A program made the position numbers and the translations under genes. A stretch of 64,000 nt of DNA from Fibrobacter sp. UWH4 (lineage in GTDB: Bacteria > Fibrobacterota > Fibrobacteria > Fibrobacterales > Fibrobacteraceae): the NCBI RefSeq assembly GCF_900142475.1, contig NZ_FRAY01000005.1:124001-188000 (forward strand). Reading direction: 5' to 3'. The notes below the pieces were generated by a model. That model was given only the letters and a program-made list of their open reading frames with translations. It searched no databases and was not told where the DNA came from. Positions 1-64,000 of the stretch are shown one piece after another. How positions within the stretch are numbered: the stretch's first letter is position 1; each line of letters starts with the position of its first letter.

Positions 1-2
1 GT

Positions 3-1610
3 TTTAATGACAACTGCACCATGATTCGCTTTAAGCCGGGCGAAAAGGTGGGCGATACGGCCATTGCCGAAATTCTCCCGGATGTGGGTTATGTTGTCCT
101 TAAGAACGAGATGCTGACCGTTCCCGGAAAAAAACGCAAGTGGACCTGGGCGCTCGATTCGGCAAAACCGGAAATCACGATTGGCGGTGCTATCGGAATA
201 GGCGTGGATTCCAGCCAGCTGGTGCTGCCGGTGCGTAATCCGATTGCCTACTTCAAGGCGGCCTTTATCCATGCCCTTAAGGAACGCGGGGTGGCGTTTG
301 TCGAACGGCAGAATGTCCCGGCGGGAATCCAGATAAGGTCCTTTACCTACTCGGCGGCGCCCTTCCTAAGCATTCTCGACGAAATCAATCAGCGTAGCCA
401 GAACCTGCACGCAGAGACTCTTTTCCGTAACCTGGGCGCTCAGAAGGCGGGTGAGGGGAGCGTCGAGGGCGGCCGCACGATGGAGATGAAGTTCCTTAAG
501 GAAATCGGGCTCGATACGGCCGATTTTGAAATATGGGACGGTTGCGGCCTTTCCCCCAGGAACAAGGTGAAACCCTCGACCGAGACGGCTCTGCTTGCGA
601 AAATGGCGCGGCATCCCAAGGGAAAATTTTACATCAACAGTTTTGCCGGGCCGGGGCTTGGAACCGGTGGCAAGCGCATGCTCGACTTGCCGTACCCGTG
701 GCTGACCCGTTTCAAGACGGGCTTCATTGGCGAAGTGCACGGACTGGTGGGGTACATTTACGCGTTAGACGGCGATACGCTCGCGGTCGCGATGTATCTG
801 AACGAGACGGGCAAGAATCCCGACGCCAGGCTCAAGGATGTCCTCGATACCCTGTGGACGCGTCTGGTGCTGCGGACCAATGACCATTACGCCTCGCTCA
901 TGAAGATGAAGCTGTTGTGGCTCTCGGCGCAGAACGTGGCGGGACTGACGGCACGTCTCGAATACTTCTCCCGCATGATGAAGGGTACCCCGTACCGTCT
1001 GGGACCCATGGGCGAAAGTTACCTGGATTCCATCGAGAGCAAGCCGATTGTGTACATGGATTCCGTAGACTGCGTGACTTATCTGGAGCATGTGCTTGCG
1101 ATGGCCCTTGCGCCGAACGAGAATGCGATTGCCCCGCTGCTTCAGAAAATCCGTTACAGGGACGGTATCATCGACTTTATGCACCGCAAGCACTATCTGC
1201 TGGCCGACTGGGTGGGCGAGGGGAAGTTTGCCCGCCCGATGCAGGTGAACGGCGATACGGTCGTGCAACGCACGATGCCGAAACAGGCTTTCTTCAATGC
1301 GAAAAATCTCAAGTACGACAAGCCCGATTCGCCGATGGATATCCGCTACTTGCCCTATGACCGTGCCGTCGAAATGGCTTCGAAACCTTACGAAGGTCCG
1401 CTGATGGTGACGGGAATCGCCTTTGTTGCGGCGAAGGAAGACCTTGACGCGACGCATACGGGCTTCGTCGTGTTCCGTCAAGGGGAACTCCCCGTACTCC
1501 GCCACGCCGCTTTCAAGAAGCAGGTGCTGGAGCTTCCGCTGAAGGATTACCTGGCAAGCCGCAAGGGGAAACTTCCGGGAGTCACGCTGTTTGAGTTCCT
1601 GAAACAATAA
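3..1610 (+). CDS. PBP4-type D-Ala-D-Ala carboxypeptidase fused to a DUF1460 domain (5' end outside window)
   Basis: The reading frame is open from the first bases of the window, so this is a 3' fragment; the first Met (position 21) is internal. The first part is the end of a family S13 penicillin-binding protein (PBP4/DacB), which trims or cleaves periplasmic peptidoglycan peptides. Counting from that Met, the SxN motif (S-Q-N in 'NQRSQNLHAET') is near residue 128 and the KTG motif ('FKTGFIGEV') near 233; the SxxK serine must lie upstream of the window. From about residue 310 a second domain has the DUF1460 signature: 'GTPYRLGP', 'DSVDCVTYLEH' with a candidate nucleophile Cys351, then 'RYRDG' and 'RKHYLLADW'. 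DUF1460 proteins have an NlpC/P60-like fold with presumed amidase or peptidase activity. Two wall-cleaving activities in one chain is an inference from motifs. Confidence 0.85.
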   Translation, partial: FNDNCTMIRFKPGEKVGDTAIAEILPDVGYVVLKNEMLTVPGKKRKWTWALDSAKPEITIGGAIGIGVDSSQLVLPVRNPIAYFKAAFIHALKERGVAFVERQNVPAGIQIRSFTYSAAPFLSILDEINQRSQNLHAETLFRNLGAQKAGEGSVEGGRTMEMKFLKEIGLDTADFEIWDGCGLSPRNKVKPSTETALLAKMARHPKGKFYINSFAGPGLGTGGKRMLDLPYPWLTRFKTGFIGEVHGLVGYIYALDGDTLAVAMYLNETGKNPDARLKDVLDTLWTRLVLRTNDHYASLMKMKLLWLSAQNVAGLTARLEYFSRMMKGTPYRLGPMGESYLDSIESKPIVYMDSVDCVTYLEHVLAMALAPNENAIAPLLQKIRYRDGIIDFMHRKHYLLADWVGEGKFARPMQVNGDTVVQRTMPKQAFFNAKNLKYDKPDSPMDIRYLPYDRAVEMASKPYEGPLMVTGIAFVAAKEDLDATHTGFVVFRQGELPVLRHAAFKKQVLELPLKDYLASRKGKLPGVTLFEFLKQ

Positions 1611-1633
1611 AGCAAGTACGCTTTCGTTGTCGT

Positions 1634-1658
1634 GCCGGGCTAGCCCGGCTCCTTTTAA
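1634..1658. terminator. GC-rich palindrome between convergent genes, probable terminator
   Basis: The 16-bp palindrome GCCGGGCTAGCCCGGC (1634-1649) is followed by TCCTTTT. It lies between the 3' ends of the PBP4-DUF1460 gene (+) and the next gene (-) and could serve either. Confidence 0.55.
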
Positions 1659-1665
1659 GAGGAGA

Positions 1666-2118
1666 TTATTCCCCTAAGTCAAACGCAAGAATTGCGACGA
1701 GTTCGTGCTGCCCGGGATCTGCGTGGCCTTCTCCTTTCTCGAACAGGGTCCAAGCGTCGGGCATCCAGCCGTAGGCGGCCATCGTGAGTTCCTGCCCCAT
1801 GGCAATTTCCGCTTTCTCGACTTCTTCCCAGCGGACAGGCCCGACGGGAGCCTTGTAGTAACGCAGCATTCCGAGCGCTTCCATCGCTTCGGGGTAGTTG
1901 TCAACCAGCTGGTAAACACAATCCTTGTAGCTTTCGCCCTTTAGGCGGATGACGCGGTAAAGGCGCTTGCATCCCAGGAACTTGGAAAGGTCGCCGTGGT
2001 GAACGTCTATCTTGGATCCCTGTCCGAAAAACGTCATGAGTTCGCGGAATATCTCGGAATCCTCTTCCATGAAGGGGGAGAGCTTCTTGATGAGTGCGTT
2101 GACTTCGCTTGAGACCAT
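1666..2118 (-). CDS. Hypothetical 150-residue cytoplasmic protein
   Basis: I do not recognise the family. The product is acidic and soluble, with no signal peptide or membrane segment. Its N-terminus looks helical ('SSEVNALIKKLSPFMEED') and a Trp-containing middle ('PVGPVRWEEVEKAEIAMGQ') precedes a hydrophobic end ('ELVAILAFDLGE'). It is convergent with the PBP4-DUF1460 gene. The start is the only reasonable ATG and the frame stays open over the whole length, with codon use like its neighbours. Confidence 0.7.
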   Translation of the reverse strand: MVSSEVNALIKKLSPFMEEDSEIFRELMTFFGQGSKIDVHHGDLSKFLGCKRLYRVIRLKGESYKDCVYQLVDNYPEAMEALGMLRYYKAPVGPVRWEEVEKAEIAMGQELTMAAYGWMPDAWTLFEKGEGHADPGQHELVAILAFDLGE

Positions 2119-2165
2119 GACCTAATTATAGATAAAATGTGGTGGAGAAATACGCGGAAGGCGCG

Positions 2166-2288
2166 TTACAGCAGGTAGTCCATACGGATGTTGCGCATAC
2201 TTTCGAACAGGTTCGCCTTGAGGGTGAAATTTCCCTTGGTGAGACTCTTGATTTTTTTACTGATGCGTTTGCGGATGGCGTTGGACAT
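2166..2288 (-). CDS. Possible 40-residue basic protein
   Basis: A short frame reads MSNAIRKRISKKIKSLTKGN and ends '...MRNIRMDYLL'. It carries many Lys/Arg and an in-frame stop shortly upstream fixes the start. No clear Shine-Dalgarno is seen, and the region just upstream of the start is a 7-bp repeat block. It sits downstream of the dnaN terminator, so it would need its own promoter. Function unknown; it could be spurious. Confidence 0.35.
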   Translation of the reverse strand: MSNAIRKRISKKIKSLTKGNFTLKANLFESMRNIRMDYLL

Positions 2289-2294
2289 GGCTAA

Positions 2295-2322
2295 TTCGAA
2301 TTTCGGAATTCAGAGTTAGAAT
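2295..2322. repeat. Degenerate heptamer repeat block (TTCGGAA type)
   Basis: Four consecutive 7-bp units: TTCGAAT, TTCGGAA, TTCAGAG, TTAGAAT. The same unit type occurs at 38161-38195 and, in reverse orientation, inside a coding region at 60857-60884. Confidence 0.7.
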
Positions 2323-2335
2323 AAGCGGGAGAGAA

Positions 2336-2367
2336 ATTAAAAAGTCCACCGGAGTGGACTTTTTAAT
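2336..2367 (-). terminator. Terminator downstream of dnaN
   Basis: A perfect 9-bp stem AAAGTCCAC/GTGGACTTT with loop CGGA is flanked by A- and T-tracts, so it can act in either direction. It lies just beyond the dnaN stop codon. Confidence 0.85.
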
Positions 2368-2389
2368 TTATTTGCAATTTGCTCAATCC

Positions 2390-3505
2390 TTAGTCGGCGA
2401 GGCGGAGCGGCATCAGCAAGAAACTGAAGCCCATGTCGTCACCGACGGGTTCGATGATGCAGGCGCCGATCGGGGTGTTCATCTTGAGCACCACTTCTTC
2501 GCTCTTGCACATGCTGAGGATTTCGTAGAAGTAACGGCCGTCGAAACCGATGCTGAAGCTGCCTTCGCCGTTGTGCGTCACGGCGAGTGCTTCGCGCGTT
2601 TCACCGCCGACATCCGGGTCGGTCGCGGACAGTTCCATGTTGTTGCCGTCCATCTGGAAACGGATTTGGTGGGTACGCGGATTGGCCATCGGCAGGATGC
2701 AGTGGACCTTGTTCAGGAGTTCGGTCGTGTTGGCCTGTACGGTTCGTTCGAAGTTCTGCGGAATCACGGCGCGGTAGTTCGGATACGGACCTTCGATCAG
2801 CTTTGAGATAATCTGCGTTGCGCCAATGCGGAACAGCACGTGCGTTTCGGTGGTGCAGATTTCGACGGAGTCTTCGTTCTTTGCGAGGCGGAGCACGAGC
2901 TGCAGCACCTTCGGGAGGACGATCACGCCGGATTCGAGGTTGGCACCTTCCTGGTCGATGCTTGCGCGGCCCATACGGTGACCGTCGGTGGCGACCATGG
3001 AAACCTTGCCGTCCTTTGCTTCCATGAACACGCCGTTCAGGTTCTGACGGGTGTTGTCGGTTGAGACGGCGAATGCGGTCTTTTCGACCAGGAATGCAAG
3101 TTCGCTTGCGGCGAGCGTGAGCGAGCTGCCTTCGACTTCGGGGAACGGCGGGAAGTCGCTGGCGTCAAAGCTCGTGATGGAGGCCTGGCCGCGTTCGCTC
3201 CACTTGATGCGGGTGAGGTGGTCCTGCACGTCCACGCTGATGGTGTCGATGCTCGGTTCCACGAGTGCCTTGATGAGGTCGGAGAACTTGCGTGCGTTAA
3301 TCAGGGCTTCGCCGTCGCGTTCACCCATGACTTCGAGCTTAATCCTCACACCCAGGTTCAAGTCGGTGGCGCAAATTTCGAGGAAGTTGCCTTCCAGTCG
3401 CAGCGAATAGTCGTTGAGGATTTGCAGGGTCGATTTGTTGGGAATGGCACTGATTGCGATCTGCAGCGCGTCCTGCAATACGGATTTTTTGATACTGAAC
3501 TTCAT
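2390..3505 (-). CDS. dnaN: DNA polymerase III subunit beta (sliding clamp)
   Basis: This is the ring-shaped processivity factor that tethers DNA polymerase III to DNA. Its 371 residues match the usual clamp length. It starts 'MKFSIKKSVLQDALQIA', continues through three clamp domains (for example 'ATDLNLGVRI', 'VATDGHRMGRA'), and ends in the typical 'FSFLLMPLRLAD'. It is not next to dnaA or recF here, so this is not the classic origin cluster. A 50-residue membrane protein gene abuts it upstream (TAA directly followed by ATG), which suggests translational coupling. The downstream hairpin at 2336-2367 ends the transcript. Confidence 0.97.
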   Translation of the reverse strand: MKFSIKKSVLQDALQIAISAIPNKSTLQILNDYSLRLEGNFLEICATDLNLGVRIKLEVMGERDGEALINARKFSDLIKALVEPSIDTISVDVQDHLTRIKWSERGQASITSFDASDFPPFPEVEGSSLTLAASELAFLVEKTAFAVSTDNTRQNLNGVFMEAKDGKVSMVATDGHRMGRASIDQEGANLESGVIVLPKVLQLVLRLAKNEDSVEICTTETHVLFRIGATQIISKLIEGPYPNYRAVIPQNFERTVQANTTELLNKVHCILPMANPRTHQIRFQMDGNNMELSATDPDVGGETREALAVTHNGEGSFSIGFDGRYFYEILSMCKSEEVVLKMNTPIGACIIEPVGDDMGFSFLLMPLRLAD

Positions 3506-3658
3506 TTATGCGCCTCTCTGGATAAGCATAGTTCCAATAAAGAAAATTACGGCAATAGCGCCAAGGACTGCGATAATCTTGGGGTCCAGTGCATTGGCCT
3601 TTTTAGGGGTAAATTGCTTTGCGTTCTGTTTTGCGCGTCTGCGGTCGCTACGGCTCAT
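3506..3658 (-). CDS. 50-residue single-pass membrane protein upstream of dnaN
   Basis: The frame begins 'MSRSDRRRAKQNAKQFTPKK', very basic, and then has one hydrophobic segment ('IIAVLGAIAVIFFIGTMLI', residues about 28-46). A GGAG ribosome-binding site lies 7-8 bases before the ATG. Its TAA stop is immediately followed by the dnaN ATG, so the two are almost certainly co-transcribed. Topology by the positive-inside rule: basic N-terminus in the cytoplasm. I do not recognise the family. Confidence 0.75.
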   Translation of the reverse strand: MSRSDRRRAKQNAKQFTPKKANALDPKIIAVLGAIAVIFFIGTMLIQRGA

Positions 3659-3721
3659 AGTTGATCTCCATTTTTATACGGATAAAAAACTAATTTTTTT
3701 ACGGACAAAAGGAATGTGAAC

Positions 3722-4003
3722 ATGGCAGAAAAAACGCTAAATAAGATAAAAAACAAGGCTTTGAATTTGGCATCGACGGCCCTTTTGCGGGTGGAGCTTG
3801 CAAACGAGGAATCCAAGCTCAAAAAGCGTTTTATGGCGCTGGGCCAGAAGCTTCACGGGGCGGTTCGCGACGACCTGCTGGAGACCATCAAGGACGATCC
3901 GTCCGTGGTAGAACTGCTGGGTGCCATCGAAGAGGAAAAGCGCCACATTGAATCTCTCCGCAAGCGTATAGACAACCCCGGGTCCGAAAGTGAAGAAGCT
4001 TGA
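3722..4003 (+). CDS. Small coiled-coil protein, partner of the M23 gene
   Basis: A 93-residue charged helical protein ('MAEKTLNKIKNKALNLAST', later 'IEEEKRHIESLRKRID'), predicted coiled coil with no signal peptide. The ATG at 3722 is preferred over the in-frame GTG at 3716 because AAAAGGA lies about 9 bases before it. Its end overlaps the start of the M23 peptidase gene by 14 bases, so the two are translationally coupled. Function unknown; the pairing suggests a cytoplasmic or membrane-proximal accessory of the peptidase. Confidence 0.75.
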   Translation: MAEKTLNKIKNKALNLASTALLRVELANEESKLKKRFMALGQKLHGAVRDDLLETIKDDPSVVELLGAIEEEKRHIESLRKRIDNPGSESEEA

Positions 4004-4817
4004 GGTCCATGTATTCCCGAGCAAGACCGCTTCGGGTAAAAGCTACCGTTTCTCTTTCTGGGGCGCGGTTGTCGCCGTGGTGGCCGTGGTGGCCGCCGTT
4101 CTGGGCTTTGTCCTTTTCTCCCCGGTCCAGATTTTAGACAACATAACGAGCGGGAATGTGACGAATGTCTACCGTCAGAATGCCGCCATCAAGAAGGAAC
4201 TCAAGGAAATCCGAGCTTCGGTGGACTCCTCGATCTTGCGCGCCGAAGAAACGCGCGTGCTCCGCGACAGTACCCTGAAGGTGGGCGGTCTCGGCTTTAT
4301 GCTGGATGGTTCTGCCCTCGACGATTCCCTGCTGCAGAAACGCAAGAGCGTAAATGAGGTGGAGGCTTCCTTTAAAAAGCTGCTGGCCGCCCTGGAAAAG
4401 GATTCCGTCGCGGCCGAAAAGATTCCGGTGCTTCATCCGATGAAGAACGGCCATGCCGTCAAGAAGCGTTTCGAAATCGTCTATGATCCGTTTACCGACA
4501 GCGAACTCCCGCACCGAGGAATTGACTACGTGGCAGCCGAAGGCGATACGGTCTATGCAACGGGTGCAGGTACCGTTATCGAGGTCCGCAAGCATCGCGG
4601 TTTTGGCCTTTCGGTCAAGGTAGACCATGGTCACGACGTGCGCACCTTCTATGCCCATTTGGGTAAGAACCTGGTCAACCAGGGACAGACGGTTCACCGT
4701 GGCCAACCCATCGCCCTGATTGGCGAGAGCGGGACCCAGTCAAGCATTGGACTCCATTACGAAATCCGCATTGACGGCATCTCGGTGAACCCTGAAAGTT
4801 TCTACCTGACGAAATAA
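3990..4817 (+). CDS. M23-family (LytM/DD-endopeptidase-like) membrane-anchored peptidase
   Basis: 275 residues: a short cytoplasmic tail, one membrane segment (about 24-46, 'FWGAVVAVVAVVAAVLGFVLF'), a coiled-coil stretch (about 60-140) and a C-terminal LytM domain. Zinc-ligand motif HxxxD is present ('PHRGIDY'), and so is 'FYAHLGKN' with the expected His. The HxH motif near the end reads G-L-H ('IGLHYEIRIDG'), so its first His is replaced by Gly. The family cuts peptidoglycan cross-links, or, when degenerate (EnvC/NlpD), activates amidases. The start is GTG, overlapping the preceding gene. Active enzyme or regulator cannot be decided from sequence. Confidence 0.88.
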   Translation: MKKLEVHVFPSKTASGKSYRFSFWGAVVAVVAVVAAVLGFVLFSPVQILDNITSGNVTNVYRQNAAIKKELKEIRASVDSSILRAEETRVLRDSTLKVGGLGFMLDGSALDDSLLQKRKSVNEVEASFKKLLAALEKDSVAAEKIPVLHPMKNGHAVKKRFEIVYDPFTDSELPHRGIDYVAAEGDTVYATGAGTVIEVRKHRGFGLSVKVDHGHDVRTFYAHLGKNLVNQGQTVHRGQPIALIGESGTQSSIGLHYEIRIDGISVNPESFYLTK

Positions 4818-4819
4818 GA

Positions 4820-5116
4820 TTATTCGACAGTCAAGATGTCGCAGAAACCGGTCACTTCGAAAATCTCCTTGATTTCGGAGCTTGCGCTTTTCACGACCAT
4901 GGAACCTTGCTTGTTCATCACCTTCTGGGCCATGAGCAGGATACGGAGACCGGCAGAAGAAATGTAGGCGAGTTTCTTGAAGTCGAAAACGAGCGACTTC
5001 AAGCCGTCGAGTTTTCCCTGGATTTCGGCATCGAGCTGCGGCGCGGTCAGGGTGTCGAGGCGTCCTTCGAGAGCAATGGTAAGCTTGTCGTTTTCGGTAG
5101 TCTTATTAATCTGCAT
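4820..5116 (-). CDS. STAS-domain anti-anti-sigma-factor-like protein
   Basis: A 98-residue single STAS domain of the SpoIIAA/RsbV type. These proteins bind an anti-sigma or switch kinase when unphosphorylated and are released by phosphorylation of a Ser. The motif 'YISSAGLRILL' places the candidate phosphoserine at Ser53 or Ser54. It is the next gene downstream of a protein that carries both a SpoIIE-type phosphatase and an RsbW-like kinase domain on the same strand, so that protein is the likely partner. No sigma factor gene is nearby. Confidence 0.92.
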   Translation of the reverse strand: MQINKTTENDKLTIALEGRLDTLTAPQLDAEIQGKLDGLKSLVFDFKKLAYISSAGLRILLMAQKVMNKQGSMVVKSASSEIKEIFEVTGFCDILTVE

Positions 5117-5145
5117 ATTTTTCCTCTTCTATTAAATTAAAACTT

Positions 5146-7599
5146 TTACAGTGTCTTGGTGATGGCGAGTTCGTTGTTCTCGCCGTTTCTACGGTAGCAA
5201 ACGCTGTCCATCGTCTTCTTCACGATAAAGATTCCGAGGCCTCCGATTTCGCGCTCTTCAGCGGGGAGCGTCACGTCAGGGTCGGCTTGCTTGATCGGGT
5301 CATAGGGCTTGCCGTTATCGATAAAGGTTAGCCTTGCCGTGAGAGTCGCCTTGCGGACTTCGACAATCAGGGTGACCTTGGTTGCACCCGAGAACTTGAC
5401 GATGTTGCTGTAGATTTCGTCGATAGCGATGTTGATTTGCATCTGCGATTTCAGTGAACCATCCATCGGGGCAAGGATCCCTTCGACAAATGCCGTGAGA
5501 ATGTCCTGGTTTTCCGGGATGACGTCTACGATTTTTTCGTAGCGGTCCCAAGCATCTTGCATTTGCACTTTCTTTGCTCCATCCATTGGTGTAAGGATGC
5601 CTTCGACAAACGACTTCAATTCACCCTTGTTGTCGCCAGAAACATCAATGGTTTTCTCGTAGCGTTCCCAGACGGGATCGTCGATACCGTTGAATTTGAT
5701 GGCGAGCATGGTAATGTCGTCGAATTGCGGGGCTTCTTGTACAAAATTGTCTATTTCGGTCTTGACGAGTTTGCAGGTGTCGGCTGTATTCAGCTCGCCG
5801 CCTTTGGTCAGCGTCGCGAGGAGCCTGCTGTCGCCGAAAAGGACGTCGCTGGTGTTGGTCGCTTCGGTTACGCCGTCCGTGTAAAGGAACAGGGTGTCGC
5901 CTTGCTTGAGGTCGTATGCCTGCGGCTTGTAGAGGGTGTCGTCCATGGCCGCCATGGGAAGCCCCGGTTTGCTCATGAGAAACTCGACGGAACCGTCGCT
6001 GTGGCGGACTGCGGGCGGATTGTGGCCTGCCGATGCAAAACTGATGTGGCCTGTGCGCAGGTCTATGATGCCTGCCCATACCGTGACGAACATGTTGAGA
6101 CGGTTGCGCTTCGCAAGGGCGTAGTTGGTCTTGTTGAACGCGTCGACGATCGATTTCAGGTTCTTGGTCATGGTGCGCAGGATTATTCGTGCCACCATCA
6201 TGAACAGGGCCGCGGCGACTCCCTTTCCTGAAACGTCTCCGATGACAATGCAAAGGTGATCGTTGTCGATTTTGAAGAAATCGTAGAAGTCTCCGCCGAC
6301 TTCCTTGGCGGGGAGTAGGAACGGAGTGAGTTCGTGGCGGTCGTCATCGGAATTTTCATCCCGTTCGCTGCCGGGGAGCATGGAAAGCTGAATGTTGCGG
6401 GCAAGGTCCAGTTCGCGTTCGATTCGCTTCATGTCCTTCTGCTTTTCGATATGTTCCTTGAGTTCGGTCAGCATATTCGAGAATGCGCCTGCAAACTCGG
6501 AAATTTCGTCGTGTCCCGTTATTTGAGGAATGGTGACATTGAAGTTTCCTCGTCCGAGCTTTCGTGCGGCGGCCGCAAGTTCCTTGAGTGGCTTTGCCAC
6601 GCGGAAAGAAATGAGCAAGATGATAATGAGGATGATGCCGTAGCCGCCAAGCGCAAGCATTAGGAACAGCTTGCGCATGGACCTCTGGTCCTGCAGGTAT
6701 TTCTCGATAGGCCATACGACCATGAAGGTCCAGTTGTTTGAGTTGATGGTGGTGTAGTAGATGGCAGATTCTTCGCCGCCCGCGACGGTGCCTATGAACA
6801 GTCCGCTGCTATCACGAGTCCTGCGGTCGAATAAAATTTGATTGTTGCCGTGGCTCTCTTTTACGACAATCTCGCGGTTCCTTTTTCCCTGGGCGATGCT
6901 TTTGGGATAGGCTACGGCAACGTTCTTGGCAGAAGTGATGAGTGCGTAGCCGGAGTTCGAAACAGGAATTTCCGAGATGGTTTCTTTAAGGAAATCGATA
7001 GACATGTCAACGGCAAGAACACCTGCAAGTACTTCTTCGCCATTCTTGTTCTTCTGGAAAATGGGAACTGTGTAAACGGCAATCGGTTCGGGAACGAATT
7101 CTCCAATAAAGGGTTCCTGCCAGCGGCTGGTCTTGCCGTCCCTTGTACTGTAGTACCATTCCTTGTCGTCGTAGTGCCCGCCGGTGACAAGCTTGATTTC
7201 GTTTTCAGTGAAACGGGCGAGTCGCATGAATTCGCCTTTGGGTGTTTCAGGCCCCATTCCAGGTTCGTATGCGAGTACGACAGCCACGATTTGGGGAACC
7301 AAATTTCGCGCGTTTGTCAGGGATTGTAGCAGGAAGGTGTCTAGTTCCGCCTTGGTCATCTTGCGCTTGCCGAGGGTGGAGGCGACATCGTCACCGACCA
7401 GTTTTCCCGCATTGAACAACTTGTCAATGTAATTTACGTTTGCGCGGCTAGACTCTTCTCCGTTTTCTACGGTCATCCTGTTCAGCATGTCTTGAGTCTT
7501 GTAGCTCATGATGCCGAATATCAGGCCGAAGACGACCGTAATGGCCGCCAGAATCATCATAGACTGTTTGAATGCGAGTCCCCTGAAATTAAAACCCAT
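5146..7599 (-). CDS. Sensor / SpoIIE-type PP2C phosphatase / RsbW-like kinase fusion
   Basis: 817 residues: membrane segment about 14-31, extracytoplasmic dCache-like sensor (about 32-310, with 'KEWYYSTRDG' and 'VLAVDMSIDFL'), membrane segment about 311-335, HAMP ('VAKPLKELAAAARKLGRG'), and a short coiled linker ('ERELDLARNIQLSMLP'). A SpoIIE phosphatase follows (metal-binding 'GGDFYDFF' near 435; 'VIGDVSGKGVAAALFM'). The C-terminal GHKL ATPase runs from about 684 to 817 ('AIDEIYSNIVKF' N-box, 'DNGKPYDP', 'GGLGIFIVKK'). Phosphatase and kinase of a partner switch are thus in one chain, next to the STAS substrate candidate. Residues 644-683 and 684-723 are a tandem duplication. Confidence 0.92.
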   Translation of the reverse strand: MGFNFRGLAFKQSMMILAAITVVFGLIFGIMSYKTQDMLNRMTVENGEESSRANVNYIDKLFNAGKLVGDDVASTLGKRKMTKAELDTFLLQSLTNARNLVPQIVAVVLAYEPGMGPETPKGEFMRLARFTENEIKLVTGGHYDDKEWYYSTRDGKTSRWQEPFIGEFVPEPIAVYTVPIFQKNKNGEEVLAGVLAVDMSIDFLKETISEIPVSNSGYALITSAKNVAVAYPKSIAQGKRNREIVVKESHGNNQILFDRRTRDSSGLFIGTVAGGEESAIYYTTINSNNWTFMVVWPIEKYLQDQRSMRKLFLMLALGGYGIILIIILLISFRVAKPLKELAAAARKLGRGNFNVTIPQITGHDEISEFAGAFSNMLTELKEHIEKQKDMKRIERELDLARNIQLSMLPGSERDENSDDDRHELTPFLLPAKEVGGDFYDFFKIDNDHLCIVIGDVSGKGVAAALFMMVARIILRTMTKNLKSIVDAFNKTNYALAKRNRLNMFVTVWAGIIDLRTGHISFASAGHNPPAVRHSDGSVEFLMSKPGLPMAAMDDTLYKPQAYDLKQGDTLFLYTDGVTEATNTSDVLFGDSRLLATLTKGGELNTADTCKLVKTEIDNFVQEAPQFDDITMLAIKFNGIDDPVWERYEKTIDVSGDNKGELKSFVEGILTPMDGAKKVQMQDAWDRYEKIVDVIPENQDILTAFVEGILAPMDGSLKSQMQINIAIDEIYSNIVKFSGATKVTLIVEVRKATLTARLTFIDNGKPYDPIKQADPDVTLPAEEREIGGLGIFIVKKTMDSVCYRRNGENNELAITKTL
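5431..5670 (-). repeat. Tandem 40-codon duplication inside the phosphatase-kinase gene
   Basis: Two consecutive 120-bp units encode 40-residue copies beginning 'WERYEKTIDV' and 'WDRYEKIVDV', sharing 'FVEGIL', 'PMDG' and 'QMQ'. About 23 of 40 residues are identical. The second copy runs into the kinase N-box; the first is an extra copy in the linker. Confidence 0.9.
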
Positions 7600-7684
7600 A
7601 AAACACCTTCTTACTGTTTATGGTTAAAATATATGTAAAAAAAGAGGCGATATCGACAAGGATGGAGAATTTTCACCAAAAAAG

Positions 7685-8356
7685 TTAAAATTCCAACCAG
7701 CCGGAATCAAGCGCTGTTATGGGTACGATACGCTTGCCGCGAGGCGTCGCCGCCACGGCCATGCCGGTCAAAAAATTCATCCAACGTTTCGGTGAAAACT
7801 GCATCTCGCAAAAGTGAGTCAAGCACGGCACCACCCAGGCGTCGTGCGTCGCAAAAATGTTGAAGCGGCAATTCCCCTTTTCGAACATCATCGCAAGCAT
7901 GTCTTCGGAGCGCGCGGCCAGAGGCGCAAACGCTTCTTTATCGCCGCGCGGCTTACCTGCAGCTTCGTTCTGCATCCATTCGCAAATGCCTTCGTAAAAT
8001 CCGGCGCGCAGCACCTTGGTGTATTCGTCGTAATCTTGAACAAAGTATTCTGCGAGGCAATCCAGTTTTTCGATGTGTGGATTTTCGATGCCGCGGCCCT
8101 TACCAATATTCTGCGCCGTTTCGATGCAGCGGCCTACCGGGCTCGAAAAGAAACTCATGTCTCCCTCGGCAGGAATGCACTTGCCAAGCGCCAAGGCCTG
8201 CTTGCGCCCACGTTCCGTAAGGCCCACATGCGCACCGAAGTCAGGATCTTCGGGAGTAATATGCCTGCGTTCCCCGTGACGAATCAAAAGGAATACGCGT
8301 TCATCAGGCGTAAGGGACGTAAAGAATGTGGATGCCGGAATAAAATTCATATTCAT
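7685..8356 (-). CDS. Histidine phosphatase superfamily protein
   Basis: This is a phosphoglycerate-mutase/SixA-type phosphatase. It has the catalytic 'LIRHGERRH' (RHG), a later Arg region ('FFSSPVGRCIETAQ'), an acidic 'DCLAEYF', and the second His in 'FATHDAWV'. About 223 residues. I start it at the Met at 8356 ('MNMNFIPASTF') because the in-frame extension to 8422 runs into a dispersed intergenic repeat and gives an unlikely N-terminus. Substrate unknown. It lies in tandem with the PAP2 phosphatase but is separated from it by the repeat. Confidence 0.85.
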   Translation of the reverse strand: MNMNFIPASTFFTSLTPDERVFLLIRHGERRHITPEDPDFGAHVGLTERGRKQALALGKCIPAEGDMSFFSSPVGRCIETAQNIGKGRGIENPHIEKLDCLAEYFVQDYDEYTKVLRAGFYEGICEWMQNEAAGKPRGDKEAFAPLAARSEDMLAMMFEKGNCRFNIFATHDAWVVPCLTHFCEMQFSPKRWMNFLTGMAVAATPRGKRIVPITALDSGWLEF

Positions 8357-8372
8357 ACAATACCATACAGTG

Positions 8373-8462
8373 TCATCTTGAGCGAAGAACCGTAGGTTCG
8401 TAGTCGAAAGATCTATAGTCAAAAGAGATCCTTCGACTCGCTGCGCTCGCTCAGGATGACAC
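8373..8462. repeat. Dispersed palindromic repeat (GTCATC...GATGAC family)
   Basis: The ends are inverted: GTCATCTTGAGCGA at the left and TCGCTCAGGATGAC at the right, with 'CCTTCGACTCGCTGCGCTCGCTC' inside. Related pieces occur at 9101-9135 and 13419-13447. Such repeats are seen in intergenic regions of many bacteria; no coding capacity. Confidence 0.8.
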
Positions 8463-8467
8463 CCCTG

Positions 8468-9013
8468 TTAAATCCCAAGAAGTCCTGAAACCGGAACCCA
8501 TATCGCATGCGCAATCGCAAAACTCAAGATGCCGAGCAGGAAACCGCAAATAATATCCGTGAGCCAATGCACGCCGAAGTACACGCGCAAAAGTCCCCAC
8601 GTGAGCGGCAACAGCATCATGATCCAGCCGTACTGCGGCACCGCATAAAATACCGCCGAGGCCACCGCCAAGTTGTTCATCGTATGGCCAGAAGGAAAAC
8701 TGTACTTGTCGAGAGGCGGAACTTCCGCCTTGATTTGCGGATTCGCCGCAAATGGCCTCGGACGCTTGGTAGAAAGTTTAACGCCTTCGTACAAGGCGAG
8801 GGCCACTCCCACAGCCACCAAAGCCTGAGCCAAAATCGGCCAAAACGCCGACCATCCCAAATGCAAAAAAAGAACCAGTGCAAAAACGCCCCAAATATAG
8901 CCGTCGCCCAGGCGCACATAAAACTTGAGGAACTTCGTCGTCTTCTCGGAAAAATGCCGGTTGGTCCAATAAACCGAAACCCGGTTGTCAAACTTTGCAA
9001 TTTTCTTGAACAT
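8468..9013 (-). CDS. PAP2-family membrane phosphatase
   Basis: An integral membrane acid phosphatase of the PAP2 type, which acts on lipid phosphates such as undecaprenyl-PP or phosphatidate. The three motifs are present: 'KLSTKRPRP' (KxxxxxxRP), 'SFPSGHT' (PSGH), and 'RVYFGVHWLTDII' (R-x5-H-x3-D). About five hydrophobic segments. I prefer the Met at 9013 ('MFKKIAKFDNR', 181 residues); an in-frame ATG at 9058 would add 15 residues without an evident ribosome-binding site. Which lipid it uses is not shown by the sequence. Confidence 0.85.
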   Translation of the reverse strand: MFKKIAKFDNRVSVYWTNRHFSEKTTKFLKFYVRLGDGYIWGVFALVLFLHLGWSAFWPILAQALVAVGVALALYEGVKLSTKRPRPFAANPQIKAEVPPLDKYSFPSGHTMNNLAVASAVFYAVPQYGWIMMLLPLTWGLLRVYFGVHWLTDIICGFLLGILSFAIAHAIWVPVSGLLGI

Positions 9014-9100
9014 CGCCTTGAATTTAGTTTTTTTTCGTACCCCAAAAGCCAACGCCAAGCCAAAATGCTATTATTCCCAATGCAAAATAAATGATGCGGT

Positions 9101-9135
9101 CTGGATCCTTCGCACATCCGTGCTCAGGATGACAC
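9101..9135. repeat. Fragment of the dispersed GTCATC/GATGAC repeat
   Basis: 'GGATCCTTCGCACATCCG' followed by 'TGCTCAGGATGACAC' matches one half of the element at 8373-8462. Confidence 0.6.
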
Positions 9136-9156
9136 TGGCCCAAAGGCGAAAGAATC

Positions 9157-9184
9157 CTAACCACTAACCACCAACCACTAACCA
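9157..9184. repeat. Degenerate heptamer repeat block (CTAACCA) upstream of ackA
   Basis: Four 7-bp units, CTAACCA, CTAACCA, CCAACCA, CTAACCA, end 12 bases before the ackA ATG. They occupy the place where a ribosome-binding site would be expected; none is visible. The same unit precedes tyrS at 20895. Confidence 0.85.
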
Positions 9185-9196
9185 CCGTTTACTACA

Positions 9197-10369
9197 ATGC
9201 GCGTACTCGTTCTTAATTGCGGCAGCTCCTCGGTCAAGTTCGCCGTTATCGACACCCAGACCAAAGAATCCATCTCCAGTGGCCTCGTCGAAAATATCGG
9301 CGTGAATGGCCACGTGAAGGCCAAGGGCCCGGTCGGCAACATCGACTTCAATTTCGACTGCCCGACTCATGCCGAAGCCGTTGCCGAAGTGCAGAAGTTC
9401 CTCGCCGAACAGAAGCTCACCGACACCATCGAAGCCATCGGCCACCGCGTGGTGCACGGCGGCAAGTACGTCAAGAGCGAGCGCGTCACGCAGGAAGTCA
9501 TTGACTACATCCGCAGCATCACGCTGTTCGCCCCGCTGCATGAACCCGCACACGCCACCGGTATGGAATGCGCCACCAAGTTCTTCCCGGGCCTCCCGCA
9601 GGTCGCCGTGTTCGACACCGCGTTCCACCAGACCATGCCCCAGAAGGCATACCTGTACGGCATTCCTTACGAATACTACGAGAAAGACGGCATCCGCCGC
9701 TACGGTTTTCACGGCACGAGCCACCGCTTCGTGACCGGCGAAGCCGCCAAGATTTTGGGCAAGAAACCCGAAGAATGCTGCTTTATTACGGCTCATCTCG
9801 GTAACGGCAGTTCCTGCTCCGCCATTTTGAACGGCCAGTGCGTAGACACCACCATGGGCTTCACCCCGCTGGACGGCCTGGTGATGGGCACCCGCTGCGG
9901 AAGCATCGACCCGGCCATCCTCTTCTACCTCAACAAGAAGTACGGCTACAACGTCGACAGGCTCGACAAACTCGTGAACAAGGAATCGGGCCTGCTGGGT
10001 CTTTCTGGACTTTCCAACGACATGCGCACCTTGACCCAGGCCGCAAGCGAAGGCCACAAGGGCGCCCAGATTGCCCTCGACGTATTCTGCTACCGCCTGA
10101 CCCGCAGCATCGGGGGCATCGCCATGGCACTCCCGCGTATCGACGCCCTGGTGTTCACCGGCGGCATCGGCGAAAACAGTCGCGTTGTCCGCAAGACCGT
10201 CATGGAAAACTTGACCCTGCTCGGCTACCAGATCGACGAAGCCCGCAACGAAAAGAACGGCAAAGAATCCGGCCACATCATTAGCAAGGACGGCACCCCG
10301 ACCGCCATGGTCGTCGCCACCAACGAAGAACTGCTCATCGCACTGGATACAGAAGCGCTGGTGAAGTAG
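9197..10369 (+). CDS. ackA: Acetate kinase
   Basis: Interconverts acetyl phosphate + ADP and acetate + ATP, the ATP-yielding last step of acetate fermentation. Its 390 residues are the family length. Motifs: 'VLNCGSSSVKFAV' at the N-terminus, 'GHRVVHGG', 'YGFHGTSHRFV', 'TAHLGNGSS' (phosphate binding), 'MGTRCGSIDPAI', and 'VFTGGIGENS'. No phosphotransacetylase gene lies beside it. The start has no clear Shine-Dalgarno; CTAACCA heptamers lie directly upstream. A hairpin terminator follows. Confidence 0.97.
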   Translation: MRVLVLNCGSSSVKFAVIDTQTKESISSGLVENIGVNGHVKAKGPVGNIDFNFDCPTHAEAVAEVQKFLAEQKLTDTIEAIGHRVVHGGKYVKSERVTQEVIDYIRSITLFAPLHEPAHATGMECATKFFPGLPQVAVFDTAFHQTMPQKAYLYGIPYEYYEKDGIRRYGFHGTSHRFVTGEAAKILGKKPEECCFITAHLGNGSSCSAILNGQCVDTTMGFTPLDGLVMGTRCGSIDPAILFYLNKKYGYNVDRLDKLVNKESGLLGLSGLSNDMRTLTQAASEGHKGAQIALDVFCYRLTRSIGGIAMALPRIDALVFTGGIGENSRVVRKTVMENLTLLGYQIDEARNEKNGKESGHIISKDGTPTAMVVATNEELLIALDTEALVK

Positions 10370-10398
10370 GCGCGAGGTCGGATGCCTGCGGCATCCTT

Positions 10399-10412
10399 TG
10401 AGGTGTGAGGTC
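10399..10412. repeat. Weak heptamer pair downstream of ackA
   Basis: TGAGGTG TGAGGTC, matched in opposite sense by CATACCT CACAATC at 10531-10544 on the far side of the terminator. This looks like a decayed version of the paired heptamer blocks seen elsewhere in the window. Confidence 0.4.
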
Positions 10413-10466
10413 GCTCCACCTTACAGGTGTCGCTTTGAGGTTTCCTCCGAAAAAAAAGATATAAAA

Positions 10467-10491
10467 GAGGCTCCGCTAAGCGGAGCCTTTC
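10467..10491. terminator. Bidirectional terminator between ackA and the convergent gene
   Basis: Stem GGCTCCGC/GCGGAGCC with loop TAA, flanked by AAAAGA and TTTCTC tracts. Confidence 0.8.
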
Positions 10492-10543
10492 TCACAGCGA
10501 AGCGAGCTCAAAGGCGCTCTGCGCCGAGCCCATACCTCACAAT

Positions 10544-13225
10544 CTATTTAATCGTCCAGGTCTGCTTGTTCACCTGCAGGATTTTTCTGCCCTGCACCTG
10601 AGCGGCAGCGCTACGCACGTCGGCTTCGCTCACCGGGAGCTTGGCCTGCCACATCACGCGGCCTTGCATATCGAACATGGCGACTGTGCCGCGGCTTGCT
10701 GCGATGGCGCTTTGCCAGTTCATCTTCGGAGAGGCAATCACAGGAGCAAACGATGCAGGAGCTTCCTTGGCAATCACCAGCAGCTTGAACGTTCCGGAGA
10801 ATTCGGCGTCGCTTACCGTAATTGCAATCGGGAACATGGTGCCCGGGGCAACGACGGAGTCCTTGGCGCTTGCAATCGAGATGATACCGTCCTTCATAGA
10901 CCATGTGAACAAATCGGTTTTCTTAATCGGCTCGATCTTATAGGTCAGGGAATCACCATCAGGATCGGAAACGTTGCTGTTCAATTCGTACTTGAGGTTC
11001 CAGGTTTCTCCGAGGCCGGCATACAGGGTGTCGATGGCCTTTGCAATCACCGGGCGGTCGTTCGAACAGGCGATGACGGCCGGAAGGATGATTTCTCCCG
11101 TTGCGCCTTGTGAGTCCTTAGCGACGATAATGAGTTCGGCGTTGCCACAGGCGTTCTTGACCGACTTGACCTGGATAGCTCCCGTCGAGGTAATCACGAT
11201 CGGGGCAAGCAGGCTGTCGTCGCTGCGGGCCGAGAAGGTAAGCTTGGTGGCGTCATCCGTATCATCGGTAAACCAGGTTTGCATTTCCTTTTTCAGGAAG
11301 GCAACCGGACTGCCAAAATCTTCCTTGAGAGCCGAAAGACGCTTGCTGGCCGTGTCTGCTACACCGGCGATCGCCTTCGGGGGTTGGTTCTTGTGTCCGA
11401 CCGTAAGGATAACTGTTGCTGGTCGCGATGTGTCGCCCTTGTCGTTTACCACGACATATTGGAAGGAGTCGAGGCCCTCGTAATGTCCTGCATCGTAGGT
11501 GAACGAACCGTCTTCGGCAAGCTTGACGGTTCCTTCGCCAGCATTTTCCACGAGAATCGCGGTAAGCGTAGCCTTGGCGCTGTCGGGGTTCAAGTCATTC
11601 TTCAGCACGCCGGGTTTAGCAATCTTGTTCAGGGAATCCTGCACGACCTTGTAGCTGTCGTCGGTTGCGACAGGCAGGTCTTTGACTTCAAGCACATTCA
11701 CGAAGAAGTTGACACCGACGGAATCCTTACCGGACTTGGCCCAGAAGGTGAGCTTTGCGAGTCCGTTGGCGTTTGCAGTCGGGGTGAACAGGATATAGTG
11801 GGATCCGGCGGCATGGCTGTACTCGGCCTTCACGATTCCGCTGGAAGTGACGCCGTAGGTTACGGTTTCGAGACCGTCGGGGTCATCGACGACGAATGCG
11901 GTTGCGGGAATTTCGAAGGCGTCTGTCGCATCCGGATCGAAGTCTTCGTCAAGCTGGAGGGTGTCCTTGAAAAGGGCTGTGTCGAGGCTTACCAGAACCA
12001 TCGGGTCGTTGACGTCGGTCACGGTGATGGTTACCGTTGCCGGCTTGCTTTCAAGGCCGCCCTCGTCGGTGAGGGTATAAGTGAAGACGTCTGTTCCGGC
12101 AAAGTTCGGGTTGGGCGTGTAGGTGAAGCCACCGTTCAAGTTGCCTGCGGAATTCGTATCCATTTTGAGCGTGCCGTTTTCCGGTTCGCTGACAACGGTA
12201 AGTGTCAGCGGAGACAGGGAATTCGGGTCATCGACATCGTAGTCGTTTTTCAGAAGGCCGGGAACCTTGACCTTGAGAACGGAATCTTCCTTGACGGTGT
12301 AGGTGTCGTTCACGGCGACCGGAGCGTTTTCCCTGTTAGCGACTGTTACCGTGAGTGTGTAATCAACGGGATCGTTTTCTCCATCGTCTGCTTGCAGGAC
12401 GACCGTTGCTGAGCCATCCGTATTGGCGGCTGCCACCATATAGATATGGTCGGTCTGCTCATAGGAGGTCTTTGACTTGATGAACGAGGCGTTGGCCTTG
12501 CCACTCGTAATCAAGGCGGTTACGAGCGCATCACCGTCATCGTCACTGAAAATCGTGGAGAGGTCGATGTCCAGGGTGTCGCCTTCGTACAAGGTGGCGG
12601 AACCCGTTTCGGTCCCAACGAGGACAGGGGGCTTGGTCTCGCACTTGTCACCGAGGATGATGCTTGCGATTTCAACGGTGTTCGTGTTGAGAGTCGTTGT
12701 CGCGTGGGTATTCTTGAAACCGAACTGGACTCCGATTTGCTTGGTAATGTTCCAGGTGACCGTCGTCGTGGATTTCCACCCCTGCTTCATGTCGGCAAAG
12801 GCGATGAACTGTTTCTTGAAACCGCTGGAAGCCTTCAGTTCCGAACCGTAGTAGTTGTCGTCGGTAATGGTGGACTGCTTGAAGTCCACGCGGAAAGGAG
12901 CCGTTGACTTGTAGGTCAGGCACATGCCCGTGTAGCCGGAAAGCGAAACCGGAACATCGTTATAGGCGGCGTTCTGTTCCCATGCGAAACCGAAACCGGC
13001 TCCGTTGCTTGCGCTGCCAGCCTTGGCCGCCATGCTGGCGACCTTGACGTTATCCGCAGTCGTCGATGTGTCGATTGAAGCGCCGGTACCGTATTTGTAG
13101 GAGTACCAGTAGGCGGGAGCTTTGACGCCTGCGCCTTCAGGTCCCCAAACCGTTGCAGAAGCCGCGAAAGCGGAACTTGCCAAGATGCCCAAGGCACCCA
13201 TATATGAAACCATTTTTTCCATCAT
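10544..13225 (-). CDS. Secreted multidomain Ig/cadherin-like protein with C-terminal sorting-like domain
   Basis: 893 residues. A signal peptide (about 1-22, 'ALGILASSAFAASA') is followed by a beta-sandwich-like domain (about 25-190). Tandem Ig/cadherin-like modules of the bacterial adhesin type then carry Asp-rich calcium-type motifs: 'FSDDDGDAL', 'DVDDPNSLSPL', 'FTYTPNPNFAGTDVFTYTL', 'SDPDGDSLTYK'. The end ('VAMFDMQGRVMWQAKL ... GRKILQV') resembles the sorting domain of other secreted proteins in this window. Likely a cell-surface or released adhesin or carbohydrate-interacting protein; no catalytic motif seen. AGAGGT lies before the ATG. The gene is monocistronic and convergent with ackA. 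Confidence 0.8.
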   Translation of the reverse strand: MMEKMVSYMGALGILASSAFAASATVWGPEGAGVKAPAYWYSYKYGTGASIDTSTTADNVKVASMAAKAGSASNGAGFGFAWEQNAAYNDVPVSLSGYTGMCLTYKSTAPFRVDFKQSTITDDNYYGSELKASSGFKKQFIAFADMKQGWKSTTTVTWNITKQIGVQFGFKNTHATTTLNTNTVEIASIILGDKCETKPPVLVGTETGSATLYEGDTLDIDLSTIFSDDDGDALVTALITSGKANASFIKSKTSYEQTDHIYMVAAANTDGSATVVLQADDGENDPVDYTLTVTVANRENAPVAVNDTYTVKEDSVLKVKVPGLLKNDYDVDDPNSLSPLTLTVVSEPENGTLKMDTNSAGNLNGGFTYTPNPNFAGTDVFTYTLTDEGGLESKPATVTITVTDVNDPMVLVSLDTALFKDTLQLDEDFDPDATDAFEIPATAFVVDDPDGLETVTYGVTSSGIVKAEYSHAAGSHYILFTPTANANGLAKLTFWAKSGKDSVGVNFFVNVLEVKDLPVATDDSYKVVQDSLNKIAKPGVLKNDLNPDSAKATLTAILVENAGEGTVKLAEDGSFTYDAGHYEGLDSFQYVVVNDKGDTSRPATVILTVGHKNQPPKAIAGVADTASKRLSALKEDFGSPVAFLKKEMQTWFTDDTDDATKLTFSARSDDSLLAPIVITSTGAIQVKSVKNACGNAELIIVAKDSQGATGEIILPAVIACSNDRPVIAKAIDTLYAGLGETWNLKYELNSNVSDPDGDSLTYKIEPIKKTDLFTWSMKDGIISIASAKDSVVAPGTMFPIAITVSDAEFSGTFKLLVIAKEAPASFAPVIASPKMNWQSAIAASRGTVAMFDMQGRVMWQAKLPVSEADVRSAAAQVQGRKILQVNKQTWTIK

Positions 13226-13403
13226 AATAGACCTCTTATGATTTCCCTTTAATATCCATCCTTCTAAATGTAATATAAGGATATGAATATTGCAACTTGG
13301 GATAATGAAAAATAGGCGTCTCGGGAAGTATTTGTAAACTTTTGTAAATAAAACGGTCCGTTAACCCGATTTATCCGGAGGGGGAAGCCTCCCCCTGCTT
13401 GCA

Positions 13404-13458
13404 GCCTTGCCTTGTTGTCACCCTGAGCGAAGCCTGTCGATAGAATCCAAGGCAAGGC
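13404..13458. repeat. Inverted repeat enclosing a GTCA..TGAGCGA element
   Basis: Perfect 11-bp arms GCCTTGCCTTG (13404-13414) and CAAGGCAAGGC (13448-13458) enclose 'TTGTCACCCTGAGCGAAGCC', a relative of the 8373 element. The rest of the 286-bp gap is AT-rich with no gene visible. Confidence 0.65.
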
Positions 13459-13475
13459 TTCCAGCACCTCCTCGC

Positions 13476-13500
13476 CTAGGGGCCTCAGTTCCCGGCCCCT
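13476..13500 (-). terminator. Probable hairpin downstream of uup
   Basis: Arms AGGGGCC and GGCCCCT with a 10-base loop lie 12 bp beyond the uup stop codon. There is no T-tract, so termination is only likely. Confidence 0.4.
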
Positions 13501-13511
13501 AACACCCCGGC

Positions 13512-15383
13512 TTAACCCAGCGAGTCGAGTTCCTCGTAGCGTTCGTAGGCCTTTTCGAGTTCGGCTTCGCGGTCTGCGATTTCTTTCTGCAGTTCCACGA
13601 TGCGGGCGGCGTTCGTGAACACTTCGGGTTTAGAAAGTTCCGTCTGGCGTTCCGAAATTTCCGCTTCGAGTTTTTCGATTTTCTCGGGGAGGGCGGCGTA
13701 TTCGCGCTCCTCGTTGTAGCTGCGTTTTTTCTTTTTCGGAGGAGCGCCGGCAGACCCCGCAGGGGCCTGCGCCGCCGAAACCGCTGAAGAATTCTGTGCT
13801 GTCCTCGCCGCCTTTTCCGCTTCTTTTTCGGCGGCAATACGCGCTGCCGCCGCCGCTTCCTTGTCGCGGATTTTTTTCTTCGCCTCGTAGTCGTTGTAGC
13901 CGCCAACCGATTCAAATACGTTGCCGCCATCTTCAATCGCCAGAATACTTGTGGCGACAGAATCGAGGAAGGCACGGTCGTGACTTACGGTAAGCACCGT
14001 TCCCTTGTAATCCGCAAGGAGTTCGGCGAGCAGGTCAAGCGTTTCCATGTCGAGGTCGTTCGTCGGTTCATCGAGAACGAGAACGTTGCTCGGGTGGCTA
14101 AAGAGGCAAGCCAACAGCAGGCGGTTGCGTTCACCGCCGCTAAGCGCACTGATGGGACCGCGGGCGCGATCCGCCGAGAAAAGGAAGTCTTGCAGATAAC
14201 TTAATACATGGCGCTTCACGCCATTTAACATCACGTACTGCTGGCCATCGGCGATGTTTTCCACCAGCGACTTGTCTTCGCGGAGCCTTGTACGCATCTG
14301 GTCGAAATAGGCGATTTGCAAGTTCGTGCCGAGGCGTACTTCGCCGGTGTCGGGCTTGAGTTCGCCCAGAATCAGGCGTAAAAGCGTCGTCTTTCCGGAG
14401 CCGTTCGGCCCTACGATTCCGATGCGGTCGCCGCGGGAAACTTCGGTCGAAAGTCCGCTGATGAGAGGCTCCCCATCGTAGGAGTAGCTGACGTCGGTGA
14501 GTCTTGCCACCAGGCGCCCCGAACGGTCGGCCTCGGTAATCTGCATATTCACGTTGCCCGTTCGGGTGCGGCGCGCCGCACGCTCCTCGCGCATTTTAAT
14601 AAGCGCCCGCACGCGGCCCTCGTTCCGGGTCCGCCGCGCCTGGATTCCCTTGCGAATCCAAACTTCTTCTTCTGCAAGCCGCTTGTCAAAAAGCGCATTC
14701 GCCTTGTCCTCTTCGGCAAGCGCCTGGTCCCTAAACTGTACGAACTTGTCGTACGGGAAATCCCAGCAGCGTACACGGCCTCGGTCCAAATCAAAAATGC
14801 GGTTTGCAACCCGTCGCACAAAGGTGCGGTCGTGGCTTACGAATAAAAGTGCGCAGCTTAGTCTCGTCACGATTCCTTCGAGCCACTGGATCGCGGGAAT
14901 GTCCAGATGGTTCGTGGGTTCGTCGAGCAGCAACAGGTCCGGGTCCTGCGCAAGGGCTCGCGCAAAAAGTGTCCGGCGTTTCTGCCCGCCGCTCAAGCTG
15001 TCGTATAATGCCTCGGGATCGATTCCCGTCTTTCCCAAAATCGCCTCGGCGTGGGTGTCGCGCGAAGCGTCGTCGCCAATCTTCCATGCGGCCGAATTTC
15101 CGACAGAAACGGCTCCCATCACCACATCGCGAACGGTTCCATCAATATGCGCGGGAATCTCCTGGATCATGCGCGAAATCCGGAGTCCGGTCTTTTTCAC
15201 GATGTCACCCGACTGCGCCTCGGTCTCGCCCGAAAGCACCCTTAAAAGGGTGCTCTTGCCGCAACCGTTGCGGCCGACCAGACAAATCCGGTCGCCGGCC
15301 TCGATGTCAAAGCTCACGTTATCCAGCAACGGGGCGTTCGCCCCTATTCGCAACAACAGGTTCTGGGCAGAAAGAATAGGCAT
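13512..15383 (-). CDS. uup: ABC-F family ATPase, Uup type
   Basis: A soluble ATPase with two ABC domains and no membrane part. ABC-F proteins act on the ribosome; Uup homologues also affect DNA transposon excision. Domain 1: Walker A 'GRNGCGKST', signature 'LSGGQKRR', Walker B 'LLLLDEPTNHLD'. Domain 2: 'GPNGSGKTT', 'LSGGERNR', 'VLVLDEPTNDLD'. A linker with many Arg residues joins them. After an Ala-rich basic stretch a C-terminal coiled coil (about 560-623) marks it as Uup-like rather than EttA-like. Length 623 fits. Confidence 0.92.
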   Translation of the reverse strand: MPILSAQNLLLRIGANAPLLDNVSFDIEAGDRICLVGRNGCGKSTLLRVLSGETEAQSGDIVKKTGLRISRMIQEIPAHIDGTVRDVVMGAVSVGNSAAWKIGDDASRDTHAEAILGKTGIDPEALYDSLSGGQKRRTLFARALAQDPDLLLLDEPTNHLDIPAIQWLEGIVTRLSCALLFVSHDRTFVRRVANRIFDLDRGRVRCWDFPYDKFVQFRDQALAEEDKANALFDKRLAEEEVWIRKGIQARRTRNEGRVRALIKMREERAARRTRTGNVNMQITEADRSGRLVARLTDVSYSYDGEPLISGLSTEVSRGDRIGIVGPNGSGKTTLLRLILGELKPDTGEVRLGTNLQIAYFDQMRTRLREDKSLVENIADGQQYVMLNGVKRHVLSYLQDFLFSADRARGPISALSGGERNRLLLACLFSHPSNVLVLDEPTNDLDMETLDLLAELLADYKGTVLTVSHDRAFLDSVATSILAIEDGGNVFESVGGYNDYEAKKKIRDKEAAAAARIAAEKEAEKAARTAQNSSAVSAAQAPAGSAGAPPKKKKRSYNEEREYAALPEKIEKLEAEISERQTELSKPEVFTNAARIVELQKEIADREAELEKAYERYEELDSLG

Positions 15384-15455
15384 GTCACAAATTTAGAATT
15401 ATTGATCGGCATTTTTTTTGTCCGCTTTCCCCGAATTTTTGTTATAATTAAAAGT

Positions 15456-16412
15456 ATGAAAACCTTTTCGCTGTCGAACCGTTTGGCTGTCGTTCTTCTT
15501 GCAGGTGCCCTCGCTTCCCCTCTCGCCTTTGCACAGGGTGTTTTTGAAGGTTCCGGCGAAGTGAGCGACCCGAACTGCGTGGGTGACGGTTGCGGCTATG
15601 TCCCTGCCGAACAGGCCTCCGAACAAGACTTCCAGTACGGCGAAAATTCAGAAGTATCCTCCGCCGAATCTGCTTCTGGCGAGCAGGTTCCCGCAGATAG
15701 CGTCGTTTCCGACAGCACCCTTGCCGATTCCGCCAAGGTGGCGACGATGAATATCGACGAGGAAGACGACGATGCTCCCCATTACGTTGCCGAAAATGCA
15801 GCGGAATACCGCGCGCGCAAAGAGGGCTTTTCGAGGGGCGTACAGTTCGGCGTCCGCGTGTCGGGGGGCGTAAACAAGAGTTTTGGACAAAAATCCGGTG
15901 ATTGGAATATCGGGCCGGAATTCGGGGCTGGCCTTATGGCGCGGCTTCCGCTCGGTGAATCCTTCGGTGTGGCGACCGAACTGAACTTCAGCTACCGCCA
16001 CTACGGTTACGAGAGTGAGTCCGATTACGGCGAGTACGAGGCGACCGTCAAGGAAATGCTGTTCGAAATTCCGGTCATGGGACAGCTCGTCGTTGATGAA
16101 GACGGCCTTTTCTTTGCCTTGGGCGTGAACCTCGGACTCAAGATGAGCGGTGAATCCGAATTCAAGCAGACCATTACAGCCGAGGGCCACAAGTCGAAGG
16201 AAACGCGCAGCAATACGATTCCGACGGTCGGAGTGGAGATTGGCGGGCTTGCCGATATCGGTTATGTGGTGAACCGCTGGCTGGTTATGGACCTCAGGGT
16301 CGTGCAGAACTTCACGAACGTGTTGGACCTAGATCGGATTGCGGAATCGACTCTAATGCATTCAAAACTTTACACGATGCATGTCTCGCTCGGTGTTACG
16401 CTGCTGCTCTAG
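15456..16412 (+). CDS. PorT-like outer-membrane beta-barrel protein (paralogue 1)
   Basis: 318 residues from the Met at 15456. A signal peptide ('LAVVLLAGALASPLAFAQG') is followed by an acidic low-complexity stretch (about 25-120) and a C-terminal barrel. The barrel has alternating hydrophobic strands such as 'GVATELNFSYRHYGY', 'EIPVMGQLVV' and 'FFALGVNLGLKM', ending 'MHVSLGVTLLL'. The longer frame from 15402 would bury the signal peptide and is rejected. TATAAT (15443-15448) lies only seven bases before the ATG, and no Shine-Dalgarno is seen. The next gene is a paralogue with the same plan. Function unknown. Confidence 0.8.
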   Translation: MKTFSLSNRLAVVLLAGALASPLAFAQGVFEGSGEVSDPNCVGDGCGYVPAEQASEQDFQYGENSEVSSAESASGEQVPADSVVSDSTLADSAKVATMNIDEEDDDAPHYVAENAAEYRARKEGFSRGVQFGVRVSGGVNKSFGQKSGDWNIGPEFGAGLMARLPLGESFGVATELNFSYRHYGYESESDYGEYEATVKEMLFEIPVMGQLVVDEDGLFFALGVNLGLKMSGESEFKQTITAEGHKSKETRSNTIPTVGVEIGGLADIGYVVNRWLVMDLRVVQNFTNVLDLDRIAESTLMHSKLYTMHVSLGVTLLL

Positions 16413-16468
16413 TAGGGGGCCCCAAAGGCCGCTCTGTTAAAGTAAAAAAAATTTTCTACACACTTTTG

Positions 16469-16502
16469 GCCCGCTGAAATTATTTTTTAAGCGGGCTTTA
16501 CA
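16469..16502 (+). terminator. Terminator between the two barrel genes
   Basis: Arms GCCCGCT and AGCGGGC, a 14-base AT-rich loop, then TTTACAT. Confidence 0.6.
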
Positions 16503-16525
16503 TATTCATTTATTATTATTGAATC

Positions 16526-17356
16526 ATGGATTTAAAGAGATTGAGTGTAATTCTAGCCACGGCGTTTGCGCTTTCCGTACCCGCCATGGCCCAGGACGAT
16601 TCTTCTGACGACGAGGGATGGGCGACCGCTCCGTCCGCCGAGAGTGCTTCGGAAAACGATGCTCCTGCTTACGACGGCTCTACCGACAGTGAGTTTGCGA
16701 ACGACGAGGAATACGCTAGCGCGTATGCCCGCTACAAGGCGGAGACCACGAAGAAATCGGAAATCAACCGTATGCGTAACGAGGGCTTTGCCCGTGCCGT
16801 GATGCTCGGTATCCGAGCCCAGGTCGGTACCAACACCTTCTTTGGCGAAAATTCCGATGGCTGGAAGATGGGGTTCCAGGCGGGCGGCGGCTTGATGCTC
16901 AAGATGAATTTCATGCTGAAGGACCTGAGCCTTGTTCCGGAACTCACCTTCAACTACCGTCACTACGCCTATGAAAAGGATATGAACATCTACACGAATA
17001 CGGGTAGCATCGACATATTCATTTTCGACATTCCGATTATTTTCCGCTATACGTTCGAAGACTACAACTTCTATGTCGGCTTGGGCCTGAATATGGGTCT
17101 CAAGCTCAACGGAACGTCCGAGTTCAAGAACGGTGCCGCGACGGAATCCCAGGACAACACCATTTCCACTTCCGGTATGGAAGTGGGCGGTGCCTTCGAT
17201 CTCGGTTACATGCTTACCCGCTGGGTCCACGTGAACATTCGCGTGGTGCAGTGCTTCACGAGTCTTTCGAACAAGTCGCTTATGCGCGAAGACATCTTCC
17301 TGGAATCTTCGCTCAACACGTTCTACACGACGGTCGGCGTAAGTTTCCTGTTCTAG
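16526..17356 (+). CDS. PorT-like outer-membrane beta-barrel protein (paralogue 2)
   Basis: 276 residues. Signal peptide 'MDLKRLSVILATAFALSVPA' with cleavage near 'AMAQ', a short acidic region (about 25-75), then a barrel closely parallel to the preceding gene. Shared elements include 'RNEGFARAVMLGIRAQVG', 'ELTFNYRHYAYE', 'FDIPIIFRYTF', 'GLGLNMGLKLNGTSEFKNG' and the terminal 'FYTTVGVSFLF'. The pair probably arose by duplication. Role unknown. A separate terminator after each gene suggests separate transcripts. Confidence 0.8.
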   Translation: MDLKRLSVILATAFALSVPAMAQDDSSDDEGWATAPSAESASENDAPAYDGSTDSEFANDEEYASAYARYKAETTKKSEINRMRNEGFARAVMLGIRAQVGTNTFFGENSDGWKMGFQAGGGLMLKMNFMLKDLSLVPELTFNYRHYAYEKDMNIYTNTGSIDIFIFDIPIIFRYTFEDYNFYVGLGLNMGLKLNGTSEFKNGAATESQDNTISTSGMEVGGAFDLGYMLTRWVHVNIRVVQCFTSLSNKSLMREDIFLESSLNTFYTTVGVSFLF

Positions 17357-17375
17357 TCGCTTATATACAGCATTG

Positions 17376-17410
17376 TTTGACGGGCCCTCAAGGGGCTCGT
17401 CTTTTTATTT
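17376..17410 (+). terminator. Terminator after the second barrel gene
   Basis: GACGGGCCC and GGGCTCGTC pair with one G-T, loop TCAAG, followed by TTTTTATTT. Confidence 0.8.
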
Positions 17411-17448
17411 CCCTACAAAGTCATACGATGGAATTTTGCTTTGGATCC

Positions 17449-17500
17449 CGTCGGAACTCTGTTCCTTTGGATGACGGTCTCACTCAGGTCATCCTCGACC
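17449..17500. repeat. Dispersed repeat of the GGATCCCG...GGATGAC type
   Basis: 'GGATCCCGTCGGAACTCTG' runs to 'TTTGGATGAC', followed by 'TCATCCTCGACCG'. The same family, reversed, is at 44540-44577, and it forms the 92-bp tandem unit at 54489-54975. Confidence 0.7.
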
Positions 17501-17509
17501 GAAGGGAGA

Positions 17510-17570
17510 CCGGATAGCACTTGGTTACTAGTAACCTTAGTGCGCATGGTCCCCGAATGGGGAGAATCCT
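17510..17570. repeat. Two-hairpin element, copy A
   Basis: Hairpin 1 (17517-17543): GCACT-T-GGTTAC-TA-GTAACC-TT-AGTGC. Hairpin 2 (17550-17563): TCCCC-GAAT-GGGGA. The second copy at 54976-55035 has the same order and spacing. In hairpin 1 its inner stem reads GGCAAC/GTTGCC, two base pairs changed on both sides. Both copies lie directly beyond the 3' end of a minus-strand gene. Confidence 0.85.
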
Positions 17571-17583
17571 GTAGATGCGTATT

Positions 17584-20500
17584 TTATTGGTTTCTTCTTG
17601 CCCGTTGGATTTCGCGCTCGATCAGGCGCTTCTCCACGGCAAAGAAGTCTTCGTTCTTCTGGATGGCGTTCTCGTAGACGATGTTCGCAAGTTCCGGTTC
17701 GCCAGCGAGGAGGGCGATCACGATGCAGTTCCGCAGGAAAATGTCGCCCATGTCGTTCATCTCGTAGCGGTCGAAGAAGTCTGCAATAAGGAGTGCCGCC
17801 TGCTTGTACACGCCTTGGCGTGCCGCGTCCATGATGTTGAATTCGTCGACAAAGCTGCGGGGGAGCGCGCCTGCGTTCACGGCTTTGCTCACCTTGATAT
17901 AGACTTCGTCGGAGTCTCGCGCTTCCATCGGGACTGCGCGTATCCACTCGATGTAGTTCTCGCGGAATTTCTGGTAGCCGGTAGATGCTTCAAGTTCGGC
18001 AAGGCGCGGGTCTTCCGGCTGAATGCTGTCTGCGGTAGCGGAATCGGCAACGATGGAATCTGCGGCAACCTTGGAGGCGACGCTATTTAAGGTCCCTGCG
18101 CTAGTCAAGGTCACTGAGCTTGCCGAAGTGACCGTTGGCTCGGCAGGTTCACCAACCTTTGTTGCGGTCGAGGCGGCTATCGAATTCGAAGTCTTTTTTG
18201 CGGCGATGAGTTCGTCCGCATAGGCTAGCAGGGCAGTCTTCTTGAATTCATCCTTCGGTTCTTCAAGCATCGCCTTTACGCGGGCGGGTCGGCGGAGCGC
18301 ATAGTCCTCGGGGTCCAGGTACTGCTGCCAGCAAATTTCACAACTGTCGAACACGCTCACGATGTGCGCCTCGGAATGAACGAAGCGCGCTTCTTCGGCC
18401 TTGTTGTCGACCATTGGAATGAACAGGCTGTTCGGCTTTACACCTTCGAGTAGCGACTTCAGCATCTTGTTTGTGAAGAGGAAGTTCCTTTCGCCGAAGA
18501 ATTCCGGGTCGCGGTGGATACGCTTGAATTCCGCTACCAGCGCCGTATCCGTAGAGAATCGTCCAATTCCCTTCTGCATCACCGGTTCGTCGCTTGCAAT
18601 CATGATGATGTCCGGTTCATCGGTGGATTTATACAAACTAACGTACGGGAAGACCGTATCCAGAGCTTTCAGAATGTTCAGGAACATTAGGTCGTTGAAT
18701 TCATAAGTCTGAATCCACTGCACCCAAAGGCCGCCCGGCCTCATGTAACGGCGCATCTTGGCGTAGAACTCATGCGCAAAGAGGCCTGCCACGCCGCTTA
18801 TCCAGGGATTGCTGGGCACGCTGATAATCATGTCGTACTTGCGGCGGTTCGTATGGAAGAACGTCGTCGCGTCATCAATATAGATATGGATGCGCGGGTC
18901 ATCGTAGCCGCGGTAGTTCCACGGATAAAAGCCCTTCGCCAAATCCATCATGGCTTGCTCGATTTCCACACAATCGAAGTCCCTGAGCAGGGGGTCGGCG
19001 AGCAGGTAGTGTGCGCCCATGCCGCTACCGAAGCCCACCATGGCAGCGTCGTACGGTTCCGTCTTTACAGCCATGGGCATAAAGGCGGTTGCCGCCTGCG
19101 TGAGTTCGTCGCTTGAAATTGGTGCCTCGCGGTTCTTACTCATGCTGGCATCGGCCTTGCCGTTGGTCTTCACGTAGTAATGCACCGGCGATTCGTGGAA
19201 GCTGATAGTTGCGGTTTTTCCGTCGATTACCTGAATCTTTTCGTTGGGGTGCATGTTCTTGTAGCTGCGGAACACGCCCGAGGTAATCAGCGACGGATCG
19301 AACTTCATGAAGATGGCGGGCATAATCATGACGCACACCATGATATAGAACATCACGCTGTAACGGAAGCGCTTGCGATAAATCACCAGTAAGATAAAGC
19401 CGATGGCGAAGTCAAGTAAGGCAGCCGTCACGAGTGCGCCCTTGAGCTGCAACAGGGGCAGTAGCAAAAGTCCACCGCCTGCCGAACCGATAATGGAACC
19501 GAGCGTATTCCAGCCGTAGACCTTGCCAATCGGGGCTTCGCTCTTGAAGGCGCGAGTCAAAATCAAGGTAATCAACGGGAGCGTCATGCCGGCAAAGAAA
19601 CTCGTAGGAATCATCCAGAGCATCGAAAGCGCGTACTTGAACAGGCTCCAGCAAATGTAACCGTCAGAAGTCGGATTGAAAATCTGGTTGGCCTCGTTCA
19701 TCATGCCCCAGAAGGGCTGATGGAAATACAGTGTGCAAAGCGCAAAGAAGGCCATAAAAATCTGTGCCATCGAAAGGACGACGAGGCTGTCCTTCTTCAA
19801 GAGTTTTCCGCTTACCGCAGAACCCAGCGCAAGCCCCAAGATAAACGCCGAAAGCATCTGGTCAAAGCTATGGCTCGAAGAACCCAGCAACAGCGACAGC
19901 AGGCGAATCCAGACAATTTCATACACGAACGAGGTGAGACCCGTAATCGCCGCTATCCAGAACCAGGTATCCTTCGGCGGCATCGCAAGTTTGTGCTCCG
20001 CCACATAATCTTCGTCGTGGACTTCGGGGGCATCTTCATCTTTGGATGCCACAGGCGAAGTTGTCACGCCAATAAAGCTGAATACTGCCGCCAGCAAGAA
20101 GTTGATGGAGGCCGCCACGCATAAGGTGGCATGGTTGCCAATTTCAGGAATCAACAAGTAGCTGGTCGCCAAGATACCGATGGCTGAACCGAGGCTGTTC
20201 GTAAAGTAAAGCATCGGGAGTGAAACTTCGGCACCGCTCTTGCGCATGAGACCCGCCGCAATGAACGGGAATGTCATGCCCACCGCAATCGCAATCGGCA
20301 GCGTCGATCCCGTCGCCAGAATCACCTTGGCGATTTCGGCCCCGCGACTGGTCAAAGACGCCGTATATTCAGAATCGTAGAAAATCCCCGTCAGCCAGTT
20401 GTACAGCGGGTGGTACGCCACGCCACCGATACCAATAGCAAGTTCCACTATACCGTAACCCAGCAAGGGGCGCTTGGTATGCACCACCATCTTACCCGCC

Positions 20501-20664
20501 ACAAAGCTGCCTATGGCAAGCCCGCCCATGTAAATGCAGAGCGTGAGCACCTGGCCGTAGCTGGAATGCCCCAGGAAAAGTTTAAGGTATCGCGCCCACG
20601 AACCTTCATAAATCAGGCCCGCGAACCCGGACAGGGCAAACAGGAAATAGACCAGGATGTTCAT
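17584..20664 (-). CDS. Membrane-bound spermidine-synthase-like protein
   Basis: 1026 residues. The N-terminal ~450 residues hold many membrane helices in an MFS-like arrangement ('LFALSGFAGLIYEGSWARYL' and 'IYMGGLAIGSFVAGKM'). The same pattern recurs in a second half ('GLTSFVYEIVWIRLLSLLLG'). From about 540 follows a Rossmann domain of the spermidine-synthase superfamily: 'MVGFGSGMGAHYLL', 'CVEIEQAMMDLA', 'RIHIYIDDATTFF', 'YDMIISVPSNPW'. The C-terminal ~330 residues are helical and contain an Ala/Ser/Thr linker (about 825-880). The family is common, but its substrate is mostly undetermined. Aminopropyl transfer is therefore not assured. Part of the linker is encoded by a palindromic repeat. 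Confidence 0.85.
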   Translation of the reverse strand: MNILVYFLFALSGFAGLIYEGSWARYLKLFLGHSSYGQVLTLCIYMGGLAIGSFVAGKMVVHTKRPLLGYGIVELAIGIGGVAYHPLYNWLTGIFYDSEYTASLTSRGAEIAKVILATGSTLPIAIAVGMTFPFIAAGLMRKSGAEVSLPMLYFTNSLGSAIGILATSYLLIPEIGNHATLCVAASINFLLAAVFSFIGVTTSPVASKDEDAPEVHDEDYVAEHKLAMPPKDTWFWIAAITGLTSFVYEIVWIRLLSLLLGSSSHSFDQMLSAFILGLALGSAVSGKLLKKDSLVVLSMAQIFMAFFALCTLYFHQPFWGMMNEANQIFNPTSDGYICWSLFKYALSMLWMIPTSFFAGMTLPLITLILTRAFKSEAPIGKVYGWNTLGSIIGSAGGGLLLLPLLQLKGALVTAALLDFAIGFILLVIYRKRFRYSVMFYIMVCVMIMPAIFMKFDPSLITSGVFRSYKNMHPNEKIQVIDGKTATISFHESPVHYYVKTNGKADASMSKNREAPISSDELTQAATAFMPMAVKTEPYDAAMVGFGSGMGAHYLLADPLLRDFDCVEIEQAMMDLAKGFYPWNYRGYDDPRIHIYIDDATTFFHTNRRKYDMIISVPSNPWISGVAGLFAHEFYAKMRRYMRPGGLWVQWIQTYEFNDLMFLNILKALDTVFPYVSLYKSTDEPDIIMIASDEPVMQKGIGRFSTDTALVAEFKRIHRDPEFFGERNFLFTNKMLKSLLEGVKPNSLFIPMVDNKAEEARFVHSEAHIVSVFDSCEICWQQYLDPEDYALRRPARVKAMLEEPKDEFKKTALLAYADELIAAKKTSNSIAASTATKVGEPAEPTVTSASSVTLTSAGTLNSVASKVAADSIVADSATADSIQPEDPRLAELEASTGYQKFRENYIEWIRAVPMEARDSDEVYIKVSKAVNAGALPRSFVDEFNIMDAARQGVYKQAALLIADFFDRYEMNDMGDIFLRNCIVIALLAGEPELANIVYENAIQKNEDFFAVEKRLIEREIQRARRNQ
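18109..18133. repeat. Palindromic repeat inside the linker of the spermidine-synthase-like gene
   Basis: GGTCAC-TGAGCTTGCCGAA-GTGACC; the core resembles the dispersed intergenic TGAGC...GAAG elements. It is read in frame as part of a low-complexity linker. Confidence 0.5.
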
Positions 20665-20894
20665 GATGTAAATTTATATAAAAAAGACGCCGTTATATGT
20701 AAAAGAATTTTATGGATCTTAGTGGGACCAACCGTCGGTCCGTCTTTCCTCGAGAAGGTCCGATGATGTCTCTTTTGTGGGGTCGCTCTCACTTGCCGCC
20801 AAACCCAATTTGTCTAATTTTCTATATTTGTCCTGTATGAAAATTTATTCCTTCTTCATGGGCTTTGTGTGATTAGTTGTGTTAACGATTTTAT

Positions 20895-20929
20895 CTAACC
20901 ACTAACCACCGAACACGAACCACTGAGAA
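20895..20929. repeat. Degenerate heptamer repeat block upstream of tyrS
   Basis: CTAACCA, CTAACCA, CCGAACA, CGAACCA, CTGAGAA, ending five bases before the tyrS ATG. The rest of the 269-bp gap before it is AT-rich; I see no gene in it. Confidence 0.8.
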
Positions 20930-20933
20930 AATT

Positions 20934-22151
20934 ATGCAATTCCGTCCTGTAAAAGAACAGCTTGAAATTTTGATGCGCGGCGTTATCGATGTTGTGCCGC
21001 AAGAAGAACTCGAAAAGAAACTCCAGAAGTCCTACGATACTGGTGTTCCGCTCCGTATCAAGATGGGCGTGGACCCGACGGCTCCGGATGTTCATTTTGG
21101 ACATACGGTGGTGATGCGCAAGCTCCGCCAGTTCCAGGATTTGGGCCATACCGTCGTGCTCATCGTGGGAGACTACACTGCCCAGATTGGTGACCCCAGC
21201 GGTCGCAACAAGGCCCGTCCGCGTCTCACCCACGAACAGGTGCTCGAGAACGCGAAGGAATACCAGGAACAGTTCTTCAAGGTCGTCCGCCGCGACCAGG
21301 TGGAAATCCACTATAACGGCGAATGGTTCAGTAAGCTTCCGTTCAGCAAGGTGACCGAACTCATGGGCCAGTTCACTGTGGCCCAGATGCTTGAACGCGA
21401 AGACTTCCACAACCGCTACACGGCCAACACGCCGATTAGCCTGCACGAGTTCATGTACCCGATGATGCAGGGCTACGATTCCGTGGCCATCAAGAGCGAC
21501 GTGGAATTGGGCGGCACCGACCAGAAGTTCAACGTGCTTCGCGGCCGCGACTTGCAGCTTTTCGAAGGCATGGAACCGCAGATCGGCCTCTTCATGCCTA
21601 TCCTTCTCGGTACCGACGGCAAGGTCAAGATGAGTAAGTCCATCGGTAACTACGTGGGCCTGAATGAACCGGCCGACGTGATGTACCACAAGATTTACAG
21701 CCTCGCCGACAGCATCGTCGAAAACTGGTTCGAACTTCTGACCAACATTCCGCTTGCAGAAATCAAGCAGATGATGGCGGACATTGCCGCGGGCAAAATG
21801 AACCCGAACGATGCGAAGCACCGTCTCGCCATCGACATCGTGACGCAGTACTACGGCGCAGAAGCCGCCGAGGCCGCCGCTGCCAAGGAACGCGAGATCC
21901 ACAGTGGTAACGCCATCCCCAGCGATGCCGCCGAATGCAGCGTGGCGGCCGGCACCTACGGTGCCCTGGACCTGCTTGTTGAAATCAAGGCCTTCGCCAG
22001 TAAGGGCGAAGCTCGCCGCATGGTCCAGAACGGCGGCGTGAAGATTGCCGGCGAAAAGCTTGCCGATCCGCAGGCCCAGATCGAAATCAAGGGCGACGAC
22101 AACCTCGTCGTCCAGGTGGGCAAGCGCAAGTTCTTCAAGGTGAATTTCTAG
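20934..22151 (+). CDS. tyrS: Tyrosyl-tRNA synthetase
   Basis: A class I aminoacyl-tRNA synthetase that charges tRNA-Tyr. 405 residues. The HIGH signature reads HFGH (residues 54-57), normal for the second bacterial TyrRS type. KMSKS is at 232-236. Tyrosine-pocket motifs include 'GDYTAQIGDPSGRN' and 'VELGGTDQKFN'. The C-terminus is an S4-like RNA-binding domain ('ASKGEARRMVQNGGVKIAGEKL'). The heptamer block lies immediately upstream, leaving only GAG as a weak ribosome-binding site. The next gene begins eight bases after the stop, so tyrS heads an operon with the PfkB kinase and mqnB. Confidence 0.97.
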   Translation: MQFRPVKEQLEILMRGVIDVVPQEELEKKLQKSYDTGVPLRIKMGVDPTAPDVHFGHTVVMRKLRQFQDLGHTVVLIVGDYTAQIGDPSGRNKARPRLTHEQVLENAKEYQEQFFKVVRRDQVEIHYNGEWFSKLPFSKVTELMGQFTVAQMLEREDFHNRYTANTPISLHEFMYPMMQGYDSVAIKSDVELGGTDQKFNVLRGRDLQLFEGMEPQIGLFMPILLGTDGKVKMSKSIGNYVGLNEPADVMYHKIYSLADSIVENWFELLTNIPLAEIKQMMADIAAGKMNPNDAKHRLAIDIVTQYYGAEAAEAAAAKEREIHSGNAIPSDAAECSVAAGTYGALDLLVEIKAFASKGEARRMVQNGGVKIAGEKLADPQAQIEIKGDDNLVVQVGKRKFFKVNF

Positions 22152-22158
22152 GCAGCTC

Positions 22159-23115
22159 ATGTCGCAAGAAATCCTGATTCTCGGGCTCAATCCCGCCTGG
22201 CAGCGCCTGTTCTACGTGGACAAGTTTACGCCGGGCGAGGTGCATCGCATCAAGAAGGTCGAAGAGTACGGTTCCGGCAAGGGAATCAACTGCGGCCTGG
22301 TTCTCCGCCTTTTAGGCGGGGTGCCTCTCATGATGCATTTCCTGGGCTCCGAACACGGTTCGCGTATTTTCGATGAGATTTCCGCTTACGGAATCCAGCA
22401 GGCGCCCGTGTGGATCAAGGAACCTACGCGCATTTGCACGACCGTCGTGAGCGAGGGGGAGTCTACCGAACTCATCGAGCCCTCGCCGGTCCTTTCCGAT
22501 TTCGAGAACGAGGACTTTATCCAGACGCTCAACGATTACTGGAGTACGACGCAGAGTGTCGCTTTGTGCGGAACATTCCCCCAAGGCTTCAATCTGTCGC
22601 TGTTGAACGACCTGGATTTCACGGGTAAAAAGATATACGTCGACGCCATCGAAGGCATTGACGGCTGGCTTGAAAAGGGCGTCGAGCTTCTCAAGATCAA
22701 CATGCAGGAGTACTGCAAGTTGCTCACTCGCCTCGGTCTCCCCATAGTGCTATCGAGTCCGCAGTTCTGGAAAATGACAGCGACCGCCGTGCTGGAACGC
22801 CTCCCGATCAAGAACCTGGTGGTCACCGACGAGGATTCCCCGGTTCGTGCCTTCCGCCTGGTCGAAAAGAAGTTCCAGGGCGTGCAGATACAACCCCCGC
22901 AAATCCAGGTGAACAACCGTATCGGTGCGGGAGACTCTTTCTTTGCCGGTTGGCTCTTTGCCGACAGTCAGGGAATGGAATTTGAACAGTGTCTCGTCAA
23001 GGCGACTGCTGTCGCGACGGCTCGTTGCGAAGTTGACCGACCCTGCAATCTCAAAGTGGAACGCGTTGCCGAGCTTGAAGCTTCGCTTGCGGATGCAGTC
23101 GAAAAACTGGAGTAG
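22159..23115 (+). CDS. PfkB-family sugar kinase (1-phosphofructokinase-like)
   Basis: A ribokinase-fold kinase of 318 residues. It has the N-terminal 'LGLNPAWQRLFYVD' and 'GSGKGINCGLVLRLLGG' (PfkB signature 1 region) and the anion-hole motif 'NRIGAGDSFFAGW' with catalytic base Asp259. The 'LxxNPAxD'-like start and the GxGxN element place it nearer to the 1-phosphofructokinase/tagatose-6-phosphate kinase group than to ribokinase. Substrate undetermined: no transporter or sugar operon lies beside it, and the neighbours are tyrS and mqnB. Confidence 0.88.
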   Translation: MSQEILILGLNPAWQRLFYVDKFTPGEVHRIKKVEEYGSGKGINCGLVLRLLGGVPLMMHFLGSEHGSRIFDEISAYGIQQAPVWIKEPTRICTTVVSEGESTELIEPSPVLSDFENEDFIQTLNDYWSTTQSVALCGTFPQGFNLSLLNDLDFTGKKIYVDAIEGIDGWLEKGVELLKINMQEYCKLLTRLGLPIVLSSPQFWKMTATAVLERLPIKNLVVTDEDSPVRAFRLVEKKFQGVQIQPPQIQVNNRIGAGDSFFAGWLFADSQGMEFEQCLVKATAVATARCEVDRPCNLKVERVAELEASLADAVEKLE

Positions 23116-23118
23116 CCG

Positions 23119-23787
23119 ATGGATTTCCCCGGTCGTGACCAATTGTTTGCGTTTGCGACTCCGGCGGAGTTCGCCTCCTTCTTTCCCGAGTATGCCGATA
23201 CGGCAGACGGTGTTGTTTCAGATAAATTAATTGAACTTTCGGATGGTCGTGGCTATGCCTGCGTCTTGGGTATCGGTATCCTTAATTTTGCGACAAATCT
23301 GACTTTCCTGCTAGGGGATGCCAAACGTCGCGGAATCTCTATTTCTGCCGTGTTTATTCTTGGCGTTTGTGGCGCGTATCCTGGCCGCGGAATCGATGTG
23401 CTCGATGTTGTGCGTGTAGATGCCGAATCTGTTGGTGATATGGGGTATCAGGACCGTGACGGTTCTTTTTATCCGTTCCCGAGTTCCGTGCGTGCGACTG
23501 CGCCGGAACATGCGCCCGCCCATCTGCAGAAGTTGAAGTCAGTGGTGGGCCTTACGGTAAACCGTTGCACGGGTACCGAGGAACTGGGCCTGTCCCGTTC
23601 CAGGATGTTCGATGCCGATATCGAAAATATGGAAGGCGCTGCGGGAATTGCAGCCTGCATGGCTTGTCGCGTGCCGGTCTTTGAAATCCGCGCCGTAAGC
23701 AATATGGCTACCACCCGCGACCGTGAATCCTGGAAATTCAACGAAGCTCTTGCCGCCCTAAGAAAATGTGTAATGTGTGGTGAGTAG
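23119..23787 (+). CDS. mqnB: Futalosine hydrolase
   Basis: A nucleosidase of the PNP/MTAN fold. It cleaves futalosine to dehypoxanthine futalosine in the futalosine route to menaquinone. 222 residues with 'LGIGILNFATNLTFLL', 'FILGVCGAYPGRGIDVLDVV' and the C-terminal 'DIENMEGAAGIAACM ... FEIRAVSNM', the site where the family binds the nucleoside ribose. GGAG lies before the ATG, overlapping the end of the PfkB gene region. The assignment is strengthened by mqnD following it. The last codons ('KCVMCGE') are encoded by a heptamer-repeat stretch (TGTGTAA TGTGTGG TGAGTAG), so the C-terminus may be repeat-derived. Confidence 0.9.
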   Translation: MDFPGRDQLFAFATPAEFASFFPEYADTADGVVSDKLIELSDGRGYACVLGIGILNFATNLTFLLGDAKRRGISISAVFILGVCGAYPGRGIDVLDVVRVDAESVGDMGYQDRDGSFYPFPSSVRATAPEHAPAHLQKLKSVVGLTVNRCTGTEELGLSRSRMFDADIENMEGAAGIAACMACRVPVFEIRAVSNMATTRDRESWKFNEALAALRKCVMCGE

Positions 23788-23801
23788 TAAGTAATGATTG
23801 A
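23767..23801. repeat. Heptamer block overlapping the mqnB 3' end
   Basis: TGTGTAA, TGTGTGG, TGAGTAG, TAAGTAA, TGATTGA. The first three units are translated and contain the mqnB stop codon. The G/T-rich units oppose the C/A-rich block that starts 11 bp further on. Confidence 0.75.
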
Positions 23802-23811
23802 TAATCCATTC

Positions 23812-23909
23812 CACACTTCACACCCCACACCTCGCACTTCACACCCCACACTTCACACCTCGCACCCCACACCTCATACCTCATACCTCATACCTCATAC
23901 CTCATACCT
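23812..23909. repeat. Fourteen heptamer repeats (consensus CACACCT) directly before mqnD
   Basis: Exact 7-bp phase over 98 bp: CACACTT, CACACCC, CACACCT, CGCACTT, CACACCC, CACACTT, CACACCT, CGCACCC, CACACCT, then CATACCT five times. The last unit ends five bases before the mqnD ATG. The five identical units suggest recent slippage. Confidence 0.95.
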
Positions 23910-23914
23910 CTATT

Positions 23915-24709
23915 ATGCGTCTTTCTCTCGGTATTTCCACTTGCCCTAACGACACCTTTATCTACGAGGCCCTCATTCACGGTCTCGAAAATTCACCTTT
24001 CGAATGGGACGTCCACTTTGCCGATGTGCAGACCTTGAACGAGATGGTGCGCCGTGGCGAACTCGATGTCGCGAAGGTCAGCGCTCAGGTCTATCCTAAA
24101 ATCGAGGCGGATTATATCTGCCTGGGTTGCGGTGGCGCCATCGGCTACGGCTGCGGCCCACTACTGCTCTCCTCCGAGTCGCAGGAGTTCAATCCGGAGC
24201 TTCCCGTGACGCTTCCGGGCTCCGAGACGACGGCGGCGCTCCTGTACCGTTTCTGGCATTCCAGGACGCAGTCTGTGCCGTTATCCGTAAACTACGCCCT
24301 CTTTGACCAGGTGTACCGTTCCCTGCGCGAAAAGAGCGCCCCGCAGGGGGTCGTTATCCATGAACACCGTTTCACCTGGAAGCGCGACGGGCTCTACCTG
24401 CTTCAGGACCTGGGTGCCTTCTGGGAAGAAAATACGGGAACACCCATTCCGCTCGGGATTGCGGTCGCTCGCCGTACGCTGGGGTCCACGGTGATCGAAA
24501 AAGTGGAAGCGGAAATCCGATCGAGTCTCCGCGTGGCCCAAAATCGCCCCGAAATGGTGACCCCGTTCATCGACGAAAAGGCGCAAATCGACGATCCCGA
24601 AGTCATGAAATCGCATATCCGGATGTTCGTGAACGACTTCTCCGAAAGTGTGGGGGAGCGCGGAAGGGCGTCCCTGGAACACTTGTGGCGGTTAGTTAAA
24701 AGTGAATAG
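23915..24709 (+). CDS. mqnD: 1,4-dihydroxy-6-naphthoate synthase
   Basis: Converts cyclic dehypoxanthine futalosine to 1,4-dihydroxy-6-naphthoate, a later step of the futalosine menaquinone pathway. 264 residues. The start 'MRLSLGISTCPNDTFIYEALIHG' is typical of MqnD, followed by 'DVQTLNEMVRRGELDVAKVS' and 'GAIGYGCGPLLLS'. The fold is that of periplasmic-binding proteins, but it has no signal peptide. An upstream in-frame extension to 23798 merely translates the heptamer repeats and is rejected. No Shine-Dalgarno can be seen because repeats fill that place; translation may depend on coupling to mqnB or on repeat length. Confidence 0.93.
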   Translation: MRLSLGISTCPNDTFIYEALIHGLENSPFEWDVHFADVQTLNEMVRRGELDVAKVSAQVYPKIEADYICLGCGGAIGYGCGPLLLSSESQEFNPELPVTLPGSETTAALLYRFWHSRTQSVPLSVNYALFDQVYRSLREKSAPQGVVIHEHRFTWKRDGLYLLQDLGAFWEENTGTPIPLGIAVARRTLGSTVIEKVEAEIRSSLRVAQNRPEMVTPFIDEKAQIDDPEVMKSHIRMFVNDFSESVGERGRASLEHLWRLVKSE

Positions 24710-24835
24710 ATTGTTAAAAGACGAAAAAAAATGCGTTTTTTGGTTTATTTTGAACAATTTTTTACAAAATCGCAGATATTTAGTCCTAACATTAATTTAT
24801 TTTCCCATACAGCATCTTTATTTTGGAGTTTGCTT

Positions 24836-25036
24836 ATGAGTTTAGTGAATGATCTTGAACTGGAAGTCGAGAACTTCAAGCGCGAGTACGAAAAGTTCGA
24901 GCGCGGCAACAAGTCTGCCGGCACCCGTGCCCGCAAGATTTTGCAGGACATCAAGAAGACCTGCCAAGAGATTCGTGTGTCTATCCAAGGCGCCAAAAAA
25001 GAAGAGGAAAAGGCCGAACCGGCATCTGCCGATTGA
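24836..25036 (+). CDS. Histone H1-like (Hc1-type) small DNA-binding protein
   Basis: 66 residues, highly charged and helical: 'MSLVNDLELEVENFKREYEKF', then 'GNKSAGTRARKILQDIKKTCQEIRVSIQ' ending in a Lys/Glu/Ala tail. The 'GNKxAGxRARK' core is the signature of short Hc1/H1-like proteins common in Bacteroidetes, Chlamydiae and relatives, which bind DNA. The ATG at 24836 is chosen because the upstream extension is AT-rich DNA with poor codon use. It is monocistronic with a strong hairpin after it. Confidence 0.75.
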   Translation: MSLVNDLELEVENFKREYEKFERGNKSAGTRARKILQDIKKTCQEIRVSIQGAKKEEEKAEPASAD

Positions 25037-25091
25037 CCTCAAGAGGACTAGATATACCACGATGAATCGTCTTTTTCGACATTTTATTGGA

Positions 25092-25140
25092 AAAAACGGC
25101 TTTTTTTCTGAAAATCGTTTGACTAAAGCCGTTTTTGAAG
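25092..25140 (+). terminator. Strong hairpin after the histone-like gene
   Basis: Perfect 12-bp arms AAAAACGGCTTT (25092-25103) and AAAGCCGTTTTT (25125-25136) with a 21-base loop. It lies between the histone-like gene and the envelope cluster and could be a terminator or leader structure. Confidence 0.65.
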
Positions 25141-25230
25141 GTATATTCCCACTTGAATTTTTACGCTTGTCTTTTTGGCAGGCCAAAGGTTTTAAACTAA
25201 AGTGTTCTATGATTGGAGAAACGTAGCAGT

Positions 25231-26748
25231 ATGACCCTAAAGAAACTGGTCTTAATCACGGCCGGGGCGATGCTTCTTTCTGGAACCGCCATGGCAAAGA
25301 ATATCAATGTTCCTGGCGATTACTCAAAGATTGCTGACGCTCTCGGTAATGCGGATGCTGGCGATACCATCTTGGTGAAGCGTGGCACCTATAACGAAAA
25401 CATCACCCTGATCATGGGTGTCGTACTTAAGGGCGAGGATCCCCTTACGACCATCATTGATGGTGGCCGCAGAGGTCCGACCGTCATGGGTACTTCGGGC
25501 GCCGAAATGTCGCACTTCACCGTGAAGAACGGTATCGAAGGTATCCTTTGCGAAAACGCTGCCCCCTACATCCACCACTGCTATGTGCTTGATAACCACG
25601 CTACCGGTATTGGTGCGTTTATCTCGCTCCCGCATCTCCGCAACAACGTGGTGTACGGCAACCGCTGGTCCGGCATCCTCGCTTGGGGTGCCAAGTCCCT
25701 CGACGCCTTTATCGAACATAACGTCGTGCTCCGCAACGGCTATTCCGGCCTTGCTCTGAAGGGTCCGACCAACGTGATCGTCCGCAACAACATCTTCATG
25801 GAAAACCACTACTACGGTGTGTTTGCCGATCCGGCCGCCGGCCAGACGAAGGTGGAATACAACAACATCTACAAGAACTACTACCCGTTCAACGAATTCA
25901 TCAAGGTGAACCGCACGAACGTTTCCCTCGACCCGAAGTTCGTGAACCACTCCCTTTCGAAGCCGAACTTCTACTGCCAGTCCACCTCGCCGATGCTCAA
26001 GCGCGGCAAGGGCAAGGCTGACATCGGCCTCACCGCTACCGAGCTGGTGAAGGAAGAAGAAGTCGTCGAAGAAACCCGCAACCCGGATTCCGATGGCGAT
26101 GGCCTTTGCGATCCGTGGGTTTCCGAAGAAGGCCTCTCCGACAAGTATGCATCCGTCTGCACGGGCCTCGACAACTGCCCCGAAGAAGCCGAAGACTTCG
26201 ACGGTTACCAGGACGACGACGGCTGCCCGGATGCCGACAACGACCGCGACGGTCTCTGCGACCCGTGGGTCGAAGCCAAGGGTATGCTTTCCCAGTTCGC
26301 TCACATCTGTAAGGGTGTGGACCTCTGCCCCGAACAATCCGAAAGCTTGAACAGCTACAAGGACGACGATGGTTGCCCGGACGAAGTGCCGCAGCCGCCG
26401 AAGAAGGTCTTTGTGCTTGAAGGTGTGAACTTCGAATCCGGTAAGGCTACGATTACCCAGGATTCCTACATCTCCCTGATGAAGGTGGTGGACATTATGG
26501 AAACCTTCACCGAAGCTACGTTTGAAATTGTGGGTCATACCGATAACGTTGGTAAGAAAGAAAAGAACATGCAGCTTTCCGCTGACCGTGCCGCTGCCGT
26601 GAAGAACTTCCTGGTGGAAAAGGGCATCAACGAAAGCCGAATTGTCACTTCGGGTAAGGGTGACACGCAGCCGGTCGCCACGAACAAGACCCCGGAAGGC
26701 CGCGCCCAGAACCGTCGTATTGAGTTCATCCGCACGGATATCAATTAA
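25231..26748 (+). CDS. Envelope protein: beta-helix / TSP3 repeats / OmpA domain
   Basis: 505 residues. A signal peptide (about 1-23, 'LITAGAMLLSGTAMA') is followed by a right-handed beta-helix (about 25-265) with repeated short strands such as 'NNVVYGNRWSGILAW' and 'NNIFMENHYYGVFAD'. Next come calcium-binding thrombospondin-type-3 repeats ('DSDGDGLCDPW', 'DFDGYQDDDGCPD', 'NDRDGLCDPW', 'SYKDDDGCPDE'), then a C-terminal OmpA domain ('FEIVGHTDNVG', 'NMQLSADRAAAVKNFL', 'GRAQNRRIEFI') that binds peptidoglycan. The beta-helix may bind a polysaccharide, but no lyase residues were identified. GGAG lies 12 bases before the ATG. It starts the envelope cluster and is eight bases from the PorV-like gene, so the two are co-transcribed. 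Confidence 0.9.
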   Translation: MTLKKLVLITAGAMLLSGTAMAKNINVPGDYSKIADALGNADAGDTILVKRGTYNENITLIMGVVLKGEDPLTTIIDGGRRGPTVMGTSGAEMSHFTVKNGIEGILCENAAPYIHHCYVLDNHATGIGAFISLPHLRNNVVYGNRWSGILAWGAKSLDAFIEHNVVLRNGYSGLALKGPTNVIVRNNIFMENHYYGVFADPAAGQTKVEYNNIYKNYYPFNEFIKVNRTNVSLDPKFVNHSLSKPNFYCQSTSPMLKRGKGKADIGLTATELVKEEEVVEETRNPDSDGDGLCDPWVSEEGLSDKYASVCTGLDNCPEEAEDFDGYQDDDGCPDADNDRDGLCDPWVEAKGMLSQFAHICKGVDLCPEQSESLNSYKDDDGCPDEVPQPPKKVFVLEGVNFESGKATITQDSYISLMKVVDIMETFTEATFEIVGHTDNVGKKEKNMQLSADRAAAVKNFLVEKGINESRIVTSGKGDTQPVATNKTPEGRAQNRRIEFIRTDIN

Positions 26749-26756
26749 AGGAGTAA

Positions 26757-29006
26757 GTGATGCGTACTAGTGTTATTAAAACAGCAGTCCTTGGACTCAC
26801 GGTAGCCAGCACTTCCTTGTTTGCAGAAGCAACTTATTCTCCGCACAAGTACCAGCAGAATGACTGGTTCGCGGAATTCGGTGGCAACACTGCCATGTAT
26901 GTGAACCCCGCTGGAATCTCTGAAACGGACCAGCTGGAATTCAGTGCTGCGTTCTTCAGCTCCATCAGTGGCGAAGCCAGCCAGGAATATGTGAGCTTGA
27001 CTTTCCCGATGGATTACAAGCACACCCTCGGTTTCTCGTTCTTCGAAAACGGTGCGTCCATCGACGGTGGCAAGTCCTACGGCGAATACGCCTTCATGCT
27101 CGGTTACGCCTACAGGCTGATGCACTGCATCGCCCTCGGTCTCGATGTGTCCGTGCTCTACATCAACCAGTTCGATGAAGTGACGCAGGTGACGCTCGGT
27201 GCCGACGTGGGCCTCAGCTGGAACCCGCTGAACTCTTCTAAGTTCGGTTACCTCTTGGTGGGTGTCGCCCTCCAGAACATCGCCCAGCCGGGTATCAGCA
27301 TGGAAGAAGACGGCGGCTTTGTCGCTCCGGGTTTCTTCGGCGGTGACCGCGACGATGCATACAACATTCCTTCTAACCTGAACTTCTCCCTCTTCTGGCG
27401 CGGCTTCAACCGCCTGATCGAGGCGAAGGCAGAACTTTCCCTCATCGACGTGTTCCATTCCGACAAGGAAGGTGGCGAAGGCCTGAACCCGGAAATGAGC
27501 TTCACCTTGACCTACTACCTCTCCCCGCACCTTGGTGTCCGCCTCCGCTTCACGAAGGAAGGTTACCCGGTTGCCGGCGCTACGGTTAACGTCAAGGATG
27601 TGAGCATCTTCCGTTACCTCGCTCTCGACCTCGAAATGTCTCACGATGACCTCTACGCCAAGAAGAACCGTGGCTTCATCTGGGCTGTCAAGCTCACTAG
27701 CCGCTTCGGTGACACCCGCGAAGAGAAAATCGGCGAAGAACGTTACCGTCGCTTGAAGATCGAACCTGAAAACGACTACCGCGCCGCTATGCGTCTCTAC
27801 TTGAACCGTCAGTTCTTGGAAGCTGCATACGCCTTCGGTAAGGTTCAGACCAAGTACCCGGCATTCCACCTTGTGGACCAGGCCGCCTTCTATAAGGCAA
27901 AGTCCTTTGAAAACCTCCGCATGCACAAGGCTGCAAAGTCCGTGTACGAAGACGCTATCAAGCGCTATCCGCAGAGTGACCAGCGCGCCAAGTACCACTT
28001 CCAGTTGATGAACATCGACTATAAGGAAGGCAAGTACATCGACGCCATGGCCAAGTACCAGAATATCGCCCAGAAGTTCGGTGAAAGCGACGTGAAGGCT
28101 GACGCTGACTACATTGCCGGCCAGATCAAGTTCGAACAGGGACTCTACCAGGAATCTGTCGACCTGCTCGCCGCCATCCTTCCGGGTAACGCCAACTACT
28201 TCTACGCCCGCTATACCATGGGTATCGCTTACAGCCGTCTCGGCAAGTTCGACGAAGCTGAAAACTGCTTCCGCGACATTACCGAACAGCCGGTTTCCAA
28301 CCAGTCCGAACGTGACTTGCAGGATGCCGCCAAGGTGAAGCTCGGTCACTTGTTCTTCTCTGGCGAAAAGTCCGACATCCCGGCCGCCGCCCAGATGTAT
28401 GGCCAGGTTCAGCCCGGTTCTCCGGTCTACGACGAAGCCATGCTCGGTATCGCTTGGTCGTTCCTCAAGGTGAACAAGCCTGATGAAGCTATCAAGCCGG
28501 CACAGTGGATTATCAATAATATGCCTGAATCCTTCCTGGTTTCTGAAGCATACCTCGTTCAGGGTTACTGCTACTTCATCAAGAAGGACTACAACAATGC
28601 AGTGAAGTCCCTGGAACAGGCTGAAAAGCGCACCGAACAGCCGGTGGTGACCGTTGCCGCTCGCGACAGTGCACGCCAGGCTTACGACGCTATGCAGGAC
28701 GAATTCGACTCTGTGCAGGTGAAGGCTCTTGACCTCGCTCGCCAGCTCCCGACTCCGCGTGTGCAGAGCAAGCGTGAAGCCTTGCAGCCGACCTTTGATA
28801 AGGCTAACGCCGCCATCGAAGACTACGCCGCATTCACCCAGAAAGCTATCCAGAGTGACCGCTTCGAATCCAACCGTAAGCGTATCTTGGACGACGCTGG
28901 CTTTACCTTGGCTACTGTGAAGACCAAGATGGGTCAGGGCGCTGCCAACTCCGAAGCCGCTCAGGAACTTGAAAGCCTGGATGACGAATTAGACGATCTG
29001 GAATAA
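26757..29006 (+). CDS. PorV-like outer-membrane barrel fused to TPR repeats
   Basis: 749 residues. Signal peptide (about 1-24) and an N-terminal barrel (to about 330) of the PorV/FadL-like kind: 'GGNTAMYVNPAGISETDQ', 'LEFSAAFFSSISGE', 'GYAYRLMHCIALGLDV'. From about 340 tetratricopeptide repeats of the outer-membrane assembly (YbgF/BamD) type follow: 'AAYAFGKVQTKYPAFHLVDQ', 'AKSVYEDAIKRYPQSDQRAKYH'. An acidic tail ends it. The barrel would sit in the outer membrane with the TPR part in the periplasm as a docking platform. AAAGGAG precedes the ATG. A terminator follows, so the unit is this gene plus the OmpA protein. Confidence 0.85.
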   Translation: MMRTSVIKTAVLGLTVASTSLFAEATYSPHKYQQNDWFAEFGGNTAMYVNPAGISETDQLEFSAAFFSSISGEASQEYVSLTFPMDYKHTLGFSFFENGASIDGGKSYGEYAFMLGYAYRLMHCIALGLDVSVLYINQFDEVTQVTLGADVGLSWNPLNSSKFGYLLVGVALQNIAQPGISMEEDGGFVAPGFFGGDRDDAYNIPSNLNFSLFWRGFNRLIEAKAELSLIDVFHSDKEGGEGLNPEMSFTLTYYLSPHLGVRLRFTKEGYPVAGATVNVKDVSIFRYLALDLEMSHDDLYAKKNRGFIWAVKLTSRFGDTREEKIGEERYRRLKIEPENDYRAAMRLYLNRQFLEAAYAFGKVQTKYPAFHLVDQAAFYKAKSFENLRMHKAAKSVYEDAIKRYPQSDQRAKYHFQLMNIDYKEGKYIDAMAKYQNIAQKFGESDVKADADYIAGQIKFEQGLYQESVDLLAAILPGNANYFYARYTMGIAYSRLGKFDEAENCFRDITEQPVSNQSERDLQDAAKVKLGHLFFSGEKSDIPAAAQMYGQVQPGSPVYDEAMLGIAWSFLKVNKPDEAIKPAQWIINNMPESFLVSEAYLVQGYCYFIKKDYNNAVKSLEQAEKRTEQPVVTVAARDSARQAYDAMQDEFDSVQVKALDLARQLPTPRVQSKREALQPTFDKANAAIEDYAAFTQKAIQSDRFESNRKRILDDAGFTLATVKTKMGQGAANSEAAQELESLDDELDDLE

Positions 29007-29021
29007 ACAATGAATGAAGTT

Positions 29022-29058
29022 AGACCTGGCCCTTAAAACCAGGTCTTCCCCTTTTTTA
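29022..29058 (+). terminator. Terminator after the OmpA/PorV-TPR pair
   Basis: AGACCTGG/CCAGGTCT with a 9-base loop, then TCCCCTTTTTT. Confidence 0.9.
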
Positions 29059-29081
29059 TCTTAATAGGTGGAAAGAGAAAA

Positions 29082-32000
29082 ATGAAAAAATTTTTGCTTG
29101 TTGGTGCAATCGTCTGCTCGCTCGTAGGCTCGTCCTTTGCAGCGTCAGATCCTTGTAAAGACAAAGTCAATGAAGCTAAAAAATTGGCGGCCAAGTGTAA
29201 GGCCATGCCGAAGGGCCCGGAAAAGACTCAGTGTGTGGGTTCCTACAAGGTGCTCAAGAACCAGGCCGAACAGGCTTGCCGTTCCGGCGGCCTCGATGAA
29301 AAGGGCATGGAAGATGCCATTAGGCAGTGGGAAAAGCAGGTCAACAACTGTAAGGGCAAGCAGAACAAGCGTTGTGCCTCTGCTCTCCAGCAGTTGGGCC
29401 ACTACCAGTTCCAGCTCGAAGAAAAGCACTTCCTCGACAAGAATGCCCAGTACGAAGAAGATGTAGCATGGTGCGCCGACCGCGACAACAAGCCGGCAAA
29501 GTGCGCCAACATCGACCAGCTCCCGAAGGCAGACCACCAGAAGTCTCTCGGTTACTTCCTTGAATATATCGACAAGTATCCGAAGGAAGACAAGACCCCG
29601 ACGGTGATTTACCAGGCTGCTGCCGTGCAGGAAGCCAGTGGCGAAGACGAAAAGGCCTACAAGCTCCGTATGCGCCTCGTCGAAAACTTCCCGGACAACG
29701 GTCTCGTGCCGAAGGCTTGGCTCCGTATTGCGGAATACCACTTCATGAACCGCAAGTTCCGCGACGCAATCAAGGCGTACAAGAAGGTGACCGGCTTCGA
29801 AACCCTCACGGGTAAGGAAGCGGCACTCGCCATGTACCACTTGGCTGAATCTTACTACAACATTGCAGAATACGAAACCGCAGCAATCAAGTACTACGAA
29901 TATATCGTCGGTGCCGACAAGGGTAAATATCCTGCAGACTTGCGCGCAGAAGCTATGGACTTCATGGCTGCCTCCTTCTCTGACCTTGAAGGTGGTGGTG
30001 TCTCTGAAGCTGAAGCTTTCTTGAAGGACAAGAAGGTTCCGTTCAAGGATTCCGTGTACTACCGTATCGGTATGAAGAACAAGGACCACGACCGTAACGA
30101 AGAAGCCGTGCAGTCCTTCAAGCGCTTGATGTCCATCAACCCGGACTACATTGACGCTCCGCTCGCCGATATCGCGATGATCGAAATCCTCATCATCCAG
30201 CAGAAGTTCGAAGAAGCCCAGCAGCACCGCTACACCGTGGTGAAGCGCTATGACCGCAACTCCTCCTGGTATAAGAAGAACCAGAAGTATCCGGAATCGG
30301 TGAAGAACGCCGAAACCGCTATCCGTGGCGCTATGCTCGACATTCCGCAGTACCACCACGCCCGTGCCGCCAAGCTCACCAAGGAAGGTGACCTGGAAGC
30401 CGGTAAGAAGCAGTATGCCGAAGCCATCAAGGCTTACGAAGCATTCCTGAAGCGCTATGCCAAGGAACCGACCTGGGACGAATACAAGGTTCACATCAAC
30501 TTGGCCCTCGTCTACCAGGAAATGGCCCAGTTTGCTAACGCTGCCAAGATGTTCAACTGGATCGTTGATACCGATACCACTCGTTACGGCCGTCGCCCGA
30601 TGGGTTCCGAAGCTCTCCTGAAGAAGGAAGAAGCAGCGTACAACGCCGTGCTCATGATGGATCAGGCTCGTGAAGCCGCCAAGAAGAAGAACTACGGTGA
30701 CGACGCCGTTAAGGCTTACAGCTCCGCCGAAACCAAGGCCTACTTCGCCCAGGTGGACAAGTACATGGCCAAGTTCGGTCAGAACAAGGAAGCCGCAGAA
30801 CTTGCTTACAACGCTGCAATCATTCACTACGACGCCAAGCAGTTCAAGGTGGCCGTGGGCGTGCTCCGCAAACTGAAGCAGGACTTCCCGAAGCACCAGT
30901 ACATCTTGCTTATCAGCCGTATGCTTGCCCAGTCCCTCCTGGAATCGGGCTCCTACGACGAATCCCTCACGGAATTCGAATGGCTCTACAAGCAGTACAC
31001 CCAGGTCAAGGAAACTCGTAACGATTCCATGGCCAAGGAAATTGAAAAGGCTATCGCCTACGTGCTCTTCCAGATGGCAGAACAGTCCGTTAAGGGCGGC
31101 CAGTACGAAAAGGGTGCCGAGGCTTACCTCGCTCTCGTGAAACGTTACCCGCTTATCGACATTGCCGACAAGGCCGTGTTCGAAGCTGGTGCCGCTTACG
31201 AAAAGAACCAGAACTACACCAAGGCTGCCGAAACCTTCATGATCCTCCCCAAGCAGTACGCCAAGTCTCCTTTGACCATCAAGGGTATCGTACGTGCGGG
31301 TGACGCTCATAAGAAGGCCGCCAACCTGAAGAAGAGCGACCAGAAGTACTTCGAACAGGAATACCGCGAAGCCGCCCAGACCTACTTGTTCATCACGAAC
31401 AACTTCCCGCAGGATTCCATGGCGTTCATGGCTATCGGTTCTGCCGCCCAGACTTACGACTCCATTGCCGACAAGAAGTCTGCCGCTATGACTTACGAAA
31501 TCGCCTACAAGCGCTATCCGAAAGATGAACGTACTCCGGGTTACTTGTACAGCGCTTGCTTGAGCTATGACGAAGCCAAGATGACTGACGAAGCCATTCG
31601 TTGTAACAAGGACCTCGTCCGTGATTACCCGAAGAGCTCCTATGCTCTTGACGCTGCGTTCAGCATCCCGATGGCCTACGCCAACGCCAAGAAGTGGGAT
31701 CTTGCTGCTCAGGAATACCACTTCTTCATCAAGAACTATGGCAACGATGATAAGGAAAAGCTGATTGCCGCCTACATCGGTGCCGCCCGTGCCTACATGG
31801 AACTTAAGGAAGAAGAAAAGGCTGTCGAAGACTACCGCAAGACTCTCGAAGCCTACGACAAGTACGGTCTGCAAATCAAGAACGCCGATCCGGGTGTTCC
31901 GGCTGAAGCTGCCTTCTACCTCGGTGAATACGAATACCACAAGATGGAGCCGATTGTCCTGAAGGGCAAGGAAAAGGAAAAGGCCAAGATCATCAAGCAG

Positions 32001-32975
32001 TTGGTGGACATCCTGCAGAAGGCCATGAGCCAGTACTCGAAGTCTGCTACCTACGCATCTGAACGCTGGACCTTCAAGGCTACCAACAAGATGGGTATGC
32101 TCTTCGTGACCATGGCCGCCAAGATCCGCGAACAGGAACTCAACGGTAAGAAGGAAGAAGAAATCTTCGCCGAACGAATCGGTATCGTGCAGCAGCTTCC
32201 GAGCTACTACGAACAGGCGCGTCCGATCTTCCAGAAGAATATCGACCTCGCTCGCGACCAGGGATTCTACAACCAGGACGTGATCGAAGCTGAAGAAGGC
32301 TACATCGAAATGTACTACCAGGGCTGCGCCGTGTTCGTCGAAGTGGCTGATGCGTTCGCCAACTCCCCGCTGCCGGACTCCGCTTCTATCGTGAAGGAAT
32401 ATGTGGAATACGAAGGCATGGTCAAGGAAGACGCTATGGAAGCCGTCCACGAAGACTTGGAAGCCTACCGTGAAGAATTGACCAACCGTTCTAACGGTGC
32501 CAAGGAACTGGCCGTTCCGCAGTGCGCAACCGGTATCAAGGCCGCCGCTCACTACGGCATCGAGAACCAGTGGACCGAAAAGCTGTTCGAACTTCTCAAG
32601 AGCCTCGATGAAAACAACGAGACCTTGAACACCAAGATCGAAAAGTTTGACCCGTCTACCTTGTTCTCTGACCCGGCCTACTTCAAGACGAAGGCTCGTC
32701 TCGAACAGATCGCCAAGTCTGAAGTCATGACTCCGGAAGAACAGATCAATACCTACCGCGACATTATCAAGGATGCGAAGGCCGAAAACGAAAAGTTGAA
32801 GGCTGAACTCGCTGAACTCAAGAAGCAGCTCTTCGCTGGTTCCGCTTCGACGACCTCCTCTGTGGGTGGCTCTGATGCCTCCATGGGTGAACCGGCCGAA
32901 GCCGCCGAAGAACCGGAAGCTGCTCCGGCTCCTGCTCCGAAGGCCAAGAAAAAGGCCAAGAAGAAGAAAAAGTAG
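29082..32975 (+). CDS. Giant periplasmic TPR protein
   Basis: 1297 residues with a signal peptide (about 1-20, 'LVGAIVCSLVGSSFAA'). Almost the whole length is tetratricopeptide repeats: 'AWLRIAEYHFMNRKFRDAIKAYKKV', 'ALAMYHLAESYYNIAEYETA' and 'AAQTYDSIADKKSAAMTYEIA' are three of many. A coiled coil (about 1225-1255) and an Ala/Pro/Glu then Lys-rich tail ('PAPAPKAKKKAKKKKK') end it. Such proteins scaffold envelope complexes. It follows a PorV-TPR gene and precedes exbB, separated by terminators on both sides. GC-biased third positions also open a very long antisense frame, judged to be a shadow. Confidence 0.88.
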   Translation: MKKFLLVGAIVCSLVGSSFAASDPCKDKVNEAKKLAAKCKAMPKGPEKTQCVGSYKVLKNQAEQACRSGGLDEKGMEDAIRQWEKQVNNCKGKQNKRCASALQQLGHYQFQLEEKHFLDKNAQYEEDVAWCADRDNKPAKCANIDQLPKADHQKSLGYFLEYIDKYPKEDKTPTVIYQAAAVQEASGEDEKAYKLRMRLVENFPDNGLVPKAWLRIAEYHFMNRKFRDAIKAYKKVTGFETLTGKEAALAMYHLAESYYNIAEYETAAIKYYEYIVGADKGKYPADLRAEAMDFMAASFSDLEGGGVSEAEAFLKDKKVPFKDSVYYRIGMKNKDHDRNEEAVQSFKRLMSINPDYIDAPLADIAMIEILIIQQKFEEAQQHRYTVVKRYDRNSSWYKKNQKYPESVKNAETAIRGAMLDIPQYHHARAAKLTKEGDLEAGKKQYAEAIKAYEAFLKRYAKEPTWDEYKVHINLALVYQEMAQFANAAKMFNWIVDTDTTRYGRRPMGSEALLKKEEAAYNAVLMMDQAREAAKKKNYGDDAVKAYSSAETKAYFAQVDKYMAKFGQNKEAAELAYNAAIIHYDAKQFKVAVGVLRKLKQDFPKHQYILLISRMLAQSLLESGSYDESLTEFEWLYKQYTQVKETRNDSMAKEIEKAIAYVLFQMAEQSVKGGQYEKGAEAYLALVKRYPLIDIADKAVFEAGAAYEKNQNYTKAAETFMILPKQYAKSPLTIKGIVRAGDAHKKAANLKKSDQKYFEQEYREAAQTYLFITNNFPQDSMAFMAIGSAAQTYDSIADKKSAAMTYEIAYKRYPKDERTPGYLYSACLSYDEAKMTDEAIRCNKDLVRDYPKSSYALDAAFSIPMAYANAKKWDLAAQEYHFFIKNYGNDDKEKLIAAYIGAARAYMELKEEEKAVEDYRKTLEAYDKYGLQIKNADPGVPAEAAFYLGEYEYHKMEPIVLKGKEKEKAKIIKQLVDILQKAMSQYSKSATYASERWTFKATNKMGMLFVTMAAKIREQELNGKKEEEIFAERIGIVQQLPSYYEQARPIFQKNIDLARDQGFYNQDVIEAEEGYIEMYYQGCAVFVEVADAFANSPLPDSASIVKEYVEYEGMVKEDAMEAVHEDLEAYREELTNRSNGAKELAVPQCATGIKAAAHYGIENQWTEKLFELLKSLDENNETLNTKIEKFDPSTLFSDPAYFKTKARLEQIAKSEVMTPEEQINTYRDIIKDAKAENEKLKAELAELKKQLFAGSASTTSSVGGSDASMGEPAEAAEEPEAAPAPAPKAKKKAKKKKK

Positions 32976-32992
32976 CGGTAAAAACAATTTTA

Positions 32993-33026
32993 CGGGGAAC
33001 CTAGTTCATAGGGTTCCCCTATTCTA
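32993..33026 (+). terminator. Terminator after the TPR gene
   Basis: GGGGAACC/GGTTCCCC with a 10-base loop, then TATTCTATT. Confidence 0.8.
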
Positions 33027-33162
33027 TTAGGGCAAAAATGGCTTTTTTCGTGCAGTAAACAAGATTTTACGCATTTGAATCTCCAATTTTGCTCTAAAAA
33101 AGATTAAATATGAACAAAGAATTTTCAAAATAAACCAAAACACTCAATAAAGGAGTACTCTA

Positions 33163-33783
33163 ATGTCTAAAATGCTTCAATCCTTCAGCCCCGAATCCGA
33201 TGGTTGGCAGTTCATGTGGATCATCCTCGTGGTGTTCCTGATCGGCCTCGGTTTCTCTATCGAACGCATTATTTACATCATGGTAAAGAGCGCTAAGGGC
33301 CGTAAGGATTTCTTGGCTAAGTTCGGCACCCACATTTCCGCCCAGCGCTATGACGAAGCCCTGAGCTATGCCAACGCAACCAAGCTCCCGATCGCCCGCG
33401 TGATGGCTGCAATCGTTGCTGCCCGTAACGGTGGTCGCGAAAACATGCAGGCCGCATGCGACGCAGTGTTCCTGACCGAAGCTCCCCGTCTTACTCGTTA
33501 TATCAGCATTATCCAGGTGATGGCTTCCATCTCTACGTTGCTCGGACTTATGGGTACGATTTACGGTCTGATCTTCACCTTCGACGCCGTGGCTAACAAA
33601 CCGGCTGCAGAACGTGCCAAGGCTCTTTCCGACGGTATCGCTATCGCTATGGGTACCACGCTCCTCGGCCTTCTCTCCGCTGTGCCTCTTCTGGTCATCG
33701 TGGGTCTCCTCAACATGAACTCCGAACGCCTCATCCAGGAAATGGAAGAAAAGGGCCTCAAGATTATCAACTCTCTCGCTTAA
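33163..33783 (+). CDS. ExbB/TolQ/MotA-family proton channel subunit
   Basis: 206 residues with three membrane segments: about 16-37 ('FMWIILVVFLIGLGFSI'), about 112-135 ('VMASISTLLGLMGTIYGLIFTF') and about 158-182 ('GIAIAMGTTLLGLLSAVPLLVIVG'). The family motifs 'STLLGLMGTIYGLI' and 'ALSDGIAIAMGTTLLGL' are present. Together with ExbD-like subunits it forms a proton-driven motor in the inner membrane. AAAGGAG lies before the ATG. The next three genes (two ExbD, one TonB-like) follow closely with no terminator until 36168, so these four form one operon. Confidence 0.95.
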   Translation: MSKMLQSFSPESDGWQFMWIILVVFLIGLGFSIERIIYIMVKSAKGRKDFLAKFGTHISAQRYDEALSYANATKLPIARVMAAIVAARNGGRENMQAACDAVFLTEAPRLTRYISIIQVMASISTLLGLMGTIYGLIFTFDAVANKPAAERAKALSDGIAIAMGTTLLGLLSAVPLLVIVGLLNMNSERLIQEMEEKGLKIINSLA

Positions 33784-33822
33784 TCGAAGATAGAGAGATA
33801 ATTTTAACGGAGTTATAAAACA

Positions 33823-34710
33823 ATGGCAAGAGAAGTTAAGAAACCAGCCAAACCCGAAGAACCGGACCTGTTGCCGGCGATGGGTTTGTTTACAATCCTG
33901 ATTCCTATGCTGTTGTCTATGACCGCCTTCTCCAAGCTTGCTATCGTTGAAATCAACATGCCGGAACGCAGCATGATGAACATGGACAACGATACGCCTC
34001 CGGAACCGGACCAGCAGGCTCTGAACCTTTCGCTCGCTATCACTGACCAGTATCTGGTGATTGGTGCCCGCGGTGGTTTCCAGCCGAATGTCTACTTCAA
34101 GGAAATGTGGACATTCCGTTGCAAGTCCGATGCGCAGCTCATTACGTATGCGCCGGAAGATGTGAAGTCGGCCGTGGAGAGCGGTCATGGTCCCAAGTGC
34201 AAGGATGGCTCTGAGATGGATAAAGAAAAGTATCTTTATGAAATCGAGACCATCGAACTTTGGGCAATCAACAAGGAATCCGAAGAAGATCCGGGCCGCG
34301 TGATTTGGGCCGTGTATTCTTCTCAGTCTGAAAATGTGCCGGATAGTGCCTACGTAGATGGCAACAACGCCTTCCTCGCCGCTCCTGGTGAAGGTCCCAT
34401 GGGCCTGACCCCGCCGCCGATGCTGAAGAAGCCGAGCGCTGGTGCCGTTCTTGCAACGATCGATCCGAACTCGGCTCGTACGCTGAAACCGGATGTCGCC
34501 GCGAAGAACATCATCTACCCGCTTTCCGCCTATGACCTGATCGCTAAGGACCTGATTCAGATCCATACGCAGTTCATTGACCTCGAAGACGTCGATAACA
34601 TCATCATCGTTGCTAACGACGACACCCAGTTCGATAAGATCATTCAACTTATGGACCGTGCTAAGGAAGCCGGTTTCAGCAAGATCAACCTTGCTAAGCT
34701 GGGAGGTTAA
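33823..34710 (+). CDS. ExbD/TolR-like protein with long periplasmic domain and no transmembrane Asp
   Basis: 295 residues, about twice the usual ExbD length. A short cytoplasmic N-terminus is followed by one membrane segment (about 16-38, 'LLPAMGLFTILIPMLLSMTA') and then 'KLAIVEINMPE', as in ExbD. The end ('VDNIIIVANDDTQFDKIIQLMD ... GFSKINLAKLGG') matches the ExbD periplasmic fold. About 110 extra residues are inserted in the middle. In aligned ExbD/TolR proteins an Asp in the early membrane segment carries protons; here that position is Gly21 and the segment has no acidic residue. The next gene is a second, shorter ExbD that keeps the Asp. Confidence 0.85.
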   Translation: MAREVKKPAKPEEPDLLPAMGLFTILIPMLLSMTAFSKLAIVEINMPERSMMNMDNDTPPEPDQQALNLSLAITDQYLVIGARGGFQPNVYFKEMWTFRCKSDAQLITYAPEDVKSAVESGHGPKCKDGSEMDKEKYLYEIETIELWAINKESEEDPGRVIWAVYSSQSENVPDSAYVDGNNAFLAAPGEGPMGLTPPPMLKKPSAGAVLATIDPNSARTLKPDVAAKNIIYPLSAYDLIAKDLIQIHTQFIDLEDVDNIIIVANDDTQFDKIIQLMDRAKEAGFSKINLAKLGG

Positions 34711-34712
34711 TC

Positions 34713-35207
34713 ATGGCTAGAAAGACTCGTAAATTTAGCGAAGACGTACCTTTCTCCTTGACGTCCATGATGGACATGATGACCATCATTCTGGTGTTCA
34801 TGATCAAGAACTTGGACGCTGAAGGTCAGCTTTTGACCCAGGCCGAAAACCTCATCCTTCCGGTGTCTACCTCCAAGGTGCAGCCGAAGGAAGTGGCTCT
34901 GACGGTCGTGGTCGATAACAACTATGTCGTGGTCGATAATGCCAAGATCGTTCCGACCGAAGACGTCTTGAAGCAAGAAGATCTTCTTGTGACCAAGGTG
35001 GACTCCGTTCTTAAGGAACGCCGCGCGACGGAACAGGAACACGCCCTCAAGATGGGTCTTCCTGCTGACGAAGCCGGTAACATCGTTGTGCAGATCGACA
35101 AGAACATCCCTTACGATGCAATGTATAAGGTCATGGCCACCTGTGGCTTCTCTGGCTACACGCACATTGCATTCGCCGTGATGCAGAAGAACGGCGGGGA
35201 GGAATAA
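34713..35207 (+). CDS. ExbD/TolR-family proton motor subunit
   Basis: 164 residues. Membrane segment about 15-32 ('SLTSMMDMMTIILVFMI') with the conserved proton-carrying Asp at residue 21, followed by a periplasmic ExbD domain ('VALTVVVDNNYVVVDN', 'IVVQIDKNIPYDAMYKVMATCGFSGYTHIAFAVM'). GGAGG sits immediately before the ATG, within the end of the preceding ExbD gene. It is probably the energised partner of the Asp-less ExbD in one ExbB complex. Confidence 0.93.
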   Translation: MARKTRKFSEDVPFSLTSMMDMMTIILVFMIKNLDAEGQLLTQAENLILPVSTSKVQPKEVALTVVVDNNYVVVDNAKIVPTEDVLKQEDLLVTKVDSVLKERRATEQEHALKMGLPADEAGNIVVQIDKNIPYDAMYKVMATCGFSGYTHIAFAVMQKNGGEE

Positions 35208-35209
35208 CT

Positions 35210-36148
35210 ATGGCTAAAAAGAATACTCCCGCAGTAGATCCGTTAGTAGCGTCCCTGATGCCGGAATCCGACAAGAAGATGGGTGCTATCGCCGGTATCT
35301 CTTTAGTCGTTGCTTTGGCTATCTGCCTTTGGGCTTCCATGTACGAACAGGTTGTGGACGAAGTCGTGTTCGACGACTCTGCCGCTGCCGACTTGACCGC
35401 TTCTATGACCATCGATGAAAAGAAGGAAGAGAAGAAGGAAGAGAAGAAGAAGGAAGAGCCCAAGAAGCCTCGTAAGAAGGCTGGTGGTGGCGGCAAGCCG
35501 CGTGGTAAGGGTCAGCCCAACGCTCCCCAGACTCGTGGCGTGCTTAAGCTCCTGACCGCTCAGACCAAGAATGCCTCTGCCGGTGCCTACGACCTCATGA
35601 AGAACCAGAAGTTCTCCAAGGATATCGACAAGGTGCTGAAGGACGTGGCTGGTCTCCAGACGACGGGTAAGACCGTTCTCGGTGGCCGTCGCGGTAAGGC
35701 TGACGGTGGCTTTAACGAAGGTTACGCCGAAGGTGGTTCCGGTGGTATCGGTGACGGTCTCGCTGGCCTTCTCGGCGGTGGTGGCGGTGGTATCGCTACC
35801 AAGGCCAAGGGCTCTATCAAGACCCCGTCTGAACGCGATATCGACATGGGTGCCGGTGGTGGATCTCGTTCCGCTGCGGACATCATGAAGGTTGTGCGTC
35901 AGCGTACTCCTGGTCTCCGCCACATCTACAACAAGTTCCTGAAGAAGAAACCGGGATTCCAGGGTAAGGTTACCCTGAAGTTCACGATCGCTCCGGGTGG
36001 CGAAATCATCAGCATTTCCATTGCTTCTTCTACGACCGGTTACGGCGAATTTGACGGCGAAATCAAGAACGCTGTGAGCCGCTGGAAGTTCAGCAAGGTG
36101 AAGTCTGGTAACACCACTGTTACGATCCCGTTCACCTTCTCCGAATAA
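35210..36148 (+). CDS. TonB-like energy transducer with AgmX/PglI C-terminal domain
   Basis: 312 residues. One N-terminal membrane segment (about 24-44, 'GAIAGISLVVALAICLW'). A Lys/Glu-rich region follows ('KKEEKKEEKKKEEPKKP'), then a Gly-rich flexible stretch (about 155-200) that could span the periplasm. The C-terminal domain is of the AgmX/PglI type: 'VRQRTPGLRHIYNKFLKKKP', 'GKVTLKFTIAPGGEI', 'NAVSRWKFSKV'. These relatives transmit motor force across the envelope; in Myxococcus they belong to the gliding machinery. It starts two bases after the exbD stop and is the last gene of the operon before a strong terminator. Confidence 0.92.
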   Translation: MAKKNTPAVDPLVASLMPESDKKMGAIAGISLVVALAICLWASMYEQVVDEVVFDDSAAADLTASMTIDEKKEEKKEEKKKEEPKKPRKKAGGGGKPRGKGQPNAPQTRGVLKLLTAQTKNASAGAYDLMKNQKFSKDIDKVLKDVAGLQTTGKTVLGGRRGKADGGFNEGYAEGGSGGIGDGLAGLLGGGGGGIATKAKGSIKTPSERDIDMGAGGGSRSAADIMKVVRQRTPGLRHIYNKFLKKKPGFQGKVTLKFTIAPGGEIISISIASSTTGYGEFDGEIKNAVSRWKFSKVKSGNTTVTIPFTFSE

Positions 36149-36167
36149 TATTTCGGAAAAAACTTGA

Positions 36168-36205
36168 AAAAGGACCGGACTTGATAGTCCGGTTCCTTTT
36201 TTTAT
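36168..36205 (+). terminator. Terminator of the exbB-exbD-exbD-tonB operon
   Basis: AAAGGACCGGACT/AGTCCGGTTCCTTT with loop TGAT and a TTTTTTT tract. Confidence 0.93.
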
Positions 36206-36334
36206 TCATCGAACGCTGGATGGCTCCTGTTAGGTACTTTTGTACAAAAAAAGACGAATTTATTTATATTTTTGTTGCGATTTTGATTTTATATAACTAA
36301 CTTTAGGATAGAATTTCCAAGAGGAGTTTAACTA

Positions 36335-37645
36335 ATGAATTTAAGAACTGCAGCTGCTTTCGGTGCCGCTTTCGGTATCTTGGGCGTTGGTTCCGCATTC
36401 GCGACTTTTGCTCGTGTGGAATCCATGGGCAAGAACACGACCTACATCATGGATGACGTGAGCATCTTTGACAACCCGGCTAATGCAAACCTTTACTCCA
36501 ACTACTTGATCGGTGGTTTCGGTGCCTACACCGATAACGACATGACGGCTGGCGGCAACAAGGATCCGCAGCACCCGACATTCGGTGGCATTTTCTCGAT
36601 CTCTTTTGGCGATGACAACAACCCCGACCCGAAGTTCACGATCGGTGGCCTGTTCGGCCGCATAAATCCGGAACTCGCCATGTACCTGCCTGACTATGTG
36701 CAGACCAGCACCAAGGGCTACGTTGTTGTTCCCGAAACCGTGACCAACTTCGACGGTTTCTTGGGCGGTACGTTCTCCAGCGGCGATGCCTGGGGCTTGC
36801 ATATCTATATCGCTCACCAGGACGGTGGCGACCTGGACGCTGAAAGCGGTACGTACCAGCCGAACAGCAAGGCTTACGCCTCTATCGTGGAAGCGGACGG
36901 TGGCTTGAATGTCCAGACGAGCTCTGGAACCTCTTACGAAGCCTCCTTCGGCCTCGCCCGAATCCAGTACGGTCCGGATCACCACAACTTCTTTGACGAC
37001 GGTGACTTCACCTTCCTCGCCAAGGCTCGTGCCTTCTTCACTCTCGAAGCCATTGACGGCGAACTGGTACCTGCGGTCTCTATGAAGCTCGCTCAGGCTC
37101 CCGGTATCGACGACAAGCATGCCCAGGCCGGTGCAGGCATCAACGTTGCCATGGACCGCGGTTTCTTCTGGTTGGGTCTCGACTTCATCTGGAATCAGCT
37201 GAAGGCTCATGACTGGGTCTATGACAAGGCCGTGGGCGACGGTGCGTGGGTCTACGATTCCCGCAGCGAAGACGATCCGCACTGGGACAAGCGTTCCGAC
37301 ATCGGCGGCAAGATCAGCTTCGGTATCGAACGTAACATCTGGTGGGATTGGTTCGTAATCCGCGTGGGTGGCCAGAAGAAGATTCTCTATACCGACTGCG
37401 ACGTGAACGACAAGAACTCCTACACCGATTCCCGCTACGGCATCTGCAAGGATGACGGTACGTTCTTCACGACCAACCCGCTGGCTGACGGTTCCAACGA
37501 AGACCATGTCGGTTTCGGTTTCGGTATCAACATCGAAGAACGCCTGAAGATCGACGTGACCGTTGCTGAAGACCTGCTGTTCCGTAACCCGTTCCAGGGT
37601 GAAGGCCGCATCTTCTCTCGCCTCGATGCTACCTACTCCTTCTAA
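36335..37645 (+). CDS. Outer-membrane beta-barrel (porin-like) protein
   Basis: 436 residues. Signal peptide (about 1-23, 'FGAAFGILGVGSAFA') followed by a barrel rich in alternating strands: 'SNYLIGGFGAYTD', 'FGGIFSISFGDD', 'GFFWLGLDFIWNQL', 'HVGFGFGINIEERLKIDVT'. It ends 'SRLDATYSF' with the C-terminal Phe typical of outer-membrane barrels. AGGAG lies before the ATG. It follows the motor operon with its own promoter region and terminator. It could be the outer-membrane component driven by the motor, or an unrelated porin; position is the only link. Confidence 0.82.
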   Translation: MNLRTAAAFGAAFGILGVGSAFATFARVESMGKNTTYIMDDVSIFDNPANANLYSNYLIGGFGAYTDNDMTAGGNKDPQHPTFGGIFSISFGDDNNPDPKFTIGGLFGRINPELAMYLPDYVQTSTKGYVVVPETVTNFDGFLGGTFSSGDAWGLHIYIAHQDGGDLDAESGTYQPNSKAYASIVEADGGLNVQTSSGTSYEASFGLARIQYGPDHHNFFDDGDFTFLAKARAFFTLEAIDGELVPAVSMKLAQAPGIDDKHAQAGAGINVAMDRGFFWLGLDFIWNQLKAHDWVYDKAVGDGAWVYDSRSEDDPHWDKRSDIGGKISFGIERNIWWDWFVIRVGGQKKILYTDCDVNDKNSYTDSRYGICKDDGTFFTTNPLADGSNEDHVGFGFGINIEERLKIDVTVAEDLLFRNPFQGEGRIFSRLDATYSF

Positions 37646-37675
37646 TTCATTAGAAAAAGCTCGGACTTGAATACG

Positions 37676-37706
37676 AAGACGCTTCTCGATAGAGGGGCGT
37701 CTTTTG
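37676..37706 (+). terminator. Terminator after the barrel gene
   Basis: AAGACGC-T-TCTC-GATA-GAGG-G-GCGTCTT followed by TTGC. Confidence 0.85.
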
Positions 37707-37711
37707 CTTTG

Positions 37712-37785
37712 GTAGACAGTAGGATGTAGGCTGTAGACAGTTTTTTCTCTTAAGTGTTTCCTGCTTCCTGCTTCCCACTTCCTAC
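37712..37785. repeat. Paired heptamer blocks upstream of a lipoprotein gene
   Basis: Left block 37712-37739: GTAGACA, GTAGGAT, GTAGGCT, GTAGACA. After an 18-bp T-rich spacer, right block 37758-37785: TTCCTGC, TTCCTGC, TTCCCAC, TTCCTAC. GTAGG- and -CCTAC are complementary, so the blocks are of opposite orientation. The right block ends nine bases before an ATG. Confidence 0.9.
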
Positions 37786-37794
37786 ATTTTAAAT

Positions 37795-38160
37795 ATGAAA
37801 TTTCTGCTGATTGCGCTTTCTTTCGCGGCCCTGCTGCTAGGCTGTTCCGAACCGACGGAACGGATTGAGAATAAATTAACGGACTACCTGCAGGATGACC
37901 TGAAGTTCATGGTGGCGGAGACGATAAGGTCTTCTAAGGATAAGGGCGTGCTGTTGGATACGCCGTACTACCGCATCAAGGACTTTAGGTTGTTCGATGG
38001 CGCCGAAGCCCGAATCTATGGCGCGTACGCCGAGGTGGATTTCTTTATCTACAAGGACATTGCCATGCACGAGAAGCGCAAGTACCGCTACGACGTGAAC
38101 ACGCGCGGATGGGACCGCTACAAGAAGGAATGGAAGTTCGGCGCGGACACTTTAAAGTAA
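37795..38160 (+). CDS. Small predicted lipoprotein
   Basis: 121 residues. Signal peptide with lipobox 'ALLLGC' (Cys17), so the mature protein is lipid-anchored. The rest is charged and soluble ('SEPTERIENKLTDYL', 'AYAEVDFFIYKDIAMHEKRKYRYD'). I do not recognise the family. No Shine-Dalgarno is visible because heptamer repeats occupy that place. Its stop is immediately followed by another heptamer block; mreB lies 132 bp downstream. Confidence 0.75.
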   Translation: MKFLLIALSFAALLLGCSEPTERIENKLTDYLQDDLKFMVAETIRSSKDKGVLLDTPYYRIKDFRLFDGAEARIYGAYAEVDFFIYKDIAMHEKRKYRYDVNTRGWDRYKKEWKFGADTLK

Positions 38161-38242
38161 TTCGGAGTTCGGAATTCAGAATTCGGAGTTACTAGAAATA
38201 TGCGTTGAAAATCTCTAGTAACTAATAACTAGTAACTGATAA
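38161..38242. repeat. Paired heptamer blocks upstream of mreB
   Basis: Left block 38161-38195: TTCGGAG, TTCGGAA, TTCAGAA, TTCGGAG, TTACTAG. Right block 38215-38242: CTAGTAA, CTAATAA, CTAGTAA, CTGATAA. TTACTAG at the end of the left block is the exact complement of CTAGTAA in the right block. Confidence 0.9.
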
Positions 38243-38292
38243 CTTTATATATTTTCCTTGGAAAGTTTAATTTCAAACAAAAGGATAGGATT

Positions 38293-39315
38293 TTGTTCGG
38301 CCTCTTTTCTTGCGATATCGGGATTGACCTTGGCACGGCGAATACGTTGGTTCATGTGGCGGGTCAGGGAATTGTCATCAACGAACCTACGGTGATTGCT
38401 GTGGACAGCAAGAACAACCGTGTCTCCGCTATCGGTTTCGAGGCGAAGAAGATGCTTGGCCGCACACCCGGCGAAAGCCGCGCGGTACGCCCGATGCGCG
38501 ACGGCGTGATTGCCGATTTCGAACTGGTCGAGACTCTTTTGCAGACCTTTATCAAGCGCGTGCAGAAGTACCCACTGTGGATGGTGAAACCCCGTGTAGT
38601 GGTGGGTGTTCCGTCCGGAATTACCGAAGTGGAAAAGCGCGCCGTGATCGATGCCGCGAAGCAGGCCGGTGCCAAGGAAGTCCACCTGGTGCACGAACCG
38701 ATGGCTGCCGCGATTGGCATGGGCATTCCTGTCGAAGACCCTGTGGGTAATATGGTCGTGGATATTGGCGGCGGTACGTCTGACATCGCCGTAATCGCCT
38801 TGAACGGAACTGTCTGCAACGCCTCTGTGCGCGTGGGCGGCGACGAAATGGACGAGGCGATTGTGCGTTACCTGCGCACGATGTACAACCTCTGCGTGGG
38901 TGAAAGCACCGCCGAGCAGATCAAGATCCAGATCGGTTCTGCAAGCCCGCTCGAAGAAGAACTGAGCATGGAAGTGAAGGGCCACGACTTTATTGCCGGA
39001 ATGCCCCGTACCATGACCATCAACAGTGCCGAAATCCGCGAAGCCCTGAACGAGCCGGTGACCGCCATTATCGAAGCGGTGAAGCAGGCCTTGAGCATTA
39101 CGCCTCCGGAACTTTCTGCCGATATTTACGACAAGGGCATCATCATGACGGGTGGCGGTTCTCAGCTGCGCGGTTTCGATGAACGCATCCGCAAGGAAAC
39201 GGGACTCTCGGTGAACGTGATCGACGAAGCGCTGACTTGCGTCTGTAAGGGTGCTGCTCGCGTCCTGGAAGACCTTGACAAGTATCGTCCTGTTCTGATT
39301 GCATCTTCGAACTAA
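38293..39315 (+). CDS. mreB: Rod-shape-determining actin homologue MreB
   Basis: A bacterial actin that positions the elongation machinery. 340 residues with the actin-fold nucleotide motifs 'DIGIDLGTANTLVHV', 'VVDIGGGTSDIAVIAL' and 'IIMTGGGSQLRGFDERI'. The start codon is TTG, set by AGGATAGGA just upstream and by the N-terminus 'FGLFSCDIGIDLGTANT', which fits MreB; no better start exists. First gene of the mre-mrd operon, with mreC 14 bases downstream. Confidence 0.97.
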   Translation: MFGLFSCDIGIDLGTANTLVHVAGQGIVINEPTVIAVDSKNNRVSAIGFEAKKMLGRTPGESRAVRPMRDGVIADFELVETLLQTFIKRVQKYPLWMVKPRVVVGVPSGITEVEKRAVIDAAKQAGAKEVHLVHEPMAAAIGMGIPVEDPVGNMVVDIGGGTSDIAVIALNGTVCNASVRVGGDEMDEAIVRYLRTMYNLCVGESTAEQIKIQIGSASPLEEELSMEVKGHDFIAGMPRTMTINSAEIREALNEPVTAIIEAVKQALSITPPELSADIYDKGIIMTGGGSQLRGFDERIRKETGLSVNVIDEALTCVCKGAARVLEDLDKYRPVLIASSN

Positions 39316-39329
39316 TTTGAAAGCGCTCG

Positions 39330-40157
39330 ATGTTTAGGGCTTTCCGCTTTATAGTCGACTTGTTTTCGCAAAGGCACGGTATCGTAGCCTTTGTCTTTTT
39401 CTTGGTGCTTGGTCTTTTGATGCGGCAGTCGCCGGAACCGGTGCGCGAAAGCATCGTTACGACGGCTCTATCCACGATATATTATCCTGCCCAGAGGATT
39501 GTCTCGGCGGTAGGACATTACAAGTCGATTGCGCTTGAAAACGAGCAACTGAAAGAGGAAAATGCGCGCCTGAGGCAAGAAACGTACCATGCTCGCGAAG
39601 GCTTGCAGGAACTCGCCCGACTGCATACGCTGGTCCGGTTTGATGACAAGTGGGATTATCCGATTGTGACGTCCCGCGTGGTGGGGCATAACCCGGGAAG
39701 GTTCCTTACGACGATGGTCATCAACCGCGGTACGGAACACGGGGTGCACGAGAATATGCCCGTATTTTCGATGAACGGCCTTGTCGGTAAGGTGTCCAAG
39801 GCGACGCTGAACCATTCGCGCGTTCAGCTCCTGGTCGATCCCAACCTTAAGTTGTCTGTAATGGACCGCAAGACCCGCGTGGTGGGCTTCCTGGAATCGA
39901 TGGATGGAGTCCGCTTGACGGCGATGGTTCCGACCCATGCAGGGATTCGTCCGGGCGATACCCTGATTACGTCTGGACTTGGCGGAATTTTCCCGAAGGG
40001 AATCCCGGTGGGAACGGTGAAGGATGTCCGTAAGTCCGATTTGGACGTGATGCGTCAGATGGATGTTGAACCTTTCCAGGACTTTACGACTTTGGAAGAA
40101 GTCTTTGTCATGGAAAAGGAACCTGACTGGATTGTGAAGGAGCTGCTCGATGAGTAA
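39330..40157 (+). CDS. mreC: Rod-shape-determining protein MreC
   Basis: 275 residues: N-terminal membrane segment (about 18-36, 'GIVAFVFFLVLGLLM'), coiled coil (about 65-95, 'LENEQLKEENARLRQE'), then the periplasmic two-barrel domain ('VINRGTEHGVHENMPVFS', 'GLVGKVSKATLNHSRVQLL', 'GIRPGDTLITSGLGGIFPKGIPVG'). MreC links MreB and PBP2 in the elongasome. It overlaps mreD by eight bases. Confidence 0.95.
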   Translation: MFRAFRFIVDLFSQRHGIVAFVFFLVLGLLMRQSPEPVRESIVTTALSTIYYPAQRIVSAVGHYKSIALENEQLKEENARLRQETYHAREGLQELARLHTLVRFDDKWDYPIVTSRVVGHNPGRFLTTMVINRGTEHGVHENMPVFSMNGLVGKVSKATLNHSRVQLLVDPNLKLSVMDRKTRVVGFLESMDGVRLTAMVPTHAGIRPGDTLITSGLGGIFPKGIPVGTVKDVRKSDLDVMRQMDVEPFQDFTTLEEVFVMEKEPDWIVKELLDE

Positions 40158-40641
40158 CTTGAAGTGGCTCAAGGTTCTTATTTTGTTCGTGATCGTCTTT
40201 GCGTTGCAGATGACGGTTGCGGACTGGCTGAGTTTTTTTGACATCGGTCCTGATTTCGTAATTATCTTTATTGTGGCGGTTGCCATCAGGATGGGCCCTG
40301 CTGCGGGTTGCTTCTGGGGCTTTGTCGCGGGTTTTACGCAGGACGTGTACGCGCCCGTGGAGTGGCTGGGCGCTCATTCCATTTCAATGACGGTGCTCGG
40401 TTTTGCCGTGGGGCAACTTGAAGAAAGGTTCCTTTCGCTGAACCTGCCTGCAAAGGTGGGGGTTCTCGGACTCGGCTTTTTTGTCTGCGATATGATTTAT
40501 TTCTTGGTGACCGGTCTTGGCAAGGATGTCGTGACCAACCTGTTTTTGACCAAGACCCTGCCCGAATGCCTTTATACCATGCTGATTGGCGGAATATTCT
40601 TCTACCTGGATATAGGGAAGAAAAAGAAGAAGCATGCTTAA
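40150..40641 (+). CDS. mreD: Rod-shape-determining protein MreD
   Basis: 163 residues, five to six membrane segments, little soluble part. Typical MreD positions include 'PDFVIIFIVAVAIRMGPAAG' and 'GFVAGFTQDVY'. It ends in a Lys-rich tail. Overlaps mreC at its start and the PBP2 gene at its end, consistent with coupled translation. Confidence 0.92.
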   Translation: MSNLKWLKVLILFVIVFALQMTVADWLSFFDIGPDFVIIFIVAVAIRMGPAAGCFWGFVAGFTQDVYAPVEWLGAHSISMTVLGFAVGQLEERFLSLNLPAKVGVLGLGFFVCDMIYFLVTGLGKDVVTNLFLTKTLPECLYTMLIGGIFFYLDIGKKKKKHA

Positions 40642-42493
40642 GGGAATGTCTGAAAACGAGGTCCTGCAGAACAGGAACTGGAACGTGCTCATCTACATGG
40701 CGGGAGTTGTAATTCTGTTTGCAATCCTCCTGATGCGCCTGTTCTCGTTACAGTATACCCATTACGACGAAAACCTGCAACGCTCGGAAAACAACCGAAT
40801 CCGCAAGGTGGTGCTTGTGGCCGAACGCGGCTATATTTACGACCGCAACGGCGAGGTACTGGTTCGCAACCGACCTTCTTACCAGATTGCCCTGATGTCG
40901 ATGAACATGCCGCGCAAGAAGGCGGATCGTGATTCGCTGTTCAATCGGTTGCTCCGGATCAAGGATGTATCGGGAGAAAGGCTTTTTGATTCCCTGTCGC
41001 TGGATACGGCCTTTCAGCGTTCCCGCTGGATAAAGAACCGGCCGATTCGTATGCTGGAAGACGCTTCGGCGGAACAGGTGGCGGTAATCGAGGAACGTTC
41101 CGAAGAATTGCCGGGCGTGGTAACGGTTATCGAGTCTCGTCGCGACTACCCCTACGGAACGCTTGCCTCGCATGCGCTAGGCTATACCAGCGAAATTTCG
41201 GAAGAGCAGCTGAAGTTGCCTGAATACGACGGTTATACGCAAGGTGACCGCATTGGCCAGAAGGGGCTGGAACAATTCTACGACAAGGAATTCCGCGGGA
41301 AGAACGGGATGAAGCTCGTGGAAGTGAACGCCTCGGGACGCGAGGTGGGAACGGTGGACGGCGTGGATGGAAACGCCCCGGTTCCTGGACTTCGCCTGGT
41401 TTCGACGATTGACCTTCGCTTGCAGAAGGTGGCCGAGGAGGCCATTCCCGATTTGGCGAAGGGGGCGCTCGTGGCGATTGACCCGCGAAACGGGGAAATC
41501 CTTGCGATGGTCTCTTCGCCGCGCCTGGACCCGAATATATTTTCTCTCAAGAAACGTGAACGCAACAAGGGCTGGGCGCACGTGGCGCTGGATTCGATGC
41601 GTCCGCTTACGAACCGAGCCATTTCGGGAACTTATCCGCCGGCATCTATTTTTAAACTGGTGACGGCGGGCGCTGGCCTCGAGAACGGAATCCTTACGGA
41701 AAACAAGTATTACCCGAAGCCCTGTACGGGTGGCTACCAGTACGGGGCGCGCTACCAGAAGTGCTGGGGAACGCACGGCAACTTGAACGTGGTGAATGCG
41801 ATTCGCCTGAGTTGCGACGTGTTCTTCTACCAGGCGGGACTCGATATCGACATGACTCGCATCAATGAGTTCGGCCGTCGCTTCGGCCTGGGCGAAAAAC
41901 CGCTCGGGATCGATATCCCTGGCGAAAAGGCGGGGTGGCTCCCCGATTCGGCTTCGTTTAACCAGAGAAACAAGCGTCTGGGATGGCGCTGGGCCCGCGG
42001 CCTTATCCTGAATCTGTCGATCGGCCAGGGACAGATCGTGACCCCGTTGCAGCAGGCGACCCTTATCGGTTCGCTTGCCACGGGAAAGGGCGTTTATAGG
42101 CCGCACTTCATGAAGGAGCTGCGTGACAGCCAGGGAAATGTCGTGCGCCGTTACGAACCTGAAATTGTGCGTCCGGGAAACATGAAGGAATATACGCACC
42201 GCATCTTGCTTGCGGCGATGGACTCGGTGGTGAACCATCCGGGCGGAACGGGAAAGCGCGGCGCTCTCCCGAATGTGCGCGTGGGCGCGAAGACGGGTTC
42301 CGGCGAATGGAAGAAGGGTGAAAAGACGCACGCGTGGTATGCGGCGGTAGCGCCGCTCTATGACCCCGAAATCGCCGTGGCGGTAATCATGGAAGCGGCG
42401 GGCGGCGGCGGTGCCGTATCGGGACCTATTGCGAAAAAGGTGATGCAGGCCTACTTCGAGAACAAGGAAAAGGATGAGGAGGGCGAAAAGTGA
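40634..42493 (+). CDS. mrdA: Penicillin-binding protein 2 (elongation transpeptidase)
   Basis: Class B PBP that cross-links peptidoglycan during elongation. 619 residues: membrane segment about 17-36, dimerisation/pedestal region ('RGYIYDRNGEVLVRNRPSY'), transpeptidase domain. Active-site motifs: SxxK as 'PASIFK' (Ser338, Lys341), SxD as 'LSCDVFFYQ', KTG as 'AKTGSGEW'. The Cys-containing loop 'KPCTGGYQYGARYQKCWG' is typical of PBP2. Overlaps mreD before and rodA after by a few bases. Confidence 0.96.
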   Translation: MLKGMSENEVLQNRNWNVLIYMAGVVILFAILLMRLFSLQYTHYDENLQRSENNRIRKVVLVAERGYIYDRNGEVLVRNRPSYQIALMSMNMPRKKADRDSLFNRLLRIKDVSGERLFDSLSLDTAFQRSRWIKNRPIRMLEDASAEQVAVIEERSEELPGVVTVIESRRDYPYGTLASHALGYTSEISEEQLKLPEYDGYTQGDRIGQKGLEQFYDKEFRGKNGMKLVEVNASGREVGTVDGVDGNAPVPGLRLVSTIDLRLQKVAEEAIPDLAKGALVAIDPRNGEILAMVSSPRLDPNIFSLKKRERNKGWAHVALDSMRPLTNRAISGTYPPASIFKLVTAGAGLENGILTENKYYPKPCTGGYQYGARYQKCWGTHGNLNVVNAIRLSCDVFFYQAGLDIDMTRINEFGRRFGLGEKPLGIDIPGEKAGWLPDSASFNQRNKRLGWRWARGLILNLSIGQGQIVTPLQQATLIGSLATGKGVYRPHFMKELRDSQGNVVRRYEPEIVRPGNMKEYTHRILLAAMDSVVNHPGGTGKRGALPNVRVGAKTGSGEWKKGEKTHAWYAAVAPLYDPEIAVAVIMEAAGGGGAVSGPIAKKVMQAYFENKEKDEEGEK

Positions 42494-43743
42494 TCTCCGG
42501 ACGATTCCTGGACCAGTCGCTGAAATTCGACTGGCTGTTCATCTTGCTTACGGCGGCGCTTATGTGCTGCGGCGTGACGCTCGTGTATTCAGCGACCATC
42601 GCCGAGGATATTTCCGTTTTTGAAATGTTCTGGTTCAAGCAGATCGTCTACTTCGTGTTCGGTAGCTTTTTTGCGGTTGCGCTAGTCTTTGTAAGGATTG
42701 ACTGGTTGAAAAGGGCTGCGTTGCCGTTGTATTGTATCTCGCTTATCTTGCTTTGCGTGGTCCTGTTCATTGCGGGCGATGTCGTGAAGGGGGCGGGCCG
42801 CTGGATTGACCTCGGCATTTTCAAGCTGCAACCGTCCGAGTTCGCAAAGATCGCCTACCTGCTGACGATTTCCTACTGGCTTTCGAAACATCCCGTTAGC
42901 TTGTTCAAGATGAAGACTTTCGTGGTCCCTTTCATGCTGTTTATCGTACCTTTCGCGTTGGTCCTTAAGCAACCCGATCTGAGTACGGCGTTGGTCTTTA
43001 TTGCGGTCACGATGGTGGGGTTCTTCTTTGCGGGGCTCACGCTGACGGATATGTTCCTGATCGTGAGTCCGGTGCTTTCGGTGCTGTTCTCGCATTCGCA
43101 GGCGATTGGCTTCGAGGTTCTGTGGGGGCTCCTGATTTGCGTCGTGGTGTTCGCCCTGGTGCGTAGAAGGCTTCCGAAGGTGCTGACGGGAATTATTCTG
43201 CTGGCAAATATCCTGGCGGGGTATGCGAGCAGCATGGCGTGGAATATGCTGGAACCGCACCAGCAGAAACGCGTGAACACCTTCCTGGATCCGATGAGTG
43301 ACCCGTTGGGGGATGGCTATCAGGTGCTGCAGTCGCTGACGGCGATCGGTTCGGGAGGCCTGACCGGTAAAGGTTTTGGCAACGGAACGCAGACGAATCT
43401 CGCCTTTTTGCCCGAGGAACATACGGACTTTATTTTCAGCGTGCTGGGTGAACAGTTCGGCTTTGCCGGATGCGCCTTTGTCCTGTGCCTGTACGCGCTG
43501 TTCCTGTGGCGTGCGACCTCCATTTGCAAGCAGTCTTCGGATTCGTTCGTGACGCTCATGGTCATGGGCGCGTCTACGATTTTCCTGTTCCATATCCTGG
43601 TGAACATCGCGATGACTATCGGACTTATGCCCGTGACGGGACTTCCGCTCCCGTTCCTGTCGTATGGCGGCTCTTTTGCGTTGACTTGCATGGTGCTGGT
43701 CGGATTTTTGCTGTGCCTGCGTTACCAGGCGCGCCGTCGGTAA
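42490..43743 (+). CDS. rodA: RodA, SEDS peptidoglycan glycosyltransferase
   Basis: 417 residues with about ten membrane segments. SEDS-family features: 'GAGRWIDLGIFKLQPSEFAKIAYLL', 'KQPDLSTALVFIAV' with the conserved Asp, 'FLDPMSDPLGDGYQVLQSLTAIGSGGLTGKGFG' (split here from two adjacent stretches), and 'EEHTDFIFSVLGEQFGF'. It polymerises glycan strands together with PBP2. It starts by four-base overlap with mrdA and is the last gene of the elongasome operon before comF. Confidence 0.96.
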   Translation: MISGRFLDQSLKFDWLFILLTAALMCCGVTLVYSATIAEDISVFEMFWFKQIVYFVFGSFFAVALVFVRIDWLKRAALPLYCISLILLCVVLFIAGDVVKGAGRWIDLGIFKLQPSEFAKIAYLLTISYWLSKHPVSLFKMKTFVVPFMLFIVPFALVLKQPDLSTALVFIAVTMVGFFFAGLTLTDMFLIVSPVLSVLFSHSQAIGFEVLWGLLICVVVFALVRRRLPKVLTGIILLANILAGYASSMAWNMLEPHQQKRVNTFLDPMSDPLGDGYQVLQSLTAIGSGGLTGKGFGNGTQTNLAFLPEEHTDFIFSVLGEQFGFAGCAFVLCLYALFLWRATSICKQSSDSFVTLMVMGASTIFLFHILVNIAMTIGLMPVTGLPLPFLSYGGSFALTCMVLVGFLLCLRYQARRR

Positions 43744-43828
43744 TTTTAGTCGGTAAATTTTCTCAATTTTTCCGTTTCGTGCGTGTATAGAAGAGAGGGA
43801 CATTTTTTGTCCCGAGGAGGTCTCTTCT

Positions 43829-44539
43829 GTGAAATTCATTCGGAATGTGGAAAATTTTGTGTTCGGCGCGGAATGCCTTGGCTGCGGCCAGGCGTCGGGA
43901 TATCTGGATCCGTGGCTGTGTCCCGATTGTGCCGAAAAGCTGAATCGCGAATCCAAGGCGGTCGTATCCCCTGGACCCGATGCGTATAGCCTCTTCCCGA
44001 TGCGGCCCCTGACGCGCCGTCTGGTGCATGCGCTCAAGTACAAGGGAATATCGGGGGTGGCGACCTACCTGGTTCGACATTCGTCGGTTGTCGGCGGGAC
44101 GATGGGGGCGGAACTGGCCCTTTTGCCGAGGCCGCTCCACTTTGTTCCCGTGCCACTGCATAGGGCGAGATTCAGGGAACGCGGCTACAACCAGGCCGAG
44201 ATGATCGCTTCGGCGCTCGCCGTGGTGACGGGAGGCAAGGTATGCAAGTGGCTTCGCCGTAGGAGCTTCGTGGTTTCGCAGACCAAGTTGTCGAAAGAGG
44301 AGCGCGAGCGCAATGTGGCGTTTGCATTCGAGGCGCGGCTCCCGCGGAATTTGCCCGGACGGGGAACTGTGGTGGTGGTCGACGACGTGTTTACGACGGG
44401 GGCGACGACGGCGGCCTGCCTTGACGCTTTCGGACGGGATTTCCCCTTGCCGCTCAAGGTCTGTACATTGTTGTACGACGAGCCTGCGTCGGTCGTGGCG
44501 GACTATGCGGAGGACTGCCAGATGGAATGGGATGTTTGA
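43829..44539 (+). CDS. comF: ComF-family amidophosphoribosyltransferase-like protein
   Basis: 236 residues. A zinc-ribbon-like N-terminus ('CLGCGQ' and 'CPDC') precedes a type I phosphoribosyltransferase domain with the PRPP loop 'VVVVDDVFTTGATTAACL' and 'RARFRERGYNQAEMIA'. ComF proteins take part in DNA uptake in competent bacteria; the reaction is unknown. GAGGAGG lies upstream, though rather far from the ATG. It may be transcribed from rodA onward, since no terminator is seen between them. Confidence 0.9.
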   Translation: MKFIRNVENFVFGAECLGCGQASGYLDPWLCPDCAEKLNRESKAVVSPGPDAYSLFPMRPLTRRLVHALKYKGISGVATYLVRHSSVVGGTMGAELALLPRPLHFVPVPLHRARFRERGYNQAEMIASALAVVTGGKVCKWLRRRSFVVSQTKLSKEERERNVAFAFEARLPRNLPGRGTVVVVDDVFTTGATTAACLDAFGRDFPLPLKVCTLLYDEPASVVADYAEDCQMEWDV

Positions 44540-44577
44540 GTCATCCTGGAGCGTAGCGACGGGATCCAGGGATGATA
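44540..44577. repeat. Dispersed repeat (GTCATCCTGGAG...CGGGATCC family)
   Basis: 'GTCATCCTGGAGCGTAGCGA' continues to 'CGGGATCCAGGGATGAT'. Its reverse complement matches part of the 92-bp tandem unit at 54489-54975. Confidence 0.75.
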
Positions 44578-44591
44578 TAAGAAGCCGACGA

Positions 44592-44622
44592 AAATAAGAA
44601 AAGCTCCCTAGAGGGAGCTTCT
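44592..44622 (-). terminator. Terminator of tRNA-Ser
   Basis: AAGCTCCCTAGAGGGAGCTT hairpin; read on the minus strand it is followed by TTCTTATTTT. Confidence 0.85.
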
Positions 44623-44624
44623 AG

Positions 44625-44705
44625 CGGAGGAAGAGGGACTCGAACCCCCAAGCCTTACGGCGGCGGTTTTCAAGACCGCTGACTTACCAATTAGCCTATT
44701 CCTCC
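44625..44705 (-). tRNA. tRNA-Ser (anticodon UGA)
   Basis: Read on the minus strand: acceptor GGAGGAA/TTCCTCC, D-arm GGCT...AGTC, anticodon stem GCGGT/ACCGC with loop CTTGAAA (anticodon TGA). A class II extra arm (GCC-GTAA-GGC) and T-arm GGGGG-TTCGAGT-CCCTC follow. The discriminator is G and CCA is not encoded. The long extra arm confirms Ser. Confidence 0.95.
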
Positions 44706-44791
44706 AGGGTTTCCCAAGGATAGAAAATTTAGGGCTTTTCTGTCAACTCAAGTTGGAAAAACCTATAAGTTTATCTAGATTTTACATTGTT

Positions 44792-45904
44792 ATGACGGAG
44801 TTTGATCAAAGACAGGCTGTAGAGTCACAGAAAATTCTGGACCTATTGTTCTCTTACATGCCCAAGATTGCAGCCGAACGCAAGATGGACAACTTGCTGG
44901 TGCTGATGGCCGATTTGGGACGATCCATTGTGTCGGCTGATCGCTGCTCCCTGTGGCTGATCGATGAAGACAGTGGCGAGCTGTGGACCAAGGTGGCCCA
45001 TGGCGTAAGCGAACTCCGTATTCCGCGCGATGCAGGTTTTGTCGGTTATTCCGTGAGGACGGCGGAACCCCTCTTGATCGAGGACGCTTACAAGGATCCC
45101 AGGTTTGATCACCGTAGCGACGAAAAGACGCATTACCGTACGACATCCGTGATGACTGTGCCCCTGCTGAATTCCATGGGGCGCGTGATGGGTGTGTTCC
45201 AGGCTATCAACAAGCAGGGCGATGCGGCGGTATTTTCGACGCAGGACCTGGAACGCCTGGCGCTCACTGCCGTGTATTCTGCGAAGACGGTCGAATCGGC
45301 GATGCTGAATGCCGAACTGGAAGCGACCCAGCGGGAAATTATCCATATCTTGGGTGAAGTTTCCGAATACCGTAGTCAGGAGACGGGCGACCACATCCAG
45401 CGCGTTGCCGAAATTTCCTACATGTTGGCGAAGTTCTTGAAGATGCCTGCCGAAGAAGTGGAACGCATCCGTCTGGCGGCTCCGATGCACGACCTGGGCA
45501 AGGTGGGCATTCCCGACGCGATCCTCAACAAGCCGGGGCGCTTTACCGACGACGAATACGCCGTCATGAAGACTCACTCCGAAATCGGCTACAAGATGCT
45601 CAGCAATTCCAAGCGCAAATTGCTTCGCTTTGCGGCCTCCATTGCGCGTTCGCACCATGAGCGTTGGGACGGCAAGGGGTATCCGTTCGGTCTTGCGGGC
45701 GAGGCAATTCCCCTGGCGGGTCGCATCTGTGCCGTGGCGGATGTCCTGGACGCCTTGTCGAGTCCCCGTTGCTACAAGCAGCCTTGGCCTGAAGAAAAAG
45801 TCAAGGCTGAATTCCAGAAACAGCGCGGCGGACAGTTCCAACCGGAACTGGTGGACGTGCTCATCGACCACTGGGACGAAATTTACGGACTCTATCGTCA
45901 TTAA
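44792..45904 (+). CDS. GAF-domain HD-GYP phosphodiesterase-like protein
   Basis: 370 residues from the Met at 44792 ('MTEFDQRQAVESQKIL'). GAF sensory domain about 25-180 ('SADRCSLWLIDEDSGELW', 'MTVPLLNSMGRVMGVFQAIN'). The HD-GYP domain (about 190-370) has 'ETGDHIQRVAEIS', 'HDLGKVGIPDAIL', 'KTHSEIGYKML', 'HHERWDGKGYP' and 'ICAVADVLDAL'. HD-GYP proteins hydrolyse cyclic di-GMP or related dinucleotides. All metal-ligand motifs are present, so it is likely active. No membrane segment, so the GAF domain reads a cytosolic signal. Monocistronic. Confidence 0.93.
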   Translation: MTEFDQRQAVESQKILDLLFSYMPKIAAERKMDNLLVLMADLGRSIVSADRCSLWLIDEDSGELWTKVAHGVSELRIPRDAGFVGYSVRTAEPLLIEDAYKDPRFDHRSDEKTHYRTTSVMTVPLLNSMGRVMGVFQAINKQGDAAVFSTQDLERLALTAVYSAKTVESAMLNAELEATQREIIHILGEVSEYRSQETGDHIQRVAEISYMLAKFLKMPAEEVERIRLAAPMHDLGKVGIPDAILNKPGRFTDDEYAVMKTHSEIGYKMLSNSKRKLLRFAASIARSHHERWDGKGYPFGLAGEAIPLAGRICAVADVLDALSSPRCYKQPWPEEKVKAEFQKQRGGQFQPELVDVLIDHWDEIYGLYRH

Positions 45905-45913
45905 TCCCTGAAA

Positions 45914-45941
45914 GTCCCCGATAGAATCGGGGATTTTGCTT
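45914..45941 (+). terminator. Terminator of the HD-GYP gene
   Basis: TCCCCGAT-AGA-ATCGGGGA followed by TTTTGCTTTT. Confidence 0.88.
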
Positions 45942-45956
45942 TTCTGGAATGTAATA

Positions 45957-45993
45957 AAAAAGAAAAAGACCTCGATGAATCGAGGTCCTTTTT
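45957..45993 (-). terminator. Terminator of tRNA-Phe
   Basis: GGACCTCGAT/ATCGAGGTC stem; the minus strand continues TTTTTCTTTTTT. Confidence 0.88.
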
Positions 45994-45995
45994 CG

Positions 45996-46068
<73 letters not shown>

Positions 46069-46237
46069 GACTTGGTAGGCCAAATATAGCACATCGTGTG
46101 ACGCTTGTCAAGGGTAAATAGAATATTACTGATTTTTTTTCCTTTTTCCTCAATAATCTTCTAAATTTACTTCTTGGGTGTCCAGGAATAAGACTTCGGA
46201 AATCGGGATTTTCCGAGAAAATTTTATAGGTGGCTTT

Positions 46238-48763
46238 GTGTACTTATTCAAAAAAGTGAATGGCTTTGCTGTAATAGCGGGTCTCGGTTTGGCTTTCGCA
46301 GGACTGATTGCATGCTCTGAGGATACGATATCTTCGGATAGGGAGAAGGATCAGTTGCCCGTAAAGATTGAAACGACGACGGTGGTGGATTCGAACGGGA
46401 ATACCATTACGAGGATTGATACCATTTCCTCGCAAATCGATTCGTCAAGGACGATTGACCCGGTTACGGGAGATACGGTATATAAGTATGATACGCTTTA
46501 TGTCCCTGCGGACACGACTGTCCAGTGGAAAGGCAATTCCGCCTTGGTGATTACCGAAATTTCTCCGGTGAACCTGGACTGGCTCGATGAAAACGGTGAC
46601 GATCCGGGTTGGATTGAAATTTACAATGCGGGAAACGTGGCCGCAAACCTCAAGGGTTATTCCCTTGTCGAAAATTTGGATAAGCCGCGCAAGTGGGTGT
46701 TCGGTGACGAACTGATCGCTCCGAAGTCCTTCCGCACGGTATTCTGCGACAAGAACGACGTGAAGGCCGCGGCGGCCGATAATGGGACTGAATTGCATCA
46801 GCGTACCCATACCAACTGGAAACTGGAAAAGAAGGGCGGCTCAGTCTACCTGATCGATCCGTATTTCGCTATTCGCGACTCGGTGAACTATCCGGAACTT
46901 TCTTCGGGGATGAGCTGGGGCATTGTGGATGGCGGCGAGTGGAGGTTCTTTGAAAAGCCGACTCCGGAGCAGCCGAATACGGCAAGTACGGCATACGAAG
47001 GCGTTGCTCCCAAGTTTAACTTTAGCGGAAACCAGGGTGGTTTCTACAATGACAAGGTTGTCTTGAATGCTCCGACGGGCCTTCCGGAAGGAATGAAGGT
47101 GCGCTGCACCCAGGATGGATCCGCTCCGACCGAAAGCTCTCCCGAATTCAATAGCGAACTGGTCATTGACCATACGATGGTTTTGCGTTGTGCCGCGTTC
47201 AAGCAGGGCCTCTTGACCAAGGATGTGGTGACGAATACGTACTTTATCGGCGAGACGGTGAATATGCCTGTGGTAGCGGTGACCGTGGACCCGAGCTTCT
47301 TCGTGAAATACTACAAGAAGACGAACGGTGGCGAACCCGATATGAAGCATGACCAGATGTATGCTCCGAATGAATCCTACCCGAACGACTCGGGCGAAAT
47401 GGCTGCCCATGTGGAATATTTTGAAAACGGTTCCAAGAGTACGGACAAGGCCTGGGAAGCCGAGGCCGGTATTTCCCTGATGGGTGGCTGGAGCCGTATG
47501 GAACGCAAGAAGTCTCTCGCCGTCGTGATGCGCGAGGAATATGGGGGAACCTGGTTGCATTATCCTTTGTTCGAAACCCGCAAGGGTGTGAACGACAAGT
47601 ACAAGGGCTTCAACCTACGTAACAACGGCAACCGCTTTGTGAGTGACTATTTTGCCGATGCCGTAGGGGGCGCCATTCTTGAAGGAAGCGGCGTGGATTA
47701 CCAGCGTAGCCGTCAGGTGGTGGTGTTCTATAACGGAACATACTACGGCATTCACGATATGCGTGAACGCTACAACAAGAACTTTGTAGAAACGAATTAC
47801 GGAATCGACGCTTCGTCGGTTACGTTCATTAAGCACCTGGGTAAAGAAATTGAGGCGAGCAACGGTTCTATTGACGAATATGTTGCAATGCTGGAATATG
47901 CCGCAGCAAATGATTTTAGTACAAATGACGAAGCGTACGCCTATATGGCATCGCTGATGGATATGGGAAATTTCGCCCGCTATATGCTTGCCGAAATGTA
48001 TATTCATAATGGCGACTGGCCGAACAACAACGTTCGTATCTGGAGGGCTCCGGAATCGCCTCTTTGGAAGTTCATGGTCTATGATCTTGACCATGGCTTT
48101 GACTGGGAATGGGGCGTGACTGGTTTTGGCTCGTCCACGAATATGTTTAAGTGGGCCAAGCAGGGTGGCCGCACGGATGGCAGCTGCTACACGAGTAGTG
48201 ACAATGAGTTTGTTGGTGGCAAGGAACATTGCTTCCATGTCCTTTATGCTCGTCTGATCAAGAATCCCAAGTTCAAGAGTCTGTTCCTCAACAATGCCGC
48301 CGTAATGCTCGAGTCCTACCTGAATGCAGGCAACATTAGGGAAAAGGCGAAGTTCCTTGCGGGCATGCTGAATTCCGAAGATGTTGCCAGGGATATGGAT
48401 GTAGAAGCCTATAAGGAAAGAAGAAGCCAGTATAACCACAGCTTCGATGCGAATGGTGAAAGGCTCGGCCCCTGGGCCGAAGAACGTGACACCAAGTTCC
48501 TGTCCGAAATCCAGAGCGAGTTCGGCGTGAGCGGCCTGGTTTCTGTCACTATTGCCGCTAATGGCAATGGCTCAATCCTGATGGACGGCATGAAACTTCC
48601 GAGCACGAGTTACAAGGGCAAGTTCTTTGCCGGGAACACGATGGAACTGACGGCTCTGCCTGCTGCCGGCGCCGTATTCGCGGGCTGGTCCGATGGTGTT
48701 GCGGATTTGACCCGTACTGTAACGATTGCAGACGGCTTGTCGATTCAGGCTAATTTCAAGTAA
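46238..48763 (+). CDS. CotH-kinase-domain lipoprotein
   Basis: 841 residues from the GTG at 46238, chosen because TATAGGTGG lies six bases upstream and the result is a clean lipoprotein signal ('AFAGLIAC'). The longer frame from a GTG at 46178 lacks a ribosome-binding site. Domains: lamin-tail-like (about 100-190, 'GWIEIYNAGNVAANLKGYS'), a chitobiase/Fn3-like module (about 245-325, 'MKVRCTQDGSAPTESSPEF'), and a CotH domain (about 330-720, 'FNLRNNGNRFVSDYFADA', 'YGIHDMRERYNKNF', 'YDLDHGFDWEW'). At the end is a 'GSILMDGMKLP ... AVFAGWSDG' surface repeat. CotH in spore formers is an atypical kinase; the substrate here is unknown. Monocistronic. Confidence 0.9.
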   Translation: MYLFKKVNGFAVIAGLGLAFAGLIACSEDTISSDREKDQLPVKIETTTVVDSNGNTITRIDTISSQIDSSRTIDPVTGDTVYKYDTLYVPADTTVQWKGNSALVITEISPVNLDWLDENGDDPGWIEIYNAGNVAANLKGYSLVENLDKPRKWVFGDELIAPKSFRTVFCDKNDVKAAAADNGTELHQRTHTNWKLEKKGGSVYLIDPYFAIRDSVNYPELSSGMSWGIVDGGEWRFFEKPTPEQPNTASTAYEGVAPKFNFSGNQGGFYNDKVVLNAPTGLPEGMKVRCTQDGSAPTESSPEFNSELVIDHTMVLRCAAFKQGLLTKDVVTNTYFIGETVNMPVVAVTVDPSFFVKYYKKTNGGEPDMKHDQMYAPNESYPNDSGEMAAHVEYFENGSKSTDKAWEAEAGISLMGGWSRMERKKSLAVVMREEYGGTWLHYPLFETRKGVNDKYKGFNLRNNGNRFVSDYFADAVGGAILEGSGVDYQRSRQVVVFYNGTYYGIHDMRERYNKNFVETNYGIDASSVTFIKHLGKEIEASNGSIDEYVAMLEYAAANDFSTNDEAYAYMASLMDMGNFARYMLAEMYIHNGDWPNNNVRIWRAPESPLWKFMVYDLDHGFDWEWGVTGFGSSTNMFKWAKQGGRTDGSCYTSSDNEFVGGKEHCFHVLYARLIKNPKFKSLFLNNAAVMLESYLNAGNIREKAKFLAGMLNSEDVARDMDVEAYKERRSQYNHSFDANGERLGPWAEERDTKFLSEIQSEFGVSGLVSVTIAANGNGSILMDGMKLPSTSYKGKFFAGNTMELTALPAAGAVFAGWSDGVADLTRTVTIADGLSIQANFK

Positions 48764-48784
48764 TAGCGCTTTGTAAGCATTTGA

Positions 48785-48822
48785 AAAGGAGTGCGTGGTA
48801 TTGAACCGCACTCCTTTTTTCT
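48785..48822 (+). terminator. Terminator of the CotH gene
   Basis: AAAGGAGTGCG/CGCACTCCTTT stem with a T-tract. Confidence 0.92.
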
Positions 48823-48834
48823 AAATTTGGCGCC

Positions 48835-49515
48835 ATGAAAAGCCCCGTACGCAAGATGTTTGACGCAATCGCGGCCCGTTATGATTTTCTGAATCATACG
48901 CTGAGCTGCTTTCAGGATATCCTGTGGCGCCGCAGTTGTTGTCGCGAACTGAAACGGATGCGCCCGGGGAAACGCCTGCTGGACCTTTGCGGTGGAACGG
49001 GCGACTTTGCGGCTACTTACGAGAAATTTAATGGAACGCCCGACGTGGCCGTGCTCGGGGATTTTTCGTTCGGAATGCTGAAGGGGGCTAGGGGCAAAAA
49101 GACCGTTGCCGTTCCCGTGCAGCTCGATGCGATGAAGATGCCCTTTGGGGATGCCTCTTTCGATGTAATCTTGAACGGATTTGGCATGCGCAACTTGCCC
49201 GATGCGGAATCGGGGCTCAAGGAATCGGCGAGAGTGCTTTGCGGTGGCGGTTACCTGCAGGTGCTCGAATTTTTCTCACCGCGCAATGCTTTCAACAAGT
49301 TTTTCTACAGAAGACTCGCACCGCTTTTCATTCCGGTGCTGGGGGCTTTTTTTAGCAAGCGGGAGGCTTACGAATATCTGGTGAATTCGGTGCTCCGTTT
49401 CTTGCCGGTTGCGGATTTTGTCGCCTTGGCGGAATCGAACGGCTTTGAACTGGTGCATGTGAAGCCTTGCTTTTTCGGGGTTGCTTACCGCGTATTGTTG
49501 AGGAGACGGTCATGA
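48835..49515 (+). CDS. ubiE: UbiE/MenG-type quinone C-methyltransferase
   Basis: A SAM-dependent methyltransferase that methylates demethylmenaquinone. 226 residues: 'VRKMFDAIAARYDFLNHTLS' (family start), SAM motif 'LLDLCGGTGDFAATY', 'DAMKMPFGDASFDVILNGFGMRN' and 'VLEFFSPRN'. First of a menaquinone-related run; its stop overlaps the start of the UbiX-like gene (ATGA). mqnB and mqnD, 25 kb away in the window, indicate that the quinone is menaquinone made by the futalosine route. Confidence 0.94.
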   Translation: MKSPVRKMFDAIAARYDFLNHTLSCFQDILWRRSCCRELKRMRPGKRLLDLCGGTGDFAATYEKFNGTPDVAVLGDFSFGMLKGARGKKTVAVPVQLDAMKMPFGDASFDVILNGFGMRNLPDAESGLKESARVLCGGGYLQVLEFFSPRNAFNKFFYRRLAPLFIPVLGAFFSKREAYEYLVNSVLRFLPVADFVALAESNGFELVHVKPCFFGVAYRVLLRRRS

Positions 49516-50126
49516 GCCGATATATTTTGGGGGTGACGGGTGCAAGTGGCGCTATCTACGCTGTTCGCACCGCGATGCATTTGAAACGACTGGGGCATCA
49601 CGTGACGGCCCTGGTGACTCCGCCGGGGAAAGGGGTGCTGCGTTACGAGGAACAGAACTGCCTGTTCGATTATGTGGATGCGCAGCCGGACGTGAATGAT
49701 TTCTTTGCGGAATGTGCAAGCGGCAGTGCCGATTATGCAGGAATGGTCGTGGTGCCCTGCTCCATGGGAACGCTTGGGCGCATTGCGGCGGGAACGTCGG
49801 ACAACCTGCTGATCCGTGCCGCGGATGTGTGCCTCAAGGAACGCCGCCCGCTCATCGTGGTGCCGCGCGAGACGCCCTACAACATGATTCACCTGGACAA
49901 CATGATGCGCCTGACGCGTATGGGCGGTGTCGTGATTCCTGCTTCGCCGCATTTTTACGATCGCCCGAAGACGATAGAAGATGCGGTGGATACGGTGGTG
50001 GCTAAAATCCTGATGCACCTGAAGGCGTTCCCCGAAGAGAATGATGTCGTCAAACCGTGGAAGGGAACTTCGCTGCTGAAGGTGCTTTCGAAATCCACGG
50101 GTAGGGCGAAAGGGAAGAAGAAATAA
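49512..50126 (+). CDS. UbiX-like flavin prenyltransferase
   Basis: 204 residues from the ATG that overlaps the ubiE stop. UbiX makes prenylated FMN, the cofactor of UbiD-type decarboxylases. Motifs: 'YILGVTGASGAIYAVRTA', 'VVVPCSMGTLGRIAAGTSDNLL', 'RPLIVVPRETPYN'. In futalosine-pathway organisms a UbiX homologue (MqnM) acts with the UbiD homologue MqnL; that partner is not in this window. Frame before 49512 lies inside ubiE and is not used. Confidence 0.93.
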   Translation: MSRYILGVTGASGAIYAVRTAMHLKRLGHHVTALVTPPGKGVLRYEEQNCLFDYVDAQPDVNDFFAECASGSADYAGMVVVPCSMGTLGRIAAGTSDNLLIRAADVCLKERRPLIVVPRETPYNMIHLDNMMRLTRMGGVVIPASPHFYDRPKTIEDAVDTVVAKILMHLKAFPEENDVVKPWKGTSLLKVLSKSTGRAKGKKK

Positions 50127-50191
50127 AAAAATCGTCCTGGCCCCTCGAAGGGGGTGGAATCCTGTGCAGGACACCCTCCCGTCGGGCGAGA

Positions 50192-51103
50192 ATGACTGAT
50201 AATCTAGGTATGCTGAAGAAGATTTTAGAATTTGGTCATATGGTGCGCTTTAGCCATTCGCTTTTCGCGATGCCTTTTGCGATTGGTTCCATGTGGGTGG
50301 CGGCTGATGGTTTCCGCGGAATGAGTGTCGCGGAGACTGCGCGGATTGTCCTGCTGATTGTCGGCTGTATGGTGACCGCTCGCAACAGCGCGATGAGTTT
50401 CAACCGCATTGCCGATGCCGATATCGATGCCAAGAATCCGCGTACGGCGAAACGCCACCTGCCTGCGGGGCGTCTGAGCAAGAAATCCGTGGTGGCATTC
50501 CTTGCCGTGAACGGGGTGCTGTTCGTTGCCTTTGCCGCGCTGCTGCAACCGCTTGCGGGTCTGCTTGCATTGCCGGTGTGGCTATTGCTGCTTTCTTATT
50601 CTTACTGGAAAAGGTTCAGCTGGCTTTGCCACTGGTTCTTGGGTTTTGCCATCGGCATGAGTCCGCTCGGAGCCTGGATTGCAATTCGCGGAGAATTTGC
50701 CGTGTTCCCGATTTTCCTGCTTGTGATTCTGATGCTCTGGATGGGTGGCTTTGACATCATTTACGCGACCCAGGACGAGGAAATCGACCGCGCCATGGGA
50801 CTTCATTCGGTGCCCGCCCGTTTTGGCCGCAAGCGCGCTCTGCAGATAGCTTTCTGGAGCCATGTCGCGATGCTTGCATTGTGCGTGGCGTTTGGCGTGT
50901 TCTGGGGAATGGGCGCTGCCTGGTGGGTGGTAACCGGCTTGATGACTGCCGCCATTCTCTATATTCACCTGTTCCGTAAATCCGACGACCTTGACGCCAT
51001 GAACCGCGATTTCTTCTTGGCGAATGTCGCTATCAGCGTGCTCGTGATGGCGGGACTCATCGTGTGGATTTGCATGGGAGGCGATGTCAATGCCCTTTAC
51101 TAA
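50192..51103 (+). CDS. UbiA-family prenyltransferase (MqnP-like)
   Basis: 303 residues with about eight membrane segments. The two Asp-rich motifs that bind prenyl diphosphate are present: 'NRIADADIDAKNPRT' and 'YATQDEEIDRAMG'. It attaches the polyprenyl chain to a ring. In the futalosine pathway the UbiA homologue MqnP prenylates dihydroxynaphthoate, and the neighbouring ubiE and ubiX-like genes fit that role. 66 bp separate it from the UbiX-like gene. The next small gene overlaps its end. Confidence 0.92.
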   Translation: MTDNLGMLKKILEFGHMVRFSHSLFAMPFAIGSMWVAADGFRGMSVAETARIVLLIVGCMVTARNSAMSFNRIADADIDAKNPRTAKRHLPAGRLSKKSVVAFLAVNGVLFVAFAALLQPLAGLLALPVWLLLLSYSYWKRFSWLCHWFLGFAIGMSPLGAWIAIRGEFAVFPIFLLVILMLWMGGFDIIYATQDEEIDRAMGLHSVPARFGRKRALQIAFWSHVAMLALCVAFGVFWGMGAAWWVVTGLMTAAILYIHLFRKSDDLDAMNRDFFLANVAISVLVMAGLIVWICMGGDVNALY

Positions 51104-51323
51104 TGGCCCTTTCAAGAAACCCTTTTCTATCGAAGACAAAATCAAGATGTTCGACCGCATGGGCGCTACCGCTGCCGTGATTGCGCTTGTACTCATTATG
51201 CTGATAGAATCGGGCTATGCAGGCGAATACAAGAACCTCGCCGATATGGGTCTTACCGCGATGATCGTGGTACTGGCAGTTTCGCTCGCCGGCAGTCTTT
51301 TTTATAAGACGCGAAAAAAATAG
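51090..51323 (+). CDS. Small two-helix membrane protein
   Basis: 77 residues: basic start ('MPFTNGPFKKPFSIEDKIKMF') and two membrane segments ('GATAAVIALVLIMLIES', 'MGLTAMIVVLAVSLAGSLFY') with a KTRKK tail. The ATG at 51090 is eight bases after GGGAGG; an ATG at 51084 is too close to it. It overlaps the end of the prenyltransferase gene, so it belongs to that operon. Function unknown. Confidence 0.75.
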   Translation: MPFTNGPFKKPFSIEDKIKMFDRMGATAAVIALVLIMLIESGYAGEYKNLADMGLTAMIVVLAVSLAGSLFYKTRKK

Positions 51324-51329
51324 CGGAAT

Positions 51330-51611
51330 ACCTATAAAGGTTGGTTTCCCACCGTGTTTTATAGGTGCGTTATGCGAGTTTTTTGTGGAGTGTACCTATA
51401 ATTAGGCCTGCGGCAGTATTGTTATAGGTACAATGTTTTGTTTTTGCAGACAAATTAATCATATTCTTTGCTAAAATCTTTCCGAAAAATACCTATAAGT
51501 TGTGCGAAATTGTGTTTTTTATAGGTCGAGCCGATCGTTGTTTCTCTTATATGGCTTCTTTTAACGAGTGCTTTGTACCTATAAGAAAACTTTTTCCTTT
51601 TTTTTATAGGT
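51330..51611. repeat. Array of eight ACCTATAA half-sites in alternating orientation
   Basis: Four inverted pairs ACCTATAA...TTATAGGT: 51330-51366, 51394-51429, 51491-51526 and 51577-51611, with inner spacers of 21, 20, 20 and 19 nt. Pair 2 extends to TGTACCTATAA/TTATAGGTACA and pair 4 to GTACCTATAA/TTATAGGTAC. Pairs start 64, 97 and 86 bp apart. The sequence between arms is not conserved. The array fills a 331-bp gap between the 3' ends of two convergent genes; no ORF is seen in it. Confidence 0.95.
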
Positions 51612-51654
51612 ACGTTTCAAAAAAATGGGATTGAATTTCCGTGATTCACGGTTG

Positions 51655-52554
51655 TTAGATTTCCAGGTCGGCGCTATATACGGTTTCGACCGTTCCGTCG
51701 TCGCATTTGAATAGCAGGCTTCCGTCGTCTTGCATGTCGAGGATGGAGCCTGTTTTTTTGATGGCGCCTTCGCCGCTGTCGCGGTTCTGGTCGGTGCAAT
51801 GGTTGTTGACGACAATCGTCCCGCGGGCGCCGATAAACTGGTCCATGCGCTTCCACGCGGCAACCCACGGGCGGATGCCGAAGGCGCGGAACTGCCCGAC
51901 GGCACGTTCAAGGTTCGCAACAAGCATTTGCAGTAGCTTTTCGCGGTTGATGCGTTGGCCGCAGATATCCTTGAGGGTCGTGACGCTGCGGCCCAGGTGC
52001 GCGTAGTCGCCGGGGGAACTGTTCACGTTGATTCCCACGCCCATGCTGATGGCGGGTATGTTTTTTGCCGCGGTTGAATACTGCGCACCGTCCGATTCCC
52101 TCTTTTTGATATAAACTAATTCGGCGAGTATCCCGCAGAATTTGTGCTTTCCGCAAAGGATATCGTTGGGCCACTTGACGGAAACTTTCCCGATATTCGG
52201 GTTACCTAGCCCCTGGGCGTGGGCGTCGTCCTGAAGCCCCTTGAAAATTTCTGCGAAAGTAAGTGCTGCCACTTGTGTAATTTGTGGTGCCGAGGCGAGC
52301 GGGATTCCGTCTAGCGGAATCAGGATGTTGAAGTAGAGGTTGAGGCCGGCAGGGGAGTCCCAGGTGCGATCATGGCGGCCGCGGCCTGCCGTCTGCTTGT
52401 CGGCGACCATCAAGGTTCCAGGGGCAATTTCTCCGGCTGCGGCGCGGGCCTTCATTAGACTGTGGGTGCTTTCGAGACTGTCGAACAGAAAGGCGGGGGC
52501 GTTTCCGAAACCGCCAAGATGCCAGTCGCAGAATGGTCGTTCGGGGCTGAACAC
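51655..52554 (-). CDS. birA: Biotin-[acetyl-CoA-carboxylase] ligase
   Basis: Attaches biotin to carboxylase carrier proteins. 299 residues, with the biotinyl-AMP loop 'KQTAGRGRHDRTWDSP', 'LNLYFNILIPL', 'VKWPNDILCGKHKFCGIL' and 'MGVGINVNSSPGDY'. There is no N-terminal helix-turn-helix, so it is the non-repressor class. The start is GTG, directly after the TAG of the upstream gene, so the two are coupled. Confidence 0.94.
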   Translation of the reverse strand: MFSPERPFCDWHLGGFGNAPAFLFDSLESTHSLMKARAAAGEIAPGTLMVADKQTAGRGRHDRTWDSPAGLNLYFNILIPLDGIPLASAPQITQVAALTFAEIFKGLQDDAHAQGLGNPNIGKVSVKWPNDILCGKHKFCGILAELVYIKKRESDGAQYSTAAKNIPAISMGVGINVNSSPGDYAHLGRSVTTLKDICGQRINREKLLQMLVANLERAVGQFRAFGIRPWVAAWKRMDQFIGARGTIVVNNHCTDQNRDSGEGAIKKTGSILDMQDDGSLLFKCDDGTVETVYSADLEI

Positions 52555-52556
52555 GG

Positions 52557-52988
52557 CTACTCGTCTTTTTTCTGGTCTTCAATCATCTTTAGGGCTTCTT
52601 CGGGGAAGATGGCGAAGTATTCCTTCTTCTTGTCTTCGAAGAGCTGCAACAGGCGCTCCTGCTCGAACTGCTCGCGGTCGATGTTCTGCATAAAGAATTC
52701 GTCGCGGGCGAAGTCGCGGGTGGTCATCATCTTCTTGATATCCTCGGAGAGGTCCACCTCGTCCCAGAGGATGTAGTAGGAGCCGATGATGCCGTCGGCG
52801 AAGATGTCCACGTTCAAGGTGACGGCGTTGTTCTTGGTCGAATCGACCAGTTCCACCTTGGTGTCGCGTTTTTCGGGGCGGAACACTTCTGCGTCGTTGA
52901 TGGGTTTGTCCAGGTCCTGGGCCCAGCAGAAAGCCGCTGCGCCAAGCAAGAACATCGCCTTATGTTTGAACGGGAATGACATACCCAT
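52557..52988 (-). CDS. Secreted hypothetical protein upstream of birA
   Basis: 143 residues from ATG 52988 (a second ATG, 52982, is equally possible). A short signal peptide ('AMFLLGAAAFCWAQ') precedes an acidic soluble domain ('VTLNVDIFADGIIGSYYILWD', 'EVDLSEDIKKMM') and a charged helical end ('EQFEQERLLQLFEDKKKEYF'). Unrecognised family. It forms a two-gene unit with birA. The longer frame to 53345 overlaps the MATE gene and a terminator and is rejected. Confidence 0.75.
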   Translation of the reverse strand: MGMSFPFKHKAMFLLGAAAFCWAQDLDKPINDAEVFRPEKRDTKVELVDSTKNNAVTLNVDIFADGIIGSYYILWDEVDLSEDIKKMMTTRDFARDEFFMQNIDREQFEQERLLQLFEDKKKEYFAIFPEEALKMIEDQKKDE

Positions 52989-52998
52989 AATATACAAT

Positions 52999-53028
52999 GA
53001 AAAAGCCCCAAATAAAAGGGGCTTGCAA
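52999..53028 (-). terminator. Terminator of the MATE gene
   Basis: Minus strand: AAGCCCCTTTTATTTGGGGCTTTTTC. Confidence 0.88.
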
Positions 53029-53077
53029 AAAAGCGTGACGGAAAGAGACTTAAAAGTCAAATTTGCGGTGTTTGCGC

Positions 53078-54409
53078 TTAGACGACCCCGTATTCTTTCC
53101 ACTTGCCGCCGCGCCAACGGATGTAGTTGACGATGGAACGGTAGAATTCGTCGGCGGCCATGCCGAGCCAGATGCCTACAAGTCCAAGGTGCAGGCCGAA
53201 AGCGAGCAGGAGGGCGGTGCCGAGGCCACAGGTCCACATCATGGCGGAACCCACGATGGCGGGAAACTTGGAGTCGCCCGAGGCGCGGAGCGCCGAGGTG
53301 ATGACCATGTTCGCGGCCTTGAACGGTTGCAGGATGACGTCGCACCAGAGGCAGTACCTGCCGAGGCGAATGATTTCGGGATCGCTTGTGTAGAATGAAA
53401 GGAGTTGTTCTCCGAGGAGCGCCACGATGATGGCGACGATAAGTCCGCTTGCGCTGCCCGCAATGAGGCTCTGGTGAAGCCTGCGGTTCGCCTTGTCGAA
53501 GTCGTGCGCGCCTACAAGGTGGGCGACCAGGATCTGGTTCCCGCAGCTGAGGCCGACACTCAGGATAACGGCGAGCATGGCGAAATTTGCACTGAAAATG
53601 CGAGCCGTCATGGCGACGATTCCCAGATGCACCACGATGGCGGTAAGTACTACCTGGAATATCTGGAAGCTCACCGGTTCGACCGCGGCAGGAAAACCGA
53701 TGCGGATCCAGTCGGGCAGAATCACGCGCGAGCGCTTGAAGTCAGTGCTGCGGATTTTATGGTGAACCTTGAATCGTAGGATAAAGTATAGGATTGTCGA
53801 GGAGATAAGCCACGAAAGCATCGTGGCGAGTGCCACGCCCTTGACGCCCATCTGCGGAAAACCGAGGTAGCCATTCAAGAAGACCACGTTCATCGCGGCG
53901 TTCGAAATGATGGTGACGATGTTGCCGAGCAGGTTCCAGGTGGTAAGCCCGTGGGTGGCGATGAGAGCCGTGAGTGTCGATTGCAGGGCGCGGAAGGCGA
54001 AACCGATGGCGACGATGTGCAGAAAGTCGCGGGCGTGGTGGGCGGCTTCGCCGGTAAGTCCCATCCAGGCGACGATTTGATTGGCAAGCGGGATGACGAT
54101 CAGTGTAATGGCAATGCCGAGTAGAAGGCTTCCGAGCAGCACCATGGTCTGGGTGGTGCCCGCTTGCCTGGGGCGTTCGGCGCCGATAAACTGCGAGGCG
54201 ATGCTCGCCCCTGCCTGGGCGAAAGCCTGGATGGCCATGAAGAGGGCGCCCAGGACGGGCATGAGTGCCCCCACGCCCGCCGCCGCTGTTTCTGACGTCC
54301 GCGACAGAAACCAGCTGTCCATCATCGGCTGGCACGTGGCGATACCGAAGGTAATAAAGAGCGGCCACGAAAGGCTCAATAAGGAACGGTCCTTGACTTG
54401 CACCTGCAT
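53078..54409 (-). CDS. MATE-family efflux transporter
   Basis: 443 residues, twelve membrane segments in two homologous halves; a cation-coupled drug or metabolite exporter. Family features: 'SLSWPLFITFGIATCQPMMDSWFLS' at the start (split pattern 'P...D..F'), 'QAGASIASQFIGAERPRQAG', 'GYLGFPQMGVKGVALATMLS' and 'GLSCGNQILVAHLVGAHDFDKA'. Substrate not predictable. Its promoter side faces the 92-bp tandem array. Confidence 0.93.
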   Translation of the reverse strand: MQVQVKDRSLLSLSWPLFITFGIATCQPMMDSWFLSRTSETAAAGVGALMPVLGALFMAIQAFAQAGASIASQFIGAERPRQAGTTQTMVLLGSLLLGIAITLIVIPLANQIVAWMGLTGEAAHHARDFLHIVAIGFAFRALQSTLTALIATHGLTTWNLLGNIVTIISNAAMNVVFLNGYLGFPQMGVKGVALATMLSWLISSTILYFILRFKVHHKIRSTDFKRSRVILPDWIRIGFPAAVEPVSFQIFQVVLTAIVVHLGIVAMTARIFSANFAMLAVILSVGLSCGNQILVAHLVGAHDFDKANRRLHQSLIAGSASGLIVAIIVALLGEQLLSFYTSDPEIIRLGRYCLWCDVILQPFKAANMVITSALRASGDSKFPAIVGSAMMWTCGLGTALLLAFGLHLGLVGIWLGMAADEFYRSIVNYIRWRGGKWKEYGVV

Positions 54410-54488
54410 ACGCCGCCAATTTTAGAAATGCCCCCAGCAAAAAGCTAGAGGCGAAAAGAATACTTTTTGTATACAGGTGTGTGCAGTT

Positions 54489-54975
54489 CTTAAATCATCC
54501 CCGACCGTCAGGGGGGGGGCAATGACGCGTAATCCCGTGGATCCCGTTCGTCACGTTGTGACTCCAGGATGACGTATGTGGTTGAGTCATCCTCGACCGT
54601 CGGAGAGGGTCCAATGAAGCATCATCCCGTGGATCCCGTTCGTCACGCGGTGATTCCAGGATGACGTATGTGGTTGAGTCATCCTCAATCGTCGGGGAGG
54701 GGCCAATGAAACTTCATCCCATGGATCCCGTTCGTCACGCGGTGACTCCAGGATGACGTATGTGGTTGAGTCATCCTCAATCGTCGGGGAGGGTCCAAAG
54801 AAACATCATCCCGTGGATCCCGTTCGTCACGTTGTGACTCCAGGATGACGTATGTGGTTGAGTCATCCTCGATTGTCGGGGAGGGTCCAATGAAGCATCA
54901 TCCCGTGGATCCCGTTCGTCACGTTGTGACTCCAGGATGACGTATGTGGCGGAGTCATCCTCGACCAACGGGGAG
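54489..54975. repeat. 92-bp tandem repeat, five copies plus a partial one
   Basis: Units start at 54489, 54581, 54673, 54765, 54857 (period exactly 92) and a partial at 54949. Each unit contains TCATCC near its left end and 'GGATCCCGTTCGTCACG' with 'CTCCAGGATGACGTATGTGG' at the right, so it is bounded by inverted TCATCCT/AGGATGA. The first copy is the most diverged. It fills most of the 635-bp gap between the MATE gene and mltG; no gene is seen. Confidence 0.96.
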
Positions 54976-55035
54976 GCCGGATAGCACTTGGCAACTTGTT
55001 GCCTTAGTGCGCATGGTCCCCGAATGGGGAAGATC
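54976..55035. repeat. Two-hairpin element, copy B
   Basis: Hairpin 1 (54984-55010): GCACT-T-GGCAAC-TT-GTTGCC-TT-AGTGC. Hairpin 2 (55017-55030): TCCCC-GAAT-GGGGA. Same spacing as copy A at 17510. It lies directly after the 92-bp array and ten bases before the 3' end of mltG (minus strand). Confidence 0.85.
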
Positions 55036-55044
55036 CAGTGCCTG

Positions 55045-56052
55045 CTATTCTCCTCTGTTCTTTGCGGCGACGTCCTTGTACCTGTTGTGGTCGGAGAGGT
55101 TGGAGCTAAAGAAATGCGTCATGCTCCCGTCGTCTTTTGCAACAAAGTAAAGTGCCTCGGTTTTGGCGGGGAATAGCGCCGCTTCGATTGCCTTGCGGCC
55201 CGGATTCGAAATGGGCCCCGGCATGAGTCCCTTGAATTTGCGCGTGTTGTAGGGGCTGTTGCTGTTCAACTGGCTCTTGTAAATAGGGCCGGTCAAGTTC
55301 TTGAAAATGAACCGCACCGTGGGGTCGGCCCCGAGCGGCATCCCGATGCGGAGTCGGTTGTGGAACACGCCTGCAATCAGCGGGCGTTCTTCGGGAATTC
55401 CCGTTTCTTCTTCCACGACGCTTGCTAGGGTGAGCACCTTGTGCCAGCTGCCGAGCGTATTCCACATGGAACCGGGCTTCTTCTGCATTTCGTCGCGAAC
55501 CTTCAGGTTGGCGGCCACCATCTGTTTCAAGATGGTTTCTTCGTCGGCGTCAATCGGGAAGGGATAGGTGTCGGGCAGCAGGTAGCCTTCGAGTGAATTC
55601 GCCTCGATTCCGAGCGAACGGGCGAACTTCGGGTCCTGGACGAGCTTGTTCCAGCGGTCCGCATTCAGGTCAGGGTAGGCTTTTTGCAGGTAGGCGGGGA
55701 TTTCCCAGGAGGCGCGCCCTTCGGGGATGGTGACGCGGCGAACGGCGACTTTCCCCGATTCGATAATCGAGAGCACCTGCGGCAGCGTAAGCCCTGCGGG
55801 AATTTCGAACCAGCCGGCCTTGAGGCTCGGGTTCAGTTTCTTTACGGTCAACCGGAAGGCGAGGTCGTCGGTCCACACTCCGTTCTGCTTCAGGACCTGG
55901 AAAACTTTGGCGGGAGAGCTGCCTTTGGGGATTTCCAGGAGCACTGTTTGGGTGTTTTTCGCCTGTTCGCCCATCCTGGACTTGAGGTTAAGGGCCAAAA
56001 AAGTGCCCAAAAGTGCCAAAACGAGGGTCAAAATAAGTAAAATCTTCTTCAT
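55045..56052 (-). CDS. mltG: Endolytic murein transglycosylase MltG
   Basis: Cuts nascent glycan strands and so sets their length. 335 residues: one N-terminal membrane segment (about 4-22, 'ILLILTLVLALLGTFLAL'), a LysM-like region ('VLLEIPKGSSPAKVFQVL'), then the YceG domain with 'LASVVEEETGIPEERPLIAGVFHNRL' (catalytic Glu in EEETG; quoted across two adjacent stretches), 'LGADPTVRF' and 'SPYNTRKFKGLMPGPISNPG'. Family length and motifs are complete. Confidence 0.95.
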   Translation of the reverse strand: MKKILLILTLVLALLGTFLALNLKSRMGEQAKNTQTVLLEIPKGSSPAKVFQVLKQNGVWTDDLAFRLTVKKLNPSLKAGWFEIPAGLTLPQVLSIIESGKVAVRRVTIPEGRASWEIPAYLQKAYPDLNADRWNKLVQDPKFARSLGIEANSLEGYLLPDTYPFPIDADEETILKQMVAANLKVRDEMQKKPGSMWNTLGSWHKVLTLASVVEEETGIPEERPLIAGVFHNRLRIGMPLGADPTVRFIFKNLTGPIYKSQLNSNSPYNTRKFKGLMPGPISNPGRKAIEAALFPAKTEALYFVAKDDGSMTHFFSSNLSDHNRYKDVAAKNRGE

Positions 56053-56150
56053 ATCGCAAAAATTTAAAAGAAATTCTAACGGAAGTCAAAAATAAAAGGT
56101 ATATTCCTACTTGCATTGTCAAGTTTTTTAACCTGTTTCTGAGGAAAGAT

Positions 56151-56588
56151 ATGAAAAAGGTGCTTTTAATTGCTCTTGCCCTGATGGTTAGCTTCTCTTT
56201 CGCAGCCGGCAAGAAAGTCAAATCCAAGCTGGGCGACGTGGACCTGACCAAGGAAAAGGACGGCGGTTCTGTCGTCTGTACGGCAGGCTTCAACGACGAA
56301 CTGACAATCCTTAAGGACGGCGATACCGACGTGCTCGTGAAGGGTCCTTGCGGACAGGGCTGGGTTCAGAAGTCCAAGATTGAATACGTTGCACAGGCCG
56401 CGGGCGACAAGTCCATGAAACTCGACCAGGTGGACGTGGTGGGCTGGCTCGATAACCCGAGCGCCGTGTTCGTGTTGGAAAACGACGATATCGACCTCGA
56501 CGGTGTGAACATCGACCGTGACTTCAAGGAATACCTGCAGCACACGATGGACCGCGAACAGATGGAAATGCACAACAACGAAAACTAG
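56151..56588 (+). CDS. Small secreted SH3-like/hypothetical protein
   Basis: 145 residues. Signal peptide (about 1-19, 'VLLIALALMVSFSFAAG') and a soluble acidic domain ('KLGDVDLTKEKDGGSVV', 'VKGPCGQGWVQKSKIEYV', 'VFVLENDDIDLDGVNIDRDF'). The 'G-W-V' strand pattern hints at a small beta-barrel such as a bacterial SH3 domain, but this is uncertain. AGGAAAGAT lies before the ATG. Divergent from mltG; a terminator follows. Confidence 0.75.
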   Translation: MKKVLLIALALMVSFSFAAGKKVKSKLGDVDLTKEKDGGSVVCTAGFNDELTILKDGDTDVLVKGPCGQGWVQKSKIEYVAQAAGDKSMKLDQVDVVGWLDNPSAVFVLENDDIDLDGVNIDRDFKEYLQHTMDREQMEMHNNEN

Positions 56589-56615
56589 TTCGCTGCGTTA
56601 CATTGCGCTTTCGAA

Positions 56616-56645
56616 ACGCCTGGCTTTCCGCCGGGCTTTTTTCGT
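56616..56645 (+). terminator. Terminator after the small secreted protein
   Basis: GCCTGGC-TTTCC-GCCGGGC followed by TTTTTTC. Confidence 0.8.
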
Positions 56646-56765
56646 TCTCTCCGTCCCGTGTACACTCGTGTACGGTTAAGATTTTTTTTGTGTTTTTTAT
56701 CACGTGGAAAAAGCCCCTCTTTTAACTAAATTTGTTCCCGGAGATTGGTGAAAAAAAGAGGATGT

Positions 56766-59297
56766 ATGAAAATTTCAAACAGCATTAAAGTTTTTGGCCT
56801 GGGCGTTCTCGCTGCGGGTCTTCTTTCCACTTCTTTTGCCGCGAACCGCGTAGGTCCGGTGAGCCAGTACGGTCAGTTGCAGGCTGGAAAAAACATAGAC
56901 GGCAAGGGCCAGATTTATGGAGCCTGCAAGGGTGTTACCGATGGAGCCGAAGTCCAGGTGAAGGGCATGAGCCTCTACTGGAGTTCGGGAGATGCTGCCG
57001 CGACGGATTATTATTCCGAAGCGGCCATCGACAACTTGGTCAGTTCCATGAATATCCAGATTGTCCGCTTTGTCATGGGCATTAGCGAATCCTGGGACAA
57101 TAACCGTGGATACCTGTCTGGCGGCGCAGATCGACAGAAAACTTACCTGAATACCGTGGTGAATGCGGCCGTGAAGAATGATATTTATGTCATTATCGAC
57201 TGGCATTCTCATCAGGCCGAGAACCAGACTTCCAGCGCCGTTGAATTCTTCGAATGGGCTGCAAAGACCTACGGCGGCTACGACAACGTGATTTTTGAAG
57301 TGTATAACGAGCCTATCGGTTCTTGGGGTGAAGGAGCCGCATCTAGTTATTGGCCGACCATCAAGAACTATGCGGAATCCGTAATCGCAGCAATCCGTAA
57401 GCATTCCGATAACCTGGTTGTTGTGGGAACTCCTTACTATGACCAGTATCCTTCGGTTGCTATAACGAATGCGATTAACGACAAGAATGTGGCGTACACG
57501 TTCCACTATTATGCGGCTTCTCATTCCACGGGTAACGAAGGTGCAAACGCTGTAAGGGCCATGAATGGCGGCTTGTCCGTGTTCGTGACGGAATGGGGTA
57601 CCGGTACTGCAGATGGCGCCGGCTCTGTTAATCAGGGAGTCAATGATTCCTGGCAGACCTGGATGAACACCCACAAGCTTTCTTGGGCGAACTGGTCCGC
57701 ATCGCATATTGGCGAAGGCTCGGCTGCGTTTGAAGGTGGAAGCTCTGCAACGAATTTCGTCTATACCTCGTCGGGTAAGCTGGTCAAGGGGTACCTGGCA
57801 GGCAACCCGACCACTTATACGGCTTGCTCCGGCACACCGGTTTCTAGCAGCTCTATCGCCAGTTCCTCCAGTGCGCTTCCTTCCGGTTATACCGATTACA
57901 TCGATGACCTGGAAGATGGCGACAACTATACCTTTACCGGTGGCGAATGGTACGCCTATACTGATGACGGCGACCTGGGTGCTTCCACGATTACAAACGG
58001 CGAAGGAGCTCGCGGCGGCTACAATGTCGTTATCGCAGGTTCCAAGGCAGGAAACTCCACCAAGTATGTGGCGGGTATTACCGGTATCAACCTTTCCCAG
58101 GGCGATAACTTGTATGATCCTTATGTTGCTTTGGGACTTGCCTTGAACGAAACCCAGACGGCCTATGATCTTTCTGCCTGCACGCAGATTTCCTATAGGT
58201 ATAAGGGAGCGGCTCACAACTTCAAGGCGGAAGATACTGACGTTTTGGATTACGCATTCCATCAGATTGAAAAGGCTGCTGCATCCGACTGGACCACGGC
58301 GACTATCTCGTGGGGCGCGCTTATGCAACCTTCTTGGACGGACGACGATGTGACGATTTCCAAGAAACGTATCAACAAGTTCACGTGGGAAGTCAAGGGT
58401 GTTGCAGAAACGACGACCCAGCCGAAGTACAACTACCTCTATGTAGATGACGTGCGTTGCTCTGGCTGGGCCATTCAGCCGGTTCCCTCTCCGGTTTCCA
58501 GCAGCTCGTCTGCAAAGTCCTCTTCGAGTGTAGCCTCTAGCAGTTCCGCGAAATCTTCGTCTAGTGTCGCAAGCAGTTCTTCTGCGAAGTCCAGCTCCAG
58601 TATCGCCTCTAGCAGCTCCGCAAAGAGCTGCAGCTCTGTGGCATCTTCTAGCTCCGCGAAGTCTTCGTCTAGTGTCGCTTCTTCCAGCTCCGTACGTTCT
58701 AGCTCCAGCGCAAAGTCCTCGAGCAGTGCGGCGACGCAGGTGGTTGTCGTCGGTGACCTCGAACAGACGGTGGCTCAGGGCGGTCAGTTTGAAACGGTGA
58801 CCTTCAAGAACGTGCAGACATTCAATCGTAACACCTGGAATCTCCACTTCTTCAACATTAAACAGTCCGGTAGCGAAGTGACTGTTGCGGGCTCGGTTCC
58901 GGATTATATCCAGGCTGGCGACCATACCGAAACGCTGACAATTAACAATACGCAGTTCGAAATCAAGCTGACGGTGACCGCTGCGGCAAGCAGTTCTTCT
59001 GCCTCGGTCGAAAACACGTCTAGCAGCTCGGTTGAAGGATCTTCTTCGAGCGAATCGACGACCGTTGTAAATGTCTTTGAGGTGAATCCGCTCAAGGTGT
59101 CCATGACGGGCCGTATGCTGCAGGTTTCCGGTGCCGAAAGGGCCTCCGTCGATGTGTTCGATATGCAGGGTAGCCCGGTGGCAAGCTTCAAGCAGGTGAC
59201 CGGTTCCGTGAACCTCGAAAATCTCCGTCAAGGCAACTACATCGTGCGCGTTCGCTCCGGTTCTATGAACCTGACGCGTCGCATCGCGATAAAGTAA
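56766..59297 (+). CDS. GH5 endoglucanase with carbohydrate-binding module, Ser-rich linkers and sorting-like C-terminus
   Basis: 843 residues from ATG 56766 (AGAGG just upstream; the TTG at 56745 is rejected). Signal peptide about 1-25. Glycoside hydrolase family 5 domain to about 340 with acid/base Glu182 ('EVYNEPIGSW') and nucleophile Glu276 ('VFVTEWGTG'), plus 'IDWHSHQAENQ'. A Ser linker leads to a CBM11-like module (about 375-570, 'IDDLEDGDNYTFTGGEW'). A second long linker of repeated 'SSSSSAK/SSSSSVA' units contains one Cys ('AKSCSS'). A small beta domain, a third linker and a C-terminal sorting-like domain ('VDVFDMQGSPVASF ... GNYIVRVRSG') follow. It hydrolyses beta-1,4-glucan outside the cell. 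Monocistronic, terminator at 59321. Confidence 0.93.
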   Translation: MKISNSIKVFGLGVLAAGLLSTSFAANRVGPVSQYGQLQAGKNIDGKGQIYGACKGVTDGAEVQVKGMSLYWSSGDAAATDYYSEAAIDNLVSSMNIQIVRFVMGISESWDNNRGYLSGGADRQKTYLNTVVNAAVKNDIYVIIDWHSHQAENQTSSAVEFFEWAAKTYGGYDNVIFEVYNEPIGSWGEGAASSYWPTIKNYAESVIAAIRKHSDNLVVVGTPYYDQYPSVAITNAINDKNVAYTFHYYAASHSTGNEGANAVRAMNGGLSVFVTEWGTGTADGAGSVNQGVNDSWQTWMNTHKLSWANWSASHIGEGSAAFEGGSSATNFVYTSSGKLVKGYLAGNPTTYTACSGTPVSSSSIASSSSALPSGYTDYIDDLEDGDNYTFTGGEWYAYTDDGDLGASTITNGEGARGGYNVVIAGSKAGNSTKYVAGITGINLSQGDNLYDPYVALGLALNETQTAYDLSACTQISYRYKGAAHNFKAEDTDVLDYAFHQIEKAAASDWTTATISWGALMQPSWTDDDVTISKKRINKFTWEVKGVAETTTQPKYNYLYVDDVRCSGWAIQPVPSPVSSSSSAKSSSSVASSSSAKSSSSVASSSSAKSSSSIASSSSAKSCSSVASSSSAKSSSSVASSSSVRSSSSAKSSSSAATQVVVVGDLEQTVAQGGQFETVTFKNVQTFNRNTWNLHFFNIKQSGSEVTVAGSVPDYIQAGDHTETLTINNTQFEIKLTVTAAASSSSASVENTSSSSVEGSSSSESTTVVNVFEVNPLKVSMTGRMLQVSGAERASVDVFDMQGSPVASFKQVTGSVNLENLRQGNYIVRVRSGSMNLTRRIAIK

Positions 59298-59320
59298 AAA
59301 TTGGCATCTGTCAAGAAAAT

Positions 59321-59350
59321 TCTCGGCTGCCCAGCCGGGGATTTTTTGTA
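59321..59350 (+). terminator. Terminator of the GH5 gene
   Basis: CTCGGCTG-CCC-AGCCGGGG (one mismatch) followed by ATTTTTTG. Confidence 0.8.
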
Positions 59351-59448
59351 TGTCGGGGTCCGGTTGATTAATTTCTTGAGCAAACTACGATTATGCGTAA
59401 ATTTATATATCTGCATAAAATAACGGGCGGAATTGCTATATTTGGGCC

Positions 59449-60171
59449 ATGAAGTTTTCAAATGGTGTAAAAGACGGTCTGCCGATAGGCCTCGGCTATT
59501 TCGCCGTCTCGTTCTCGTTCGGGATAGCCGGTTCAAAACTGTTGAGTTGGCCACTGGTCACTTTTATCTCGATGACGAACTTGACCTCGGCAGGGCAGTT
59601 CGCCGGGCTCCAGATTATGTCCGATGCGGCGGGAACCTTTATCGAAATGGCGCTCGCCACGTTCTTTATCAACCTGCGGTATAGCCTGATGGCTATTTCG
59701 CTGTCGCAGAAGGTTGCGCCCTCGTTCGGTGTCGGGAAACGCCTCATGCTGGCGACGGGAATCACCGATGAAATCTACGCCCTTGCCGTAAGCCAGAGCG
59801 AACCTGTGACGGCGCGCTATTTTGCGGGGCTCATGGTGCTGCCGTATATCGGCTGGTCTTCGGGGACGATGTGCGGGGCCATTTGCGGTGAAATTCTTCC
59901 GGCGATTGTGACGAATGCCCTGGGCGTCGCCCTTTACGGAATGTTCGTGGCGATCGTTGTCCCGCAGATGAAGGCGCACCGCCCGACTTTAGTTGCCGTC
60001 CTGATTGCGATCGCCTGCAGTCTTGCTTTCAAGTATGTCCCGGCGTTGAACGGGGTGACGGTCGGCTTTGCGATTATCATTTGCGCACTGGTGGCATCCC
60101 TTATCGGGGCGGCCCTCTTTCCGGTCAAGGATGATTCCGATGATCTTGAACAAACGAAGGGGGATGCATGA
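59449..60171 (+). CDS. azlC: AzlC-family branched-chain amino acid exporter, large subunit
   Basis: 240 residues with about eight membrane segments. Family features: 'GVKDGLPIGLGYFAVSFSFGI', 'TSAGQFAGLQIM', 'NLRYSLMAISLSQK', 'ATGITDEIYALAV'. AzlC with AzlD exports branched-chain amino acids or analogues. It overlaps azlD by four bases (ATGA). The ATG lies within a short AT-rich leader with no strong ribosome-binding site. Confidence 0.92.
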   Translation: MKFSNGVKDGLPIGLGYFAVSFSFGIAGSKLLSWPLVTFISMTNLTSAGQFAGLQIMSDAAGTFIEMALATFFINLRYSLMAISLSQKVAPSFGVGKRLMLATGITDEIYALAVSQSEPVTARYFAGLMVLPYIGWSSGTMCGAICGEILPAIVTNALGVALYGMFVAIVVPQMKAHRPTLVAVLIAIACSLAFKYVPALNGVTVGFAIIICALVASLIGAALFPVKDDSDDLEQTKGDA

Positions 60172-60485
60172 ACCTGAGAGATTACGCTTTGTTCCTGCTG
60201 GTGATGGCGGGTGTGACGTATCTGTTACGTGCGTTTCCGTTTGTTCTCTTGAAGGGTAAAATCAAGAGCCGCTTCTGGCGTTCGTTCCTCGCTTATGTTC
60301 CCTATACGGTGCTTGCCGCGATGACGGTGCCTGCGATATTCTATTCGACCGACAGCAAGTTCTCGGGGGCGTGTGCCCTGCTGACGGCGGTGGTTGCTTC
60401 GCTGTTCGGGCTTGGGCTGGTGGGTGTTGCCGTGGTCGCCTGCCTGACGGTCCTCGGTGTCGACGGCATCTCGATGCTGCTCTAG
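60168..60485 (+). CDS. azlD: AzlD-family small subunit of amino acid exporter
   Basis: 105 residues, three to four membrane segments ('FLLVMAGVTYLLRAFPFVLL', 'LAYVPYTVLAAMTVPAIFY', 'LLTAVVASLFGLGLVGVAVV'). Typical AzlD size and the 'R-x-F-P' motif after the first helix. Translationally coupled to azlC. Confidence 0.9.
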   Translation: MNLRDYALFLLVMAGVTYLLRAFPFVLLKGKIKSRFWRSFLAYVPYTVLAAMTVPAIFYSTDSKFSGACALLTAVVASLFGLGLVGVAVVACLTVLGVDGISMLL

Positions 60486-60511
60486 TCAGCATCATTTTCT
60501 ATCTTTGCCGC

Positions 60512-61336
60512 ATGCTCCCTGAACAGTGGAAAAAAATCCAGGACATCTGCGACAAGCTGTCCAAGGTCACCTATGAGAACCTGACGAAGATTATCCGTCT
60601 GGAATCGACGGGGAGTTCTACGGCGGCGCAAAAGCTCGACGATAGCTTTCAGAACGATGTCGATGCGTGGATGGGTGGCGGCACCTGTTTCAGCATGACT
60701 TGGCACCTGTACCAGGTGTTCCGTGACATGGGGCTAAACCCGCGCCTTGTCATGGGTCACAAGCGCAAGGAGCGCAATATCCACTGCGCCCTCATCTTAC
60801 CTGACGAAACCCCTTTGCCGCTGCAGTTTGGAGTCGAAATAGTCCCTTGTTCAAATTCTGAATTCCGAACCTCGAAATCCGAATTTCTCTTCGATCCCGG
60901 CTACCTGATTTTCGATCCGCTCCCGATTCCCTTGCCGCCTCCGCAGGGGACTGGCGAGGCTTTTTTCCCGTTGGTTCCGAACAGTGTCCGCCTGGTGCGT
61001 CCGGATGCGTCGAGCATGGAACTTTGGACGGGCGGAGCAGGGGGACCGATGAAACTCCGCTTCGAGTACCCCGTCGAAGGCGTATCTGTAGAAGAGTTCA
61101 AGCAGCACTGGAACGAGAGCTTTTATCGCGAAATGATGACGTACCCGGTGCTCAACCGCCTTGACCGTGAAAAGGGCGTGCAGTACTATTACCAGAAGGG
61201 AAACCTGGTCACTCGAGACCGAAACGGTTCCCGTATCGAAAAAATTGAAAAATCGGCCCAGATCGAGACTCTGAGCCGTGTTTTTGACCTCAAACCGGAA
61301 TTAATTGAACGCGCCCTGGTCATTTTGAACAAATAA
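60512..61336 (+). CDS. Arylamine N-acetyltransferase / transglutaminase-like protein
   Basis: 274 residues from ATG 60512; the upstream in-frame extension runs through azlD and is rejected. A Cys-His-Asp triad is readable: Cys59 ('GGGTCFSMTWHLY'), His91 ('NIHCALIL'), Asp128 ('FDPGYLIFDP'), in the order and spacing of arylamine N-acetyltransferases. Those transfer acetyl or acyl groups from CoA. The C-terminal half is longer than usual and unassigned. Between His91 and Asp128 the coding sequence contains four degenerate heptamers, so this stretch ('CSNSEFRTSKSEF') is repeat-derived. Confidence 0.8.
   Translation: MLPEQWKKIQDICDKLSKVTYENLTKIIRLESTGSSTAAQKLDDSFQNDVDAWMGGGTCFSMTWHLYQVFRDMGLNPRLVMGHKRKERNIHCALILPDETPLPLQFGVEIVPCSNSEFRTSKSEFLFDPGYLIFDPLPIPLPPPQGTGEAFFPLVPNSVRLVRPDASSMELWTGGAGGPMKLRFEYPVEGVSVEEFKQHWNESFYREMMTYPVLNRLDREKGVQYYYQKGNLVTRDRNGSRIEKIEKSAQIETLSRVFDLKPELIERALVILNK
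60850..60884. repeat. Heptamer repeat block inside a coding region
   Basis: TTCAAAT, TCTGAAT, TCCGAAC, CTCGAAA, TCCGAAT; the reverse complement of the TTCGGAA-type units at 2295 and 38161. The reading frame stays open through it. Confidence 0.75.
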
Positions 61337-61368
61337 ATTATATATTAGTTCAAAAAAGAGGTGAAAAT

Positions 61369-61854
61369 ATGAAGAAACTTGCCCTAGCCGTTCTTTCCGT
61401 CGTGTCTCTCGCCCTCATGGCTTGCGGCCCTTCTAAGCTTGAAATCCAGGAGGCGTCTACGCAGAGCGACGTGCTCCTTGAAGTGCGTCAGGTTCTTAAC
61501 GATTCTATTAGTTTGTTTGTCGGCAACACCCTTTATCTGAATTCCAAGCAGATGATTACGGACGATATGTATCCGCTCTTGGTGAGTACCCGCGATCCGG
61601 CTGAACTCGAAAAGCCGACGGCGACGGATATCCTCAATAATGACGAGGAATTCCTGAACTATCTTCGCCGCAAGGCTCCGGACTTCGTGAATGTGGGTAT
61701 CGTGATTGGCGAGACCGCCTACAACGAAATCGGCTTTGAAGAAAAGGATGCCGTCGAAAAACTTTCCAAGATCTTCAAGAAGGTTCAGGGTGGCACGCTG
61801 GTGCTTTTCCACGAAAAGGCCGGCGAACTGACCGACATGAAGAAGCTTTATTGA
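61369..61854 (+). CDS. Small predicted lipoprotein
   Basis: 161 residues with lipobox 'LALMAC' (Cys19). The mature part is mostly helical and acidic ('VLLEVRQVLNDSISLFVG', 'NNDEEFLNYLRRKAPDF', 'DAVEKLSKIFKKVQGGT'). Not recognised. AGAGGTG lies just before the ATG. Probably transcribed from its own promoter in the short AT-rich gap after the NAT-like gene; the fibro-slime gene starts 35 bp downstream. Confidence 0.75.
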   Translation: MKKLALAVLSVVSLALMACGPSKLEIQEASTQSDVLLEVRQVLNDSISLFVGNTLYLNSKQMITDDMYPLLVSTRDPAELEKPTATDILNNDEEFLNYLRRKAPDFVNVGIVIGETAYNEIGFEEKDAVEKLSKIFKKVQGGTLVLFHEKAGELTDMKKLY

Positions 61855-61889
61855 TTGGGACGCTTGGGCGTTCCCTATTGGGAGGAAAA

Positions 61890-63980
61890 ATGAAAAATTG
61901 GGTAAGGATGGGTTCCGCCGTGCTGTTTGCGCTGGCGGTCGTTCAGAGTGCTTTTGCTGCACCGACGTGTCACGGAACATTGCATTTCAAGGCGCCTGAC
62001 AACTGGGCTAAAATGTACGTGTCCGTGCTTGGCGGCTCGATGGAGATTCCGCGTTCTGCGCTTAATAAGAAGACGGGGTATTATGACTTTGACTTGGACC
62101 AAGTCGCGGAAGAATTTGTGGGGGACACCTTTGCGCTTGCCGATGCGTATGATTCAGGTCCAGTGCATTATGTGCTTCAGTCGGAATGGAACGGCTTCAC
62201 TCGCTACGACTATAGTTATCCGAAGATGCATGCCGATATCGCCTGCCCTGGAAAAGGAATGGATGTCTGGGTCCTTGAAGATCCGAAACATCCGGGAGAG
62301 ACGTTTGTTTCTTCTACAAAGCCGGATATCAAGGTGCTCTTCGTTTTGCCTCCTGATGATGAAAAATGGTTCGCTTCGACGCCGATGTGGTCTCCGGACG
62401 GAACCTACGGGAATGGCCGTCCGTTAAGGGTCTATCCCTATATGTGCGGGTGGTACTACGCGGTCTGGATGAACGAGGATGTTTCCGAGAATGTCCTTAT
62501 CTTTAGAGAGGACGATGAATCCTTGACAGATGCAATCGGTGTTAATGGTTGGGGAAAAGAGCCTGATTTAATTCCGATGAATTCGCTTTTTACACTTTTT
62601 GGTGCGGACACGGTTTCCTTTGTAACGGAACCCGACGTGGCGGAAGCCTATGGTGTTAAAGAGATGTATTTTAAGGGTAGTCCGGATGAACTGAGGATAG
62701 ACGGCGTCTGTTCTTACGCCATGTACGTGACCTATTACGATACTGACGCTAGCTTGCATGGTGCTTTTACTTGCGATGATTATCCGAACATGGCATCGAA
62801 CGCTTGCTATGATGCTTCCGCTTATTATAACTTCCCGGGTGCTGGAAAAATAAATTCAGTTCCCTGTATTGGCGTGACTCCGGGAATTGTCAGTGAAACG
62901 CTTGATCCGACGAAGAAGAAGCCGACCTACAATTCGACGAGCGGGTGCTTCGTGAGTTCGGATGCCTTTGATGTGATGTTCCTGGAAACGGATGGCGTAA
63001 ATGTGAAGCATGACTTCCGTTATCTGCCGTTCTTTAGGAATGAGTACGGCTTCTGGGAATTTGATAGCTATTACTACTCCTTTGACTATTTCGCACCTAC
63101 AGAAGCCTTTACTCCGCTGAATGACCTTAAGGATTCTGTTACTGCGAAAACCTGCAAGGGTGATTGCGCTACTGCGGCGACACTTAGGGATGAATTTGGT
63201 GCGGTTAAGTATGGTCGTGGAAGTGCCCAAGGGTCGGAATACAATTATATTTCCCAAAGGGCGGATGAGGCTCTTGGTCCTGTTGAAAACTGGTCTGCGA
63301 TTGATCCGAAAACGAATCTTCCGTATATCGACCTGTATCCGGTTTCTGCGGGTGAATTTGCCAATGGCGATGAGCCCAATGTTTATGATCAGGATAGTTG
63401 GGAAGAACGACTCGTGACGGAAGGAAACCAGCATTTCTGTATGGAAGTCCATGGTGTGTTTACCTACCACCGAGGCGCGTTCCTGTCGGTACGCGGGGAC
63501 GATGATATCTGGATTTTTGTCGACAACAAGTTGGCGATTGACCTGGGTGGTCTCCACATGCCTGCTCCGAGTTATGTATCCCTGGATGATTTTGTTGGCA
63601 ATACGGGCAAGCTTAAGGCGGGAATGGAGTATGACTTTGACATGTTCTACTGCGACCGTCGTACGAGCATGAGCAACCTGCGCCTGGTAACGAATCTGTA
63701 TATCCACAACGATGATCCGTTGCATACGACTTCTGTCAAGAAGCCGTCGGTTGCTGCCGTAAAGAATGGCCAGTCCGACTTTGCCGTAAGGAATAGTGCC
63801 CGTTCGACCTTGACGATTGCAGGGGGCTTGGCTGGCGCAAAGTTCGCTGTGATGGATTTGCAGGGTCGCGTCGTGCGCCAGGGAAATCTCTCCGGTGCAG
63901 AAACGGTGGTGCCCGACCTTATGAACGGTTCCTATATCGTGAAGGTTGGCCGCGAAACCCGCCGCGCGAACATCCGCTAA
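61890..63980 (+). CDS. Fibro-slime domain secreted protein
   Basis: 696 residues from ATG 61890 (GGGAGGA eight bases upstream). Signal peptide about 1-25 ('MGSAVLFALAVVQSAFAA'). The N-terminal half has several beta-domains with paired Cys residues. From about 500 to 620 lies a PA14-like fibro-slime domain: 'HGVFTYHRGAFLSVRGDDDIW', 'FVDNKLAIDLGGLHMP' and 'YDFDMFYCDRRTSMSNL'. The end is a sorting-like domain ('FAVMDLQGRVVRQGNL', 'NGSYIVKVG'). Fibro-slime proteins in Fibrobacter are surface proteins linked to cellulose adhesion. A role in attachment is inferred. Confidence 0.9.
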   Translation: MKNWVRMGSAVLFALAVVQSAFAAPTCHGTLHFKAPDNWAKMYVSVLGGSMEIPRSALNKKTGYYDFDLDQVAEEFVGDTFALADAYDSGPVHYVLQSEWNGFTRYDYSYPKMHADIACPGKGMDVWVLEDPKHPGETFVSSTKPDIKVLFVLPPDDEKWFASTPMWSPDGTYGNGRPLRVYPYMCGWYYAVWMNEDVSENVLIFREDDESLTDAIGVNGWGKEPDLIPMNSLFTLFGADTVSFVTEPDVAEAYGVKEMYFKGSPDELRIDGVCSYAMYVTYYDTDASLHGAFTCDDYPNMASNACYDASAYYNFPGAGKINSVPCIGVTPGIVSETLDPTKKKPTYNSTSGCFVSSDAFDVMFLETDGVNVKHDFRYLPFFRNEYGFWEFDSYYYSFDYFAPTEAFTPLNDLKDSVTAKTCKGDCATAATLRDEFGAVKYGRGSAQGSEYNYISQRADEALGPVENWSAIDPKTNLPYIDLYPVSAGEFANGDEPNVYDQDSWEERLVTEGNQHFCMEVHGVFTYHRGAFLSVRGDDDIWIFVDNKLAIDLGGLHMPAPSYVSLDDFVGNTGKLKAGMEYDFDMFYCDRRTSMSNLRLVTNLYIHNDDPLHTTSVKKPSVAAVKNGQSDFAVRNSARSTLTIAGGLAGAKFAVMDLQGRVVRQGNLSGAETVVPDLMNGSYIVKVGRETRRANIR

Positions 63981-64000
63981 CTAGTTACACGGACGCCTAA

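Follow-up and report, generated by a model that had tools for sequence, protein, structure and literature searches.

In the REP/RAYT systems an enzyme gene is accompanied by cognate palindromic elements that are both adjacent to it and dispersed intergenically; enzyme and elements co-evolve, and presence of the gene goes with abundance of the elements (PMC2817692, PMC8266576). The RAYTs (TnpAREP) are HUH/Y1 tyrosine transposases, kin of IS200/IS605, that act on single-strand hairpins, and the gene stands between a pair of REPs in inverted orientation whose head is GT(A/G)G. BIMEs are clusters of palindromic units in alternating orientation, often located 3' of genes. In the parS, matS and SlmA-type systems, too, dyad sites are dispersed and a single chromosomal protein reads them, the protein being ParB, MatP or SlmA.

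The window, the 64,000-nucleotide stretch of a Fibrobacter genome that was analysed (genome G000, C5:124001-188000), contains an array of dyads that invites comparison with all of these. A sequence-only reading had described eight alternating half-sites, forming four pairs at 19-21 nt, between convergent genes; all eight half-sites (51330-51611) are indeed exact and of the ACCTATAA type, their alternation is strict, the inter-arm spacings are 21, 20, 20 and 19 nt, and the flanking genes do converge. The features are:

51084..51323, + strand: small membrane-protein-like ORF, the upstream flank; its 3' end faces the array and it lies outside the system
51324..51654: array-containing intergenic gap, with a length of about 330 bp both here and in the sister species G037
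51330..51366: dyad 1, ACCTATAA-N21-TTATAGGT, half-sites 51330-51337 (+) and 51359-51366 (-); kept in G037
51394..51429: dyad 2, half-sites 51394-51401 (+) and 51422-51429 (-); start-to-start distance from dyad 1, 64 bp (6 turns)
51491..51526: dyad 3, half-sites 51491-51498 (+) and 51519-51526 (-); start-to-start distance from dyad 2, 97 bp (9 turns)
51577..51611: dyad 4, half-sites 51577-51584 (+) and 51604-51611 (-); start-to-start distance from dyad 3, 86 bp (8 turns)
51655..52554, - strand: biotin-ligase-like gene (named from a reading of its sequence alone), the downstream flank; its 3' end faces the array and it lies outside the system

Because the window holds 12 exact copies of ACCTATAA against 0.63 expected from dinucleotide shuffles (largest shuffle 4), the array is far beyond chance; the earlier estimate of about two chance occurrences of the 8-mer was too high. 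Lone exact copies without a partner half-site are found at 10938, 25387, 44761 and 46224, a slight excess over the 0.63 expected window-wide.

The genome-wide pair search that the reading had proposed, run as ACCTATAA-N(15-26)-TTATAGGT, yields 53 exact dyads with spacers of 19-21 nt and none for a reversed-pattern control. All 53 fall in 14 arrays of two to five exact dyads each, usually four, and no dyad is solitary. The half-site has a weaker context of G-T before and A after, giving gTACCTATAAa, and the two half-sites of a dyad are 28 (27-29) apart. Dyad-to-dyad steps are about 63, 74, 85, 95 or 106 bp, that is, whole helical turns: the 40 ACCTATAA steps of this genome give a best period of 10.8 in the range 8-14 (R=0.885; R at 10.5 is 0.858), and 52 steps from arrays with other half-sites beside nuclease genes give 10.45 (R=0.949), where the maxima for 5000 random sets are 0.55 and 0.45, respectively. 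Proteins occupying a single face of the DNA double helix would require helical phasing of this kind, which has no RNA counterpart. All 14 arrays are intergenic by gene calls made with a simple codon model, seven in convergent, five in tandem and two in divergent gaps, and no common theme was found among the genes neighboring the 14. The doubt expressed earlier about a simple operator was well placed, since 13 of the 14 arrays lie away from the nuclease gene described below, the flanking genes are unrelated and half of the gaps are convergent. The helical quantisation of the pair-to-pair distance, the 13 further arrays and the existence of one cognate gene all go beyond what had been noted. The perfect alternation is broken in another array, that of L021, by an additional forward half-site at 5963, which lies 20 bp ahead of the first dyad.

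Comparison of the proteins encoded near arrays in Fibrobacter and Clostridia shows one family directly beside an array in both phyla. It is encoded by a stand-alone gene of ~273 aa, with the array directly upstream in both phyla; in the window's genome the relevant features are:

C5:39236-40054: own-genome ACCTATAA nuclease, array upstream
C6:92482-93198, + strand: second own-genome nuclease (locus L199, C6:88500-97500), with an upstream array of TTACATACTAA
C2:373.6k, C3:403.5k, C4:183k, C5:32.5k and C6:137.3k: dispersed TTACATACTAA dyads

No Pfam, NCBIfam or PHROG family matches the ~273-aa protein, no transposase match was seen either, and there are no convincing sequence relatives in the PDB. 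An AlphaFold2 model (pLDDT 87) shows a beta-hairpin together with a helix of 36 residues and a core like that of PD-(D/E)XK enzymes, with the alpha-beta3-alpha-beta order and conserved acidic residues of that fold. Residues E170, D201, E216, H217 and K168 are retained in 70-71 of 71 proteins, and the motif lysine is non-canonical (K233 in 63 of the 71, R in 8). Foldseek matches to the model are weak (best E=0.02), with restriction-type nucleases on top, and include Bax1, DrdV, Vsr, MunI and R2 proteins. On the strength of this model the family appears to be a PD-(D/E)XK nuclease. An N-terminal domain resembling the arm-binding domain of tyrosine integrases was considered and set aside: the beta-beta-beta-long-helix model is confident, yet it has no significant PDB match.

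The last ~110 residues match the end of the PADLOC PDC-S68 models; the latter are ~1,200 aa long, the full-length architecture is not shared, and here the N-terminal reading domain and the arrays were seen only with the stand-alone family. Among the genomes sampled, the full-length family is confined to Fibrobacter, one sister genus (G090) and Clostridia. In viral contigs only its C-terminal domain was found, which plasmid proteins annotated as ATPase/helicase also match, and carriage of the nuclease by phages or plasmids was discarded as an explanation because these matches are weak or restricted to that domain. No earlier description of such a nuclease-array system was found in literature covered without most subscription journals; the family and its arrays are thus likely previously undescribed.

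If the nuclease reads its array, paralogues are each expected to be accompanied by an array, and this prediction was examined in the genus, where 49 of 80 genomes have a family match and single genomes have up to 8. De novo dyad search beside the paralogues gives arrays of the same geometry and other half-sites: TTACATACTAA, GGCATATAA, TGCATATAA, GGGGCGTATAA, TTACGGAC, TAGGACTAA, TGGGTAAA, TACTAGCT and GGGGCRTATAA, with further half-sites beside clostridial paralogues. About ten paralogue groups have such an upstream array, each with a differing half-site; for the nuclease with half-site TTACGGAC (L193) the clearest array copies are downstream, and several nuclease copies have no clear array. 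Motifs 2 and 3 again form dispersed dyads across the genus, with no control matches.

Motif and nuclease type go together, in counts that include near relatives (both/motif only/nuclease only/neither): 7/0/0/73 for motif 1 at >=10 dyads (p=3e-10), 12/6/0/62 for motif 2 (p=3e-10) and 4/3/0/73 for motif 3 (p=2e-5). A typed nuclease is always accompanied by dyads of its own motif (7/7, 12/12 and 4/4), and the converse has exceptions. Since type is set by the nuclease's own upstream array, the informative part of these counts is the dyads elsewhere in the genome and their absence where the type is missing. Motif-1 dyads (1-9) occur without a motif-1 nuclease in 11 Fibrobacter genomes, and the nuclease is absent from 5 of 18 array-bearing genomes searched, one of the five being probably a chance match; part of these may be incomplete MAGs or related clades reading TACC(C/T)ATAA. 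Six genomes (G022, G017, G069, G028, G013 and G076) have few motif dyads and no detected nuclease, as incomplete assemblies or as relics after its loss.

Specificity maps to the N-terminus of the protein. On a tree of 71 nucleases, near relatives included, the motif labels change 15 times, against 28.5 when shuffled. The proteins L032 (G065, ACCTATAA) and L176 (G060, GGCATATAA) form a natural chimera: 229 of 273 residues are identical, and residues 1-51 contain 37 of the 44 differences, leaving only 7 for the other 222 positions. Between the two proteins the half-site changes from TACCTATAA to GGCATATAA. Recognition is assigned to the N-terminal region because the two differ almost only there. 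Hairpin residues 45-49 track the motif, with D(K/R)CR for TACCTATAA in Fibrobacter, VL for GCATATAA on three separate branches, NH for TTACATAC and Q(P/S)HK for GGGGCRTATAA. One protein that had no motif label (L173) has a QPHK hairpin, and inspection shows a GGGGCRTATAA array beside it, in agreement. The code is not universal, since clostridial ACCTATAA readers use other hairpin residues.

Conservation of the arms and not of the spacers, which had been supposed from the window alone, is evident between sister species. In 11 arrays aligned between G000 and G037/LVAE01, 2 of 672 arm positions and 130 of 2215 spacer positions are changed (p=4e-13), and 222 of 3300 flanking positions differ; arms thus change about 20-fold more slowly than spacers. 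Choosing arms that are exact in one of the two genomes biases the arm value about twofold, not twentyfold. The other pairs and the conserved gap, whose absence would have counted against the array, are both present, yet in about 20 syntenic Fibrobacter relatives that do not have this nuclease type the window gap is short and empty, and the array occupies it only in G000 and G037. Members of a clade have their arrays at common positions, but in Fibrobacter the two main ACCTATAA clades differ in this.

Exact ACCTATAA dyads occur in 21 of 201 genomes, nearly all inside the genus. Among the matches listed from a scan of 85,000 genomes, arrays are also present in further Fibrobacter and in numerous Clostridia, most of these being MAGs from the rumen, the clostridial arrays being tandem dyads at 73-75 or 84 bp with up to nine in succession. 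In the JAUNHC01 genome (L142, 2785-3450) the dyad period is 84 bp with up to nine copies, and one array has a 184-bp step. An initial idea of recent horizontal transfer linking Fibrobacter and Clostridia was given up, as the nucleases are only ~35% identical and stand apart in the tree. Dispersed copies are seen in the clostridial MAG CAMZBB, where similarity over ~310 bp links eleven arrays that stand at unrelated loci:

CAMZBB01 loci L061, L063, L081, L111, L113, L128, L129, L146, L159, L160 and L165: ~310-bp element with three phased dyads inside

Most pairs of copies are 80-93% identical, which argues for recent dispersal of a defined element; its ends are terminator-like hairpins (GGGGCTGTCTCA...), and it thus has the dispersed near-identical copies and defined ends of a MITE. 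The L113 copy apparently lies directly after a tRNA-like 3' end. Dispersal in the window's genome is old, since the spacers of its different arrays no longer align. No target-site duplication is evident by eye at the window gap or the CAMZBB copies, where the relatives compared are too diverged.

These observations are probably best explained if the window array constitutes four sites for a predicted nuclease that is encoded elsewhere in the genome, the sites being bound cooperatively and spread as miniature elements, in a manner like REP/RAYT with an unrelated enzyme. One nuclease monomer would read one half-site (gTACCTATAAa) by its N-terminal beta-hairpin and long helix, and two monomers would occupy each dyad, the 36-residue helix (~54 A) spanning about 14 bp from the half-site to the dyad center. 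Neighboring dimers along the array would lie on one side of the helix, and binding could therefore be cooperative. Autoregulation is suggested because the same motif precedes the nuclease gene. The arrays may have spread over the chromosome in the form of miniature elements, with breaks made by the nuclease itself as the most likely means, to settle in tolerated intergenic gaps; once there, they have in all likelihood been kept by selection on the arms. Among the identities offered by the sequence-only reading, that of sites for a dimeric protein thus agrees with the 28-bp inverted half-sites, the phasing, the arm conservation and the cognate family, and the nucleoid protein, recombinase sites and RNA hairpins are not favored.

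The resemblance to REP/RAYT lies in dispersed palindromic intergenic elements tied to one cognate gene and in enzyme-element co-evolution, seen here in the tree, the chimera and the hairpin residues. Nevertheless the system is not a member of that group, because the enzyme is predicted to be PD-(D/E)XK and not an HUH tyrosine transposase, there is no GTAG head or flanking REP pair but other half-sites in arrays that are upstream in nearly all cases, and the spacing is that of double-stranded DNA: the dyads are phased by the double helix in few arrays (14) of 2-9 dyads each. Unlike BIMEs, only arms of 8-11 bp are conserved, the spacers are free, there is no REP consensus and units are spaced by helical turns. 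Type II restriction endonucleases and other enzymes joining a DNA-binding domain to PD-(D/E)XK have in common with the family the predicted core and inverted half-sites where a dimer would meet; here, however, no methyltransferase is seen beside the nuclease, no neighbor family recurs, and it is the host's own chromosome that carries the sites and preserves them. From the parS, matS and SlmA-type systems it differs by the nuclease, the phased multi-dyad arrays and the patchy presence.

The main rival is a role in anti-phage defense or self-recognition, by which the nuclease would be parked on, or inhibited by, arrays acting as tethers or self-tags instead of transposition products, and released or activated on attack of the chromosome. 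The C-terminal match to a phage-defense candidate (PDC-S68) and to the plasmid ATPase/helicase-annotated proteins, the invariant catalytic residues, the selection on arms at fixed sites, and the patchy presence of the system, of which one genus has several specificities, agree with this, but PDC-S68 has only that domain in common and no partner gene recurs across nuclease clades beyond local synteny, and we consider it unlikely. Rather unlikely too is a re-targetable nuclease, with a short exchangeable beta-hairpin, that is held on chromosomal 'self' arrays and acts on DNA without them or when an array is disturbed. It is improbable that the protein serves mainly in chromosome architecture or at forks, with arrays looping or bridging DNA or absorbing supercoils between convergent genes and nuclease activity secondary: phasing whatever the motif and the seven convergent gaps would suit such a function, yet many complete relatives have neither nuclease nor arrays, the array positions differ between clades, and a nucleoid protein is not favored, given that the family paired with the arrays is predicted to be a nuclease and keeps its catalytic residues in 70-71 of 71. 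That the arrays are operators of a transcription-factor regulon of unrelated genes is very improbable; an array upstream of the type-1 nuclease genes examined fits autoregulation, whereas the flanking genes are unrelated, only two of the 14 gaps are divergent, the other 12 being convergent or tandem, the nuclease gene itself accounts for one of those two, and the window gap has no promoter-like match. RNA hairpins (small RNAs or terminators) or REP-like single-strand hairpins are most improbable, for although each window dyad folds better than its shuffles (z -2.7 to -5.3) and REP transposases bind folded single-strand hairpins (PMC8266576), dyad spacing tracks the B-DNA helix, asymmetric dyads exist (e.g. 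TACCCATAAA/TTTATAGGTA with a C-A mismatch) and Rfam gives no match for the array at E<=1. Sites for a site-specific recombinase were also rejected, as no recombinase was found and the relation to mobility is nearer that of REP/RAYT.

The nuclease and its arrays look like a second, unrelated case of the REP/RAYT way of life, that of private dispersed target sites, in two other phyla, and the persistence of such site populations can therefore be tested in a new setting. About ten half-sites together with a natural N-terminal swap that leaves the nuclease domain almost untouched provide a partly readable specificity code, of possible use for programmable DNA binding and for insight into how dimer arrays assemble on one DNA face. 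Nucleases of differing specificity (L026, L032, L203, L204 and L216) have a neighboring gene family in common, as if specificities had been swapped at a single place in the chromosome.
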